Of a stretch of DNA of 64,000 bases, positions 1 through 64,000 are shown one piece after another. The DNA lies in NCBI GenBank assembly GCA_902605645.1, contig CACLDE010000001.1:1-64000 (forward strand), given 5' to 3'. How positions within the stretch are numbered: the first letter of the stretch is position 1; the number at the start of each line of letters is the position of its first letter. This stretch comes from an uncultured Pelagibacteraceae bacterium (GTDB taxonomy: Bacteria > Pseudomonadota > Alphaproteobacteria > Pelagibacterales > Pelagibacteraceae). The notes under the pieces are model-generated. The model did no database searches. It was given only the letters and a program-made list of their open reading frames with translations, and was not told the DNA's origin. The translations under genes and the position numbers were made by a program.

Positions 1-827
1 TCAATTAATCTTTCGATATCTTCGGACGATGCTCCTCCTTCATTTACAAAAAAATTGCAATGTTTTTTTGATATACTTGCTTTGCCAAACGATAGAAGAT
101 TACAGTTAGAGTCTTTTATCAATTCCCAAGCTTTCTTATTTTTTGGATTTTTAAAAGTACTGCCACAAGTTTTAATTTGATTTGGTTGGGAATTTTTTTT
201 AATTTCCATATAATTTTTAATTTTTTCATTTATCTTGTTTTTATCACCAGGTTTTGCTTGAAGTTTGGCGGAAAGAATTATCAAATCTTTAGGTAAGTTA
301 GTGCCTCTGTAATCAAATTTTATTTGATCCCTATTAAATTCTTTTAAATTACAATCGAAATCTATTGTTTTAATTGAAATTAGAATCTTGGATATTTCAT
401 CGCCATAACAGCCGCTATTCATTGTGATAGCACCACCTATAGAGCCTGGAATACAAGATAAAAATTCAAAATTAGCAATTGAATTATCAGCGGCAAATCT
501 AGATAAAGTTTTATCTAAAGTCCCGGCTCCAACCTCCAAAATATTTTTTTCAAACCAGTTAATATACGAAAATTTAGGGCTTAGTTTTATTACTGCTCCA
601 TTAAAACCACCTTCTCTTATTAAAGTATTAGAGCCAGCACCTAAACAAATTATTTTATAAAAATTTTTTATAGTTCTCAAGAAATCTTTTAATTGCTCAA
701 TACTGTCTGGTTTAAAAAAAATTTCTGCAGGACCACCAAGATTAAACCAACTATATTTTGATAAGTTTTCTTTAAAAATAATATTTTTTCCAAATTTATC
801 CAATAATTTGCTCTTTTCTAATTTCAT
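1..827 (-). CDS. murB: UDP-N-acetylenolpyruvoylglucosamine reductase (MurB), C-terminus truncated by window edge
   Basis: Open minus-strand frame from ATG (cat at 825-827) to the window edge; overlaps the murC stop; reads as a FAD-binding MurB-like protein and sits in the dcw cluster after murC. Confidence 0.75.
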   Translation of the reverse strand, partial: MKLEKSKLLDKFGKNIIFKENLSKYSWFNLGGPAEIFFKPDSIEQLKDFLRTIKNFYKIICLGAGSNTLIREGGFNGAVIKLSPKFSYINWFEKNILEVGAGTLDKTLSRFAADNSIANFEFLSCIPGSIGGAITMNSGCYGDEISKILISIKTIDFDCNLKEFNRDQIKFDYRGTNLPKDLIILSAKLQAKPGDKNKINEKIKNYMEIKKNSQPNQIKTCGSTFKNPKNKKAWELIKDSNCNLLSFGKASISKKHCNFFVNEGGASSEDIERLI

Positions 828-2218
828 AATGATTGTTTTAGATTTCTCATCCAATTTGATATTGATCCAGCCCCCATACCAATAATAATTTCACTTTTTA
901 TTAAATTCTTTTTAAAAAAATTTTTAAAATCATTTTCGTTTTTGATAATAATAACTTCAACATTGGAATTTAGAGAGATCATTTTTCCAAACTTTACCAA
1001 ATCAAAGTTATTATTCTGTTTTTCACCAGCTGCATAAATAGGACATAAAATTACTCTATCCGAAAATTTGAATGATTTTGAGAATTCTTTTTTTAATAAA
1101 TTAACTCGGCTAAATCTATGAGGTTGAAAAACTGAGGTAATTTTTTTTTTATTAGCAACTTTTTTTATTCCTTCAAGCACGGAATAAATTTCTGATGGAT
1201 GATGAGCATAATCATCATAAAATTCATTTTCGTTTTTTTCGAATATTTTCGTCATTCTTCTTTGAACTCCTGTAAATTTGATCAACGCACTTTTTATTAT
1301 CTCTATTTTGATGCCTAAATTCATGCAAACACTAATGGCTGCAACAGAGTTTAATATATTATGTTTACCAATCAGATTTAAAATTATATTTTTTATAATT
1401 TTCTTTTTTCCTAAAAAATTTTTTACAACTAAATCAAACTTACAATTATCTTTATTGTATTTTGGTTTTATAATTTGATAGTCTGCATATGAAGCAAAGC
1501 CATATGTTAAAATATTTTTAGTTTTGATTTTCTTTTTGAGCTTTTTAATATTTTTATCGTCTATACATATAATGCATTTACCAATTGGAGGAGTTTTGTT
1601 GATAAACTGTAAAAAACTATCCTCTAACTTTTTAAAATATTTATAATAATCTAAATGCTCGTTATCAATATTTGTGACTATAGAATAATTAACAGGAAGT
1701 TTTAAAAAACTCCCGTCAGACTCATCTGCTTCTAAAACAGCCCACTCTCCCTTTCCATGTTTTGCATTATTTTTAATAGAATTAATTACACCGCCATTAA
1801 TTATAGTTGGGTCCAGTTTTGACTCTAATAGAATTTTTGAAACTAACGATGTAGTTGTTGTTTTTCCATGAGAGCCAGAAATAATTATATTTTTTTTTAA
1901 TGAAACAATATTAGCAAGCACTTCTACCCTCTCATAAATTGGTAATTTTCTTTTTTTTGCTTCTTTAATTTCTTGGTTAGTACTTTTTATTGCTGATGAC
2001 TTAACTAGAATAGTTGCGCCTTTTATATTTTTTTTTTTCTGACCAAGAAAAAACTTAATTCCTAATCTTTTGCAATTCTCAATATTTTTATTCATATTGA
2101 TATCGCTGCCCTGAACTTTAAAACCCATTATTTTCATAATTTGGGCTAAGCCACTCATGCCGATACCACCAATTCCAATAAAGTGTATAATTTCTTTTTG
2201 GCCTATATTAATTTTCAT
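824..2218 (-). CDS. murC: UDP-N-acetylmuramate--L-alanine ligase
   Basis: 464 aa; HFIGIGGIGMSGLA N-terminus, SGSHGKTTTTS ATP-binding motif, dcw context. Confidence 0.96.
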   Translation of the reverse strand: MKINIGQKEIIHFIGIGGIGMSGLAQIMKIMGFKVQGSDINMNKNIENCKRLGIKFFLGQKKKNIKGATILVKSSAIKSTNQEIKEAKKRKLPIYERVEVLANIVSLKKNIIISGSHGKTTTTSLVSKILLESKLDPTIINGGVINSIKNNAKHGKGEWAVLEADESDGSFLKLPVNYSIVTNIDNEHLDYYKYFKKLEDSFLQFINKTPPIGKCIICIDDKNIKKLKKKIKTKNILTYGFASYADYQIIKPKYNKDNCKFDLVVKNFLGKKKIIKNIILNLIGKHNILNSVAAISVCMNLGIKIEIIKSALIKFTGVQRRMTKIFEKNENEFYDDYAHHPSEIYSVLEGIKKVANKKKITSVFQPHRFSRVNLLKKEFSKSFKFSDRVILCPIYAAGEKQNNNFDLVKFGKMISLNSNVEVIIIKNENDFKNFFKKNLIKSEIIIGMGAGSISNWMRNLKQSL

Positions 2219-3299
2219 AAAAAAGTTTAGTTATTTCTTTTCTTATAATTGCAAATACATTTTTATCAGAGTACTTTTTCTGATTTGACTCTATCGATTT
2301 TATCATTGATTTATCGCTATGTATTGATTGAAGCAAATTAAATAAACCATTATTTATGTCTTTTTCCTCTAGCATTACACCAAAGCCTTTTTCTTTAAAA
2401 TATTGGGCATTTATAAATTGATGGTTCTCTGACGATGAAGCAAGCGGTATAGAAATGATAGGAATTTTACAATTTAGTAACTCCGCTAAAGCAGAAGAGC
2501 CTGCTCTAGTTATAACTAAATTTGCTAAATTATAATATTTTATAATATCAAAAGTAAAATTAAAAAGTTCGTAGCTTATATTATTGTTGCTATATTTTTT
2601 TTTTAAATCAATTTCTTGCTCACTCAAACATTGTTGATAAATTTTAAGATTGATGTTGTTTTTTTTACATTTTATAAATACGTCTGGTAACTTTTCAGCA
2701 AAAACCTTTGCAGCCTGACTTCCACCTAAAACTAATATATTCAATTTGCTAAGTATTTCATCTTTATTGATTTTTGAATAATTAAGAATATTTTCTCTTA
2801 AAATATTTCCTACGATTATAACTTTGCTTTTATACTTTATATTTATTCCCTGAATTTCTTTATACGAAACAAAAATTTTTTTTGCGAAAGGAATTAGGTA
2901 TCTGTTAGTTTTTCCTATTAACAGATTGTTCTCATAAATTACAAAAGGAATTCTTAAAATTGCTCCCGCTAAACAAATAGGAAAAGAACCATAACCACCC
3001 ATTCCAAATATAAACTTAGGTTTTTTTTTTGAAAGAAAAAATAATGATTTAAATACAGCAATTATTATTTTACAAAGTGATATTAATATATTTTTTTTAT
3101 TTAAAGATGAACTATTAATTAAAATTGTATTTTTAACATATTTACCATCAATAAATTTTAAACCTCTTTTGTCAGTAGTAATAATCGTATTAAATCCATT
3201 TTTATTAAGATAATCTACTAAGCCAACAGCGGGAAAAATATGGCCGCCAGTGCCTCCTGTCGCTATGACTATATCTTTTTTTAAATCATTCATTTTCAA
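2208..3299 (-). CDS. murG: UDP-N-acetylglucosamine--N-acetylmuramyl-(pentapeptide) pyrophosphoryl-undecaprenol GlcNAc transferase
   Basis: ATGGTGGHIFPA and LVITRAGSSALAEL motifs; dcw context. Confidence 0.95.
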   Translation of the reverse strand: MKMNDLKKDIVIATGGTGGHIFPAVGLVDYLNKNGFNTIITTDKRGLKFIDGKYVKNTILINSSSLNKKNILISLCKIIIAVFKSLFFLSKKKPKFIFGMGGYGSFPICLAGAILRIPFVIYENNLLIGKTNRYLIPFAKKIFVSYKEIQGINIKYKSKVIIVGNILRENILNYSKINKDEILSKLNILVLGGSQAAKVFAEKLPDVFIKCKKNNINLKIYQQCLSEQEIDLKKKYSNNNISYELFNFTFDIIKYYNLANLVITRAGSSALAELLNCKIPIISIPLASSSENHQFINAQYFKEKGFGVMLEEKDINNGLFNLLQSIHSDKSMIKSIESNQKKYSDKNVFAIIRKEITKLFYEN

Positions 3300-4413
3300 A
3301 TCTATTTTTTGTAAAATTTAGAATAACCCCAGCCAAAATGGAGCTACCAATTAAAGAGGAGCCGCCGTAGCTTAAAAAAGGTAAAGTCATACCTGTGGTC
3401 GGTAACAAACTCGTGTTTACACCCACATGTATAAAAGTTTGAAAAATTAACAAAGATGATAATCCACATAAAGCAATTTTTGAACTTTGATCAGAAACTT
3501 TAAAGCAATTTTTTATTATTTTATAAGATATGTACAAAAAGATAGTTATTACTATTATTGATATAATAGAACCGAACTCCTCAGCTATTACAGCTATGAT
3601 ATAGTCTGTGTGAGCCTCGGGCACACTTTCTTTAAGAATGCCTTCACCCATGCCCTGCCCTGTAAGTCCTCCTTGTTTAATTGCTGCTAGAGCTTTGTCT
3701 GTTTGGAAATTATCTCCCTTAGTTGGATCAAAAAAAATATTCAATCTTTGTACTATGTAGCCAAATTTGTCTGGAAAAATTACTAGTAGGGAAATTGAAC
3801 ATATAATTAATAACCCAAATAGAAGAAGAATATAACCGATCTTAATTCCAGAAATAAACACAATTGATGTCCAAGTTGTAATTAATAAAATTGATTGACC
3901 AACATCTGGCTGATTTAAAAGCAAAATAATTATCACTGATAAAAGTATTAAACTTAGAAAATATGAATACTTAAGGCTCTTATCTTTTCCACTGGCAATA
4001 ATATTTGCAGTAATTAAAACAAAAAAAGGTTTGATTAATTCTATAGGTTGTAAACGAAAAACAAATAAATCGAGCCATCTTTTTGCTCCTTTAATTTCAA
4101 CACCAAAAAAATGTACTAAAATTAAGAGTATTAAAGAGATTGCAAAAATAGGTAAAATCAATTTTTTTAGAAAAGATAATTTTATGTAAGAAAGATAAAA
4201 CATAACTAAAATAGCAAAAATAGAAAATATTAAGTGCCTCGAAAAATAATGATAAAAATCTTTGTTAAGCCTTTCTCCTGCCAGTGATGATGTGGAAGAA
4301 AATGAAAAAAAAATTCCCAAAAAGAATAAAGCTAAAAAACTAAAGAGAATATTCTTATCGATATTTCTCCAATAATCACTAATTCTATCAGTGTTAATTA
4401 ATTTTTTTAGCAT
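3286..4413 (-). CDS. ftsW: Peptidoglycan glycosyltransferase FtsW (SEDS family)
   Basis: Polytopic SEDS protein; GAKRWL, PEAHTDYIIAVIAEEFG, LPFLSYGGSS motifs. Confidence 0.95.
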   Translation of the reverse strand: MLKKLINTDRISDYWRNIDKNILFSFLALFFLGIFFSFSSTSSLAGERLNKDFYHYFSRHLIFSIFAILVMFYLSYIKLSFLKKLILPIFAISLILLILVHFFGVEIKGAKRWLDLFVFRLQPIELIKPFFVLITANIIASGKDKSLKYSYFLSLILLSVIIILLLNQPDVGQSILLITTWTSIVFISGIKIGYILLLFGLLIICSISLLVIFPDKFGYIVQRLNIFFDPTKGDNFQTDKALAAIKQGGLTGQGMGEGILKESVPEAHTDYIIAVIAEEFGSIISIIVITIFLYISYKIIKNCFKVSDQSSKIALCGLSSLLIFQTFIHVGVNTSLLPTTGMTLPFLSYGGSSLIGSSILAGVILNFTKNRFENE

Positions 4414-5668
4414 AATATTTTACAAGTTTTTTAAATTTTTCTCCTCTTTCTTCAAAATTTTTAAATTGATCGTAAGATGAACTTGCAGGGCTGAATAAAA
4501 AAGTAATTTTTTTTTCTTTCCTAAAAGATTTAAAAATTTTTTTTATTGTAACCTTTAAATTATTAGTTACTTCATATTTAATTTCATTTAATAATTGTTT
4601 TTTAAAGAAATTTTTGTGCTTACCTATAATATAAGCTTTAATAATTTTTTTCTTATACTGGCCAATTCTTATTTTATCATTTTTTTTTGGTTGACCACCA
4701 GTTATCCAAACAATATTGCTATTTGATTTTAAAGCATATTTAGTAGATTCAAAAGAAGTCGCTTTTGAGTCATTTATAAAAATACTTTTACCTAGTTTTA
4801 AAAATATCTCATGTCGGTGGGGCAAACCATTAAAAGTTGTTAAGGATTTTAAAAAATTTTTTTTATTAATTTGAAAAAGTTTTGTGATAAAATATGCAAA
4901 TGTTATATTATCCTTATTGGCATCAAGTAGAAGATATCTATTTTGAGAATTTTTGAATTTAATAGATTTTTTTTTAAGAAATCTCAACTTTCCTTGAAAG
5001 TTATTTTTTTTATAAATTTTTTTAAGATTAATATCATTTAAAAATGCAATATCATTTTTTGTTTGATTGTTAAAAATCTTTAATTTTGACATTACATATT
5101 TTTTTTTTGTCCTGTGCCAATCTAGATGATCTTGTGTAATATTAAGCACAGCGGCACAATAAGGTTTAATAAATCTTGAATACTCTAATTGAAAAGATGA
5201 TGCTTCAATAATGTAAATATAATCTTTTTCAAACCTTAGATTTAAAATTGGTTTACCTATATTTCCCGCTAATCTATTTTTAATTTTATTTTTTTTAAAT
5301 ATATGTTGAATTAAAGAGCATGTAGTTGATTTACCATTAGTTCCAGTAACTACAATTGATTTTTTTACATCATTTTTTAAAAAAAACAAATCTAAATCTG
5401 TAATAATCTTTTTTTTATTTTTTAATAATAGTTTTTTAAATTTTGATTTGTGAATATCAATTCCAGGACTTAAAACTATATAATTAACAGTACTTAATTT
5501 ATTTTTAAAATTTTTTTTTAACATTAAATTATGTTTTAGTAAATTATCATCCCATACAGAAATTTTATTTACATTATTTTTTTTTAAAAAATTTACTACG
5601 GACTTGCCTGTGAGCCCTAAACCATAAACGGCGAAACTTTTGCCATTAAAATTTAATGATTCAAACAT
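4394..5668 (-). CDS. murD: UDP-N-acetylmuramoylalanine--D-glutamate ligase
   Basis: VTGTNGKSTT, HRHE and NDSKATS motifs. ORF track extends to 5725, but MFESLNFNGK at 5668 is the likelier start because it forms a TAATG overlap with the mraY stop. Confidence 0.94.
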   Translation of the reverse strand: MFESLNFNGKSFAVYGLGLTGKSVVNFLKKNNVNKISVWDDNLLKHNLMLKKNFKNKLSTVNYIVLSPGIDIHKSKFKKLLLKNKKKIITDLDLFFLKNDVKKSIVVTGTNGKSTTCSLIQHIFKKNKIKNRLAGNIGKPILNLRFEKDYIYIIEASSFQLEYSRFIKPYCAAVLNITQDHLDWHRTKKKYVMSKLKIFNNQTKNDIAFLNDINLKKIYKKNNFQGKLRFLKKKSIKFKNSQNRYLLLDANKDNITFAYFITKLFQINKKNFLKSLTTFNGLPHRHEIFLKLGKSIFINDSKATSFESTKYALKSNSNIVWITGGQPKKNDKIRIGQYKKKIIKAYIIGKHKNFFKKQLLNEIKYEVTNNLKVTIKKIFKSFRKEKKITFLFSPASSSYDQFKNFEERGEKFKKLVKYYAKKIN

Positions 5669-6753
5669 TATCTTAATTTGAGTGTTGCTAATCCTATTAA
5701 AGCCAAAATAATAGCTATGATCCAAAATCTAATTACTATTGTAGACTCAGCCCACCCTTTTTTTTCAAAATGATGGTGTATAGGTGCCATCATAAATACT
5801 CTTTTCCCAGTAAGTTTAAAGGATATTACTTGTATAATTACTGAAACTGTTTCTAAAACAAATAGTCCCCCAATTATAGCAAGTACAATTTCATGTTTAA
5901 CAATTATTGCGACTGCTGCCAAAGAGCCTCCTAAGGATAAAGATCCAGTGTCCCCCATAAAAATTTTTGCTGGTGGAGCGTTATACCAAAGGAAGCCTAG
6001 ACACGATCCCACAATTGCTCCGCAAAAAATTGCAATTTCTCCAACTCCAGGAATGTATTGAATCTGTAAGTATTCAGAAAAAATAATATTCCCAACTACA
6101 TAACTTATAAATGTAAATGATAATGCGACTAACATGATAGGAACGGTTGCTAAACCATCTAATCCATCTGTTAAATTAACAGCGTTAGATGAACCAATAA
6201 TCACAAATAGCCCGAATGGTATAAAAAGTACTCCAAGATCTAATATTAAATTTTTAAAAAAAGGAAAATAAATCTTGTTTATATATTCATGACCTGAAAA
6301 ATAAATTAATATCAATAAAGTAATTAAACCAATTACAAATTGACCTAAAAATTTTAGTTTTGAATTTAATCCGATTGAATTTCTGTATTTTATTTTTAAT
6401 AAGTCATCAATGAAACCCAATGTTCCTAGACCGACAGAGATAAATATCAATGTCCAAATAAAAATATTTTTAAGATCTGCCCACAGAAGAGTACTTGTTA
6501 ACATTCCAATTATAATTATGATCCCACCCATAGTTGGTGTACCGGATTTTTTTACTATATGATCAATAGGTCCATCTTGTCTAATAGGGCCAGTTATATC
6601 CATTTTTGAGAAAATTTTTATTAAAGGGCCTCCTATCAAAAAGACGATTATTAGTGACGTCATTAAAGATAAACCAGTTCTAAATGTAAGATATTTAAAA
6701 ACATTTAAAAATGAGTACTGGTCTACAAGTGAAGTTAAAAATTCAAATAACAT
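5668..6753 (-). CDS. mraY: Phospho-N-acetylmuramoyl-pentapeptide transferase
   Basis: GTPTMGG, NLTDGLDGLA, FMGDTGSLSLGG, PIHHHFEKKGW motifs. Confidence 0.97.
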   Translation of the reverse strand: MLFEFLTSLVDQYSFLNVFKYLTFRTGLSLMTSLIIVFLIGGPLIKIFSKMDITGPIRQDGPIDHIVKKSGTPTMGGIIIIIGMLTSTLLWADLKNIFIWTLIFISVGLGTLGFIDDLLKIKYRNSIGLNSKLKFLGQFVIGLITLLILIYFSGHEYINKIYFPFFKNLILDLGVLFIPFGLFVIIGSSNAVNLTDGLDGLATVPIMLVALSFTFISYVVGNIIFSEYLQIQYIPGVGEIAIFCGAIVGSCLGFLWYNAPPAKIFMGDTGSLSLGGSLAAVAIIVKHEIVLAIIGGLFVLETVSVIIQVISFKLTGKRVFMMAPIHHHFEKKGWAESTIVIRFWIIAIILALIGLATLKLR

Positions 6754-9502
6754 TTACTCTTCCTTTAGTTAAATTCTCTGAAATTTTTTTTAATCCTGTT
6801 GCATTAGAACCTTTAATCATCAAATAATCATTATTATGTAAAATTGGAAGTAATATTTCTTTAAAATCAGATTTTTCTTGTAGAATATTACCTCGTTTAC
6901 TTTTATTCACATTTTTATAAGTATCCATTATGTGATCTCCATAAATAAATAGTTTATTTATCTTCGAAAGATTTATGATTGGGGATAAATTCTCATGTAG
7001 AATTTTGGACTTGCTTCCTAGTTCTAACATGTCTCCCAACAAAATATATTTTTGATAGTTATTTTTTATATCTGATAAATTCAAAATAGACTGTTTCATG
7101 GATAGTGGATTTGCATTATAACTCTCGTCTATCAAATTAAAATTTAAATTCTTATATTTAATTTTATAAATCTTACCTCTTCCCTCTAAGACTTTAATAT
7201 CTTTGATTTTATTTTTTATTTTATCAACATTTAAATTTAATATTTCTAGTACTGCGATTGCGAAAGCTATATTATTAAAAATTTGATCCTTAGTTTTGAT
7301 TTTATATTCTTTTTTAAATGATTTAATTGTCAATAATTTATACTTGTTAAATTTTCTAATCCTAGCTATTTTTATGTCTGATTTATTATTATATCCTATA
7401 GAGATGACCCTTATACCTCTTTTTTCAGCTTTAGATTTAAAATAATTAAAAAATTTATTATCTCTATCAATAATTAAATGACCAGAAGGTGAAATGTTAT
7501 TAATAATTTCTCCTTTGGCTTTCGCAATATGGCTTAGATTTTTAAAATTTTCGATATGTGCCTCAGCTATGTTGGTGATAATTGCAATGTTGGGTTTTAC
7601 AAGCTTTGAAAGAGTGTTAATTTCACCCTTTTTACTCATTCCAATTTCGAAAACTCCAAATTCATTTTCTTGTTGAAGATTGCAAAGACTAAGTGGTACC
7701 CCGAATGAATTATTAAATGATCTAGGTGAAAAATATGTACTACCATAATTCTTTAATAAATTTCCAATTAAATCTTTAACTGTTGTTTTGCCAGAGCTAC
7801 CAGTTACAGCAATAATTTTTCCATCTGAGTAATTTCTTTTAAGAATAGCTAATTTTTTTAGGAAATTGTAAGTATTATAAACTTTAATAATTTTATTTTT
7901 TGAAATTTTATTTAAATTTTTTGATATAACACAATGACTAGCTCCGTTTAAAACAGCCTCTTTTAAATAATTATGACCATCATTATTTTTTCCTTTAATA
8001 GCTAGAAATAAATTTCCTTTTTTTATTGATTTAGAGTCTATGGAAACTCCATTAAAGCTATTATTCAACTTGCGGTTTATTATTTTATTTATTAAAAGAT
8101 TATTTTGTTGGAAATTAATTTTCTTTTTGGTTTTATTTTTTTTTATTTTTAAACTTTTAATGATTTTAAAATCAGAGATTTTGTATTTTTTTTTTCCATA
8201 ATCCTGGATATCCTCGTGACCTTTACCTGCTATTAATATTATTTCGTTTGGATTGGACTCTTTTATTGCTAAATTTATTGCAGAAATTCTATTTCCTACC
8301 TCTATAACTTTTTCTTTTTTTATATATTTTATTATTGCTTTTCTTATTAACCGTGGTTTTTCTCTTCTCGGGTTGTCGTCAGTGATAAATATTTTATTAC
8401 AAAGGCTATTTACAATTTTTCCTATTTTTTTTCTTTTGTTTTTGTCTCTTTCACCTCCACAACCGAACACAATTGTTACATCTTTTTTGAAGTGTGTTTT
8501 TAATGAAGAAATAGCAGAATAAATTGCATCTGGTGTATGAGCAAAATCTATAAATATCTTTGTTTGGTCGGGAAATTCTTTTACTAATTCTAACCTTCCC
8601 TTGACACTTTTCAATTTACTTATATTTTTAGAAATTTTTTTTTTGTTTAAACCAAGTATTTCACAAGCTTTAATCGCCATTATTAAGTTTTTTTTTTGGA
8701 AGTTTCCAATTGGCTTGAATTCATTTAAATCATACTCTCTTTTCAAATAGTCAATATATATTTTTCTTAATTTTTTTTTTTTCACAATTTTGTCTATTTT
8801 TTTTATTTCTGGTATGGTTTTATCAGTAATAATATAGCTGCCTTTTTTTAATAATTTTCTAAGGAGTACCAGTTTAGCATTTAAATAATTTTTCATTGAT
8901 TTGTGATAATCCATATGATCTTGGGTAAAATTAGTGAAAATTCCAGCTTTGAAATTTATTCCATTTAGTCTGCCTTGATTTAGACCATGGCTAGAAGCTT
9001 CTAACAAAACGTTATCAATTTTTTTTTCTTTTAAATGATTAAGTTCTTTATGAAGACTAATAATATCGGGGCTTGTAAGATTATTCTTTTTAAATTGTTT
9101 TGTTTTTATTCCTAGTGTTCCAATAGTTGCTACGGATATACTGTTTAAAGTTAATATTTGGTGAAAAAAATCAGCTACAGAACTTTTTCCATTAGTTCCT
9201 GTCACTGCAATAATATTTTTTGGTTTTAATTTGTAAAATTTCGAGCAAATTTTACCTAATAAATCTCTAATATTATTAGTTTTAATAATTTTAGAATTTC
9301 CTTTAACTTTTTTTTCAGAAATTATCGCGCAAGCGCCTTTTTTTAGTGCATGGTTTATGAATTTTTCACCATTGTTTTGTGATCCTTTTAAAGCAAAAAA
9401 TAAATCACCTTTTTTAAGTTTTCTAGTATCCGAAGAAAGTCCTTTTACCTCAATATTTGAGAGAGAAATTGGACAATTTTTAATAAGTTTTTTTAATAAC
9501 AT
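6743..9502 (-). CDS. murE-murF: Fused MurE (UDP-MurNAc-tripeptide synthetase) - MurF (UDP-MurNAc-tripeptide--D-Ala-D-Ala ligase)
   Basis: Single 919-aa ORF with two Mur-ligase modules: TGTNGKSS + DNPRREKP (meso-DAP MurE signature) in the N-half, TGSSGKTT + NNSFGVPL + ESYNANPLSM in the C-half. Confidence 0.94.
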   Translation of the reverse strand: MLLKKLIKNCPISLSNIEVKGLSSDTRKLKKGDLFFALKGSQNNGEKFINHALKKGACAIISEKKVKGNSKIIKTNNIRDLLGKICSKFYKLKPKNIIAVTGTNGKSSVADFFHQILTLNSISVATIGTLGIKTKQFKKNNLTSPDIISLHKELNHLKEKKIDNVLLEASSHGLNQGRLNGINFKAGIFTNFTQDHMDYHKSMKNYLNAKLVLLRKLLKKGSYIITDKTIPEIKKIDKIVKKKKLRKIYIDYLKREYDLNEFKPIGNFQKKNLIMAIKACEILGLNKKKISKNISKLKSVKGRLELVKEFPDQTKIFIDFAHTPDAIYSAISSLKTHFKKDVTIVFGCGGERDKNKRKKIGKIVNSLCNKIFITDDNPRREKPRLIRKAIIKYIKKEKVIEVGNRISAINLAIKESNPNEIILIAGKGHEDIQDYGKKKYKISDFKIIKSLKIKKNKTKKKINFQQNNLLINKIINRKLNNSFNGVSIDSKSIKKGNLFLAIKGKNNDGHNYLKEAVLNGASHCVISKNLNKISKNKIIKVYNTYNFLKKLAILKRNYSDGKIIAVTGSSGKTTVKDLIGNLLKNYGSTYFSPRSFNNSFGVPLSLCNLQQENEFGVFEIGMSKKGEINTLSKLVKPNIAIITNIAEAHIENFKNLSHIAKAKGEIINNISPSGHLIIDRDNKFFNYFKSKAEKRGIRVISIGYNNKSDIKIARIRKFNKYKLLTIKSFKKEYKIKTKDQIFNNIAFAIAVLEILNLNVDKIKNKIKDIKVLEGRGKIYKIKYKNLNFNLIDESYNANPLSMKQSILNLSDIKNNYQKYILLGDMLELGSKSKILHENLSPIINLSKINKLFIYGDHIMDTYKNVNKSKRGNILQEKSDFKEILLPILHNNDYLMIKGSNATGLKKISENLTKGRVNVI

Positions 9503-11207
9503 GATGATTAGGAACTTCTTTATTATTTATGGCTAAAATAGGTCCAATTTTTTCTATAATTTTGCCCGAAGAATAAACGGCATTCCAACCAGCTTCATTT
9601 CTTGTTCCCTTAATTTTAAATCCCTTATAATCATAGATCAAGTTTTCAGCGATCTGAGGATCATCTAACATTACTAAAAGAATATAACTTTTATTCGAGG
9701 CATTAAAAAATGATATAAAAGTATTGATATTTTTATTTTTGTCATCGTAATACTGAGATGTTCCAGTTTTGCCAGAAACATTATAACCGTGGATATCTGC
9801 TAAACTAGCTGTTCCATTTGTGTCAGTAACGACTTTTCGCAATATTTTTTTTAATTTTACACTAGTTTCTTTGGAAACTATTCTTCTAGAATTTAAATCT
9901 TTATTTTTATTCTTTTCTAAAGTTGGTAACACAAGCTTTCCACCACTAATTAATGTTGCGTAAGCTGCGGCTGCTTGAAGGGGTGTTGTTGTAATACCAT
10001 GACCGTATGAGACTGTCTCAAGTTTACATTTATTCCAATTAAAAGGAATAGGATTGCCTATTTCATCTAACTCAAATTTTGGGCTGTTAAATAAGTTTAA
10101 ATCTTTCAAAAATTTTTTATATTTTTCTTTCCCAATTTTTCTTGCTATTTTTATTGTGCCAATGTTTGAGGATTGAATAAGAATATCTTCTACTGTCATT
10201 GACGCAGGAAATTTTTTTATATCTGAAATATTATGAATTGAGCATTTAATACTTTTTGTTATATTTTTTATGATTGTTTTAGAATCCACTATTTCCTCTT
10301 CTAAAGCTAATGCAACGGTAAATGTTTTGAATATTGATCCTAACTCAAAAACACCTTTAGTAATTTTATTCATGAAAGCTTTATCTTTTAAATTAACTCT
10401 TTTATTAATATTGAAGTCAGGTAATGAAACTAAAGATAAAACTTCACCATTTTCAGAGTCCATAAGTAAAGATGCGGCCCCTTCAGCTTTAAAAATCTTT
10501 ATTGCTTCTTCAAGTTCGTTTTTAATAAGATATTGAATGTTTGTATCTAATGAGAGCTGTAACGGTTTATCAAATTTTTTTTTATCTCTTAAAATATTAT
10601 CATAATAGTTTTCAACACCAGAAATACCAAAATTATCATAATCAGTTTGACCTATAATATGACTGTAAAGATTTGAATGAGGGTAAACCCTAGCTTGAAA
10701 AGGTTCAAAAATAATGCCTTTTTCTCCCAGTTTCCATAATTTATCTTTTTCATCGTCAGTCAATCTCTTTTTTAAATAAAAATATTTTTTATTATTTAAA
10801 TTAAAAATAAGGTTTTTACTATCTGTATCTGGGAAAGCTAATTTAATTTTAACCACAAATTTTTTTTTATCCTTAATAAAACTCGATTTGATTGCTGCAT
10901 GATATGCAGTGATATTTCTCGACAATATAACACCATTTCTATCAATAATATCATTTCTTATAGGATTAAAATTATATTTATAATTTTTAATTATGTTTAA
11001 ATTTGAGTTTTGGAAAGAAACAAAAATTATTTTTAAAGAAAAAATTAAGATAAGAAAAAAAAAGGAAAAAAAAAGTATGTATACTCTATCTTCATTGATA
11101 AAATAATTCTTTTTATTTCTAAATTTTTGGTTAGTACTTAAATAGTCCTCGAAAAAAAAACTTTGTTGATTTCTGTTAAAATTTTTTTTATTTTTTATTT
11201 TTTTCAT
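9480..11207 (-). CDS. ftsI: Peptidoglycan D,D-transpeptidase FtsI/PBP3
   Basis: Single N-terminal TM, GSIFKTFT (SxxK), SSN, SGKTGTSQYY (KTG) penicillin-binding motifs. Confidence 0.94.
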   Translation of the reverse strand: MKKIKNKKNFNRNQQSFFFEDYLSTNQKFRNKKNYFINEDRVYILFFSFFFLILIFSLKIIFVSFQNSNLNIIKNYKYNFNPIRNDIIDRNGVILSRNITAYHAAIKSSFIKDKKKFVVKIKLAFPDTDSKNLIFNLNNKKYFYLKKRLTDDEKDKLWKLGEKGIIFEPFQARVYPHSNLYSHIIGQTDYDNFGISGVENYYDNILRDKKKFDKPLQLSLDTNIQYLIKNELEEAIKIFKAEGAASLLMDSENGEVLSLVSLPDFNINKRVNLKDKAFMNKITKGVFELGSIFKTFTVALALEEEIVDSKTIIKNITKSIKCSIHNISDIKKFPASMTVEDILIQSSNIGTIKIARKIGKEKYKKFLKDLNLFNSPKFELDEIGNPIPFNWNKCKLETVSYGHGITTTPLQAAAAYATLISGGKLVLPTLEKNKNKDLNSRRIVSKETSVKLKKILRKVVTDTNGTASLADIHGYNVSGKTGTSQYYDDKNKNINTFISFFNASNKSYILLVMLDDPQIAENLIYDYKGFKIKGTRNEAGWNAVYSSGKIIEKIGPILAINNKEVPNHHVIKKTY

Positions 11208-11210
11208 AAA

Positions 11211-11588
11211 CTATTTTTGGGTAATTTTTTTTTGATCTAAAATAAAGTTATTGTAGTCTAAATAGATATTGGAAAAACTCATATTTTGAAATTGATCATT
11301 CGTTAAAAAAGACAATTTTTCATGCAATATTTTCGGCGAAGTTAAATAATTAAATTCTAATTGACTCTCATATAATTCCTTTTCTAAAGTAAATATTCGT
11401 TTTTCGTGAAACACTATATTTTTTTCAATTATGTTTGTTTTGTTTTTAATAATTGAGGTGCAAAACAATAATAATAAAAAAACTAATATAGAAATTATTA
11501 ATTTTATATTATGCAATTCTACTCTCCAAATCGGTAAGGTATTTAAATTTATTTCTGAATTCTTTGGGATCAATAAATTTATCTGCAC
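11211..11588 (-). CDS. ftsL: FtsL-like cell division protein; true start uncertain (possible TTG at 11516)
   Basis: Small single-TM protein followed by a coiled-coil-like region between rsmH and ftsI; positional homolog of FtsL. Confidence 0.65.
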   Translation of the reverse strand: MQINLLIPKNSEINLNTLPIWRVELHNIKLIISILVFLLLLFCTSIIKNKTNIIEKNIVFHEKRIFTLEKELYESQLEFNYLTSPKILHEKLSFLTNDQFQNMSFSNIYLDYNNFILDQKKITQK

Positions 11589-12513
11589 TTCTTATTGCTA
11601 CCCGCAACTTTGCTGATCGCGATCTTGGATTTCTTTTTACCTCTTTTAATGATGCTTTAATTATTTTATTTTTATAGTTGTCAAATAATGATAATTTATC
11701 ATCATTTTCGGGCAAATATTTATTAGATCTGGATCGATTTTTTGAAAAATTTTTGAAATAAAATTTTATAATTTTATCTTCTATTGAATGAAAACTAACT
11801 ACAATTAGTCTTCCTCCAGGTTTGAGGATTTTAGTCGCTTTAATTATGCCCTCAATAAGTTCAGTAACTTCTTTGTTAACAAATATTCGAATAGCTTGAA
11901 AAGTTTTAGTACTTTCATTAATTTTTTTGTAACTTTTTTTTTTCGATTTTCTTATAATTTCAACTAGTTCATCGGTAGTTTCAATATTCTTTTTGATTCT
12001 TTCTTTAACAATATTTTTTGATATTTTTAATGCTTCTTCCTCTTCACCAAGAATCTTTATTATATCTTTCAAATCTTTGCTGCTGTAAGTATTTAAAACT
12101 TTTTTAGCAGATATTTCTGTTTGCCCCATTGACATGTTTAATTCGCTTTTAGATTTAAAGGAAAAACCTCTTGATAGATTGTCTAATTGAATAGACGATA
12201 ATCCTAAATCAAAAATTACAGCATCAAATTTATTTGTTGAAACAATATCTAGTTTACTAAACTTTTTATTATAAAATATAAATCTGGAATGGAAGTTGTC
12301 TTTTAAGCTATTGGCTAATTTAAGTACTTGGTTGTCTCTGTCTAACGCAACTACTTTAGTTTCTTGAAATTTTAACAATTCTTTTGAATAACCACCCCCA
12401 CCAAAAGTACAATCCATAAAATTTCCGCCATTTTTGGGATTGCAGATTTTTAAAACCTCATCCATCATCACTGGAAGATGTTTTCCTTCCAGTGATGTGT
12501 AGGGTAATTTCAT
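11509..12513 (-). CDS. rsmH: 16S rRNA (cytosine(1402)-N(4))-methyltransferase RsmH
   Basis: HLPVMMDEVL, DCTFGGGGYS, DLGLSSIQLD, RGFSF, SFHSIEDKIIK motifs. Confidence 0.96.
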   Translation of the reverse strand: MKLPYTSLEGKHLPVMMDEVLKICNPKNGGNFMDCTFGGGGYSKELLKFQETKVVALDRDNQVLKLANSLKDNFHSRFIFYNKKFSKLDIVSTNKFDAVIFDLGLSSIQLDNLSRGFSFKSKSELNMSMGQTEISAKKVLNTYSSKDLKDIIKILGEEEEALKISKNIVKERIKKNIETTDELVEIIRKSKKKSYKKINESTKTFQAIRIFVNKEVTELIEGIIKATKILKPGGRLIVVSFHSIEDKIIKFYFKNFSKNRSRSNKYLPENDDKLSLFDNYKNKIIKASLKEVKRNPRSRSAKLRVAIRSADKFIDPKEFRNKFKYLTDLESRIA

Positions 12514-12534
12514 TGCAGCTAGTCAAAATTTGCC

Positions 12535-13965
12535 TTAAAACTTCTGTTTTCTTAAAAAGGCAGGTATCTCAAATTCTTCATCATCTGATGTTTGTTGGTC
12601 AAATAATTTATCATTTTGATGATTTTCTTCTTTAATTGTATGACTGTCTTCCTCAGAAAATAATTTTGGGGTATGCTCAACACTTTCTTTGCCTAAAGTA
12701 TTTTCAACTTCTATATTATTTTCAATGTATGATGCATTTTCAATGGAAATGCCGTGAGGATTAGTATCATTATTATTTTTAACGTTTTCATTTGTCTCTT
12801 GAATTAAAGAAGACTGACTTATACTTGAGGGATTAGTATCGATCTCCAATTGTTCTTCAAGTTTCAATGCAGTCGCTCCTTCTATTGAATTAATTGTGTT
12901 TCGTTCAATATTTGGGTTATTAAAAATATTGTCAGAATAACCTGGGTTTCTATTTTGAATTCTATTTACCATATTCAAAACAGTTTTCGACTCAGGTTTA
13001 TGACCGTCTAGTGCGGTAGCTACAATTGAGACTCTTATTTTTCCATCCATATTTTCATCTTGAATGGCACCAAAAATTAATTCAACCTCTGGATCAATTT
13101 CATCTCTAATTTTACTTACTGACTTTTCAACTTCAAATAAAGTGAGATCTTCTCCTCCAGTTATGTTTACTATTAGACCTTTAGCGCCTTTTAAGGAATA
13201 CTCATCAATAAGAGGATTGTTTAAAGCCATGTCAGTCGCTGCCATTGCTCTATTTTCACCCTCTGCTTCACCTGTGCCCATCATTGCTTTGCCCATCGAG
13301 CTCATCACAGTTTCAACATCGGCAAAGTCTAGGTTAACCATTCCTGGTCTTACCATCAAATCTGTAACGCTTTGAACTCCATGTTTAAGAACATCATTAG
13401 ATAAAGTAAATGCCTCTTTTAAAGTTGTGCTTTCATTTGCAATCTTAAAAAGATTTTGGTTAGGTACAACTATTACAGTATCAAGATGTTTTTTTAATTC
13501 TTCTAATCCAGCTAATGCTCTTCTCATTCTTTTAGGTCCCTCATAAGCAAAAGGTAGAGTTGTAACACCAACTGTAAGTATATTTAATTCTTTCGCGGCA
13601 CGAGCAATGATATGAGAAGCGCCTGTTCCAGTTCCTCCACCCATACCAGACGTAATAAAAATCATGTTACTACCCTGTATGAAGCTTACAATTTCATTTA
13701 ATGATTCATCTGCTGCTGCTTGACCGATATCACTTTTTGCACCTGCACCAAGACCTTTTGTTAAATTCATACCAATTTGAATTTTTGCATCTGCTTTATT
13801 TACTCTTAAATCTTGAGCATCGGTATTAACTGCTACAAATTCTACTCCTTGCATGCCTGACTCAATCATAGAGTTAATTGCATTTCCGCCTGCTCCTCCT
13901 ACCCCCATTACTAAAATTCTCGGTTTTAATTCTTTCAATTCACCTCCTCCAATATTAATGCTCAT
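12535..13965 (-). CDS. ftsZ: Cell division protein FtsZ
   Basis: Tubulin signature GGGTGTGAS, VGVGGAGGNA N-terminus, C-terminal peptide FEIPAFLRKQKF. Confidence 0.98.
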   Translation of the reverse strand: MSINIGGGELKELKPRILVMGVGGAGGNAINSMIESGMQGVEFVAVNTDAQDLRVNKADAKIQIGMNLTKGLGAGAKSDIGQAAADESLNEIVSFIQGSNMIFITSGMGGGTGTGASHIIARAAKELNILTVGVTTLPFAYEGPKRMRRALAGLEELKKHLDTVIVVPNQNLFKIANESTTLKEAFTLSNDVLKHGVQSVTDLMVRPGMVNLDFADVETVMSSMGKAMMGTGEAEGENRAMAATDMALNNPLIDEYSLKGAKGLIVNITGGEDLTLFEVEKSVSKIRDEIDPEVELIFGAIQDENMDGKIRVSIVATALDGHKPESKTVLNMVNRIQNRNPGYSDNIFNNPNIERNTINSIEGATALKLEEQLEIDTNPSSISQSSLIQETNENVKNNNDTNPHGISIENASYIENNIEVENTLGKESVEHTPKLFSEEDSHTIKEENHQNDKLFDQQTSDDEEFEIPAFLRKQKF

Positions 13966-13983
13966 ATACCCCTCCTTTTATAT

Positions 13984-14433
13984 TTAATTATTATTATCCC
14001 ATTTAAGTGTTGATCTACTCTGCAAGGCTTTTTTCCTTGCAAAAGATTTGAATTTTTCAAAATTTTTAGGACCCCAAACTTGAAAAGTTTTACCTAATCC
14101 AATAAATAAAATATCATTTTTGATCTTAGCAATATCTAAAAGTTTTTTCGGAAATTGAACTCTACCTTCAGTATCGAAAATCAAATTTGAGCTTTCAGAT
14201 AAAACAGCCGTTGCAAAATAATCTCTTTTCTCTTCAAATGGATTTAGAGTATCAATTGAATTGGATAGTTTTTCTATTCTCTCTTGAGTGCAACATTCTA
14301 AAGCTGGGTTACTAAAAGAGGGGTAAGATACAAAGCCATTGTAACCTTGGGTTGTTAAATAGGATCTAAATGATGCCGGCACAGATACCCTTCCCTTCTT
14401 GTCTATTTTGTTTTCGTAACTCGATAAAAACAT
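13984..14433 (-). CDS. mraZ: Division/cell wall cluster transcriptional regulator MraZ
   Basis: 149 aa with two SpoVT/AbrB-like DXXXR repeats (DKKGRVSVPASFR; DTEGRVQFPKKLL); first gene of dcw. Confidence 0.95.
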   Translation of the reverse strand: MFLSSYENKIDKKGRVSVPASFRSYLTTQGYNGFVSYPSFSNPALECCTQERIEKLSNSIDTLNPFEEKRDYFATAVLSESSNLIFDTEGRVQFPKKLLDIAKIKNDILFIGLGKTFQVWGPKNFEKFKSFARKKALQSRSTLKWDNNN

Positions 14434-14484
14434 ACTGTTTAAATTTTCTTTCTGTTTTTGTTCTAATCAATAAATCCTCCAATT

Positions 14485-14526
14485 TGGGATTATTTGGGAT
14501 CATATGGGATTTGAAAAGTTAGTCAA
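14485..14526 (-). promoter_or_regulatory. Predicted mraZ (dcw operon) promoter with three MraZ-box-like repeats
   Basis: On minus strand TTGACT (14526-14521) - 16 nt - TATGAT (14504-14499); on plus strand TGGGAT at 14485, 14495 and 14505, exactly 10-bp spaced and overlapping the -10. Confidence 0.7.
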
Positions 14527-14588
14527 TATAATAGTTTTATGTATTTTTAGTACAAAAATGGAACATTTAATGTATGATTATGTGTTTA

Positions 14589-14936
14589 GCCAGATAATCT
14601 ATAAGCCGGGTTCTGTCATTTAAGAAGTCATTTATCTAGGCATATCTTTGCAAATATGCTCAAGCGGCTAACCCGGATGACGAACTAAAGACTGTTTTTA
14701 GCATTAACGCAATGTCATCCCTATTTAGCCTTGCTCCATTTGGGGTTTACCTAGCGATTTTTGTTACCAAAAATCCGGTGTGCTCTTACCACACCTTTTC
14801 ACCCTTGCCTTGATTAGGCGGTTTATTTCTGTGGCACTAGCCCTGAGGTCGCCCTCGCCAGCCGTTAACTGGCAAATTGTCTTTACGGAGCCCGGACTTT
14901 CCTCTATTTAAAATAGCGACTGTCCAATTATCTGGC
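14589..14936 (-). ncRNA. rnpB: RNase P RNA (bacterial type A)
   Basis: Minus strand begins GCCAGATAATTGGACAGTCGC, contains GAGGAAAGTCCGGGCTCC, ends ACAGAACCCGGCTTATAGATTATCTGGC; the ends pair as P1. Confidence 0.95.
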
Positions 14937-14985
14937 AATAGTTAGATAATATTTATAAAGACAAAAAGCAAGAAAAATCAGATTT

Positions 14986-15702
14986 TTACGCTAATAATTG
15001 GCTTATTTTAAGTGTTTTATCCGTAATTTTTCCATTCACCTCATTAGGAAGAAATCTTCTTTGAAAAGCCATAATTATCTTTCGATCTCTTGTAGATTTT
15101 TGGGATAAATTAAAAAACCTATATCCAATTTTATGAACATTTTTAAAAAAAATTCCTCTTTTTATTCCTTTTTTCATTTTTGGTTTATTTTTTTTTTTTA
15201 ATTTAAATCTAGGATACCAGATAGCCGCTCCTTTAGAGCTTAAATAATTCCAAGGAAATTTTTCACCTGGGTCTTTCTTTCTAAGAGGAGCAATATCTGA
15301 ATGCCCTAGAACATTATTTTTTTTAATTTTATACTTTTTCAAAAGTGATTTTATTAAGATTATTGAAGAGAAAATTTGTTTTTTCGTAAAGGTTTGATAA
15401 TTAATAAAATGGCCTTTGTTTTGAATCTCAATACCGATTGAGTATTTATTTAAATTTCTAACATTTTTCCACTTAGATTTTCCTGCATGCCAAGCTATCT
15501 TATTGTCATCTATCATCTTGTAAATATTGCCATCTCTTTTAATAAAATAGTGGCAACTTACTTTTGAGTTAGGATTCTTTAATCTTTTCAATGATACACG
15601 TTCAGATTGCATCCCAGTATAATGGACAATTAGATATTTAATATCTTTTAAGCTTCTTGTCTTTTTTGAGAAATTCGGAGATTTATTAACGCTTATTTTC
15701 AT
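14986..15702 (-). CDS. N-acetylmuramoyl-L-alanine amidase (AmpD/AmiD-like) with C-terminal peptidoglycan-binding-like region
   Basis: YLIVHYTGMQS, SCHYFIKRDGNIYKMIDDNKIAWHAG, NKYSIGIEIQNKGH, GHSDIAPLRKKDPGEKFPW motifs; start placed at MKISVNKS rather than the ORF start at 15747. Confidence 0.9.
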   Translation of the reverse strand: MKISVNKSPNFSKKTRSLKDIKYLIVHYTGMQSERVSLKRLKNPNSKVSCHYFIKRDGNIYKMIDDNKIAWHAGKSKWKNVRNLNKYSIGIEIQNKGHFINYQTFTKKQIFSSIILIKSLLKKYKIKKNNVLGHSDIAPLRKKDPGEKFPWNYLSSKGAAIWYPRFKLKKKNKPKMKKGIKRGIFFKNVHKIGYRFFNLSQKSTRDRKIIMAFQRRFLPNEVNGKITDKTLKISQLLA

Positions 15703-15810
15703 AAATTTGACTATATTAATCAAAAAAATACCTAAATTTATATGCAAATTCTTTTAAAATAAAGTGATGATTTATGTGCAAAATCTCAATATTTTATATA
15801 TATAGCCATT

Positions 15811-16563
15811 ATGGAATTTAAAAAAATACGAATTATTTTATACACTATACTGTTGAGTATTTTCTTATCAGTAAGCGCTAATGCTCAATCAGAAAAGGAG
15901 TGTTTCGAAAAGGTAAGTAGAGGTATTTTTAAGTTTAATCAAGGTTTTGATAATATTATTTTAGAACCAGTGGCTAAGGTTTACAATAAACTTCCAGAGC
16001 CAGTTAAAAATGGAACGGGGAATTTTACTTCGAATATAGCTACTTTACTCTCAATACCAAACCACCTTCTTCAAGGCGAATTACGATATGCAGGTCATGC
16101 TACTGGAAGCTTTGTTATAAATTCAACAATCGGAATTTTAGGTTTGAGTAATCCAGCGGCAAAATTAGGTCTAGAAAACCAAAAAGAAGACTTAGGTCAA
16201 ACTTTAGGTTCATATGGAGTTAAGGGTGGATGTTATTTTGTTTTACCAATTTTAGGACCAACGACATTAAGGGACTCTGTTGGAATGGTGGTTGATAATA
16301 ATTACTTAGACGCATTTGCTAGAGTTACATGGCATGAAAGGGAAATAAAAAGTATTTCAGGTAGTAAACTAGATTATGTAGGAATAAAATCAGCAGAAGC
16401 TATTGATTTTAGAGGTGATAATATGCTTAATTTTGAAAGTTTGGAAAAAAATTCTATTGATCTCTACGCTGCACAAAAAAGTTTGTATCTTCAAAATAGA
16501 TCCAAAAAAATTAAAAATGAGACGGGCACAGATGACGATGCCTGGGGTGATTTAGATAAATAA
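15811..16563 (+). CDS. mlaA: MlaA/VacJ-family outer-membrane lipid asymmetry lipoprotein-like protein
   Basis: FKFNQGFDNIILEPVAKVYNKLPEPVKNGTGNF and DLGQTLGSYGVKGGCYFVLPILGPTTLRDSVG motifs. Confidence 0.9.
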   Translation: MEFKKIRIILYTILLSIFLSVSANAQSEKECFEKVSRGIFKFNQGFDNIILEPVAKVYNKLPEPVKNGTGNFTSNIATLLSIPNHLLQGELRYAGHATGSFVINSTIGILGLSNPAAKLGLENQKEDLGQTLGSYGVKGGCYFVLPILGPTTLRDSVGMVVDNNYLDAFARVTWHEREIKSISGSKLDYVGIKSAEAIDFRGDNMLNFESLEKNSIDLYAAQKSLYLQNRSKKIKNETGTDDDAWGDLDK

Positions 16564-16574
16564 ATATCTTTCTG

Positions 16575-17177
16575 ATGAAAAAGGGACTATTTTTTATAAT
16601 ACCTATAATTTATTTTTATTTTAGTTCTATTAATGCAATTACATACAATTCTGAACCACAAATCTTTGTACAAGAACTTGTTGATGATGCGGTCAAATCT
16701 TTGAGTGACAAATCGTTAACCAAAGAAGAAAAAAATGAAGCTATAGAAAAAATTGCTTTAGAAAATGTGGATATAAAAGGTTTAGGACTTTATACTCTTG
16801 GAAAGATAAGAAAAAATCTCGATGAAAGCACAATGAATAAGTACCAAGATCTTTTTCAAAAATACTTCTTAAAAAGTTTAACATCAAGACTTACTGATTA
16901 TTCTTCCCAAAAATTTGAGGTTTTTGACTCAGAGCAAAAAAGTTCTAATTATACAATTGTAAATTCAAAAATAGCTGAAAGTTTAAAATCTCCCGAGATT
17001 AAGATAGATTGGAGAATCTATACAAAAAATCCACAAAAACCTTTAATTAGAGATTTAATTGTAGAGGGATTGAGTTTGGCAAGAACTCAAAAAGAGGAAT
17101 TTGCATCAATTTTAAATTCAAATAACAATGATGTAAATGCCCTTATAAATAAATTACAAGAGTTCATTTCAAATTAA
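16575..17177 (+). CDS. mlaC: MlaC/Ttg2D-family phospholipid-binding ABC transport auxiliary protein
   Basis: Signal peptide, ~200 aa, DWRIYTKN...IRDLIVEGLSLARTQKEEFASIL; immediately follows mlaA. Confidence 0.82.
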   Translation: MKKGLFFIIPIIYFYFSSINAITYNSEPQIFVQELVDDAVKSLSDKSLTKEEKNEAIEKIALENVDIKGLGLYTLGKIRKNLDESTMNKYQDLFQKYFLKSLTSRLTDYSSQKFEVFDSEQKSSNYTIVNSKIAESLKSPEIKIDWRIYTKNPQKPLIRDLIVEGLSLARTQKEEFASILNSNNNDVNALINKLQEFISN

Positions 17178-17215
17178 ATTTTTAAAGCTTAATAAATTCA
17201 ACACAAAAATTAATA

Positions 17216-17292
17216 TGGTGGGCCCGCCAGGACTCGAACCTGGGACCAATACATTATGAGTGTACTGCTCTAACCAACTGAGCTACAGGCCC
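17216..17292 (-). tRNA. tRNA with CAT anticodon (tRNA-Ile2 or elongator tRNA-Met), CCA encoded
   Basis: Minus strand GGGCCTGTAGCTCAGTTGGTTAGAGCAGTACACTCATAATGTATTGGTCCCAGGTTCGAGTCCTGGCGGGCCCACCA; cloverleaf arms pair; loop CTCATAA. Confidence 0.95.
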
Positions 17293-17318
17293 ATTACTTT
17301 CTTTTACATTAGAAAAAG

Positions 17319-19190
17319 TTATTTTTCTAGAAAACTTTTAAGTTGTTTTGATCTGCTTGGATGCTTTAATTTTCTTAAAGCTTTAGCTTCAATTTGTCTA
17401 ATTCTCTCTCTGGTTACAGAAAATTGTAGTCCCACCTCCTCTAATGTGTGATCGGTATTCATTCCAATGCCAAATCGCATCCTAAGGACTCTTTCTTCTC
17501 TTGGGGTTAGAGAAGCTAAAATTTTTGTCGTCGACTCACTTAAATTTGACTGGATGGCAGTATCAAGAGGTTGAAGGGCATTTTTATCTTCAATAAAATC
17601 TCCAAGGCTACTGTCTTCTTCGTCACCAACAGGAGTTTCTAATGAAACTGGTTCTTTTGCAATTTTTAATACTTTTCTTACTTTTTCTAATGGCATCGCA
17701 AGTTTTTTTGCTAGCTCTTCTGGGGTAGGCTCTCTACCAAATTCGCTCATAATTTGTCTTTGGGTTCTTACAATCTTATTAATTGTTTCAATCATGTGAA
17801 CTGGAATACGAATTGTTCTTGCCTGATCTGCAATTGATCTTGTAATTGCTTGTCTAATCCACCATGTAGCATAAGTTGAGAACTTGTAACCTCTTCTGTA
17901 CTCGAATTTATCAACTGCTTTCATTAAGCCTATGTTTCCTTCTTGTATTAAGTCAAGAAACTGCAATCCTCTATTTGTATATTTTTTTGCAATTGAGATT
18001 ACTAATCTTAGATTAGCTTCAACCATTTCTTTTTTTGCGATTCTAGACTCTCGCTCTCCCTTTTGAATCCTGCTTACTAATCTTTTGAACTCTCCAACTG
18101 AAAGTCCGATTTTTTTACTAAATTCTACTAGTCTATCTCTAATTTCTGCAAAATCTTTTTTAAATTTCTTAAAAAAAGATTTCCAGACAGGATTTTGATT
18201 TAAAAACGTCTCGAATCGAGGATTTATTTCGTTGCCAATATAATATTTCAAAAATTCTTCTCTAGAGATTTTATTATCCATAGCTAGTCTTAATAAAACA
18301 CCTTCTAGAGAAACTATTTTTTTATTTTCTTTATAATGTGATTGAACTAGTTCCTCTACTACATGAGGTGCAATTTGCAAATTTTTAAAATTATCAACTA
18401 AAATAGATTGAATTTTTTTAAAGTTTTTATTTTTTGAGACTGATAGTTCTTTACCTGATAAAATACATTCTAAATTTTCTTTTTGATATTTTTGTAATTT
18501 TAAGTAATTTTTATTTAAAGACTCTAATAATTTTAGTATCTTAGGTTTAATTTCCTCTTCCATTTTTGCTAAGGATACATTAAATTCATCTTCTTCTGTG
18601 ACTTCTCCTTTTTCATCAGGTTTTTTTTCATTTTCGGTCTCATCATCTTTTGCTTTAACCTTTTTATCTGATTCTTTTTTTGTTTTCATCTCATCGTCAT
18701 TCGAGGCTTCGAAATCTTCATAAGTTGAGTCTATGTCAATTATATCTCTAACTAACATTTCTTGATTTTCAATTTTTTCTTTCCACTCCGATATTTTCTT
18801 TCCAACAATAGGACTTTGAGTTAGAGCATTAATCATAACATCTTTTCCGGCTTCTATTCTTTTTGCAATAGCAATTTCTCCCTCTCTTGAAAGCAGCTCA
18901 ACTCCGCCCATCTCTCTTAGATACATTCTAATTGGATCATCGCTTTTCTCAGATGTTTTATCTTCAAGGTTATTTGAGGTTTCTTTTTTCTTATTAGACT
19001 GAAATTCTGATTTTTTTTCTACTAAAGTTACTTTATGATCTGCAATGATTAAAAAAGCCCGTTCAGTATTTTCGAAAGATCCGCCCCTTTTGCCTAAGGA
19101 TTTTCCCAGTTCTTCGTATGTAATAAATCCTCGATTTTTTCCTTTTTCAAGAATTCTTTCGAATGATTTTGTAATTAATTTTTCGCCCAT
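17319..19190 (-). CDS. rpoD: RNA polymerase primary sigma factor RpoD (sigma-70)
   Basis: [70 protein letters not shown] and region 4 [17 protein letters not shown]. Confidence 0.98.
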
Positions 19191-19248
19191 AAACTGAATT
19201 TAATAGTGAAATATATATAAACACTAAATATTAAAAATCTATCTTTAA

Positions 19249-21030
19249 TTATTCCCTATTTATTTGACTTTTAAGCTTTAGAAGTTCTGAATACGCCTTC
19301 TCTTCCATATTATTTATCAGCTTATCCTCTAAAGATTCTATCTTCTTTTTATTTTGACTTTCTAAAAGATCGTTAGTGAAGTCCTCAAATAATTCTTTTA
19401 TTTGGTCGTAGTTTTTTTTATTAACTATCATTCTTAAATTTGAATTTTCAATGATGCTTTTAGACAAACTAGAATAAGTTTTTAGCGCCTCGTTTTTAAT
19501 CTCTTTTTCTGTCTTATCTGACTTTACAAGATCAATTAAAAATACCTTTAATTTTTCATTTTCTGGATTTGAAAAAATAATATTCGATATACTTTCTAAG
19601 TCGTTTTTAACTGCTCCACCATAAAATATCATTATAAAAAGAATTGAAAATTCAACTAAATTTTCTCTTGTTAAATCCTTTTTTTGCATATGTATTTTCT
19701 TTGTTTCATTAAGCATTTTAAAATTTTTTCGTTTTGAAAAACCATAGCTTATTTTATTATTTACGTTAGGGGTAAGACTGTTAATTTTGCTTAAAAAATC
19801 CTCTAAAATATATTTTTTTAGTGTAATATCATTTATAGATGAGCATAGTTTTCTCATTTGTTTTTCAAATTTAGTTATTTCATAAGGATTGCTAGTGTTA
19901 ATTTTTTTAACATAGGTGTCCCAAATAAATGATTGAATAATAGTTTTGTTGTCCAAAAATTTTAAAAAACCTTCTTTTCCCACTTCTTTAACAATATCAT
20001 CTGGATCTTTCCCTTGGCCAAGAATTGAAAAATAAATTTTGTTTTCCTCGTTTATTAACGGAAATAATCTTTCTGCAATTCTAAGTGCCGCTTGTTGCCC
20101 GCTTTTATCTCCATCCAAACAGATAATTGGATCTGAAAAAAATTTCCAGATTAAATTAATTTGACTCTCTGTAATAGCGGTTCCACAATTTGAAATAACA
20201 TTTTTGATCCCTCTCGAATACAATGATATTACATCCATGTAACCCTCAACTATAATTACTTCTTCTGAAGAAGATCTCTCATCTTTCGCAAAGTTTAAAT
20301 TAAATAGTTGTCTTCCTTTTTTAAAAAATTCTGTTTCAGGGGAGTTTATATACTTTGCCAAGTTTACATCTCCAATAATTCTTCCACCAAATGCAATAAT
20401 ATCTCCTGACAAATTAAGTATGGGAAAAATAATTCTATTTTTAAATCTATCTATAAATTTTTGATTTTTTTCCACGAAATAATATAGACCTGTTAATTTA
20501 ATATCTTCTGCAGAATATTTTTTTGATAAATGTTCAAAAAAATTATTAGGTGGCACAAAACCTAGTTGAAATTTTTTAATTACTTCTTCAGATAGTTTTC
20601 TTTCTTTTAAATAATTTAATGCAAATATGTTTTTTTTATTGAACAACTCACCTTGAGAATAATCGGAGTATTCTTTTATTATTTTTTTATATTTATTATA
20701 TTTTTCTTCCTTTTCTTTATCGTATTTTGTAAATTTATATATTTGCATTCCTGCTTCTGAGGCCAAAGCTTTTACAGCTTCTCCAAATCTTAAAGATCTA
20801 GTCTTCATTAAAAAATCAAAAATATTTCCATGTTCGCCTGTGCTAAAACAATGATAAAATCCTTTTTCATCGTTTACAGTAAATGAAGGTGTTTTTTCAT
20901 TCTTAAACGGAGACAAACCAATAAATTCTTTACCTCTTTTTTTTAACTGGACATATTTACCGACTACTTGTGATACTTTAACCCTAAGTTTAATTTCGTC
21001 TAAATATTCTTTTGGATACTTCATGATCAT
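19249..21030 (-). CDS. dnaG: DNA primase
   Basis: Zinc-finger/N-terminal GLSPFKNEKTPSFTVNDEKGFYHCFSTGEHGNIFDFLM, TOPRIM VEGYMDVISLYSRGIKNVISNCGTAIT. Confidence 0.95.
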   Translation of the reverse strand: MIMKYPKEYLDEIKLRVKVSQVVGKYVQLKKRGKEFIGLSPFKNEKTPSFTVNDEKGFYHCFSTGEHGNIFDFLMKTRSLRFGEAVKALASEAGMQIYKFTKYDKEKEEKYNKYKKIIKEYSDYSQGELFNKKNIFALNYLKERKLSEEVIKKFQLGFVPPNNFFEHLSKKYSAEDIKLTGLYYFVEKNQKFIDRFKNRIIFPILNLSGDIIAFGGRIIGDVNLAKYINSPETEFFKKGRQLFNLNFAKDERSSSEEVIIVEGYMDVISLYSRGIKNVISNCGTAITESQINLIWKFFSDPIICLDGDKSGQQAALRIAERLFPLINEENKIYFSILGQGKDPDDIVKEVGKEGFLKFLDNKTIIQSFIWDTYVKKINTSNPYEITKFEKQMRKLCSSINDITLKKYILEDFLSKINSLTPNVNNKISYGFSKRKNFKMLNETKKIHMQKKDLTRENLVEFSILFIMIFYGGAVKNDLESISNIIFSNPENEKLKVFLIDLVKSDKTEKEIKNEALKTYSSLSKSIIENSNLRMIVNKKNYDQIKELFEDFTNDLLESQNKKKIESLEDKLINNMEEKAYSELLKLKSQINRE

Positions 21031-21479
21031 TTTAAAAATTCTTTAATAAGATTACTAACTTTTGAAAAATCTAAAACGTCACCATATTCTTTTTTAAGTG
21101 CTCCCATAACTTTACCCATGTCCTTAATTGATTTAGCTTGAAGATTTTCAATTACCTTTTTACAAATATTTTTAGTTTCTTCATCACCCATTTGTTTAGG
21201 CAGAAAATTATTAATAATTGAAATTTCCTCTTGTTCTTTTTTGAGTAGATCTTCCCTGCCAGCTTTTTTGTAAGCTTCACACGAATCATTTCTTTGTTTG
21301 TTCATTTTTTTTAATATTGAGATGATTTCTTGGTCTTTCAACGAACCTTCTTTAATTTTAGAAGCTATTTTAAAATCTTTAATAGCAGAAATTATTAGTC
21401 TTAAAGTTGGAAAGACTGTTTTATCTTTATTTTTGAGACTTTCGTTTAATTTTTCTTCTATTTTTTTTTCTAGAGACAT
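21027..21479 (-). CDS. yqeY: GatB/YqeY domain protein
   Basis: 150 aa; TLRLIISAIKDFKI, KDMGKVMGALKKEYG typical of YqeY. Confidence 0.92.
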   Translation of the reverse strand: MSLEKKIEEKLNESLKNKDKTVFPTLRLIISAIKDFKIASKIKEGSLKDQEIISILKKMNKQRNDSCEAYKKAGREDLLKKEQEEISIINNFLPKQMGDEETKNICKKVIENLQAKSIKDMGKVMGALKKEYGDVLDFSKVSNLIKEFLK

Positions 21480-21531
21480 TTTTTTTAAGTAAGTTTAATC
21501 ACAAATTATATTTAAAATAAAAAGATCTTTC

Positions 21532-21560
21532 TTGACGATTTTTAAAGTTTTTCATATGTT
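21532..21560 (+). promoter_or_regulatory. Predicted sigma-70 promoter for carAB
   Basis: TTGACG (21532-21537) - 17 nt - TATGTT (21555-21560), upstream of carA. Confidence 0.45.
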
Positions 21561-21602
21561 TCGCAAAATCATGTTTATAAGTTTTTTACTTTAACTCATG
21601 AG

Positions 21603-22811
21603 TTGTATTTGAAACAGATTGATCAAAATATATACTCAAAAAATAATCTTAAAAAGATCAATTGTACCGCTATTTTAGTTCTAGAAAATGGAAATATATT
21701 TAAAGGTTTTGGTTTAGGATACGAAGGTTCAGCTACCGGGGAAGTTTGTTTCAACACATCAATAACTGGCTATCAGGAAATAATCTCAGATCCATCATAT
21801 GCGAAACAGATAATTAATTTTACTTTTCCACATGTAGGAAATGTTGGAACTAATAATGAGGATCACGAATCTGATAGGGTTTGGACGAAGGGTGTGATTT
21901 TAAATACTGAAATTACCGATCCTTCCAATTATCGTTCTTTAAGACATCTTGATTTATGGTTAAAAAAAAACCAAATAGTAGGAATAACTGGCATCGATAC
22001 CAGAAATTTAACAAACTTTATTAGGGATAAAGGGGCTCCTAAAGGGACTATATCTTTTTTAAAAAATGGTAAATTTAATATAAAGAAAATTCTCAAGACT
22101 ACAAAAAAATGGAGTGGTCTTAAAAATTTGGATTTAGCCAAACAAGTTACAACTAAAAGAAACTATATTTGGAAAGATTTTAAGACATGGAAAAAGGGAT
22201 CAGGTTTTCTTAAAAATAAAAAAAAATCGCTTCATGTAATAGCAATAGACTATGGTATTAAAAAAAATATTCTAAGATATTTTTCTGACTTTAATTGTAA
22301 AATTACTGTTGTTTCATGCAAAACAAGTGCAAATGATATTTTAAAATTAAATCCTAATGGTATTTTTTTGTCTAATGGCCCAGGGGATCCAGCTGCTACT
22401 GGAAAATATGCTATTCCAATTATAAAAAAATTTATAAAGATCAATCTGCCTGTATTCGGAATTTGCTTAGGTCACCAATTGCTAGGCTTAGCTTTGGGAG
22501 CAAAAACAAAAAAAATGAATTTAGGTCATAGAGGGGCTAATCATCCAGTTAAAAATTTAATTAAAGGAAATGTTGAGATAACAAGTCAAAATCATGGGTT
22601 TGAAATAGTTAAAAAAAACTTACCAAGAAATATTAAGATTACTCATCAATCTCTTTTCGATAACAGCATAGAGGGGATTAAACTTAAATCTAAACCAGTG
22701 TTTTCAGTCCAATATCATCCTGAGTCAAATCCAGGACCACAAGATAGTATTTATTTATTTAAGGAATTTGTAAAAAGTATGAAAAAAAATGCCAAGAAGA
22801 AAAGATATTAA
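21603..22811 (+). CDS. carA: Carbamoyl-phosphate synthase small subunit
   Basis: [42 protein letters not shown] glutaminase motifs; TTG start. Confidence 0.96.
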
Positions 22812-25800
22812 AAAAATATTAGTTGTTGGTGCTGGCCCAATTATTATTGGTCAAGCATGTGAATTTGATTATTCAGGTACGCAAGCTTGTAAGGCTCTAA
22901 AAGATGAAGATTATAAAGTAATTTTAATTAATTCTAACCCAGCAACAATTATGACTGATCCAGATGTTGCAGATAAAACTTATATTGAACCTATTACTTT
23001 AGAGGTTTTAGAAAAAATTTTAATAAAAGAAAAACCTGATGCAATTCTTCCAACTATGGGGGGTCAAACTGCTTTGAATTTAGCTATGGAAGCAGAAAAA
23101 AAAGGCATTCTTAGAAAATACAAAATTGAACTCATTGGTGCTAATTCTAAAGCAATTTCAAACGCCGAAGATAGAAAAAAATTTAGAAAAAATATGCTTG
23201 ATATTGGTTTGGATCTTCCTAAATCAAAAATTGTAAATAAATTTAGTCAAGCATCAAAAGTTTTAAAACAAATTGGCCTTCCAGCTATAATAAGGCCTGC
23301 TTTCACACTAGGGGGTCTTGGTGGAGGAATAGTAAAAAATAAAAAAGAATTTTTTAAAGTAATTAAAGATGGTCTTCATGAATCCCCGGTAAACCAAGTC
23401 TTAGTTGAAGAATGTTTAGAGGGATGGAAGGAGTTTGAAATGGAGGTAATAAGAGATAAAAAAGATAATTGTATAATTATTTGCTCGATCGAGAATGTTG
23501 ATCCAATGGGAATACACACTGGAGACTCTGTTACTATTGCTCCAGCTCTAACTCTTACAGATAAAGAATACCAAGTTATGAGAAACGCCTCAATAGCATG
23601 TTTAAGAAAAATAGGAGTGGAAACAGGAGGTTCAAATGTTCAATTCGCAATAAATCCTAAAAATGGGAGAATGGTTATCATAGAAATGAATCCTAGAGTT
23701 TCTAGATCTTCTGCTTTAGCTTCTAAGGCTACAGGATTTCCAATTGCTAAAGTAGCTGCAAAACTTGCAGTTGGCTACACTTTAGACGAATTAAAAAATG
23801 AGATTACAAAAGTTACCCCAGCTTCTTTTGAGCCAACTATAGACTACATTGTAACTAAAGTCCCTAGATTTACGTTTGAAAAATTTTCAACTTCTGCTGC
23901 AGTTTTAGGAACATCCATGAAATCAGTTGGTGAAGCAATGGCGATAGGAAGAAATTTCAAGGAGTCTTTACAGAAAGCTTTGGTCTCTCTTGAAACGGGT
24001 TTTTCAGGAATAGACAAAATTTTTAATTTAAATATTAAACAGATAGAGAAAAAACTTAAAGAAAATATTCCTAACAAGATCTTACTAATTGGTGAAGCTT
24101 TTAGAAAAAAGATCAATATTGAAAAAATACAAAAACTTTCAAAAATTGATCCTTGGTTTTTGAATCAAATAAAAGATATCATAGACATTGAGAGTAAGAT
24201 CAAGAAAAATGGTTTACCTAAAACTTATAACGATTTTAATTATATCAAATCAATTGGTTTTTCTGATAAAAAGCTATCAGAATTAACAAATACTTCAGAA
24301 AATATTGTAAGAAAAAAAAGATCTGCTTTAAAGATTTTCCCAGTATATAAAAAAGTAGACACATGTGCCTCTGAATTTAAATCATTTACTCCCTACATGT
24401 ATTCTACCTATCAAAGAAACTTTTCTATAAATACAGAATGTGAGGCACAGCCATCGAATAGAAAAAAGGTTATAATTCTAGGAGGTGGACCTAATAGAAT
24501 TGGTCAGGGTATTGAATTTGATTACTGCTGTTGCCAAGCTAGTTTTGCTCTGAAAAAAGTTGGATTTGAAACAATTATGGTAAATTGTAATCCAGAAACT
24601 GTTTCAACAGATTATGATACTAGTGATAGGCTATATTTTGAACCTTTAATAGAAGAATTCGTTTTTAATATTATTAAAAAGGAGCAAACAAAAGGAAATT
24701 TAATTGGTGTAATAGCGCAATTTGGCGGGCAAACTCCCATCAAATTGTCAAAGTTTTTACACGAAAATAAGCTTCCAATTTTGGGTACGCAATACACTTC
24801 AATAGATTTAGCTGAAGATAGAGAAAGATTTAGGAAACTATTAAATAAATTAAAACTAAAACAGGCCGAAAGTGGCATAGCAAAAACTTTTCCTCAGGCA
24901 TTAAAGATAGCTGATAAAATTGGTTTGCCTTTAATGGTTAGACCATCATATGTATTAGGTGGAAGAGCAATGGAAATAGTTCACGAAAAAAAACAACTAA
25001 AAAATTTTGTTAAAGAAGCCTTTAAAGCTGCAGAAAAAAATCCAATTTTAATGGATAAGTTTATAGATAATGCAATGGAAGTAGATGTAGATGCATTGTC
25101 AGATGGTAAACAAGTTTTTGTAGCTGGTATTATGCAGCACATTGAGGAGGCTGGTATTCATTCAGGTGACTCGGCATGTAGCTTACCACCAGTTTCTATT
25201 AAGCCTTTTTTAATAAAAGAAATTGAAAACCAAACAAAGAAATTAGCACTTGCTCTAAAAGTAAAAGGTTTTATGAATGTTCAATTTGCAATTAAAAATG
25301 ATGAAATTTTTGTTATTGAAGTTAATCCAAGAGCCAGTAGAACTGTTCCTTTTGTATCTAAAGCAAAAAATATAGCTTTAGCTAAAATTGCATCTAGAAT
25401 AATGGCTGGTGAAAAATTATCTAAATTTAATTTAAGAAGTAAAACTAAAAAAATGTTTGCAGTAAAAGAAGCGGTTTTTCCTTTTAATAAGTTTCCTAAC
25501 AGCGATCTTTTACTGGGACCAGAGATGAAGTCTACTGGAGAAGTCATGGGTTTTGATGAGAACTTTGGAATGGCTTTTGCTAAAAGCCAAATTGCAGCTT
25601 CTAACTCTCTTCCTACTAAAGGATTAGCTTTTATATCACTAAAAAATAGCCATAAAAATGAAGGAGTAGCTTTGGCTAAAGAATTATCAAATCTTAACTT
25701 TAAGCTTTGTGGTACTGGTGGAACTGCTGACTTTATAAATAAACATGGAATTAAATGTCAAAGAATAAATAAAGTTAATCAAGGATCTCCTCATATTGTC

Positions 25801-26013
25801 GATGTACTCAACTCTAAGAAAATTGCTTTAGTAATTAATACCGGTGGGGGAAATAGTGAAAAGCAATTAAATGATGCTTTAGCATTAAGAAGGGCTACTT
25901 TAGCAAATAAAGTTCCATATTGTACAAATATGTCGACTGCTCAAGTCTGCATCGAGGGTATTAAATCTCTTAAGAATAAAGAAATTAAAGTTACCTCATT
26001 ACAAGATATCTAA
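22789..26013 (+). CDS. carB: Carbamoyl-phosphate synthase large subunit
   Basis: 1074 aa, duplicated ATP-grasp halves, [29 protein letters not shown]-terminal MGS-like domain. Confidence 0.98.
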
Positions 26014-26017
26014 AATA

Positions 26018-26680
26018 TTATTTTACTTTCCAGTCAGTTTCGAATGTTACGTAGTTGATTTGAATACATCTACGCTCTTTTTTAATCTCTTTCTTTTCCA
26101 TCCCATGCCAGGAGTCAGGACCACTAGTAAAAAAATAACCATAGTTATGTTTATAGGGAACAGTTTTAACTTTTTTAAGTTTTTTATCGTAAAAGTCAGT
26201 ACCTAAGTTTTCAGACTCGTTGTGAAGATTAATAAAAACAATTGATGACATCAATTTTTCTTTAATATCACAATGAGGTTTTAACCAAAAACCTTCTCTA
26301 TCACAAATAACCTCTAGCCTAACAAAAGAATTGCTTAAGTCTTTACCAATTAAGCTACCTATTTTTTTGTAAACCTCAGGGGATCTCAGTTCTTCTATAA
26401 AATTTTTAAGATGAGGAAATAGATTTGCATTCTCTTTTGTAACATAACATCTTAATTTTTTTGCTTTTCCACCATCTTTAATTCCTGATCTGAAAGCTCC
26501 GTCCCCTCCATCGAGTGCCCTGGTACCATCATAATTTAAATTTTTTTTTTTTGGATCGGCTATATCTGCATTGCTTATCTCTTTAATAGCCTCACTAGTT
26601 AATGGTTGATTGATCTCAAAATGCTTAAAGGGATCATTGTATGATTTAGTTCTGCTTTCTAGTGATTTAAATAATTCCAT
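26018..26680 (-). CDS. 2-oxoglutarate/Fe(II)-dependent oxygenase family protein, substrate unknown
   Basis: HxD...H...R triad visible: PHCDIKEKLMS ... SWHGMEKKEIKKERRCIQINY. Confidence 0.7.
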   Translation of the reverse strand: MELFKSLESRTKSYNDPFKHFEINQPLTSEAIKEISNADIADPKKKNLNYDGTRALDGGDGAFRSGIKDGGKAKKLRCYVTKENANLFPHLKNFIEELRSPEVYKKIGSLIGKDLSNSFVRLEVICDREGFWLKPHCDIKEKLMSSIVFINLHNESENLGTDFYDKKLKKVKTVPYKHNYGYFFTSGPDSWHGMEKKEIKKERRCIQINYVTFETDWKVK

Positions 26681-27617
26681 TTTTTTTAATCTTCTCGTTT
26701 ATTAAAGGTGATATTCTATTTACCTCATCAAGCTTATCATAAGACCATAAATCAATTTTATCTGTCAAATCTTTTATAATATTTAATTGTTTAAATTGGG
26801 AGAAAAATTTTTGAAATCTTAAATTATTTTTTTTTGCACTCATTTGGGCTACATATATCGGTTTTCCAGTAATTGCAGCCTCAGAAATCATTGACGTAGA
26901 GTCACAAGTTACAACTATGTAATCAGAAACAGACAGAGCAGATAAATAAGCCTTTTTATCAACCTGTTTGACAACTAATTGGTCGTGTCCAAAAGAATTA
27001 AAAGCTTTTTTAATAATATCCGACGGAGTTCTGTAAGAAGGTATAATAACTAGTTTATATTTATCTCTTGTAAAAATATTTTTTATTTTGTTAAATAAAA
27101 TGTCAATCTCTTTATCTGAAAAATTATAATATTTATTAGGTCCTCCAAGAATAAAAGAGATTACTTTTTTATTTTCTTTATCAATTTGTAAATAATTCCT
27201 CTCTTTTAAAATTTCTTTTTCTGAAAGATAATGAATAGCTCCAGTAGTTTTGATGACGTTATTACCTGTTAGATTATCGTGATCTGGACAGACAATTAAA
27301 TCAAATTTATCTATTGAAACCTTTGGGTCTTGAATATGTATAGTAAAGACTTTTTCTTTATACTTTTTTTTTAAAGCTATTGAGGGGATTACACTTTTTC
27401 TCCCACAAGAAATAATTACTTTCGAATCGAATATAAATTGAGTTTCAAGAACGCTCATAGATGCAGGTGTTATAAATGGTGGTATAAGACTCCAAAACTT
27501 TTTAAGTTTAATTTCTTGATGTTTATAGTTTAAATTCAAAGCTTTTGCTAAGCCTTCAACCTGGCTTATCATCCCGTGCATACCTTGCGTTAAAAGGAGT
27601 GCTTTTAATTTTGACAT
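26667..27617 (-). CDS. ELM1-like family protein (putative GT-B glycosyltransferase fold)
   Basis: LTQGMHGMISQVEGLAKALNL, ISCGRKSVIPSIALKK, FILGGPNKYY, VVTCDSTSMISEAAITGKPIYV resemble the ELM1/DUF1022 family. Confidence 0.78.
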   Translation of the reverse strand: MSKLKALLLTQGMHGMISQVEGLAKALNLNYKHQEIKLKKFWSLIPPFITPASMSVLETQFIFDSKVIISCGRKSVIPSIALKKKYKEKVFTIHIQDPKVSIDKFDLIVCPDHDNLTGNNVIKTTGAIHYLSEKEILKERNYLQIDKENKKVISFILGGPNKYYNFSDKEIDILFNKIKNIFTRDKYKLVIIPSYRTPSDIIKKAFNSFGHDQLVVKQVDKKAYLSALSVSDYIVVTCDSTSMISEAAITGKPIYVAQMSAKKNNLRFQKFFSQFKQLNIIKDLTDKIDLWSYDKLDEVNRISPLINEKIKKNGII

Positions 27618-27641
27618 TTGTTACTATATACCTTCATTAGT

Positions 27642-28589
27642 ATGAATAATAAATCATCTAAACATACAAAAGTGTTGATTCTTGGATCTGGACCTGCCGG
27701 TTATACGGCAGCTATATATGCCGCAAGAGCCTTGCTTAAACCAATACTGGTTTTTGGATCTGAGCCAGGAGGGCAACTTACAACAACAACTGATGTAGAG
27801 AATTTTCCCGGCTTTGCAAAAGTGATTCAAGGACCTTGGTTGATGGAAGAAATGAAAGGTCAAGCTCAAGCAGTAGGTACAGAGATGATACAAGATCATA
27901 TTAAAAAAGTTGATCTTTCCAAAAAACCTTTTTCAGCTCACGGAGATAGTGGTCAACTTTATACTGCTGATAGTATTATTATTTCTACAGGTGCTCAAGC
28001 GAGATGGTTAAATCTAGACTCCGAACAAAAATTTAGAGGATTTGGAGTGTCTGCTTGTGCAACATGTGATGGTTTTTTCTTTAAAGAAAAAGAAGTTGCA
28101 GTGGTTGGTGGTGGAAACGCTGCTGTAGAAGAAGCTATGTTTTTAACTAAATTTGCCTCTAAGGTTCATCTTATACATAGAAGAAATGAATTAAGAGCAG
28201 AAAAATTACTTCAAGAAAAGCTGAAAGCTAATAAAAAAATTGAAATTATATGGGATAGTATAGTTACGGAAGTAATGGGCACAAGTGAACCTAAAGGTGT
28301 AAATGGAATCAAAATAAAGAATGTAAAAACAAACAAAACTTCTGGAATTAAAGTTGATGGTTTGTTTATAGCTATAGGTCATGACCCGGCTACAGCTTTA
28401 TTCAAAGATCAACTAAAAATGGATAAAGAAGGTTATTTAATAACAAAACCTGACTCAACTCTTACAAACATTCCAGGGGTCTTTGCAGCTGGGGATGTTA
28501 AAGACAAAATTTTTAGACAAGCAGTTACTGCCGCAGGTATGGGCTGTATGGCAGCTTTAGAAGCTGAAAAGCATTTGTCACATAAATAA
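27642..28589 (+). CDS. trxB: Thioredoxin-disulfide reductase
   Basis: LGSGPAGYTAAIYAARA, redox CATCDGFF, GGGNAAVEEA, GVFAAGDV; start placed at MNNKSSKHTK rather than ORF start 27618. Confidence 0.97.
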   Translation: MNNKSSKHTKVLILGSGPAGYTAAIYAARALLKPILVFGSEPGGQLTTTTDVENFPGFAKVIQGPWLMEEMKGQAQAVGTEMIQDHIKKVDLSKKPFSAHGDSGQLYTADSIIISTGAQARWLNLDSEQKFRGFGVSACATCDGFFFKEKEVAVVGGGNAAVEEAMFLTKFASKVHLIHRRNELRAEKLLQEKLKANKKIEIIWDSIVTEVMGTSEPKGVNGIKIKNVKTNKTSGIKVDGLFIAIGHDPATALFKDQLKMDKEGYLITKPDSTLTNIPGVFAAGDVKDKIFRQAVTAAGMGCMAALEAEKHLSHK

Positions 28590-28590
28590 A

Positions 28591-29538
28591 GTGAAAAATA
28601 ATTTACATGTATTTTTAGGAGCAACTGTAGCTGATGCTGCAGCAAGGCCTTTACATTGGGTATATAATCAGAAAAAATTGCTAACTTATATTAAAGGAAA
28701 AAAAGATTTTTCTTTTTTAAAAAGAAATAAAAGCCCGTTCTATGATATTAAAACTGGAAAAGTTTCTGGTTACAACGATGTTGGGCAGGTAATGTTCAAA
28801 ACATTAATTGAAGGACATGCAGATATTGAGAAAAGATTTAAAAAAAATATAATTAAGAATTTTGGTCCTGGAAGCATATATTGGAAAAATTATAATTTGA
28901 GGGCAAAATATAGAAAAGTTAAAGACTGGCGTGGAATAATTAAAGGTCCTTGGATACATCAAAATATTATCGAAACAGTTCAAAATATAAAAAAAGGAAA
29001 AGAATTAACAGGTGGAAGAAAAGTAAATGAGTCGGATGGTTTTTGTGCAGTACTACCTTACTTTTTATATGGTTGTAGCTTTAAAAATCTAAAAAAAATT
29101 ATTTCAGTAGTTACAGTTTCAAAAATTAGCATCAGTTATGCTTTGGCAAAAATTCATTTAATAGATTTGGCTCTAAAAGGCTCAAAAAATCCTATAAAAG
29201 AATTTACTTTAAAATATAAAAATAACTCATATTTTAAAAACATCGTTAAGAACATTAATAAAGTAAAGAGATTAAAAAAAGAATCTCATCCGCTGGTAGT
29301 CAAAAAACTAGGAATGGCTTGTAGTTATCCTGGGACTTTTGAGAGCTCTATTCATTCTATTTTTACCTCTTCAAATTATAAAAGTGCCATTTTAAAAACA
29401 ATTAAAGCAGGAGGATGTAACTGTTCTAGAGTAAATTTTATAGGCGCATATTATGCGGCATTAAAAGGAGTAGGTTCTATTCCAAAATCATGGATAAACA
29501 AAACATACGCTGCTAATAAAATTTTGAAAGAAAATTAG
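28591..29538 (+). CDS. ADP-ribosylglycohydrolase/J1-crystallin-like family protein
   Basis: N-terminal FLGATVADAAARPLHWVYNQKKL and C-terminal GGCNCSRVNFIGAYYAALKGVGSIPKSW; GTG start. Confidence 0.7.
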   Translation: MKNNLHVFLGATVADAAARPLHWVYNQKKLLTYIKGKKDFSFLKRNKSPFYDIKTGKVSGYNDVGQVMFKTLIEGHADIEKRFKKNIIKNFGPGSIYWKNYNLRAKYRKVKDWRGIIKGPWIHQNIIETVQNIKKGKELTGGRKVNESDGFCAVLPYFLYGCSFKNLKKIISVVTVSKISISYALAKIHLIDLALKGSKNPIKEFTLKYKNNSYFKNIVKNINKVKRLKKESHPLVVKKLGMACSYPGTFESSIHSIFTSSNYKSAILKTIKAGGCNCSRVNFIGAYYAALKGVGSIPKSWINKTYAANKILKEN

Positions 29539-30725
29539 TTATTTAAGCTATCACAAAAATCTTTAATTCTATTTATTGCTTTTTTTAAATTTTCCATAGA
29601 TGTTGCGTATGATATTCTAAAATAGCCATCTAATCCAAAAGCTGATCCTTGAACCACAGCAACCATAGATTTTTCTAATAATTTTTGAACAAATTCAGTA
29701 TCATTTTTAAGTTTAGTTTTTTTATTTAAGAGCCCTTTGCAGCTTGGAAAAACATAAAAAGCTCCATTTGGAATTAAACAATTAATTCCTTTTATACTAT
29801 TTAAACTGTTCACAACAAAATCTCTTCTCTGTCTAAAGGCTTCTGCCCTTTCTTTAATAAAATTTTGTTGCCCATTTAATGCTTCCACTGCTGCTGCCTG
29901 ACTAATAGATGACGGATTTGAAGTAGATTGAGATTGTATCTTTCTAATTGCATTAATTATTTCTTTAGGACCTGCCGCATAACCAATTCTCCAGCCCGTC
30001 ATAGCGTAAGACTTGCTTACTCCATTCATGGTCAAAGTTCTTTCTTTAAGTTTTGAAATTTGGGCAATCGTAAAAAAATTAAAGCCATCATATCTAATAT
30101 GTTCGTAAATATCGTCACTTAAAATAAAAATTTTTTTATATTTTAATAATACTCTTGATAAATCCTCTATTTCTTTTTTTGTGTATCCCGCTCCAGTAGG
30201 ATTAGATGGGGAGTTTAAAATAACCCATTTTGTTTTTTTTGAAATTGCTTTTTTTAATTTTTTTGCTGAAAGTTTAAAGCCATCTTTTTCCTCACACTTT
30301 ATGATTTTAGGAGTACCGCCAGCTAACAAAACCATATCAGGGTAGGAAACCCAAAAAGGTGCAGGGATAATTACTTCATCTCCTTTGTTCAATGTTGCCA
30401 TGAAAGTGTTATATATAACTTGTTTGCCCCCGGTGCCGACTGTAATTTGGTCAGTTGTATAATTTAAATTATTCTCTCTTTTAAACTTTTCAACAATTGC
30501 TTTTTTTAAGTTTGGAGTACCATCAACTGCGGTGTACTTTGTGTCACCTTTTTTTATAGCTTCTATAGCAGCCTCTTTAACGTTGTCTGGTGTATCAAAA
30601 TCTGGCTCTCCAGCACCTAATCCTATAACATCCTTCCCACTTGCCCGCATTTCCCTAGCTTTTGTAGTAACTGCAATGGTAGGCGACGGTTTTATACGTT
30701 TTAAATTGTTGGAAATTATGCTCAT
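29535..30725 (-). CDS. aspC: Aspartate aminotransferase (class I/II PLP aminotransferase)
   Basis: GLGAGEPDFDTPDNVKEAA, NSPSNPTGAGY, NGVSKSYAMTGWRIGYAAGP PLP-lysine motif. Confidence 0.93.
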   Translation of the reverse strand: MSIISNNLKRIKPSPTIAVTTKAREMRASGKDVIGLGAGEPDFDTPDNVKEAAIEAIKKGDTKYTAVDGTPNLKKAIVEKFKRENNLNYTTDQITVGTGGKQVIYNTFMATLNKGDEVIIPAPFWVSYPDMVLLAGGTPKIIKCEEKDGFKLSAKKLKKAISKKTKWVILNSPSNPTGAGYTKKEIEDLSRVLLKYKKIFILSDDIYEHIRYDGFNFFTIAQISKLKERTLTMNGVSKSYAMTGWRIGYAAGPKEIINAIRKIQSQSTSNPSSISQAAAVEALNGQQNFIKERAEAFRQRRDFVVNSLNSIKGINCLIPNGAFYVFPSCKGLLNKKTKLKNDTEFVQKLLEKSMVAVVQGSAFGLDGYFRISYATSMENLKKAINRIKDFCDSLNN

Positions 30726-30765
30726 TGAATTTTATAATGTTTTTTTTAATTATTAATATCACAGA

Positions 30766-32937
30766 ATGCAAAATACGTATCAAGAAAAAATATTGGATTT
30801 AGAAACTACTAACAACTCTATAAATAAAAAATTAGAGGGTGGTATAAAATTTAAAATTGAGAGTAATTTTCAACCTGCTGGAGACCAACCTCAAGCCATA
30901 AAAAAACTGATTTCTAATTTAAAAGGTCAAAAAAATGAACAGGTCCTTCTTGGTGTTACGGGCTCAGGAAAAACTTTCACGATGGCAAAAGTCATTGAAG
31001 CATCTAACAGACCAGCTTTAGTGCTAGCTCCAAACAAAACCTTAGCTGCACAGCTTTATGGAGAATTTAAAAGTTTTTTTCCTAATAACGCTGTTGAATA
31101 CTTTGTTTCATATTATGATTATTACACTCCAGAAGCATACGTTCCAAGATCTGACACTTATATTGAAAAAGAAGCATCTATAAATGAACAAATAGATAGG
31201 ATGAGGCACTCAGCAACTAGGTCATTATTGGAAAGAGATGATGTAATTATTGTTGCAAGTGTTTCATGTATTTACGGTCTAGGATCTGTAGAAGCTTATT
31301 CAAAGATGACTATTACTCTTAAAAAAAACTACGAATATGACAGAGATCAATTAATTAGGGCATTTATTAATTTGCAATATAAAAGAAATGACCAAAATTT
31401 TTTTAGGGGAACATTTAGAGTGAGAGGAGAAAATTTAGAAATATTTCCATCACATTTAGAAGATCGAGCTTGGAGATTAAGTTTAAATTTAAATAAATTA
31501 GAAAAAATTGAGGAATTCGATCCATTAACTGGGGATAAAACTAATGATTTTTCAGTTATTAAAATTTATGCAAATAGTCACTATATTACTCCTAAACCAA
31601 CAATCGATCAGGCTATTAAAGAAATTAAAAACGAATTAGAGATTACGTTAAAAAAACATCAGGATAACAACAAATTATTAGAAGCCCAAAGATTAAGGGA
31701 AAGAACTAAATTTGATTTAGAAATGATTGAGGCTACTGGTACTTGTGCTGGAATTGAAAATTATTCAAGATTTTTGTCTGGAAGAAAACCTGGAGAACCT
31801 CCTCCAACATTATTTGAATACTTTCCTGACAATACAATTATTTTTGTTGATGAAAGTCACGTAACCGTGCCTCAGCTTAATGGAATGTATAAGGGGGATA
31901 GAACAAGAAAAAGTACTTTAGCTGAATATGGTTTCAGACTTCCTTCATGTATGGATAACAGACCTTTAAAGTTTGAAGAATGGGATTTAATGCGAACACA
32001 AACTATATTTGTGTCTGCAACGCCCGGACCATGGGAATTGAAACAAACAAAGAATGAATATATTGATCAAATAATTCGTCCGACAGGTTTGATCGATCCG
32101 CCAGTAGAAATAAGACCAGCAAAGACTCAAGTTGACGATTTGATGCACGAAGCAAAGGGAATTGTAAAAAAAGGTTTTAGGATTTTGGCAACAACTTTGA
32201 CAAAAAAAATGGCCGAAGATTTAACTGAGTATCTTCATGAAAATGGATTAAAGGTTAGATACATGCACTCAGATATCGATACTTTAGAAAGGATAGAAAT
32301 AATAAGAGATCTTAGGTTGGGAGTGTTTGATATTTTAGTGGGTATTAATTTATTAAGAGAAGGTTTAGATATTCCAGAATGTGCTTTAGTAGCAATACTT
32401 GATGCAGATAAAGAGGGATTCTTGAGATCTGAAACGTCTTTAATTCAAACCATAGGACGAGCTGCTAGAAATGTTGACGGAAAAGTAATCTTATATGCTG
32501 ATAAAGTTACAAAAAGCATAGATAAGGCTATTAAAGAAACTGACAGAAGAAGAAACAAGCAATTACAATATAATAAAAAAAATAAAATTACAGCCGAGTC
32601 AGTTAAAAAAGAAATCAGTGATATTTTGGAGTCAGTTTATGAGAAAGACTACGTAAAAATAAATGAAGGCTCAAACGTTGGTGGAAATCTTAAGAAACAT
32701 TTAAAAGCCCTTAATAGAAAAATGAAAGAGTCTGCTGCTAATTTAGAATTTGAAGAAGCTGCCAAAATTCGTGATGAAATAAGAAAATTAGAGGCAAGTG
32801 AGCTAGAGATATCTTTAAATCCAAAAATAAACCAGTACAAATTAAAAAATAAAGTATACCCTAAAGGAAGATCAACTATGGGAATGCCGGGCACTAAGCC
32901 TAGAAAAGCAATTAAAAAATGGAAGCCAAAAAGATAA
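30766..32937 (+). CDS. uvrB: Excinuclease ABC subunit B
   Basis: [60 protein letters not shown]-terminal UVR domain. Confidence 0.98.
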
Positions 32938-33674
32938 TTATAACGGGTGGGGCAACAAGAGTTGGAGCCGCTATAGCAAAAAGTTTAGCAGGGTATGATA
33001 TAGATATTACAATTCATTATAATAAATCGAAAAATCTGGCAAATAAATTGAAAAAAGAATTAGAAGATTTAGGTAGCCGTGTATTTTTAATAAATGCAGA
33101 CTTAAACAATTCTTATCAAGTACAAAGTTTAATAAAAGATGCTTTTAATAAAATGAAAGGTTTAGATTGCTTAATAAATAATGCCTCAGTTTTTGAAAAC
33201 GATAATCTCACTAACCTAAGCGATAAAAGTTTCTCTAAACATATGAATGTTAATTTAAAAGCCCCAGCCTTATTAACTCAAAATTTTAAAAAATATGTAA
33301 AAAAAAACTATGGAATTATCGTAAATATTATCGATCAAAGAATTGAAAAATTAACACCTTATTTTCTGTCTTATACTTTAAGTAAATCAGCTTTGGGGAC
33401 GCTTACCGTAACTTCGGCCATGAAATTAGCCCCAAATATTAGAGTGAATGCCGTATCCCCTGGCCCGACACTTAAAAATAAAAGGCAGTCGGAATCTCAT
33501 TTTAAAAAACAGTGGAAATCAGTTTTGCTAAAGAAGAAAGTTGATTTAGAAAACATTAGTGAAACAGTAAAATTTCTTATAAAAAATGACAATATAACAG
33601 GAGAAATAGTAAATGTTGATAGCGGCCAAAGACTCGCATGGTTAACACCTGATATAATTAATGTAAAAGAATGA
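32919..33674 (+). CDS. SDR-family oxidoreductase, probable pteridine reductase (FolM/PTR1-like)
   Basis: [12 protein letters not shown] (TGxxxRxG variant typical of pteridine reductases), [16 protein letters not shown]; adjacent to a FolB-like gene. Confidence 0.78.
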
Positions 33675-34069
33675 AAGTTATTAAATTTAAACATAAAACA
33701 AAATATAAATATAAGAGAAAAGTAAGTATTAAAAACCTAATACTTAAAATTTCAGTAGGTCTTCATAATTTTGAAAAAAAGAAGAGACAGAGGGTGAGAT
33801 TTAATATTGATATTTCGACTAACTCAAATATTAAGCCAAATAATAATAATTTATCATCTATAGTAAATTATGAGGATACTATTAACAATATTATACATAT
33901 TACTGAAAAAAAACATCATGAACTTCTAGAGGATTTAGCAGAAAATATTTTTGATATAATTTTTGAAAGTAAGATAGTAAAGAAAGTTAACATTAAATTA
34001 GAGAAGTTAGACATAATCAAGAATACAGAGTCTGTGGGTATAGAGGTATCAAAAAAAAGAGATGAATAA
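33671..34069 (+). CDS. folB: Dihydroneopterin aldolase family protein (FolB-like)
   Basis: [49 protein letters not shown]. Confidence 0.8.
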
Positions 34070-35900
34070 CAGTTTAGAATTAGGAAAAAAAATTATAAAA
34101 GAAAAAATTCCACTAATACCAAAAAATCCTGGTATTTATAGAATGATAAGTGTTTCTGGAGAAATTTTGTATATTGGAAAGGCTAAAAATATCCCTAATA
34201 GACTCAAAAGTTATGTATCCGAGACAAACTTACCAATAAGGACAGAAAGAATGCTATCTCTAACACATAACCTTGAAGTAACTACCACTAATAATGAGAG
34301 TGAGGCCCTTCTTCTTGAAGCTAACCTTATCAAAAAACACAAGCCAAGATTTAACATTTTGTTGAGAGACGATAAATCATTTCCATATATTTATATTGGT
34401 CACAAAGATAAATGGCCTCAATTAACTAAACTTCGAGGAAAAAAATCTAGAAATGGTTATTATTTTGGACCTTTTGCTTCAATAGGATCTGCAAATTGGA
34501 CGATTAAAATTTTACAAAAAATTTTCCAAATTCGAGTTTGTGATGACACTGTTTTTAAAAACAGAGAAAGACCATGTATTTTATATCAAATTAAAAGATG
34601 TTCTGGTCCTTGTGTTGGGCATATTGAAGAGTCTCAATATAAAAAAACAGTTTCTGATGCCATAGATTTTATTTCTGGCAAGTCAAGAAGAATACAAAAA
34701 TCTTTATCAAAAGATATGGAGCTAGCGAGTAAAGAGTTGGATTTTGAAAAGGCTGCAATAGCAAGAGATAGAATAAAAGCCTTAACTCAAATTCAGACCT
34801 CACAAAAAATAAATCAAACAAATTTAAATGAAGCTGACGTTGTAAGTATTTATAAGGAGTCAGGAAAAACTTGTATACAAGTCTTCTTTTTTAGATCAAA
34901 ACAAAACTGGGGAAATCAAGCCTTTTATCCTAAACACGATACAGATGACAATGTAAAAGAAATCATGACCTCTTTTTTAACTCAATTTTACGAAAATAAA
35001 GTTGTGCCAAGCTTGATTATAACGAATACTGAGATTCAAGATTTAAGACTTTTAGAGTATACCTTTTCACAAAAAGAAAAAAGAGATGTCTTAATAAAAA
35101 AAGCAAAGAGCAAGGATGAAGTAAATATATCAAAATTAGCTGAAAAAAATGCTAAACAGGCTTTAACACAAAAACTTTATCAAACAGAAAGTAACAACAA
35201 TCTAATAGAAAATTTAGCAAATAAATTTAATTTGAATAATAATATTAATCTTATTGAGGTTTATGACAACAGTCACAATCAAGGTAGTGATTCCATTGGA
35301 GCTCTAATATGCTTTGGTAATGAAGGTTTTGTAAAAAAAAGATATAGAAAATTTAATATTAAAAACGAAAAAGTAAAAAATGATGATTACGGTATGATGA
35401 AAGAAGTTTTATTTAGGAGATTTTCAAAAGCAATAAAAGAAAAATCTGGCTCTCTTTCTTTGCCAGAATTAATTTTTATCGATGGAGGCAAAGGTCAATA
35501 TTCAGTAAGTAGAGAAGTATTAAATGAACTTGGTTTGCATGATCTACCAATATTAGCTGTTGCGAAAGGTAAAAATAGGAATGCAGGGGAGGAAAAAATA
35601 TATCATGATAATAAAGAATATATTTTAAAAAAAAATGATCCCCTCTTGTTTTTTATACAAAGATTAAGAGATGAAGCTCATAGATTTGCTATAAGTACTC
35701 ATAGAGCAAAAAGGAAAAAGGGATTGAGTAAATCTTTGTTAGATCAAATTGATGGAATAGGAAAACAAAGAAAAAGGTCTTTACTAAATCATTTTGGATC
35801 AGCCCGGTCAGTAGAATCTGCCAGCCTGGAAGATTTAAAATCTGTAGAAGGTATTGAAGAAAGTATGGCAAAAAAAATATACAATTACTTTCATGAATAA
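34062..35900 (+). CDS. uvrC: Excinuclease ABC subunit C
   Basis: GIY-YIG domain ([29 protein letters not shown]), UVR region, [13 protein letters not shown]-terminal HhH. Confidence 0.97.
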
Positions 35901-35902
35901 AA

Positions 35903-36487
35903 ATGAAATTTAAAATTCCAAACATCTTAACAATTGGAAGGATTATAATAGTTCCTATTTTTGTTTTAACTTTTTTTCTACCTGGTTTCTTCGGTGATCT
36001 TATCCCATTCTTTCTTTTTGTTTTAGCAAGTTTTACAGATTACCTTGATGGACTTCTGGCAAGAATATTTAAAGAAGAGTCAAAACTTGGAGAGTTATTA
36101 GATCCTATTGCTGACAAAATTTTAGTCTCCACAGCTCTACTTTTGTTAATAATGAATGGAACAATAAAAAATCTTGAAGTTATTGCGGCAATTATTATTA
36201 TTACAAGAGAAATTATAATTTCAGGTTTAAGAGAATTTTTAGCTAAAGGGAGTATATCTATGCCTGTAACAAGTTTATCAAAACTAAAAGCCTTTATTCA
36301 AATGTTCGCAATTTCTGTTCTTCTACTTGGTGATTTTGGTAACAAAATTATTAATTTTCAAGACTATAATGCTCAGACGATTGGTATTATTCTTCTATGG
36401 TTGTCAGCGGCAATAACATTGTATACTGGATATGGTTATATGGCTAAAGGTATAGACCATGCTTTAAGTGAGGATGACAAATCCTAA
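35903..36487 (+). CDS. pgsA: CDP-diacylglycerol--glycerol-3-phosphate 3-phosphatidyltransferase
   Basis: CDP-alcohol phosphatidyltransferase motif DYLDGLLARIFKEESKLGELLDPIADK. Confidence 0.95.
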   Translation: MKFKIPNILTIGRIIIVPIFVLTFFLPGFFGDLIPFFLFVLASFTDYLDGLLARIFKEESKLGELLDPIADKILVSTALLLLIMNGTIKNLEVIAAIIIITREIIISGLREFLAKGSISMPVTSLSKLKAFIQMFAISVLLLGDFGNKIINFQDYNAQTIGIILLWLSAAITLYTGYGYMAKGIDHALSEDDKS

Positions 36488-37428
36488 GCAGCAGATTTTT
36501 TTCTTACTATATTCTGATAATCATTACTTAACTCTTCTATTAGTGTGCAAACTTTAAAATCAAATTTATCAATTTTAGAGACAGGTGTAATTTCTGCTGC
36601 TGTTCCTGTTAAAAAACATCCTACAAATTTTTCTAATTCATTTGGCGCAATTTTTCTCTCATTTACTTTTATATTTTTTGCCTTAGCTATTTCAATGACA
36701 GCTCTTCTTGTGATTCCGTCAAGAAATGAATCAGGAATAGGAGTATGTAATTGACCATCTTCTGATTTAAAGAAAATATTTGCTCCTGTCGCCTCTGCAA
36801 TATTTCCTTCAAAGTCTAACATTAAAGAGTCTGTAAATCCTTGTTCTTCTGCCTCATGTTTGGATAATGTGCATATCATATACAATCCTGCGGCTTTGGT
36901 ATCCCATGGAATAGTATTTGGTGCTGGTCGTCTCCATTTTGAAATATTTAATTTAATTCCCTCTACTTTTAATTTTGGATCAAAATATGATCCCCATTCC
37001 CATGTTGCAATAGCAACATGTACTTTATTTTTTTGGGCCGATATTGCCATCATTTCACTTCCTCGCCAAATAACTGGTCTAACATATCCGTTTTTAATTT
37101 TTTGTATATTTACAATATTTTTACAAGCTTCATTAATTTCTTTTTGATTATACGGAACAACTATTCCCATCCTTTTAGCAGAGTAAAATAATCTCTCTGT
37201 ATGTTCTTCTAATTTGAAAATTTCACCGTCGTATACTCTTTCTCCTTCAAAAACACAGCTAGCGTAGTGAAGCCCATGGTTTAAAACATGAATTTGAGCA
37301 TCTTGCCAGTTTACTGCTTTGCCGTTAAACCAGATTTTACCAGATCTTTTATCGTAGGGTATCATTTCCATAGAAAAGAATAATATATCTTTTTTTTTGT
37401 TAGAAAAAAGTATATTTCTTAATAGCAT
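36484..37428 (-). CDS. ilvE: Branched-chain amino acid aminotransferase
   Basis: WFNGKAVNWQDAQIHVLNHGLHYASCVFEGERVYDG, AEATGANIFF, TGTAAEITPVSKID; true start may be MIPYDKRSG inside the ORF. Confidence 0.93.
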   Translation of the reverse strand: MLLRNILFSNKKKDILFFSMEMIPYDKRSGKIWFNGKAVNWQDAQIHVLNHGLHYASCVFEGERVYDGEIFKLEEHTERLFYSAKRMGIVVPYNQKEINEACKNIVNIQKIKNGYVRPVIWRGSEMMAISAQKNKVHVAIATWEWGSYFDPKLKVEGIKLNISKWRRPAPNTIPWDTKAAGLYMICTLSKHEAEEQGFTDSLMLDFEGNIAEATGANIFFKSEDGQLHTPIPDSFLDGITRRAVIEIAKAKNIKVNERKIAPNELEKFVGCFLTGTAAEITPVSKIDKFDFKVCTLIEELSNDYQNIVRKKSAA

Positions 37429-37450
37429 AAGTCAATATAGCTGACCAATT

Positions 37451-37888
37451 ATGAGAGACTTACTTTATCTTAAAGACGAGCAAATCAAAGATTTTATACA
37501 ATTACTATATTATGCCTATAGAGAAACCTACTCAGATCCAAAAGAAATATTAGCGAAAAAATTTTTTGGTTCTGCACATTTAAGAGCATTAAATTTAATT
37601 GAGAGTAATCCGGGTATCAGTTTGGGAGAGCTTATTTATAAGCTTAAAATTACTAAACAAAGCATTAATAGAGTTATTCGAGACCTATTAAAGTCTAAAA
37701 TGATAAAACAACAAAAGGATACGCTCGATACTAGAAAAAAAAAATTGTACCTTGATAAAGATGGAAAAATATTTTTTGACATAATATATAAAAAACAAAA
37801 AAAAAGAATATTTAATGCTTTAAAAAATTCTGAGCCGGAGTCTGTTATTAAATTTAAAGAGGTTTTAAAAAAAATTATAAATGGATAA
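37451..37888 (+). CDS. MarR-family transcriptional regulator (PetP-like by context)
   Basis: Winged-helix region LNLIESNPGISLGELIYKLKITKQSINRVIRDLLKSKMI; directly followed by an OmpR-type regulator. Confidence 0.82.
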   Translation: MRDLLYLKDEQIKDFIQLLYYAYRETYSDPKEILAKKFFGSAHLRALNLIESNPGISLGELIYKLKITKQSINRVIRDLLKSKMIKQQKDTLDTRKKKLYLDKDGKIFFDIIYKKQKKRIFNALKNSEPESVIKFKEVLKKIING

Positions 37889-38555
37889 TTTAAACCATAT
37901 TTTGGTGGTAGACGATGATGATCGTATAAGAAGTCTACTGAAGGAGTATCTTAACGAAAATCGTTTTGTAATTTCTACAGCTCAAAATTCAGAAGAAGCA
38001 AAAATAAAATTGGGTCATTTCAAATTTGATTTAATTATTCTTGATGTAATGATGCCTGGCCAAAATGGTTATGAACTAATTAAAGAAATTAAAGATGATA
38101 ATTGTCCGCCAATAATTTTGCTTACTGCTAAAGGAGAGGTTGAAAATAGAATTAAAGGCCTTGAGTTAGGAGCTGACGATTACATTGGCAAACCATTTGA
38201 GCCAAAGGAACTTCTTTTAAGAATTAATAATATTATCTCAAAAAAGGTTAAGATAGACCAAAAAAAAAAATATTCAGTAGGTCAAGCTGTTATTGACTTA
38301 AATAAGATGGTAATAAAATTAAATAATTTTGAAAGAAAAATTAACTTAACTGAAAAAAAAATTTTAGTGGAAATGTTATCTAAACCAGGCAAAACTTATT
38401 CAAGATCTCAAATTGGTAAAATATCTGGAATAACACAGGAAAGATCGATTGATGTAGTTATCACCCGTTTGAGAAAAAAAATTGAAATAAATCCAAAAAA
38501 TCCTAAATATTTGCAAACTATAAGGGGCTCAGGCTATGTTCTCTGGATTGAATAA
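37881..38555 (+). CDS. OmpR/PhoB-family response regulator (PetR-like by context)
   Basis: Receiver VVDDDDRIRSLL...LIILDVMMPGQNGYEL...LTAKG...GADDYIGKPF; winged-helix VITRLRKKIE...TIRGSGYVL. Confidence 0.93.
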   Translation: MDNLNHILVVDDDDRIRSLLKEYLNENRFVISTAQNSEEAKIKLGHFKFDLIILDVMMPGQNGYELIKEIKDDNCPPIILLTAKGEVENRIKGLELGADDYIGKPFEPKELLLRINNIISKKVKIDQKKKYSVGQAVIDLNKMVIKLNNFERKINLTEKKILVEMLSKPGKTYSRSQIGKISGITQERSIDVVITRLRKKIEINPKNPKYLQTIRGSGYVLWIE

Positions 38556-39855
38556 TTTTTTTAAAAGGTTTTTGCCCAAAGGTTTATTTTATAGATCATT
38601 AATAATTGTTGCGGCCCCAACGATACTTTTGCAGCTGATTGTAACCATTGTTTTTTTTGACAGTATTTGGATTAAAGCAAATAAAGGAATGACTAGATCG
38701 CTTGTAGGTGAAATTAAAACCTTAAGTGATGTTTATAGCTCAAATGATAAAGAGCAAATTAATTATTTAACCGATATTTATAAAAAAAATTTTGACTTTG
38801 TTATTAACTCTATTGAAGAGCCTATTCCAGAAGAAGTTTTTGAAAGAAGATTTAGCCCAATGGATAGGTCACTGAGACGAGAATTAAAATCAACTTTCGG
38901 AAATGATAACTATTGGTTCAATACTGTAAATTATTTGGATATAGTAGAAGTCAGAATAAGATCAAGAAACAAAAACTTACAATTTTTTTTTCCAAAAGAG
39001 AGAATTGCGACATCTTCTGTAAGACTCTTTGTTTTATGGATCACATTGCCCTCAATAATTCTTATTCTTATAGCAATTCTTTTTCTGAAAAATCAAACTA
39101 GACCTTTAACAAATCTTGCAAAAGCCGCGCAAAAATTTGGTAAGGGAGACTATATAAATGAATTTAGGCCTTCCGGAGCTAGAGAAATTAGAAATGCTGC
39201 TTATGAGTTCGATAGAATGGCAAAAAGAATTAATAGACATTTAAATCAAAGATCGGAAATGCTTTCTGGGATTAGTCATGATTTGCGAACACCACTTACA
39301 AGATTGAAATTACAATTAGCTATGATTAATAATGAAGAAATTTCAAAAAGTATGACTAGAGATATAGATGAAATGGAAAATATGCTCAATGACTACCTTC
39401 AATTTGCAAAGACACAAGCTAAAGAAAATACTGAAAAAGTTAATTTAAAGGATATATTTCTTATTATTGAAAATAAGATAAAAAATTCTAATTTAAAAAT
39501 TAAAATTGAGAATGATGTATCTTTTTATGGGAGGAAGAATGCACTTCAAAGATGTTTTTCAAATATAATTAATAATGGTCTTACATACGGAGAAAAAATA
39601 TCTGTGACTGTGCAAAAAAGCTCTAACAGAGTAGCAATTTTATTTGACGACGATGGACCTGGTATTCCAATAGAACATTATAGAAATGTATTTAAACCTT
39701 TTTTTAGACTCGATAAAAGTAGAAGTTTAAATAAGTCTGGCGTTGGTTTGGGCTTGGCAATAGTTGAGGATATCGTTCATTCCCACGGAGGGAATATTCA
39801 ATTGTCAAAAAGTAATATCGGAGGCTTACAAGTTAAGATTTCTTTACCTTTTTAG
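38536..39855 (+). CDS. Sensor histidine kinase (EnvZ-like)
   Basis: Two TMs, HAMP, H-box SGISHDLRTPLTRLKLQL, N-box, DDDGPGIP, GVGLGLAIVEDIVHSHGG. Confidence 0.94.
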   Translation: MFSGLNNFFKRFLPKGLFYRSLIIVAAPTILLQLIVTIVFFDSIWIKANKGMTRSLVGEIKTLSDVYSSNDKEQINYLTDIYKKNFDFVINSIEEPIPEEVFERRFSPMDRSLRRELKSTFGNDNYWFNTVNYLDIVEVRIRSRNKNLQFFFPKERIATSSVRLFVLWITLPSIILILIAILFLKNQTRPLTNLAKAAQKFGKGDYINEFRPSGAREIRNAAYEFDRMAKRINRHLNQRSEMLSGISHDLRTPLTRLKLQLAMINNEEISKSMTRDIDEMENMLNDYLQFAKTQAKENTEKVNLKDIFLIIENKIKNSNLKIKIENDVSFYGRKNALQRCFSNIINNGLTYGEKISVTVQKSSNRVAILFDDDGPGIPIEHYRNVFKPFFRLDKSRSLNKSGVGLGLAIVEDIVHSHGGNIQLSKSNIGGLQVKISLPF

Positions 39856-40072
39856 TTTTCTTTGATAATTTTTTAATTTTTAAATTTTGTTTTTCTACTA
39901 GACTTTTAAGTACCTCAAACTCTTCTCTTGAAACAAGATCTAATTTATTAACAATATCGTCTTTTCTAAATTTGAAATTCGTTATCAATTCCTTTTTAAC
40001 ATCATTGACAGTCAATATTCCTGTTTCTAACAGGCTTGATATAGTTTTTAATATTTTTTCTTTATCTGACAC
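39833..40072 (-). CDS. Accessory factor UbiK/BMFP family protein
   Basis: 79 aa; C-terminal LVSREEFEVLKSLVEKQNLKIKKL coiled coil typical of the BMFP/YqiC family. Confidence 0.75.
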   Translation of the reverse strand: MSDKEKILKTISSLLETGILTVNDVKKELITNFKFRKDDIVNKLDLVSREEFEVLKSLVEKQNLKIKKLSKKTKKVKKS

Positions 40073-40125
40073 ACCATATCTTATTTGATAAGTTAATTTA
40101 TTTCAATTATGTTATTAATTTTATA

Positions 40126-40905
40126 ATGTATACTCATAATTTAAACCCAATAATTTTTGATTTTGGTATTTTGTCATTGAATTGGTATTCATTAGCTTAT
40201 TTTATTGGTATATTATTTGGATGGTGGTACGGAAAAAAAATTATTATTTATATCAATAAACAACATCAAAAAAATTACAATTCAAATTTATTTGATGATT
40301 ATATAACTTATGTAATTATTTCTGTAATTATTGGCGGAAGATTAGGATATGTTTTATTTTATAACCTAAGTTATTTTTTATCTAACCCTATAGAAATTTT
40401 TTTTATTTGGAACGGGGGCATGTCATTTCACGGAGGTCTTCTCGGAATAATCATTGCTACAATTCTTTTTTCAAATAAAAGAGGTTTTGATAAGCTACTT
40501 TTACTTGATATTGTTTCTTGCGTCGCACCTATTGGAATATTTTTTGGTAGGTTAGCTAATTTTGTTAATGGAGAACTTTACGGAAAGCCCACTGATCTTC
40601 CTTGGGCCGTGACTTTTCCACTGGTTGATGATCAAGGACGGCATCCTTCACAAATTTATGAAGCCTTTCTTGAGGGTGTTTTATTGTTTATAATTTTACA
40701 ATTTATCGTAAGGAAGATGTCATATAAAAGAGGAGAATGTGCAGCAGTTTTCTTAATATTTTATTCCATATTTAGGGTCTTTTCAGAATTTTTTAGAGAG
40801 CCTGATTTGCAAATTGGATATATTTTTAATTATGTAAGTATGGGGTCTCTACTGAGTTTTTTCATGTTCGGAATAGGAATTATAATGTATTTAAAAGTCA
40901 AATGA
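40126..40905 (+). CDS. lgt: Prolipoprotein diacylglyceryl transferase
   Basis: GGRLGYVLFYN, WNGGMSFHGGLLG, GRLANFVNGELYGKPTDLPWAV, RHPSQIYEA, SEFFREPD. Confidence 0.97.
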   Translation: MYTHNLNPIIFDFGILSLNWYSLAYFIGILFGWWYGKKIIIYINKQHQKNYNSNLFDDYITYVIISVIIGGRLGYVLFYNLSYFLSNPIEIFFIWNGGMSFHGGLLGIIIATILFSNKRGFDKLLLLDIVSCVAPIGIFFGRLANFVNGELYGKPTDLPWAVTFPLVDDQGRHPSQIYEAFLEGVLLFIILQFIVRKMSYKRGECAAVFLIFYSIFRVFSEFFREPDLQIGYIFNYVSMGSLLSFFMFGIGIIMYLKVK

Positions 40906-41948
40906 TTAATCTAAATGGAACAAGGTCTATAGATAAATTTTTAGAAAAAGCACTATACGACAAAAATTATGGTTATTACTCCAAAAAAAATCCATTTGGT
41001 AAAAAAGGTGATTTTATAACTGCGCCGTTAATATCACCGATATTTAGCGAGATAATATTGATATGGGTAATTTCATATTGGGTAAGCCTTGGTAAACCAA
41101 AAAAATTTTCTTTTGTTGAACTAGGTCCTGGAAATGGAGCATTCTGCAAAACATTTTGTCGTACTTTAAAAAAATTTCCTGATTTTAAAGAATCTGTTCA
41201 AATATACTTATTTGAGAGAAGTGAAAGACTTATAAAAATTCAAAAAAAAAATATAAATGATAATAATGTCACTTGGATAAAAAACATAGGTCAGATAAAG
41301 GATGGGCCAGTTCTTTTTTTTGGTAATGAATTTTTTGATTCTATTCCAATCAAACAATTCAAGATTAAGAGATCACGTATTTACGAAAAATTTATTTATT
41401 TCAAAAATGATAAATTTAAAAAATTTATTTTTAAAAAAGTATCGAAAAAAACTATTCAAAAGTTGAAAGAGTTAAATTTGCTTCGAAAAAAAGGAGTTAT
41501 TGAATATCCTCAAAAAGGTTTACAAATCTTAGAGTTAATTACAAAAAAAATTAATAAATTAAATGGTGGTATTTTACTTATAGATTATGGTTATACAAAA
41601 CCACAAGGTAATGATACATTGCAGTCATTAAAATCACACAAAAAAAATGTTTTCTATAAAAATATTGGAAAAGCCGACATCACATATTTAGTTAATTTTA
41701 AACTTTTATGTAAATATCTTTTAAAGAGGAAACTTTTTTTAAATAGGATTGTAAGTCAAAATTTTTTTTTAAAGAAGTTAGGTATTATAGAAAGGACAGA
41801 AATGTTATCTAAAAATGCGAGTTTTAAGGTAAAATCTGACTTATATTATAGGTTAGAAAGGTTATTGAGTAAAAAAAAAATGGGAAGTTTGTTTAAAGTT
41901 TTGTTTGCGGCAAATAACAAAAACAAGTTTAATCTAGGATTTGAATAA
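40902..41948 (+). CDS. SAM-dependent methyltransferase, MidA/NDUFAF7 family
   Basis: YGYYSKKNPFGKKGDFITAPLISPIFSEI, FVELGPGNGAFCKT, FGNEFFDSIPIKQF, LLIDYGYT. Confidence 0.9.
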   Translation: MINLNGTRSIDKFLEKALYDKNYGYYSKKNPFGKKGDFITAPLISPIFSEIILIWVISYWVSLGKPKKFSFVELGPGNGAFCKTFCRTLKKFPDFKESVQIYLFERSERLIKIQKKNINDNNVTWIKNIGQIKDGPVLFFGNEFFDSIPIKQFKIKRSRIYEKFIYFKNDKFKKFIFKKVSKKTIQKLKELNLLRKKGVIEYPQKGLQILELITKKINKLNGGILLIDYGYTKPQGNDTLQSLKSHKKNVFYKNIGKADITYLVNFKLLCKYLLKRKLFLNRIVSQNFFLKKLGIIERTEMLSKNASFKVKSDLYYRLERLLSKKKMGSLFKVLFAANNKNKFNLGFE

Positions 41949-42718
41949 TGTATTTTTCAAAAAAATTAAAAAAATTTAAAAATATAAATCATTGCTTTTT
42001 TTCAAGAAAAGGTGGATTTTCAAGGGGTATTTATGGTAGTCTAAATTGTGGTCAAGGATCTAAAGATAATAAAATAAATATTAATAAAAATTTAGATTTA
42101 GTGTCAAGAAAAGTTAAAGTAGATAAAAAAAATCTCGCATTGATGTATCAAACGCACAGTAAAAAAGTAATCACAATAAATAATAAAAATAAGAATTTAC
42201 AAAAATTTAAATCTGATGCTTTAGTAACAAAAATTAAAGGTATGGCTTTAGGGGTTGTCACAGCAGATTGTGTGCCTATTATTCTTTTCGACACAAAAAA
42301 TCACATTATTGGATGCATACATGCTGGATGGAAAGGTGCTTTTTCTGGAATTATTGAAAATACAATAAAACACTTTAAAAAATTAAATAATAAAAACAAA
42401 ATTTATGCTGCAGTTGGTCCCTGCATAGGAAATAAAAGTTACGAAATTGATTTAGGTTTTTATAAAAAGTTTATATCAAAGTCTAAATACAATAAGGTTT
42501 ATTTTGTTAATCAAAGAAACAATAGAAAGTTATTTAATTTAAGGAAATATGTAAATGATAAGTTAATTAAATTAAACGTAATTGTAGATCACATTGATAA
42601 AGACACTTTTAGGGAAAAAAGTAATTTCTTTAGTTACAGAAGGTCTCAAAAACTCAATCAAAAAGATTATGGAAGATGTATTTCTGTGATTACTTTGACA
42701 AAGTTTAGCCAAAATTAA
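41948..42718 (+). CDS. pgeF: Purine nucleoside phosphorylase/laccase-domain protein (YfiH/PgeF family)
   Basis: QTHSKKV, SDALVTKIKGMALGVVTADCVPIILFD, GCIHAGWKGAFSGI, GPCIGNKSYE. Confidence 0.9.
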   Translation: MYFSKKLKKFKNINHCFFSRKGGFSRGIYGSLNCGQGSKDNKININKNLDLVSRKVKVDKKNLALMYQTHSKKVITINNKNKNLQKFKSDALVTKIKGMALGVVTADCVPIILFDTKNHIIGCIHAGWKGAFSGIIENTIKHFKKLNNKNKIYAAVGPCIGNKSYEIDLGFYKKFISKSKYNKVYFVNQRNNRKLFNLRKYVNDKLIKLNVIVDHIDKDTFREKSNFFSYRRSQKLNQKDYGRCISVITLTKFSQN

Positions 42719-42828
42719 TCATTATAACTATAATTGTTAAAGCTCTTTAACGTTAAATCTTCAATAACAACTTAACTAGGAAACAAGTGGAAAAGGTTAA
42801 AAAATAATTGTATAAATAATAATATTTC

Positions 42829-43761
42829 ATGAAAATATTATCTGGAACTAGTAATCCCAAACTAAGCAAAGAAATTTCAAAACTGCTTAAACTCAAACTT
42901 GTAAATACTAATATAAAAAGATTTTCTGATGGAGAAATTTATATTGAAATAAACGAAAATATTAGAGGTAATAGTGTATTTGTAATTCAATCAACTTCGA
43001 ACCCTGCTAATGACAACTTGATGGAATTATTATTGTGTATTGATGCTTTAAGAAGGTCATCAGCAAAAAATATAACTGCTGTAATTCCATATTATGGTTA
43101 CGCAAGGCAAGATAGAAAAGTTGTTCCAAGAACGTCGATCTCTGCAAAAGTTGTTGCTAATCTGATTACAAATGCTGGGGCAAGTAGAGTTGTAACAGTA
43201 GATTTGCATGCAGGTCAGATTCAAGGATTTTTTGATATGCCTGTAGATAACCTTTTTACAACGCCTCTATTTGCAAGGTATATTAAAAAAAAATTAAAAA
43301 ATAAAAAATTAATATGTGTATCTCCAGATGTTGGCGGAGTTCAAAGAACTAGAGGTCTTGCAACAAAAATTAAAGCTGATTTAGCAATTATCGATAAAAG
43401 AAGGCCTAAGCCCGGTAAATCTCAGGTAATGAATATAATTGGTAATGTAAAAGGAAAAACTTGCATAATTGTAGATGATATAATTGATAGCGGAGGAACA
43501 ATAGTAAATGCGGTAGAAGCCTTAAAAAAAAATGGTGCAACTGAAGTTTATGTATTTATTACCCATGCTGTTTTGAGTGGTGACGCTGCTCATAAAATTA
43601 AAAAATCAAAAATAAAAAAATTAGTCATAACAGATTCAATTGACAATTCTCAAAAAATAAAAAATAACAATAAAATTGAGGTATTATCTATCTCCTCATT
43701 AATGGCAGAGGCCATAAAAAGAATTTCAAACTCCACTTCTGTATCAGATTTGTTCAATTAA
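42829..43761 (+). CDS. prs: Ribose-phosphate pyrophosphokinase
   Basis: FSDGEIYIEINENIRG, PYYGYARQDRK, VVTVDLHAGQIQGFFD, CIIVDDIIDSGGTI PRPP motif. Confidence 0.97.
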   Translation: MKILSGTSNPKLSKEISKLLKLKLVNTNIKRFSDGEIYIEINENIRGNSVFVIQSTSNPANDNLMELLLCIDALRRSSAKNITAVIPYYGYARQDRKVVPRTSISAKVVANLITNAGASRVVTVDLHAGQIQGFFDMPVDNLFTTPLFARYIKKKLKNKKLICVSPDVGGVQRTRGLATKIKADLAIIDKRRPKPGKSQVMNIIGNVKGKTCIIVDDIIDSGGTIVNAVEALKKNGATEVYVFITHAVLSGDAAHKIKKSKIKKLVITDSIDNSQKIKNNNKIEVLSISSLMAEAIKRISNSTSVSDLFN

Positions 43762-43815
43762 CACTTGTTTTATTTTTAAAGTTGAGTTAAATAACCTTTT
43801 CTAAATAATATAATT

Positions 43816-44580
43816 ATGATTAATATAAAAGCCAGTAAAAGAGAGAAATCAACAACAGGTTACACTAACAAATTGAGATTGGATGGTTTTATTCCTGCTA
43901 TATTGTACGGTGGAAAAAATGCTAACGAAAAAATATCTATAGCAAAAAAAGATTTAAAAAATTTTATTCAAAATGAATCTTTTTTATCTACAGTATTTGA
44001 AATAGATCTTAACGGAAAAAAAGAAAAAGTTTTGCCACGAGACGTAGCATACCATGTTACTACCAACGAGCCAATACATTTGGATTTAATGAGAATAGTA
44101 TCTGGGACTAAAATTGTAATTGAAATCCCAGTTAAGTTTATTAATAATATTGACTCACCAGGTCTTAAAAGAGGTGGTGTATTAAATATAGTAAGAAGAA
44201 AAGTTGAGTTGAGATGCCCTGCCGACAATATACCAGAAGATATTACTATAGATCTAGCGGGTACAGATATAGGAACAAGTATAAAAATTTCATCTGTAAA
44301 ATTACCAGAAAATGTTGCTCCAGTAATTACAGATAGAGACTTTGTTATTGCGACTGTAGCAGCGCCAACAATTATTAAGGAACCTGAAAAGCCGGCTGAA
44401 GGAGATGTTGCTGAAGGCGCAGATGGAGAAACAGCACCAGAAGGAACGGAGGCAGCCACAGAAACACCTGGCAAAGAGGGTGACTCTGCTAAAAAAGATG
44501 AAAAAGGTAAAGACGCATCACCTGAAAAAAAGTCTGCTGATAAAAAACCAGCTGAAAAAAAACCTGCTGAGAAAAAATAG
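43816..44580 (+). CDS. rplY: 50S ribosomal protein L25/CTC with long low-complexity acidic/Ala-Lys-Pro tail
   Basis: Two-domain CTC core (KRGGVLNIVRRKVELRCPADNIPEDITIDL); follows prs and precedes pth. Confidence 0.95.
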   Translation: MINIKASKREKSTTGYTNKLRLDGFIPAILYGGKNANEKISIAKKDLKNFIQNESFLSTVFEIDLNGKKEKVLPRDVAYHVTTNEPIHLDLMRIVSGTKIVIEIPVKFINNIDSPGLKRGGVLNIVRRKVELRCPADNIPEDITIDLAGTDIGTSIKISSVKLPENVAPVITDRDFVIATVAAPTIIKEPEKPAEGDVAEGADGETAPEGTEAATETPGKEGDSAKKDEKGKDASPEKKSADKKPAEKKPAEKK

Positions 44581-44585
44581 ATAAT

Positions 44586-45158
44586 ATGCTTTTACTAGTT
44601 GGATTAGGAAATCCCGGACCTGACAGCGAGAATAATCGACACAACATCGGATTTAAGATAATAGACGCAATTAATTCTCATTTTAAACTCTCGAAACAAA
44701 AACCTAAATTTAAAGGACTTTTAACTACTGGAAATATTGAGTCTAAAAAAGTTTATGCTATTAAACCTTTAACCTTTATGAATAACTCTGGAACAGCAAT
44801 TAAAGAATTAATAGATTATTTTAAAATTGATGCAAAAAATGTAATTGTTTTTCACGATGATTTGGATATTGATTTTGGCAAGGTAAAAGCAAAAGTAGGT
44901 GGAACAAGCGCTGGTCATAATGGCATAAAATCTATAGACAAATTTATCGGCACAGATTATTCAAGAGTAAGAGTGGGTATAGGTCATCCTAAAGAGAAAA
45001 GAAGTGTAAACAGTCACGTTCTTGAAGATTTTAAAGACGATGAAGAGGAAAGAATAAAAGAGATTACGGAAAGTATTGTAAAGTTAGTTCCAACTTTAAT
45101 AGATAAAAAAATCGATTTATTTTCAAGTAAAGTTAATCAAAACTTAAATGGGATTTAA
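44586..45158 (+). CDS. pth: Peptidyl-tRNA hydrolase
   Basis: LLVGLGNPGPDSENNRHNIGFKIID, KPLTFMNNSGTAI, HDDLDIDFGKVKAKVGGTSAGHNGIKSI. Confidence 0.97.
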   Translation: MLLLVGLGNPGPDSENNRHNIGFKIIDAINSHFKLSKQKPKFKGLLTTGNIESKKVYAIKPLTFMNNSGTAIKELIDYFKIDAKNVIVFHDDLDIDFGKVKAKVGGTSAGHNGIKSIDKFIGTDYSRVRVGIGHPKEKRSVNSHVLEDFKDDEEERIKEITESIVKLVPTLIDKKIDLFSSKVNQNLNGI

Positions 45159-46218
45159 GTGTGGTATTGTTGGCTTACCCAATGTTGGTAAATCAACTTT
45201 ATTTAATGCTTTAACTTCAACAAAAAATGCTGAGGCCGCTAATTTTCCGTTTTGTACAATTGATCCAAATATTGGAATAGTAGATGTGCCAGATAATCGT
45301 TTGGATACTCTTGCAAAATTATCTAATTCAAAAAAAAAAATTTATACTACAATAACTTTTGTAGACATTGCTGGTTTGGTCAAAGGTGCATCAAAAGGAG
45401 AAGGTTTAGGTAATAAATTTCTTTCTCACATAAGAGAGGTGGACGCTATCATTCACCTAGTAAGATGTTTTGAAAGTGAAAATATACAGCATGTTAATAA
45501 TAAGGTAAATCCAGTAGAAGATCTGGAAACTATTAAAACAGAGATCGCATTATCAGATATTGAAACTATACAAAAGAAACTAGAAAAATCCAAAAAAAAA
45601 ATGCTTTCTCAAAAAGAAAAAGAGACATTAGAAAAATCACTTGAAGCACTTAATGGTGGAATTGAACTAAATACTTTAGAAAATCACTCTAAAACATTTT
45701 TAAATCAAATAGGCCTACTGAGTTTAAAACCTAAGATAATTGTATGTAATGTTGATGAAGAAAGTTTAAAAAATGGAAATAAACATACATCAAATATTAC
45801 GAAAACTTATCCAAGAGAAAAAGTAATAACTATATGTGCAGATATTGAGGATCAACTATCAAGTCTTACTGATGATGAAAAATCCAAATTTATGAGAGAG
45901 ATAGGTCTTGAAAAAATGGGAATTAGCAAACTAATCAAAGAGGGATATGATTTGCTTAATTTAGAAACTTTTTTTACATCTGGAAAAGAAGAAAGTCGAG
46001 CATGGACAGTCAGAAAAAATACTTTGGCGCCGAAAGCAGCTGGAGTAATTCATACTGATTTTGAAAAAAATTTCATAAGGGCCGAGGCTGTTGATACCAA
46101 TGATTTTATTAAATACGGTAGCGCTGAAAAATGTAAAGAAAATGGAAAATTAAGAATAGAGGGTAAAGATTATATTGTTAAAGATGGAGATGTTTTATAC
46201 TTCAGGATTAACCCGTGA
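45148..46218 (+). CDS. ychF: Redox-regulated ATPase/GTPase YchF (OLA1 family)
   Basis: CGIVGLPNVGKSTLFNALT, VDIAGLVKGASKGEGLGNKFLSHIREVDAIIHLVRCFE, TGS-like C-terminus. Confidence 0.97.
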   Translation: MGFKCGIVGLPNVGKSTLFNALTSTKNAEAANFPFCTIDPNIGIVDVPDNRLDTLAKLSNSKKKIYTTITFVDIAGLVKGASKGEGLGNKFLSHIREVDAIIHLVRCFESENIQHVNNKVNPVEDLETIKTEIALSDIETIQKKLEKSKKKMLSQKEKETLEKSLEALNGGIELNTLENHSKTFLNQIGLLSLKPKIIVCNVDEESLKNGNKHTSNITKTYPREKVITICADIEDQLSSLTDDEKSKFMREIGLEKMGISKLIKEGYDLLNLETFFTSGKEESRAWTVRKNTLAPKAAGVIHTDFEKNFIRAEAVDTNDFIKYGSAEKCKENGKLRIEGKDYIVKDGDVLYFRINP

Positions 46219-46971
46219 CCATATTTTTTTCATACTTAAAAAAACTAAAATTGATAGTAACACAAGATAAAGAATTACCTTAACACCAGTTTTATGTCTG
46301 CTCTCCAACTCTGGTTCGGCAGTCCAACTTAAGAAGGTAGTAACATCTTTTGCCATTTGATCAACTGTTGCTTCAGTTCCGTCAGCATACTCTACTAAAC
46401 CGTCAGACAAATTATTTGGCATTTTGATCTTATTACCAATCATATATTTATTGTAATAAACACCCTCATCTAATGTCACCCCAGGAGGTGGATCTTCGTA
46501 ACCAACTAAAACTGAATAAATATAATTAGCTCCCCCTTTTCTTGCTTTTACCAAGACGGACATATCGGGAGGATAAGCTCCTCCGTTAGCTGCAGCAGCT
46601 GCTTTAACATTTGGGTAAGGACTCACAAATTTATCAGAAGGCCTTCCTGCTCTAGTAAACATTTCCCCTTGAGCATCTGGGCCATCAGTTACTTCAAAAC
46701 CTGCAGCTATGGCTTTAACTTCTTCTTCAGAGAACTCAGGCCCTCCGGGTTCTCCGAGATTTCTATAGCTTAAATATTGCATAGAGTGGCAAGAAGCGCA
46801 AACCTCATTATATACCTGATAACCTCTTTGTAATGAAGCTCTATCAAATTTACCAAGTAAACCTTTAAAGCTCCAATCTACCTTTATAGGATCAACTTGT
46901 TCTGCCGATTTAAGAGTACTAAAAATTGTAAGAGATAATAATATACAGAAGAATAATTTAAATTTTTTCAT
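46195..46971 (-). CDS. petC: Ubiquinol-cytochrome c reductase cytochrome c1
   Basis: Haem motif [16 protein letters not shown]-terminal TM anchor. Confidence 0.95.
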
Positions 46972-48217
46972 TATCCTTCTTCGCCATAGAGTAATCGGCT
47001 GACCCAGATAGGACTGGCTCAGATATACTTAAAGGAACGGGCTCAGTTTTTTCTAAATATCCAACTACTGGTAATATTACTATAAAGTGAAGAAAGTAGT
47101 AAACAGTTCCAACTCTTGCCAGCACCAGATAAATACCCTCTGCAGGCATAGCGCCTACATAACCAAGAACTAAAACATCTAAAACTAAAATCCAAAAGAA
47201 CTGTCTATATATTGGTCTAAATACTGCTGATCTTACTTTTGAAGTATCCAACCATGGTAACACAAATAAAATGAATATTGCCCCAAACATAAGAATTACA
47301 CCACCAAGTTTGTCAGGAACTGATCTTAAAATTGCATAAAAAGGCAATAAATACCATTCAGGGACAATGTGTGCTGGAGTAACCATTGGGTTAGCTTGAA
47401 TATAATTGTCTGAGTGCCCTAAAACATTAGGAGCAAAAAATACAAAGCCAGCGAAAATAATTGAAAATAAAAGTAAGGCAAAAGCATCTTTAATGGTTAT
47501 ATATGGATGAAAAGGAACAGTGTCTTTAGACGGTTTTTTTATATCTATTCCTACTGGATTATTATTTCCAGGTATGTGTAACGCCCAGATGTGTAGAACC
47601 ACCAAACCTAAAATTAAAAAAGGTATAAGATAGTGTAAGCTAAAAAATCTTGTTAAAGTGGGATTGTCTACGGAGTAAGCTCCCCATAGCCATGTTGTAA
47701 TACTATCTCCTACTAATGGAATTGCACTAAATAAATTTGTAATTACTGTTGCTCCCCAAAAACTCATTTGACCCCAAGGTAATACATAACCCATAAATGC
47801 AGCAGCCATCATTAAAAGATAAATCATTAAACCTATTATCCAAATTATTTCTCTTGGAGACTTATAAGATCCATAGAATAAAGACCTAAATATATGAATG
47901 TAAACTGCTAAGAAAAACATCGAAGCTCCATTACTATGAATGTATCTTATTAACCAACCATAATTAACATCTCTCATAATATGCTCTACACTTGCAAAAG
48001 CTAAATCTGCATGAGCAACGTAATGCATCGCTAAAACTATTCCGGTAATGATTTGTGTTAACAAACAAAAAGTTAAAATACCACCGAATGTCCACCAATA
48101 ATTTAAATTTTTAGGGGTTGGGTAATCTGTTAAATGAGATGCCAAAGATAATAAAGGTAATCTGTCGTTAAACCACTTTCCTGCCTTTGACTTTGGTACG
48201 TATTCATGTTCACTCAT
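46958..48217 (-). CDS. petB: Cytochrome b of bc1 complex
   Basis: Multi-[43 protein letters not shown]. Confidence 0.98.
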
Positions 48218-48222
48218 AAATT

Positions 48223-48747
48223 TTATCCAATCTTAATTGTATTAGCATCAACAAACTCATATTTTGGTATTTCCATATTTTTAGGTGCTGGACCTTTTCT
48301 AATTCTACCAGACAGATCATAATGTGATCCATGGCAAGGGCAAAACCACCCTTTGTAGTCCCCTTTGTTCGAAAGAGGAACGCATCCTAAATGTGTACAA
48401 ACCCCTAACATAACTAGCCATTCGTCTTTTCCATTTTTAACTCTTTCTTCATCTTTTTCAGGATGAGGAAGATCGTTTAAAGAAACTGACCTTGCCTCTA
48501 AAATTTCCTCTTGTGTTCGTCTTTTTAAAAAAACTGGTTTTCCTCTCCACAAAACAGTAATGGACTTACCAGGTTCAATTTGACTTATGTCAACCTCCGT
48601 AGTTGCTAAAGCCTTTTGAGCTTTATCAGGATTCATTTGGTCTATCAAAGGCCATATTACTGCACCCAGGCCTACTGCCCCAACTGTGTAACTAGTTGTA
48701 AATAAAAAATCTCTTCTAGTTGTTGTTTTTTTTTCTGATTTATCCAT
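48223..48747 (-). CDS. petA: Rieske iron-sulfur subunit of bc1 complex
   Basis: CTHLGCVPL and [21 protein letters not shown]-terminal Tat-like RRDFLF + TM. Confidence 0.97.
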
Positions 48748-48833
48748 ATTGATGTTTATACTCTTATTTAATAAATAAGACAGAAAATTAAGATTTTCTA
48801 GGGTCAGAATGACACATAATATTATTGATAATG

Positions 48834-49280
48834 ATTAGTATTGCTCTTTATAAACCTGATATTCCGCAAAACACAGCATCAATTTTACGACTTTGTGCTT
48901 GCTTGGGATTAAAAATCCATATTATTGAACCTTGTGGTTTTAATTTAAACGACTCTAGATTCAAAAGAGTAGTTATGGATTATATTAATGAGAGTAGTAT
49001 TATTAGATATGAAAATTTCGAAAAACTTTTAGTCAAAAATAAAAGATCTAGAATTATTTTAATGTCAACAAAAGCAAAAAAATCATTATTTAAATTTAAG
49101 TTTAGAAAAAACGATATCATCCTTTTGGGCAGAGAGAGCAAAGGAGTGCCGGAATATATTCACAAAGAGATTAAAAATAAATTAAAGGTTCCTATTTCTT
49201 CTCAAGCTAGATCTTTAAATGTTACTGTTGCAGCTTCAATTTCAGCTGCTGAAGCATTGAGACAAATTAAAAAATTTTAA
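48834..49280 (+). CDS. trmL: tRNA (cytidine(34)-2'-O)-methyltransferase
   Basis: SPOUT motifs: YKPDIPQNTASILRLCACLG, LLGRESKGVPEYIHKEI, RSLNVTVAASISAAEALRQ; start at 48825 or internal. Confidence 0.92.
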   Translation: MSIALYKPDIPQNTASILRLCACLGLKIHIIEPCGFNLNDSRFKRVVMDYINESSIIRYENFEKLLVKNKRSRIILMSTKAKKSLFKFKFRKNDIILLGRESKGVPEYIHKEIKNKLKVPISSQARSLNVTVAASISAAEALRQIKKF

Positions 49281-49281
49281 T

Positions 49282-50106
49282 ATGGATATCGAGGATAAAA
49301 AAATATATTCGGAAAAGTGGTTTTCATATTTGCAGGAGCAGATATGTAATCAATTTGAAAAAATAGAAAAAGACGCTAAAAATCATTATAAGTTTGTTTC
49401 AACTAATTGGTATAAAAAAAATAATAAAGGTGGTGGAACTTATAAAATATTAAAAAACGGAAAAATATTTGATAAAGTAGGTGTTAACAAATCAACTGTC
49501 TCAGGAATATTTGCAAAAAAATTTCGTAAAAATATCCTCGGAGCTCAAAAAAATGGAAAATATTGGGCCTCTGGAATTTCGGTTGTTGCCCATATGAAAA
49601 ATCCAAAAATTCCTGCTATGCATTTCAATACAAGATTTATAGTAACATCAAAAAATTGGTTTGGTGGTGGTATAGATTTAACGCCATGTCTCAAGGATAA
49701 AAAAGAAGAAAATTATTTCCATTCTAAATTAAAGAAAGTATGTAAAGAAAATAGTAAAGATTATCTTAAATACAAAAAGTGGTGTGATAAGTACTTTTTT
49801 TTACCGCATAGAAATGAACCAAGAGGAATAGGTGGTATTTTTTTTGATTATGAAAAAAACAATTGGGAAAAAGATTTTAAATTTGTTCGAGAAGTAGGAT
49901 TAAGTTTTGTTAAAATATCTACTAATATCATTAAAAGAAAAATTAAGCTTAAATATAATGAGAGAGATAAAGAAAAGCAGCTTTTCAAAAGAGGAAGATA
50001 TGTTGAATTTAATTTATTATATGACAGAGGAACAAAATTTGGGTTAAATTCTGGTGGAAAAACTGAGGCAATTTTAATGTCATTGCCACCAAAAGTTAAA
50101 TGGTAA
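49282..50106 (+). CDS. hemF: Oxygen-dependent coproporphyrinogen III oxidase
   Basis: GISVVAHMKNPKIPAMHFNTRFI, WFGGGIDLTP, HRNEPRGIGGIFFDY, GRYVEFNLLYDRGTKFGL. Confidence 0.96.
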   Translation: MDIEDKKIYSEKWFSYLQEQICNQFEKIEKDAKNHYKFVSTNWYKKNNKGGGTYKILKNGKIFDKVGVNKSTVSGIFAKKFRKNILGAQKNGKYWASGISVVAHMKNPKIPAMHFNTRFIVTSKNWFGGGIDLTPCLKDKKEENYFHSKLKKVCKENSKDYLKYKKWCDKYFFLPHRNEPRGIGGIFFDYEKNNWEKDFKFVREVGLSFVKISTNIIKRKIKLKYNERDKEKQLFKRGRYVEFNLLYDRGTKFGLNSGGKTEAILMSLPPKVKW

Positions 50107-50111
50107 AATAA

Positions 50112-50588
50112 ATGGTTAAAGAACCTATTACAAAAGACGGTTTAGAAAAATTAAAGAAGGAATTAGAAAATTTAAAAAATATTGAACGTCCAAAAATAGT
50201 TGAGGCTATTTCGGAGGCAAGATCACACGGTGATCTAAAAGAAAACGCTGAATACCATGCAGCAAAAGAGCAACAAGCTAAAATAGAAGGTAGAGTATTA
50301 TCTATTAATGATACAATAGCGCGAGCTAATCTGATAGATGTAACTAAGTTAGATAATAATGGTAAAGTTATATTTGGTTCAACAATAACTGTTGAAGATT
50401 TAGAGACAAAAAAAAAAATTAAATATAAAATAGTTGGAAAAGATGAGGCTGATATAAATTTAAATCTAATTTACTTTAAAAGCCCTATTGGAAAAGCTCT
50501 TATCGGTAAAGATTGCAATGATATGGTAGGTGTGGAAACTCCATCAGGAGAGCGAAATTTTGAGATTTTAAAAGTAGAGTATATTTAA
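50112..50588 (+). CDS. greA: Transcription elongation factor GreA
   Basis: EARSHGDLKENAEYHAAKEQQAKIEGRV; SPIGKALIGK. Confidence 0.97.
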   Translation: MVKEPITKDGLEKLKKELENLKNIERPKIVEAISEARSHGDLKENAEYHAAKEQQAKIEGRVLSINDTIARANLIDVTKLDNNGKVIFGSTITVEDLETKKKIKYKIVGKDEADINLNLIYFKSPIGKALIGKDCNDMVGVETPSGERNFEILKVEYI

Positions 50589-51850
50589 TTTATAATAATA
50601 TTTTTTTGTATTATTTTTTCAAAATCTTCCGAGGATAAATTAAAATTATTTAAAACCCAAATTTTTTCTGCTTCTTTTAAAATAATACCCATTTTTTTTC
50701 CTTCTTTAACACCTTTTTTGAGAAGGAATTTTCCATCGAAGGGAAACTTTGGAATTGAAATTTTTTCTATAGTTTCAAAAAAACTGACATCCTTTGGAGA
50801 AACTTTCTTTTTATCTAATAAATCTAGACAATATAGTATTTTTAAATTTTTTGCTCCCATATTAAAAAAATTGTTTTTTAATTTTTTCTTAAAAAACTCT
50901 TTGTCATTTTTGTAGTCTTTAAATTTATTGCCTAAAAGGATTAAAGTATCATAGATTTTATTTGATACTTTGTATTTATGAGAAAAATACTCATAATCGT
51001 TTTTCAAGTCTATTAGAAGTATTGATAGTAATAATATCTCAGAACCTTCGATATGATTTTTAACTAATTGAAAATTTTTCAATCTATTGGTATTTTGAAA
51101 TTCTGGAAAAACTAATTTAAAAATTTGTAATAGTTCTTTATTATCGATTATCCTATAAAAATTTTCTAGCTTTAAGATTTTTAACAGTTCAGATAAAACA
51201 CGTTCTTTAGAGAGATTTTTAATACCATTTAATTTTAATTTTAAAGCTTGGATAGTAGAAAGTTCCACTGAAGAATTATATTGTATTGAAAATCTTAGAA
51301 ATCTTAAAATTCTTAGAAAATCTTCCTCTATTCTTGTTTGAGGGTCTCCGATAAATTTTACAATATTATTATTAAGATCATTAATTCCTTGTTGAGGATC
51401 AAATAGTTTTCCTCTTTTATTTAAGTAAATTGCATTTATTGTAAAATCTCTTCTTTTAGAGTCTTCTTTCCAATCATCAATTGTTTCGATTTTAGCATGT
51501 CTGCCATCAGTTTTTATATCTTTTCTTAATGTTGTTAATTCAAATTTTGTAGCATCTAAAACTACTGTTACCGATCCGTGATCCAGTCCAGTATTAATGA
51601 CTTTAAAGTTAGAATGTTGCAATTTTTTTTTTATCTCTTCTGGTGTAAATATTGTAGCTATATCAATGTCACCAATTTTTTTTGACTGTATATGATTTCT
51701 CACACAACCTCCGACGAACATAGCGACTTCTTTGTTGTTCGGCTTGCCTTGTTCAAGATTTTTAAAAAGGAGTTTTATATTTTTATCTTTATAAAATGGA
51801 AAAAAAAACTTGTTAAAAGTAGCTACTAAATTTTCAATTAATTTTTTCAT
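50585..51850 (-). CDS. CCA-adding enzyme / poly(A) polymerase family nucleotidyltransferase
   Basis: FVGGCVRNHI...IGDIDIATIFTPEEI, RRDFTINAIYLN, EDFLRILRFLRFS; start at MKKLIENL because the longer ORF runs into tRNA-Gln. Confidence 0.93.
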   Translation of the reverse strand: MKKLIENLVATFNKFFFPFYKDKNIKLLFKNLEQGKPNNKEVAMFVGGCVRNHIQSKKIGDIDIATIFTPEEIKKKLQHSNFKVINTGLDHGSVTVVLDATKFELTTLRKDIKTDGRHAKIETIDDWKEDSKRRDFTINAIYLNKRGKLFDPQQGINDLNNNIVKFIGDPQTRIEEDFLRILRFLRFSIQYNSSVELSTIQALKLKLNGIKNLSKERVLSELLKILKLENFYRIIDNKELLQIFKLVFPEFQNTNRLKNFQLVKNHIEGSEILLLSILLIDLKNDYEYFSHKYKVSNKIYDTLILLGNKFKDYKNDKEFFKKKLKNNFFNMGAKNLKILYCLDLLDKKKVSPKDVSFFETIEKISIPKFPFDGKFLLKKGVKEGKKMGIILKEAEKIWVLNNFNLSSEDFEKIIQKNIIIN

Positions 51851-51855
51851 TATTT

Positions 51856-51929
51856 TGGCTGGGGCACTAGGATTCGAACCTAGGATGGTGGTACCAAAAA
51901 CCACTGCCTTACCGCTTGGCTATGCCCCA
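51856..51929 (-). tRNA. tRNA-Gln (TTG), CCA encoded
   Basis: Minus strand TGGGGCATAGCCAAGCGGTAAGGCAGTGGTTTTTGGTACCACCATCCTAGGTTCGAATCCTAGTGCCCCAGCCA; cloverleaf pairs, anticodon TTG. Confidence 0.97.
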
Positions 51930-51962
51930 ATTCTTTGCTTCATATATCATAAAAAAATTAAA

Positions 51963-52793
51963 TTAAATAGTTTTTGTAACAACGCACCAATATTTTGGGT
52001 ATTTTCTTTTTAATTTGGTAATAGCAAAATTTGCAGTTTTTTTTGATTTAAAAACTCCATAACAGGCTGATCCAGATCCAGTCATTCTAGAAAAAATACA
52101 ACCTTTTTGCTCAGAAATCGATAAAATTAATTGAAAAATTTTTGGATATTTTTTTTCTACTAATTCTTGTAGATCATTGTGATCTTTTTTTAATATCTCA
52201 ATAAATTTCTTTCTATTAATTTTTTTATTATAAATATTACTTGATGGTCTGCTAAAATTTTTAACCATTTTATATATTCTTTTTGTTTCACAATTTATGT
52301 TAGGAAAAATGATCAAAACATATGAATTAATATTATTTTTGGTTTTGAAAACTTTTTTAATTTTTTTTTGAAATGTATTTTTATTTAAAAAAAGTCTGAA
52401 ATCAGATCCAATTTTTTCCTCAAAAATGTTAATCATCTTTTTATTAATTCTTTTATTGAAAAAATACTTAGCAATACTACAAGAGTTACTAGTTCCGCCT
52501 CCGAGGCCGGCATAAACAGGAATGTTTTTTTTAACAATAATCTTGTGGAAGCCTTTTATAATCTTATTTCTTTTTAGTAATTGTACTGTATCTTTTACTG
52601 TATTTTTTTTTAAGTTAATTTGATCTTTAAATTTGCCAGTGAAAATAATTTTATCTCTTTTATTTTTTCTTATCTCAATTTCATCAGATAATGCAACTAA
52701 AGTCGAATTAGTCTCAATATTGTGCATTCCATTTTTTAATTTGTTTAAAACTCTCAGTGATAAATTTATTTTGGAAAAAGATTTTAATTTCAT
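51963..52793 (-). CDS. ispE: 4-diphosphocytidyl-2-C-methyl-D-erythritol kinase
   Basis: GHMP kinase: SFSKINLSLRVL, VYAGLGGGTSNS, MTGSGSACYGVF. Confidence 0.93.
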   Translation of the reverse strand: MKLKSFSKINLSLRVLNKLKNGMHNIETNSTLVALSDEIEIRKNKRDKIIFTGKFKDQINLKKNTVKDTVQLLKRNKIIKGFHKIIVKKNIPVYAGLGGGTSNSCSIAKYFFNKRINKKMINIFEEKIGSDFRLFLNKNTFQKKIKKVFKTKNNINSYVLIIFPNINCETKRIYKMVKNFSRPSSNIYNKKINRKKFIEILKKDHNDLQELVEKKYPKIFQLILSISEQKGCIFSRMTGSGSACYGVFKSKKTANFAITKLKRKYPKYWCVVTKTI

Positions 52794-54511
52794 TAATTTA
52801 CAGAAGATGGACCATTCAATATTTTTTTATTAATTTTATTTTTAAGATCAACATCTGTATCATCCAAATTTAATACGTATTTCCAATAATATCTGGCCTG
52901 CAATTTTTTTCCATTCATCCAAAGAATATCAGCAAAATGGTCATTAACTATAGGATCGGATGGCATAAGTTGAACAGCCTTTTTTAAATATTCTTTGGCT
53001 TCTTTATATCTTTTTAATTTGTATAAAGCCCATCCTAATGAGTCAGTTATATAACCATCATTAGATCGTAACTGATTTGCTTTCTTTAACATTTCTAAAG
53101 ATTTTTCTATCTTAATTCCTTTTTCAATCCAACTATATGCTAAATAATTTATGACATATGCTTGATTTGGTTTCGCCTCAAGCGAGTCCAAAAAATCTTT
53201 TTCAGCTTTCGTCCAATTTTTCGTTTGCTCATATGCTATACCTCTTCCATCTTTGGCCTTAGGATATAATTCATGAGATTGAGAAATATTTTGCAACACA
53301 TTTGAATAAAACTTAATAGATTTTTCAAATTTTTCATTGTTTTTTAAAAATTGAGCAAAATCATAGGTTTGATAAACGTTTGGAGAATTTAAATTTTTAT
53401 AACTTTTTTCTAAAAATATTACAACTTCTTCTGTTTTTAACTTTTCTAAATCTATTAAAGCAATTTGCTTTGAAGAATACCAGCTATAATTTGCTCCAAA
53501 CTTTTTTAATAGAACATAAATTTTTTTAGCACGTTGATAATCTTTGGTTCTTACAAAATTTTCAGCAAGCAATGTATTATAAGAAAAGAAGTTTTGGTTT
53601 AAATATTTTGCTAAGTTTATATAAAAGTTCGACAACGAATAAAAACTTTGTGATGATAGTGCATTAGCTGTTATATAGAGTAACTCAGCAATTATGTTAG
53701 AGATATTTTTACATTCAAAATTATTTTGTAAATAATTTTGTTTTTTTGATTGAATATCGGAATAAAGTTGATTTAGTAATAGATTTCTTGGATGATCAAA
53801 TAATTTTTCTTTTAAAATGATTTTTGCTTTTTTGGGTAAGTTTTTTTTTAACAAATAATTGCTATAAAAAAATGTATATCTTGAAAAATCAGTAGTTTTA
53901 TCGTTAATTAAATTTTGAAAATCTGTTTCTACATTGGCAGTATTAAAGTAACAATTAAGAAAAACATTATTAATTTTTTTTATATTTTTGTACTTAGGAC
54001 TTATTAATTCAAACTTCTCCATAGCTTCTTCGTGACTCAATTTTAATTTTTCAATTTGTACCCAGCTAAATATAATTCGGCTTAACAATTCTTCTAAAGA
54101 TGTGTAATTACTTTTGTCAATTGAGGCTAAAATATTATAAGCTTTATTAAAATCATTATTGTTTATAAATTTGGTTATAATTACAAGATCGCTTTGAAAA
54201 AAATTCATTTCTTTTGTTTTAAGTTTTTTTGAATAATTAAAAGCCTCATTTATTTTGAAACTATTTACTAAAGTTTCAATAAACGACTGGGAATATTTAG
54301 AGTGATTATCTTCAAGATTTCCAAGTTTTTTAAAAAAGTTATAAGACTCATCATACTTATTATTCTTCAAAGAAAGAATACCTGAAAAATAATTCGAAAC
54401 TGAGTCTCCTCTATTATGCTTTTCTAAACTAAAACTAGAACTAGTTAATAACAATGCGTTTAAAAAGAAAATTTGTATAATTAATTTATTTAGTTTAGAA
54501 AAATTATTCAT
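52793..54511 (-). CDS. Tetratricopeptide-repeat protein with N-terminal signal/anchor
   Basis: Multiple TPR units, e.g. AYVINYLAYSWIEKGIKIEKSLEMLKKANQLRSNDGYITDSLGWALYKLKRYKEAKEYLKKAVQLMPSDPIVNDHFADILW. Confidence 0.88.
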   Translation of the reverse strand: MNNFSKLNKLIIQIFFLNALLLTSSSFSLEKHNRGDSVSNYFSGILSLKNNKYDESYNFFKKLGNLEDNHSKYSQSFIETLVNSFKINEAFNYSKKLKTKEMNFFQSDLVIITKFINNNDFNKAYNILASIDKSNYTSLEELLSRIIFSWVQIEKLKLSHEEAMEKFELISPKYKNIKKINNVFLNCYFNTANVETDFQNLINDKTTDFSRYTFFYSNYLLKKNLPKKAKIILKEKLFDHPRNLLLNQLYSDIQSKKQNYLQNNFECKNISNIIAELLYITANALSSQSFYSLSNFYINLAKYLNQNFFSYNTLLAENFVRTKDYQRAKKIYVLLKKFGANYSWYSSKQIALIDLEKLKTEEVVIFLEKSYKNLNSPNVYQTYDFAQFLKNNEKFEKSIKFYSNVLQNISQSHELYPKAKDGRGIAYEQTKNWTKAEKDFLDSLEAKPNQAYVINYLAYSWIEKGIKIEKSLEMLKKANQLRSNDGYITDSLGWALYKLKRYKEAKEYLKKAVQLMPSDPIVNDHFADILWMNGKKLQARYYWKYVLNLDDTDVDLKNKINKKILNGPSSVN

Positions 54512-54617
54512 AATGTCTAAAAATATAAATATCAAATTAACAAAATTAGTAAAATACTATAGTTTAATTAATCACAATTTAATCCTTAATAATAAGTCAA
54601 TAAATAGATACAATAAA

Positions 54618-55208
54618 ATGCAACCTGATATTCAAAAAAACATAGCTAAAGGTTTAAAAAAACTTAGAGAGGAAATAAACGATATTAAAGATTGCAAGTT
54701 AAAAGAGAACGCCTCTAATCTCGTATTTTCAGATGGAAATCCTAATTCAAAAATCATGATAATTGGGGAGGGTCCAGGAGCTAACGAGGACAAAGAGGGT
54801 CTACCGTTTGTAGGAAGAGCGGGACAACTTTTGGATAAAATGCTCCATGCTATTAATTTAAATCGTGAAAAGGTTTATATTACAAATGTTGTAAATTATA
54901 GACCTCCTGAAAATAGAAAACCTTCAGAAAAAGAGGTAGAGAGATACTTGCCTTACCTCAAAAGACATATTGGAATTATAAAACCAAATATTATTTTACT
55001 TTTAGGCAGCACAGCGATGAATGCTATTTTAGGAAATACTGATGTTATTTCGAAAATGAGAGGAAAGTGGCATGAAATCGAGATTAATAAGTTAAAGATA
55101 TATTGCATGGTGTCCTTTCATCCAGCATATCTTTTAAGACAACCAGACCAAAAAAAATTCTCTTGGATAGACTTAAAGATGATAAGAGAAAAATTAAAGA
55201 AATTTTAA
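54618..55208 (+). CDS. Family-4-like uracil-DNA glycosylase
   Basis: MIIGEGPGANEDKEGLPFVGRAGQLLDKML, VVNYRPPENRKP, VSFHPAYLLRQP; start could be 54513 in the ORF track. Confidence 0.92.
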   Translation: MQPDIQKNIAKGLKKLREEINDIKDCKLKENASNLVFSDGNPNSKIMIIGEGPGANEDKEGLPFVGRAGQLLDKMLHAINLNREKVYITNVVNYRPPENRKPSEKEVERYLPYLKRHIGIIKPNIILLLGSTAMNAILGNTDVISKMRGKWHEIEINKLKIYCMVSFHPAYLLRQPDQKKFSWIDLKMIREKLKKF

Positions 55209-55211
55209 AAT

Positions 55212-55784
55212 TTGAAAAAATACAAAATTATTGCAGGTGTTGATGAAGTTGGGAGGGGATGCCTAGCTGGGCCAGTTGTTTCCGCAGCTGTAATTTTAAA
55301 AAAAGGTGCTAAAATAAAAAACTTAAAAGACTCAAAAAAACTAACTTTTAAACAAAGAATAAAAATATCAAAAGATATTGAAAATAACTCTATATTTTCA
55401 ATTGGAGTGGCTTCGGTAAAAGAAATTGAAAAATTAAATATTTTACAAGCATCACTATTATCTATGAAAAGAGCTATTTTAAGTTTATCTAAAAAACCAA
55501 ATTTGGTGTTAGTAGATGGTATTTTTGCACCGAAAGTTTTGAATAAATGTAAGACTGTAATTAAAGGAGATGAAAAAATAAAATGTATCAGCGCTGCTTC
55601 TATACTGGCTAAGGTTTATAGAGATAAAATAATGATTAGAATGTCAAAAAAATTTAAAAACTACTCTTGGAATAAAAACTTTGGCTATGGGACTAAAGAA
55701 CATATTATGGGATTAAAAAAGTATGGTTTAACCGCAATGCATAGAAATAATTTTAAACCCATACACAAGATGTTGTTAAAATAA
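55212..55784 (+). CDS. rnhB: Ribonuclease HII
   Basis: IAGVDEVGRGCLAGPVVSAAVIL, SKKLT, SAASILAKVYRD, GYGTKEH; TTG start. Confidence 0.96.
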   Translation: MKKYKIIAGVDEVGRGCLAGPVVSAAVILKKGAKIKNLKDSKKLTFKQRIKISKDIENNSIFSIGVASVKEIEKLNILQASLLSMKRAILSLSKKPNLVLVDGIFAPKVLNKCKTVIKGDEKIKCISAASILAKVYRDKIMIRMSKKFKNYSWNKNFGYGTKEHIMGLKKYGLTAMHRNNFKPIHKMLLK

Positions 55785-55832
55785 TTTTAATCAAACTAAA
55801 AACCTTTTTTTTCACGTAAAAATAATTGACCT

Positions 55833-55857
55833 GAGATTCAATTTAAGGTTGAATCTC
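55833..55857. promoter_or_regulatory. Inverted repeat with two GANTC sites immediately upstream of ccrM
   Basis: GAGATTCAA-TTTAAGG-TTGAATCTC; 9-bp perfect arms, GATTC and GAATC sites, ends 3 nt before ATG at 55861. Confidence 0.75.
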
Positions 55858-55860
55858 TTA

Positions 55861-56934
55861 ATGTTTAAATTTCATAACAAAATTATAAACGGAGATTCCT
55901 TAAAAGAATTAAAAAAAATTCCTTCTAATTCTTTTGACTTAGTTTTTGCCGACCCTCCTTACAATATGCAAATCGGAGAAAAGTTAACTCGTCCAGATGC
56001 AAGTAAAGTAAATGGAGTTAACGATAAATGGGATCAATTTAACAGCTTTAAACATTATGATGATTTCTGTAAAGCATGGCTAACTGAATGTAAAAGAATT
56101 TTGAAAAACAGCGGAAGCATTTGGGTAATAGGTTCTTATCATAATATTTTTCGTTTGGGTTATCACTTACAAAATTTAAACTATTGGCTCCTTAATGATG
56201 TGATTTGGAGAAAAAACAATCCGATGCCTAATTTTAGAGGTACTCGATTTACTAATGCTCATGAAACTCTTATTTGGGCATCAAAAAATAAAAAATCAAA
56301 ATATACATTTAATTATCAATCTCTTAAGTGTTTGAATGATGATTTACAAATGAGATCTGATTGGACATTTCCAATCTGCAATGGAAAAGAGAGATTAAAG
56401 AAAAATGGAAAAAAAGTACATTCTACTCAAAAACCAGAAGCACTACTTCATAGAATTATATTAGCTACTACAAATAAGGGTGATAGCATTTTTGACCCTT
56501 TTTTAGGTACAGGAACAACAGCTGTAGTAGCAAAAAAACTAGGAAGAAATTACTGCGGAATAGAAAAAGAAAAAAAATATTTTAAAGCAGCTGATGATAG
56601 AATTAAAAAAACTAAGGTTATTGATAATAGTTATCTTGATACAATTAAAAATAATAAATCTAAACCCAGAATACCTTTTGGCTCACTAGTAGAATTAGGC
56701 TTATTAAAGCCTGGAACTTCACTATTTGATGAAAAGAAAAAAATTAATGCAAAAATCATGGCAGATGGGAGCATAAAATACAAAGAGTCTGAAGGTTCGA
56801 TCCATAAAGTTGCCGCAAAAATAGTGGGCTCAGATAGCTGTAATGGCTGGACTTACTGGCACTGTAATTTTAATGGTTCAATAGTTTTAATTGATAGTCT
56901 GAGACAAAATTTTATTGCAGAAAAACAGATTTAG
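55861..56934 (+). CDS. ccrM: Adenine-specific DNA methyltransferase, CcrM-type (predicted GANTC)
   Basis: VFADPPYNMQ, DPFLGTGTTAVVAKKLGRNYCGIE, C-terminal extension LGLLKPGTSLFD...GSIHKVAAKIVGSDSCNGWTYWH. Confidence 0.92.
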   Translation: MFKFHNKIINGDSLKELKKIPSNSFDLVFADPPYNMQIGEKLTRPDASKVNGVNDKWDQFNSFKHYDDFCKAWLTECKRILKNSGSIWVIGSYHNIFRLGYHLQNLNYWLLNDVIWRKNNPMPNFRGTRFTNAHETLIWASKNKKSKYTFNYQSLKCLNDDLQMRSDWTFPICNGKERLKKNGKKVHSTQKPEALLHRIILATTNKGDSIFDPFLGTGTTAVVAKKLGRNYCGIEKEKKYFKAADDRIKKTKVIDNSYLDTIKNNKSKPRIPFGSLVELGLLKPGTSLFDEKKKINAKIMADGSIKYKESEGSIHKVAAKIVGSDSCNGWTYWHCNFNGSIVLIDSLRQNFIAEKQI

Positions 56935-58061
56935 TTTTTATAGACTCTCCCTAAATAAGAATTAATAAAACCCTTTCTTTTAATTAAAAATTTCATTGAA
57001 AAGTTTCTAATCATCTGCATAAATTTACTTGAAAGATGAAATATAAAAAAATTAAGGTTTGATCTTCTTCTTACTATTTTCGCTCTTTTTGACCTTTCTT
57101 GAAAATAAATATTTTGTATATCCCCTCTTTCGTTTTTGATTAGATTAAATAATTCATAGGCGCTTTCTATAGATTGCCCTGCGCCTTGAGCTAATGTTGG
57201 TAAAAAACCATTGAATGCATCACCAATATATAAAACTTTACTATTAGTTGAAGGAAGTATTTTAGGAGTTGCATATAACGGCCAAGATTTTAAATCTTCT
57301 TCAAAAGCTTTTTCTAAATTAGGATTTTGTTTCACAACTTTATCTAGCAAAATTTTGATGTCAGTATCTTTTTTCTTATGTCTCAATATACAAACAAAGT
57401 TAAGCTCTTTTTTTTTATTAATTGGGTAAATAACTAAGTGACAATTATTACCCATCATCAAACTAACTTTGGATTGATCAATTTCTAATCCTGATTTTGA
57501 CCTAAGAATTGTCCTTATTGCGATAGCATTTTTAAAAACTGGTTTATTTATTTTCTTTTCAAAAAATGTACGTGTATTAGAAAAAATTCCATCTGCACCA
57601 ACTACGTAATCTACAAGGTCATTTGTATTATCATCAAATTTAATGAGAACTTTTCCCTTTAATTCAGAAACCTCTTTAATTCTTTTTCCAAATCTAATGT
57701 GCTGGGTGTAGATATCATCTTTTAAAAATTCAATTAAAGTAGATCTCTGTAATGTTGTATACTTGTTGTCATTTATATTAAATTGCATCAGATCTAAATC
57801 ACATATTTTTTTGTTTTGAATATTGTAAATATCGACGCCTTTTGGATGATATAATTGTTCATTAATAATTTTAGTAAAGTTTATTTCATTTAAAATTTTA
57901 ATACTATTAATTGAGAGTTGTATGCCATAACCCTCATCTAGAGGAAGGCTTTCGTTTTTTTCATAAACCATAAAGTCATGATTTTTATCCTTATATAAAA
58001 AATTTGCTAAAGTTAAACCAGCAATCCCAGATCCAATAATTGCAATTTTTTTTTTCATCAA
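56931..58061 (-). CDS. FAD-dependent monooxygenase (UbiH/aromatic hydroxylase-like)
   Basis: IAIIGSGIAGLTLANFLY, VVGADGIFSNTR, YIGDAFNGFLPTLAQGAGQSIESAYEL. Confidence 0.88.
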   Translation of the reverse strand: MMKKKIAIIGSGIAGLTLANFLYKDKNHDFMVYEKNESLPLDEGYGIQLSINSIKILNEINFTKIINEQLYHPKGVDIYNIQNKKICDLDLMQFNINDNKYTTLQRSTLIEFLKDDIYTQHIRFGKRIKEVSELKGKVLIKFDDNTNDLVDYVVGADGIFSNTRTFFEKKINKPVFKNAIAIRTILRSKSGLEIDQSKVSLMMGNNCHLVIYPINKKKELNFVCILRHKKKDTDIKILLDKVVKQNPNLEKAFEEDLKSWPLYATPKILPSTNSKVLYIGDAFNGFLPTLAQGAGQSIESAYELFNLIKNERGDIQNIYFQERSKRAKIVRRRSNLNFFIFHLSSKFMQMIRNFSMKFLIKRKGFINSYLGRVYKN

Positions 58062-59056
58062 AATAAAACTGAAACTTGTTTAAATATTTTTTTTGTAAAT
58101 GTGGGAATAAATTCATTATTCTTTTTAATAGAGTACCAAGAGTAATTATTTGGTATATTTTTTGAGAACTGATAATATAAATTAATATTTAATTTTTTAT
58201 TTGAGATAGAATTTTTATATTTTGACAGCAATTTCCAATTTTTGAACGATCTATTATTTTTAATACTTTCTATTTTTGGCAAATTAAACTCATTTAAAAA
58301 ACCTAAATTATTTTTTTTAGTTAAAGCTATTTCACCTTTCTTAGATAAATAACAAAAAATATTTATATTTTTATTAATTATTTCTTTTTTTATGTTTTTG
58401 ATTTTTCTTTTAGATTTATAAAATTTACAATTTTTTTTAATAGGGCATATGCCACATTTTGGAGTTTTAGAATTACAAATTAAGGCTCCGAACTCCATCA
58501 TCGCTTCCACAAGGTCTGAGTTTCTTTTGGTATTTAATATATTTTTTTTATTTTTAGTTATAAAATATTCAAAATCTATTTTGCTCACCTCTATGTTTAA
58601 TATTCTTGAAATAACCCTTTTCACATTGCCATCTAAAGCAATGGTTGGTTTGTTATAAATCAAAGCTGCTAAAACATTCGAGGTATAATCGCCAACACCT
58701 GGTAAAGATTTTATCTTATCTATTTCTCTCGGAAGTTTAGAATGATATTTTTTTACTAAAATTTTTGATGTAGCTAAAAGATTTCTAGCCCTCCGGTAAT
58801 ATCCTAATCCCTCCCATAACTTTAAAATTTTCTTCTCACTTGTTTTAGACAAAGAGTCCAGATTACGAAATTTTTTTGTGAATTTTTCAAAAAAAGGTAT
58901 TACGGTTTTTACTTGTGTCTGTTGCAACATAAATTCACTTAAAACTCGATAATATAGCTGATTAGTTGATCTTTTACCAACACGCCAAGGCAAAGTGCGC
59001 TTGTTATTATCATACCAAGCTAAAATTTTTTTTGTTAAGTTAAACTTTATATGCAT
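58058..59056 (-). CDS. mutY: A/G-specific adenine DNA glycosylase MutY
   Basis: LPWRVGKRSTNQLYYRVLSEFMLQQTQV, LPGVGDYTSNVLAAL HhH, 4Fe-4S ligands CNSKTPKCGICPIKKNC. Confidence 0.96.
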   Translation of the reverse strand: MHIKFNLTKKILAWYDNNKRTLPWRVGKRSTNQLYYRVLSEFMLQQTQVKTVIPFFEKFTKKFRNLDSLSKTSEKKILKLWEGLGYYRRARNLLATSKILVKKYHSKLPREIDKIKSLPGVGDYTSNVLAALIYNKPTIALDGNVKRVISRILNIEVSKIDFEYFITKNKKNILNTKRNSDLVEAMMEFGALICNSKTPKCGICPIKKNCKFYKSKRKIKNIKKEIINKNINIFCYLSKKGEIALTKKNNLGFLNEFNLPKIESIKNNRSFKNWKLLSKYKNSISNKKLNINLYYQFSKNIPNNYSWYSIKKNNEFIPTFTKKIFKQVSVLF

Positions 59057-59536
59057 AAAAAAATTAATAATAGTTTAAGTAAAAATTTCATTCAAGGGCT
59101 TAGACCTTTATCTAACACTTTGCCTTCTCAAATAAAAAAAGTTTTAAAGAAAAATGGTTTCAACTTAGCTTCTATTGTTGATAATTGGACTAAAATTATA
59201 GGAAATGAAATTTCAAACAAATGTTATCCCATTAATATTAAGGCTCAAAACAACTCGAAAGATGTAATTTTAATACTTAATGTAATACATGGCAAAGAGA
59301 TCGATATTGAATATAATAAAAAAAATATAATTGACAAAATTAACTCATATTTCGGCTATACTTTTATCAAAAAAATTCAAGTAAAGATAATTAATATGAA
59401 ATTTGAAGATCCTTTTAAAAATCAAATTACAAAAAAAAATAAAAAAAATTTGGACATCAACTTAAAAAAGATTGAAAATATCAATTTAAAAACTAAATTG
59501 GAAAAGTTAATTGATGCGTTTAATGAAAAAAAGTAA
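59051..59536 (+). CDS. DUF721 (DciA-like) family protein
   Basis: LPSQIKKVLKKNGFNLASIVDNWTKIIGNEISNKCYPINIK resembles DUF721; between mutY and dsbA/smc. Confidence 0.75.
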   Translation: MHKKINNSLSKNFIQGLRPLSNTLPSQIKKVLKKNGFNLASIVDNWTKIIGNEISNKCYPINIKAQNNSKDVILILNVIHGKEIDIEYNKKNIIDKINSYFGYTFIKKIQVKIINMKFEDPFKNQITKKNKKNLDINLKKIENINLKTKLEKLIDAFNEKK

Positions 59537-60116
59537 ATTTGTTTTTTTTATAATACCTATTTTATTTCAACTATTTTCATTCACGGTAGTTTTTGGTGAA
59601 ATCCTAAAAATTGGTGATGAAAATGCTAAGATTACCGTTAAAGTTTTTTCTTCTTTGACTTGTCCACACTGTGCTTCATTTCATGAAAAAATTTTTGAAA
59701 GTTTAAAAAAAAACTACATTGATAAAAATAAAGTAAAATTTGAACATCACGCTTTTCCCTTAGATTTAGCTGCTCTCAATGCAGAAAAAATAGTAAGGTG
59801 CGCTTCAAGCCCGGAAGAAAAATTTGAACTTTTAACTAAATTATACAATAAGCAATCAAAATGGGCAGTAGGCTCTGATATCAAAAAAATTAATGAATTT
59901 CTTATTAAAATCGGATATGATTCTAAAATTAGCGAAAGCAATCTCAGAAAATGTTTAGATGATGAAAAAAAACAAGAATTTATTTTAAATGAGAGAATTG
60001 CAGCTCAAAAGGAATATAATATAAGATCTACCCCCACCATTTATATTAATGATAAGAAATATGAGGATAAGCACGAATTCAAATCTTTCAAAAAACAGAT
60101 AGATAAATTATTATAA
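59511..60116 (+). CDS. DsbA-family thioredoxin-fold periplasmic protein
   Basis: Signal peptide, VFSSLTCPHCASFHEKIF (CPHC), RSTPTIYINDKKY. Confidence 0.9.
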   Translation: MMRLMKKSKFVFFIIPILFQLFSFTVVFGEILKIGDENAKITVKVFSSLTCPHCASFHEKIFESLKKNYIDKNKVKFEHHAFPLDLAALNAEKIVRCASSPEEKFELLTKLYNKQSKWAVGSDIKKINEFLIKIGYDSKISESNLRKCLDDEKKQEFILNERIAAQKEYNIRSTPTIYINDKKYEDKHEFKSFKKQIDKLL

Positions 60117-60120
60117 CAGT

Positions 60121-62556
60121 ATGAAGTTTAAAAAATTGGAGCTTACTGGCTTTAAGTCATTCTTTGATAAAACAACTTTTTTTATTGAAGATGGTTTGAC
60201 CGGGATTGTGGGTCCAAATGGATGCGGAAAATCTAATATTGTTGAATCTTTGAGATGGTGTATGGGAGAAACTTCTGCAAAAAGCATGAGAGGGGCAGGA
60301 ATGGAAGATGTTATTTTTTCTGGAACATCCAATAGACCTGAGAAAAATTTCTCTGAAGTTTCTTTATTAATAGATAATAAAGATAAAGGTGGTCCGGAGC
60401 AATATAATAAATTAGATGAAATTTTGGTAACAAGAAAAATTGAGAGAAACAAAGGGTCAAAGTATTACTTAAATGAAAAAGAAGTAAGGGCAAGGGATGC
60501 GCAGACTTTTTTCGCAGACTTATCTACTGGCGCCCATTCACCATCATTAATTAGTCAGGGAAAAATTGGTCAACTAGTTACAGCAAAACCAGTAGAAAGA
60601 AGAGCTATTTTGGAGGAAGCGGCTGGCATCGCTGGTTTACATGCTAGAAGGCATGAGGCAGAAACAAGATTAAACGCAGCAGAAACTAACCTTAAACGAG
60701 CAGACGAACTAAAAAAACAACAACAAAAACAATTAGATAATTTAAAAAAACAAGCCGAAGAAGCAACTAAATATAAAGAGGTTTCAAAAGAAATTAGAAA
60801 AGCTGAAGCAGGTTTATATTATCTTAAATTAATAGAAATTGAAAAAAATAAAAAACAAATATCTGAAAAAGTAAGTGAGCAAGATGATGAATTAAGTGCT
60901 TTAAAGATAGACTTGAATCATAATACAAAATTACTTGATGAGGAAAATTCAAAGTTAACACCTCTTAGAGATAGAAAGTTAGAAAGCTTGGCCAGTCTTC
61001 AAAAAATAAATTTAGATATGAGTAATTTGGAAGAAGAAGAAAAAAGAATAAAAAAACTATCTACAAAACTCGAGAATTCATTAACAACGGTTGAGTCAGA
61101 TTTAGAAAGAGAAAAAAGTATCTCGTTAGATGCGTCTTTAAATGAAAAGAGAATTTTAGAGGAAAAAGATGAATTATTAAAGACTGAAAAATCTTTTGGC
61201 ACAACTGAGGTGGAAATAAATGAAAACTTAGAATTATCTAAGAGAAATTTAAATAATTTAAAGAATGAATTGGAAAGTTTAATTTTTAAAATCGAAAAAC
61301 TAATTGAAGAGGAAAAGAAAATATCTAAAGATTTATTTAAAGATTTAAAAGGATTAGTAGACCAAATTACATCTGCACATGAAAATTACGGGACTAATTA
61401 TAGCAAAAATGAAACTGTAAAAAGTGACTCAATAAAAAGAAAAGAGAGAATAAAAAACATTGATGTTGAATTAGAAAATTGGAAAAGTTTAAAAATAAAT
61501 TCTGAAAAAATGTTAACTGAATTGCAAGAAAGAAAAAAGAAAATAAATAGCGAAATTAAAGAAAATCAAAAAAATCCTGAAATCATTGCAACCACAAAAG
61601 GGCAAAATATACAAAATCTAGAAAATACAAAAAAAAGAAGCGAAGAACTTGAACAAGAACTAATTTCAGCGGAAGAAAAATTTAATAAAATAAATAACAA
61701 TATTCAAGAAGTTCAAGAAAAACTAGCCACAGTTCGAGAGGACAAAGCTAGAAACGAAGCAACTTTAGAAGGAATAGCTACAAGAAAAAAAGATCTTTTC
61801 TACTCAATTAATGCAGAGTTAAATATTTTGGATGAGGTTAAATTATTATCTTTGTCAGAATTAAATATAAATGATTTGCCCTCGATGAATAATCAAATTT
61901 CAATTGTTGAGAAGATAAAAAAAGAAAGAGAGTCAATGGGTACAGTAAATTTAAGGGCAGATATAGAGACAAAAAAATTTGAAGATGAAATTCAAAAGAT
62001 GGAAGATGACAGGGCCGATCTTTATTCTGCAATAGTAAAACTTAAATCAAGTATTGAGGAATTAAACCAAAAGGGAAGAGAGAGACTTTTGTATGCTTTT
62101 GAAAAAGTTAATAGAAAATTTAATGAGGTTTATACAAAACTTTTTAGTGGGGGTAGTGCTAAACTAGAATTAGTTGACTCTGACGATCCTTTAGAAGCTG
62201 GACTTGAAATGTTTGTTTCTCCTCCAGGAAAAAGATTGCAATCAATTACTTTATTATCTGGAGGAGAACAAGCTCTTACAGCGTTATCTTTAATTTTTGC
62301 TGTGTTTTTAGTAAACCCATCGCCTATATGTGTTCTAGACGAAGTTGATGCTCCTTTGGACGATGCAAATGTAACTCGATTTTGTTCTTTGCTCGATGAA
62401 TTAACAAATATTACTAAAACTAGATTTATAATAATTACTCACCATGCTCTAACAATGTCAAGAATGCATAGGTTATACGGGATAACCATGCCTGAAAAGG
62501 GTATTAGTCAATTGGTTGCTGTTGACTTAGAGAAAGCAGAAGAGCTAGTAGCTTAA
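60121..62556 (+). CDS. smc: Chromosome segregation protein SMC, short form (811 aa)
   Basis: Walker A GIVGPNGCGKSNIVESLRWCMGE, signature LLSGGEQALTALSLIFA, Walker B PICVLDEVDAPLDDANV; long coiled coils, no obvious hinge. Confidence 0.93.
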   Translation: MKFKKLELTGFKSFFDKTTFFIEDGLTGIVGPNGCGKSNIVESLRWCMGETSAKSMRGAGMEDVIFSGTSNRPEKNFSEVSLLIDNKDKGGPEQYNKLDEILVTRKIERNKGSKYYLNEKEVRARDAQTFFADLSTGAHSPSLISQGKIGQLVTAKPVERRAILEEAAGIAGLHARRHEAETRLNAAETNLKRADELKKQQQKQLDNLKKQAEEATKYKEVSKEIRKAEAGLYYLKLIEIEKNKKQISEKVSEQDDELSALKIDLNHNTKLLDEENSKLTPLRDRKLESLASLQKINLDMSNLEEEEKRIKKLSTKLENSLTTVESDLEREKSISLDASLNEKRILEEKDELLKTEKSFGTTEVEINENLELSKRNLNNLKNELESLIFKIEKLIEEEKKISKDLFKDLKGLVDQITSAHENYGTNYSKNETVKSDSIKRKERIKNIDVELENWKSLKINSEKMLTELQERKKKINSEIKENQKNPEIIATTKGQNIQNLENTKKRSEELEQELISAEEKFNKINNNIQEVQEKLATVREDKARNEATLEGIATRKKDLFYSINAELNILDEVKLLSLSELNINDLPSMNNQISIVEKIKKERESMGTVNLRADIETKKFEDEIQKMEDDRADLYSAIVKLKSSIEELNQKGRERLLYAFEKVNRKFNEVYTKLFSGGSAKLELVDSDDPLEAGLEMFVSPPGKRLQSITLLSGGEQALTALSLIFAVFLVNPSPICVLDEVDAPLDDANVTRFCSLLDELTNITKTRFIIITHHALTMSRMHRLYGITMPEKGISQLVAVDLEKAEELVA

Positions 62557-62560
62557 TTAA

Positions 62561-62845
62561 ATGGACGATAACAACTTTAAAACTCGCCTCAGGATTGCAA
62601 AAAGAGAAATTTTAAAAAAGGATGCAAACGAAAATAACAAAAGAGGACTTTTTTTAGGCTCAGCCTTTCGATTGGGGACAGAACTAGTTGCGGCTGTGGC
62701 GGTTGGGACAATTATTGGGTTTATTTTAGATAACTGGTTTGATACTAAACCATGGTTTATTATTACATTCTTTTTTATAGGTGTAATAGCAGGAATACTT
62801 AATGTTGTTAGAGTAGCAAATAACATGCAAAAAGAGGATAAATAG
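62561..62845 (+). CDS. atpI: ATP synthase protein I (AtpI-like)
   Basis: 94 aa, FRLGTELVAAVAVGTIIGFILDNWFDTKPWFII; upstream of atpB. Confidence 0.88.
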   Translation: MDDNNFKTRLRIAKREILKKDANENNKRGLFLGSAFRLGTELVAAVAVGTIIGFILDNWFDTKPWFIITFFFIGVIAGILNVVRVANNMQKEDK

Positions 62846-62857
62846 GAGTAATAAGTT

Positions 62858-63592
62858 ATGGCTGCGAATCCAATGCATCAATTTCAAGTCTACAGACTTG
62901 GGCCCGAAATTAAATTGGGCAATGTAGACTTGTCTTTCACCAATGCAAGCTTATTCATGTTTATAAGCGCTCTAACAATTTGTATATTTTTATACTTCGG
63001 TTCAAAACAAAAAGGTATAATCCCAGGTAGATTACAATTAATCGCTGAACTTTTTTATAATTTCATTGCAAAAATGATTAGCGATACAGCTGGTTCAAAA
63101 GCTAAACCGTATTTTCCTTTTATATTTACCTTATTCATGTTTGTTTTGCTCTGCAATATGATCGGTATGCTACCCTATTCTTTTACAGTAACTAGTCATA
63201 TTATTGTTACTCTTGTAATGGCATTATTTATATTTATTGCAGTAACAATTGTTGGATTTATTAAACACGGATTAAAATATTTGTCTATATTTGTTCCGAA
63301 GGGTGTACCGGTTGTGTTATTGCCTTTAATCACAATAATCGAAATTATTTCTTATTTAAGTAGACCGGTAAGCCTTTCTGTAAGGTTGTTCGCTAATATG
63401 ATGGCTGGACATACGATGTTAAAAGTATTTGGAAGTTTTGTTATAAGTTTAGGTCTGTTAGGTGGTTGGTTACCACTAAGTTTTTCAGTTGCATTAACCG
63501 GCTTGGAAATATTAGTAGCTTTTTTACAAGCTTATGTATTTGCAATTTTAACCTGCATCTATTTAAATGATGCACTAAATCTTCACCATTAA
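62858..63592 (+). CDS. atpB: F0F1 ATP synthase subunit a
   Basis: PLITIIEIISYLSRPVSLSVRLFANMMAGHTMLKV. Confidence 0.97.
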   Translation: MAANPMHQFQVYRLGPEIKLGNVDLSFTNASLFMFISALTICIFLYFGSKQKGIIPGRLQLIAELFYNFIAKMISDTAGSKAKPYFPFIFTLFMFVLLCNMIGMLPYSFTVTSHIIVTLVMALFIFIAVTIVGFIKHGLKYLSIFVPKGVPVVLLPLITIIEIISYLSRPVSLSVRLFANMMAGHTMLKVFGSFVISLGLLGGWLPLSFSVALTGLEILVAFLQAYVFAILTCIYLNDALNLHH

Positions 63593-63606
63593 AAAAAGGA
63601 GGAAAA

Positions 63607-63834
63607 ATGGAGTTAGAAGCAGCAAAAATGATTGGAGCAGGATTGGCTGCAATCGCATTGGCAGGTGCTGGGGTCGGTATCGGAATTATTTTCGGTAACT
63701 ACTTATCAGGTGCCATGAGAAATCCGTCTGCAGCGCAAAAGCAATTCCCTAATTTACTTTTAGGTTTTGCTTTAGCAGAAGCGACAGGTTTATTTGGACT
63801 TGTAGTAGCGCTTATTATCTTATTTGCATTTTAG
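63607..63834 (+). CDS. atpE: F0F1 ATP synthase subunit c
   Basis: 75 aa two-TM hairpin, GAGVGIGIIFGNYLSGAMRNPSA, LLGFALAEATGLFGLVVALIILFAF. Confidence 0.97.
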   Translation: MELEAAKMIGAGLAAIALAGAGVGIGIIFGNYLSGAMRNPSAAQKQFPNLLLGFALAEATGLFGLVVALIILFAF

Positions 63835-63842
63835 AGATAAGT

Positions 63843-64000
63843 ATGAGGCTTAAAGTACATTTAATTATTTTTATATATTGGTTTGAAACATTATTGTTTG
63901 CGGCTGAGGCGGGAATGCCTCAGCTGGACCCTAAATATTGGTTTTCACAATCATTTTGGTTAATTTTAATTTTTTTGTTGCTTTATCTATTAATATCAAA
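63843..64000 (+). CDS. atpF: F0F1 ATP synthase subunit b/b' (truncated at window end)
   Basis: ATG at 63843, open frame to window end; AAEAGMPQLDPKYWFSQSFWLILIFLLLYLLIS typical of b'. Confidence 0.85.
   Translation, partial: MRLKVHLIIFIYWFETLLFAAEAGMPQLDPKYWFSQSFWLILIFLLLYLLIS

Follow-up and report, generated by a model that had tools for sequence, protein, structure and literature searches.

SAR11 bacteria, which rank among the ocean's most abundant cells, methylate GANTC but do so without CtrA, the regulator that drives the methyltransferase gene ccrM in model alphaproteobacteria. This raises the question of what controls ccrM in these cells. We addressed it at one locus, within a 64,000-nucleotide stretch of DNA (hereafter the window) where an inverted repeat lies immediately upstream of ccrM, and at the related loci of other genomes.

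The ccrM locus and its inverted repeat

The gene downstream of the repeat had been named ccrM in the preliminary description, and this is borne out by its best solved relative, the Caulobacter CcrM 6pbd (E=6e-134). The window protein also matched the NCBIfam CcrM model at E=1.5e-171, yet under the curated cut-off of that model. Neighboring genes encode a uracil-DNA glycosylase, RnhB, a FAD-binding enzyme and an HhH-GPD glycosylase, and no homologues of the window CcrM were found in viral contigs. The source genome is SAR11 (Pelagibacteraceae), its nearest relatives being SAR11 single-cell and metagenome genomes. Genome-wide counts refer to its own assembly (811 kb, 72% complete, 816 predicted genes). 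The features described below are collected in Table 1.

Table 1. Features at and upstream of ccrM, with positions in the window.
Feature	Position	Strand	Basis
parS-like motif TTTTTCACGTAAAAAT, 12/16 to TGTTTCACGTGAAACA, possible second site	55808..55823	.	motif counts upstream of ccrM
-35 element TTGACC	55826..55831	+	TTGAC invariant in 41/41 same-register loci
inverted repeat GAGATTCAA-TTTAAGG-TTGAATCTC, proposed operator	55833..55857	.	read directly; core kept in 92/92 core loci
GANTC site 1, GATTC, between -35 and -10, ~-26	55835..55839	.	TTGAC +8/+9 site kept across registers
predicted -10 TTGAAT, identical with right dyad arm	55849..55854	+	17-nt spacing to -35
GANTC site 2, GAATC, overlaps -10	55851..55855	.	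kept in 32/41 same-register loci
ccrM, GANTC adenine methyltransferase with C-terminal RAMA domain	55861..56934	+	Pfam PF01555 + PF18755; NCBIfam; 6pbd

The sequence agrees with the repeat as first described, with perfect 9-bp arms (55833-55841 and 55849-55857, loop at 55842-55848) that each hold one GANTC and end 3 nt before the ATG at 55861. The span originally given, 55833-55860, contains the repeat itself but overshoots its true end at 55857 by taking in the TTA (55858-55860) that separates it from the gene. A perfect 9-bp inverted repeat alone is not unusual in this AT-rich window, where 24 were found against 17 +/- 6 expected by simulation, but arms bearing GANTC are rare: one such repeat was found against 0.07 expected, and 5% of simulations gave at least one.

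Conservation of the dyad in three registers

The comparison took in the window, 79 related loci on genome contigs and another 30 from further genomes. Of these, 92 are core Pelagibacteraceae loci, 4 come from basal family members and 14 from a second family, the last two groups serving as outgroup (n=18). Absence of the repeat upstream of orthologous ccrM genes had been named at the outset as the outcome that would speak against it. The dyad TTCAA-N7-TTGA was present upstream of ccrM in 92/92 core loci and in 0/18 outgroup loci, and a protein tree of 91 distinct rows supported the core clade (100/99). The conserved core can be written ATTCAA-N7-TTGA(AT), which in the window is ATTCAA at 55836-55841, N7, and TTGAAT at 55849-55854; two loci (L032 and L060) have T, not A, at the first position.

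The start of the dyad falls in one of three registers when counted from the first T of TTGAC: +10 (41 loci, window included), +27 (15 loci) and -13 (36 loci, the Pelagibacter type, to which L032 and L060 belong). It lies over the spacer and -10 in the first, over the start point in the second and over the -35 in the third, with centers near -16, +1 and -40, respectively; these are on different helix faces but always over core promoter elements, and in every register the dyad overlaps the RNA polymerase footprint. Promoter elements are partly shared with the dyad: its right arm is the -10 in the +10 type and the -35 in the -13 type, while in the +27 type it is the left arm that overlaps the -10.

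In the +10 loci both 6-bp arms and TTGAC are invariant (41/41), against an average of 64% for the upstream region, and the arms are unchanged across ccrM proteins down to ~72% identity to that of the window. The outer base pairs of the repeat showed no covariation among relatives. Because the arms are invariant and the positions outside them do not covary, the selected object is a dyad with 6-bp arms plus the -35 and not a long stem.

The tree requires seven changes of register type when the outgroup is counted, so that more than one shift of register is probable. The distance from dyad to ATG is the same in the +10 and +27 types, which suggests that the promoter elements, and not the dyad, have moved, a promoter apparently rebuilt in evolution around a retained operator. 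Three basal family members (L249, L251 and L252) have a degenerate dyad-like sequence, ATTCTA-N7-TTGAA, just past a TCTATT -10, which may represent an earlier version of the operator.

Promoter elements and predicted transcription start

Both TTGACC and TTGAAT were found at the coordinates and spacing previously assigned to them, and the suggestion that the palindrome overlaps the promoter holds, since in TTGACC-N17-TTGAAT the right arm is the predicted -10. This -10 is weak and was not called by a simple promoter scan. From the spacing, transcription is predicted to start at or adjoining 55861.

The gap from -10 to ATG was 6 or 7 nt in 41/41 loci of the +10 register, 12-14 nt in 34/36 of the -13 loci and 23 nt in the +27 loci. 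Such gaps predict leaderless or short-leader ccrM mRNAs. With the ATG only 6-7 nt past the -10, the mRNA of the window register would be leaderless and the repeat untranscribed, judging by spacing. A TTG start codon at 55849 was considered and rejected, its frame relation to the ATG not being conserved (6 or 7 nt gap). A wider TTGAC-N15-GANTCTAAT promoter class in near relatives was also discarded, with one match in 31 genomes. In the second SAR11-order family (L113-L123, L253-L255) the dyad is absent, yet the ccrM promoter retains GANTCs, mostly as TTGACC-GANTC...GAATCATATT; its ccrM start is likewise predicted to be leaderless, with the ATG 6-7 nt past the -10 in 13/14 loci.

GANTC sites at the promoter

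A GANTC in the spacer, at TTGAC +8/+9 and corresponding to ~-27, was found at the same position in 37/41 loci of the +10 register, 35/36 of the -13 register, 12/14 of the second family and 0/15 of the +27 register. Among the 41 loci of the +10 register the left GANTC was lost in 4 and the right in 9, never both in one locus. Between 75 and 6 nt upstream of TTGAC, GANTC was counted 94 times across all loci, while seven composition-matched control words each came to 0-29. One such site lies at TTGAC -24, where N is A in 16 cases, C in 11, T in 5 and G in 4; the subclade of the window itself has no GANTC there. At +8 N takes all four bases and at +9 it is T (37) or A (23). Retention of GA-TC with a free N is the pattern expected from selection for the methylation site itself, although these related sequences are not independent of one another.

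In its own assembly ccrM is one of only 2/816 predicted genes with two GANTCs within 60 nt upstream. Across the window (1-64000) GANTC is under-represented, with 114 sites against 167 +/- 13 expected.

The dyad arms of the -13 register have no GANTC, so the dyad is not simply a methylation-sensitive palindrome; palindrome and GANTC sites are separable features. The preliminary description had proposed that the GANTC-bearing palindrome could act as a methylation feedback switch. This feedback idea has partial support: GANTC motifs are indeed conserved in the promoter, but the fusion of palindrome and methylation site into one element needs revision.

Confinement of the dyad to ccrM

A survey of 31 genomes showed that, in the genus of the window, the exact dyad is mostly present in one copy or absent. 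Allowing one mismatch, the own genome gave 10 matches, the same number as a reversed control (10), and at 0-1 mismatch no match apart from that of ccrM lay upstream of a predicted gene. The non-ccrM matches inspected in 14 further genomes fall within long open frames, with a single exception in L134. The dyad thus appears essentially confined to ccrM, its sole recurrent site in the genomes tested. A regulon sharing the dyad was rejected, near-matches being at control level and mostly coding, and the few intergenic matches with two mismatches in the source genome, such as one close to an aldehyde dehydrogenase gene, were judged to be chance.

GcrA, CtrA and candidate binders

GcrA was found in 25/31 genomes, that of the window included, and matches the solved Caulobacter GcrA; the Pfam match was above cut-off and the NCBIfam match below the curated cut-off of its model. 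The query used to search for CtrA proved fit for purpose, with a full-length match of 89% identity in one genome. CtrA was detected in 0/31 relatives at E<=1e-36 (13 of these at least 90% complete), against 55/76 class members at 1e-40. Pelagibacter has been reported to have no ctrA (PMC2877005). The best CtrA-like matches, some adjoining gcrA, were rejected as they look like PhoB, lying beside phoU-like genes with 29-38% identity to CtrA. In two relatives (L145 and L156) gcrA adjoins a PhoB-like response regulator together with a phoU-like gene.

Methylation of a different motif by the enzyme had been the other outcome named as counting against the original idea; it is GANTC methylation that has been measured in Pelagibacter (PMC9516812, PMC12570018). 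In the Pelagibacter NP1 culture 3477 of 3482 GANTC sites were fully methylated, and in the SHIPPO_PRO_33 genome 42 sites lacked methylation in every sample (PMC9516812). A presence/absence comparison with part of the genome of one basal member, inspected by eye, returned many housekeeping genes together with GcrA and proteins resembling LexA, RpoH and Fur, and singled out no dyad binder.

Proposed mechanism and alternatives

The dyad with its registers, conservation and near-single copy, the conserved GANTC sites, the presence of GcrA and the lack of a CtrA match led us to propose a CtrA-independent, methylation-responsive and probably GcrA-assisted ccrM promoter gated by a putative dyad-binding protein, to which we give about an even chance. 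These features are seen in the sequence itself; we infer from them that the promoter is active, where it starts, that it is repressed and that GcrA acts on it, along with any sign of the feedback. A sigma-70-type promoter, TTGACC-N17-TTGAAT, would start a leaderless or nearly leaderless ccrM mRNA and would receive two inputs. Through the first, the spacer and -10 GANTC sites would be substrates of CcrM and promoter activity would follow methylation or replication state, probably read via the sigma-70 cofactor GcrA, CtrA being missing; the effect on transcription could be of either sign, up or down. Through the second, ATTCAA-N7-TTGAAT would be bound by a putative dimeric protein that competes with RNA polymerase and so acts as a repressor, the candidates being a dedicated regulator or CcrM itself.

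Repression is the simplest reading because the three registers all cover core promoter elements, on different helix faces; a steric repressor is favored over a contact-making activator since only a repressor would tolerate all three. The dyad also has what a repressor operator would be expected to have, being symmetric, conserved and overlapping the promoter. Set against the proposed mechanism are the weak -10 of the window, a start site placed by spacing and the absence of spacer GANTCs from the +27 register. The window sites (AGATTCA and TGAATCT) also do not fit, on either strand, the extended GcrA motif of activated promoters, YGAKTCG (PMC7987155). An operator confined to ccrM, combined with methylation sites at fixed positions, would make the timing of SAR11 CcrM directly testable.

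CcrM is a possible binder because ccrM is the sole recurrent dyad target. A CcrM dimer might bind the dyad, for example via its RAMA domain, so that excess enzyme shuts ccrM independently of methylation. A sole target is what self-regulation would predict and the RAMA domain is present, but the -13-register arms offer the enzyme no GANTC and a dedicated regulator accounts for the same facts; we consider this autorepression unlikely. A fuller version, in which CcrM is its own dedicated dyad autorepressor while its methylation of the promoter tunes GcrA-dependent firing, seems to us slightly less likely still. If true, a streamlined cell cycle would have exchanged the CtrA circuit for a two-layer, single-gene feedback loop.

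We likewise have little confidence that an activator binds the dyad, or that the dyad merely mirrors promoter elements. Arm and core element do coincide in two registers, at the -10 in the window type and at the -35 in the -13 type, and a center near -40 in the latter would suit an activator. However, the centers at ~-16, +1 and -40 fall on different helix faces, +1 is unsuited to activation, and the arm that has no promoter role is equally invariant.

It is very unlikely that the repeat works as RNA, either as a hairpin hiding the start codon, the version raised in the preliminary description, or as an rnhB terminator. Folded alone, its 25 nt give a stable hairpin (-10.3 kcal/mol, z -4.5), a terminator-like match was reported in the window, and a hairpin could act in read-through RNA from rnhB. 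Yet in two of the three registers (+10 and -13) the dyad is wholly upstream of the inferred start, far from the ATG in the -13 type; the flanks have no covariation or compensatory changes outside the invariant arms, the T-rich tail is not conserved among relatives, and there was no Rfam match. A DNA operator is favored because all three registers overlap the RNA polymerase footprint. A chance palindrome in AT-rich DNA, for which the frequency of perfect 9-bp repeats in the window might speak, is scarcely credible for a dyad kept in all 92 core loci with arms invariant down to ~72% CcrM identity.

Comparison with known systems

The methylation-linked promoters of Caulobacter have GANTC at -29 (ctrA P1) and -24 (podJ P2) (PMC4287350). 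The SAR11 promoter resembles these GcrA/CcrM promoters in having a GANTC that lies between -35 and -10, about as far from the start as in Caulobacter (PMC4287350), and both GcrA and CcrM are encoded in either system. Unlike them, it controls ccrM itself and has an added gene-specific dyad over the promoter; as its sites also depart from the extended GcrA motif, we do not claim membership in that class.

In Caulobacter and Brucella, ccrM is CtrA-regulated, and feedback from methylation of its own promoter region has been suggested (PMC2877005, PMC3973325). The likeness lies in control of ccrM and in putative feedback from methylation of its own promoter. The SAR11 case differs in having no CtrA match and a conserved dyad, and in a predicted leaderless mRNA with the GANTC sites upstream of the start, not in a leader. 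The earlier analogy with Caulobacter ccrM is loose: CtrA has no match and the predicted start leaves no leader.

As a methyltransferase gene whose promoter overlaps the enzyme's own target sites or a putative operator, SAR11 ccrM may also be set beside the methyltransferase genes of restriction-modification systems. Such genes are self-regulated by C-proteins or through promoters that overlap the enzyme's own site. SAR11 CcrM, in contrast, is an orphan cell-cycle enzyme, and no endonuclease or C-protein gene was seen among the five neighboring proteins scanned.

A second motif upstream of ccrM

Within 160 nt upstream of ccrM, the parS-like words TTTCACGT/ACGTGAAA occurred in 40/110 loci, whereas none of 200 shuffled 8-mers did so in more than 9. 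Besides the window, the motif is found in L031-L054, L060-L081 and L239-L242, and its position, too, shifts between registers. Possible roles are those of a ParB site or of a second operator.
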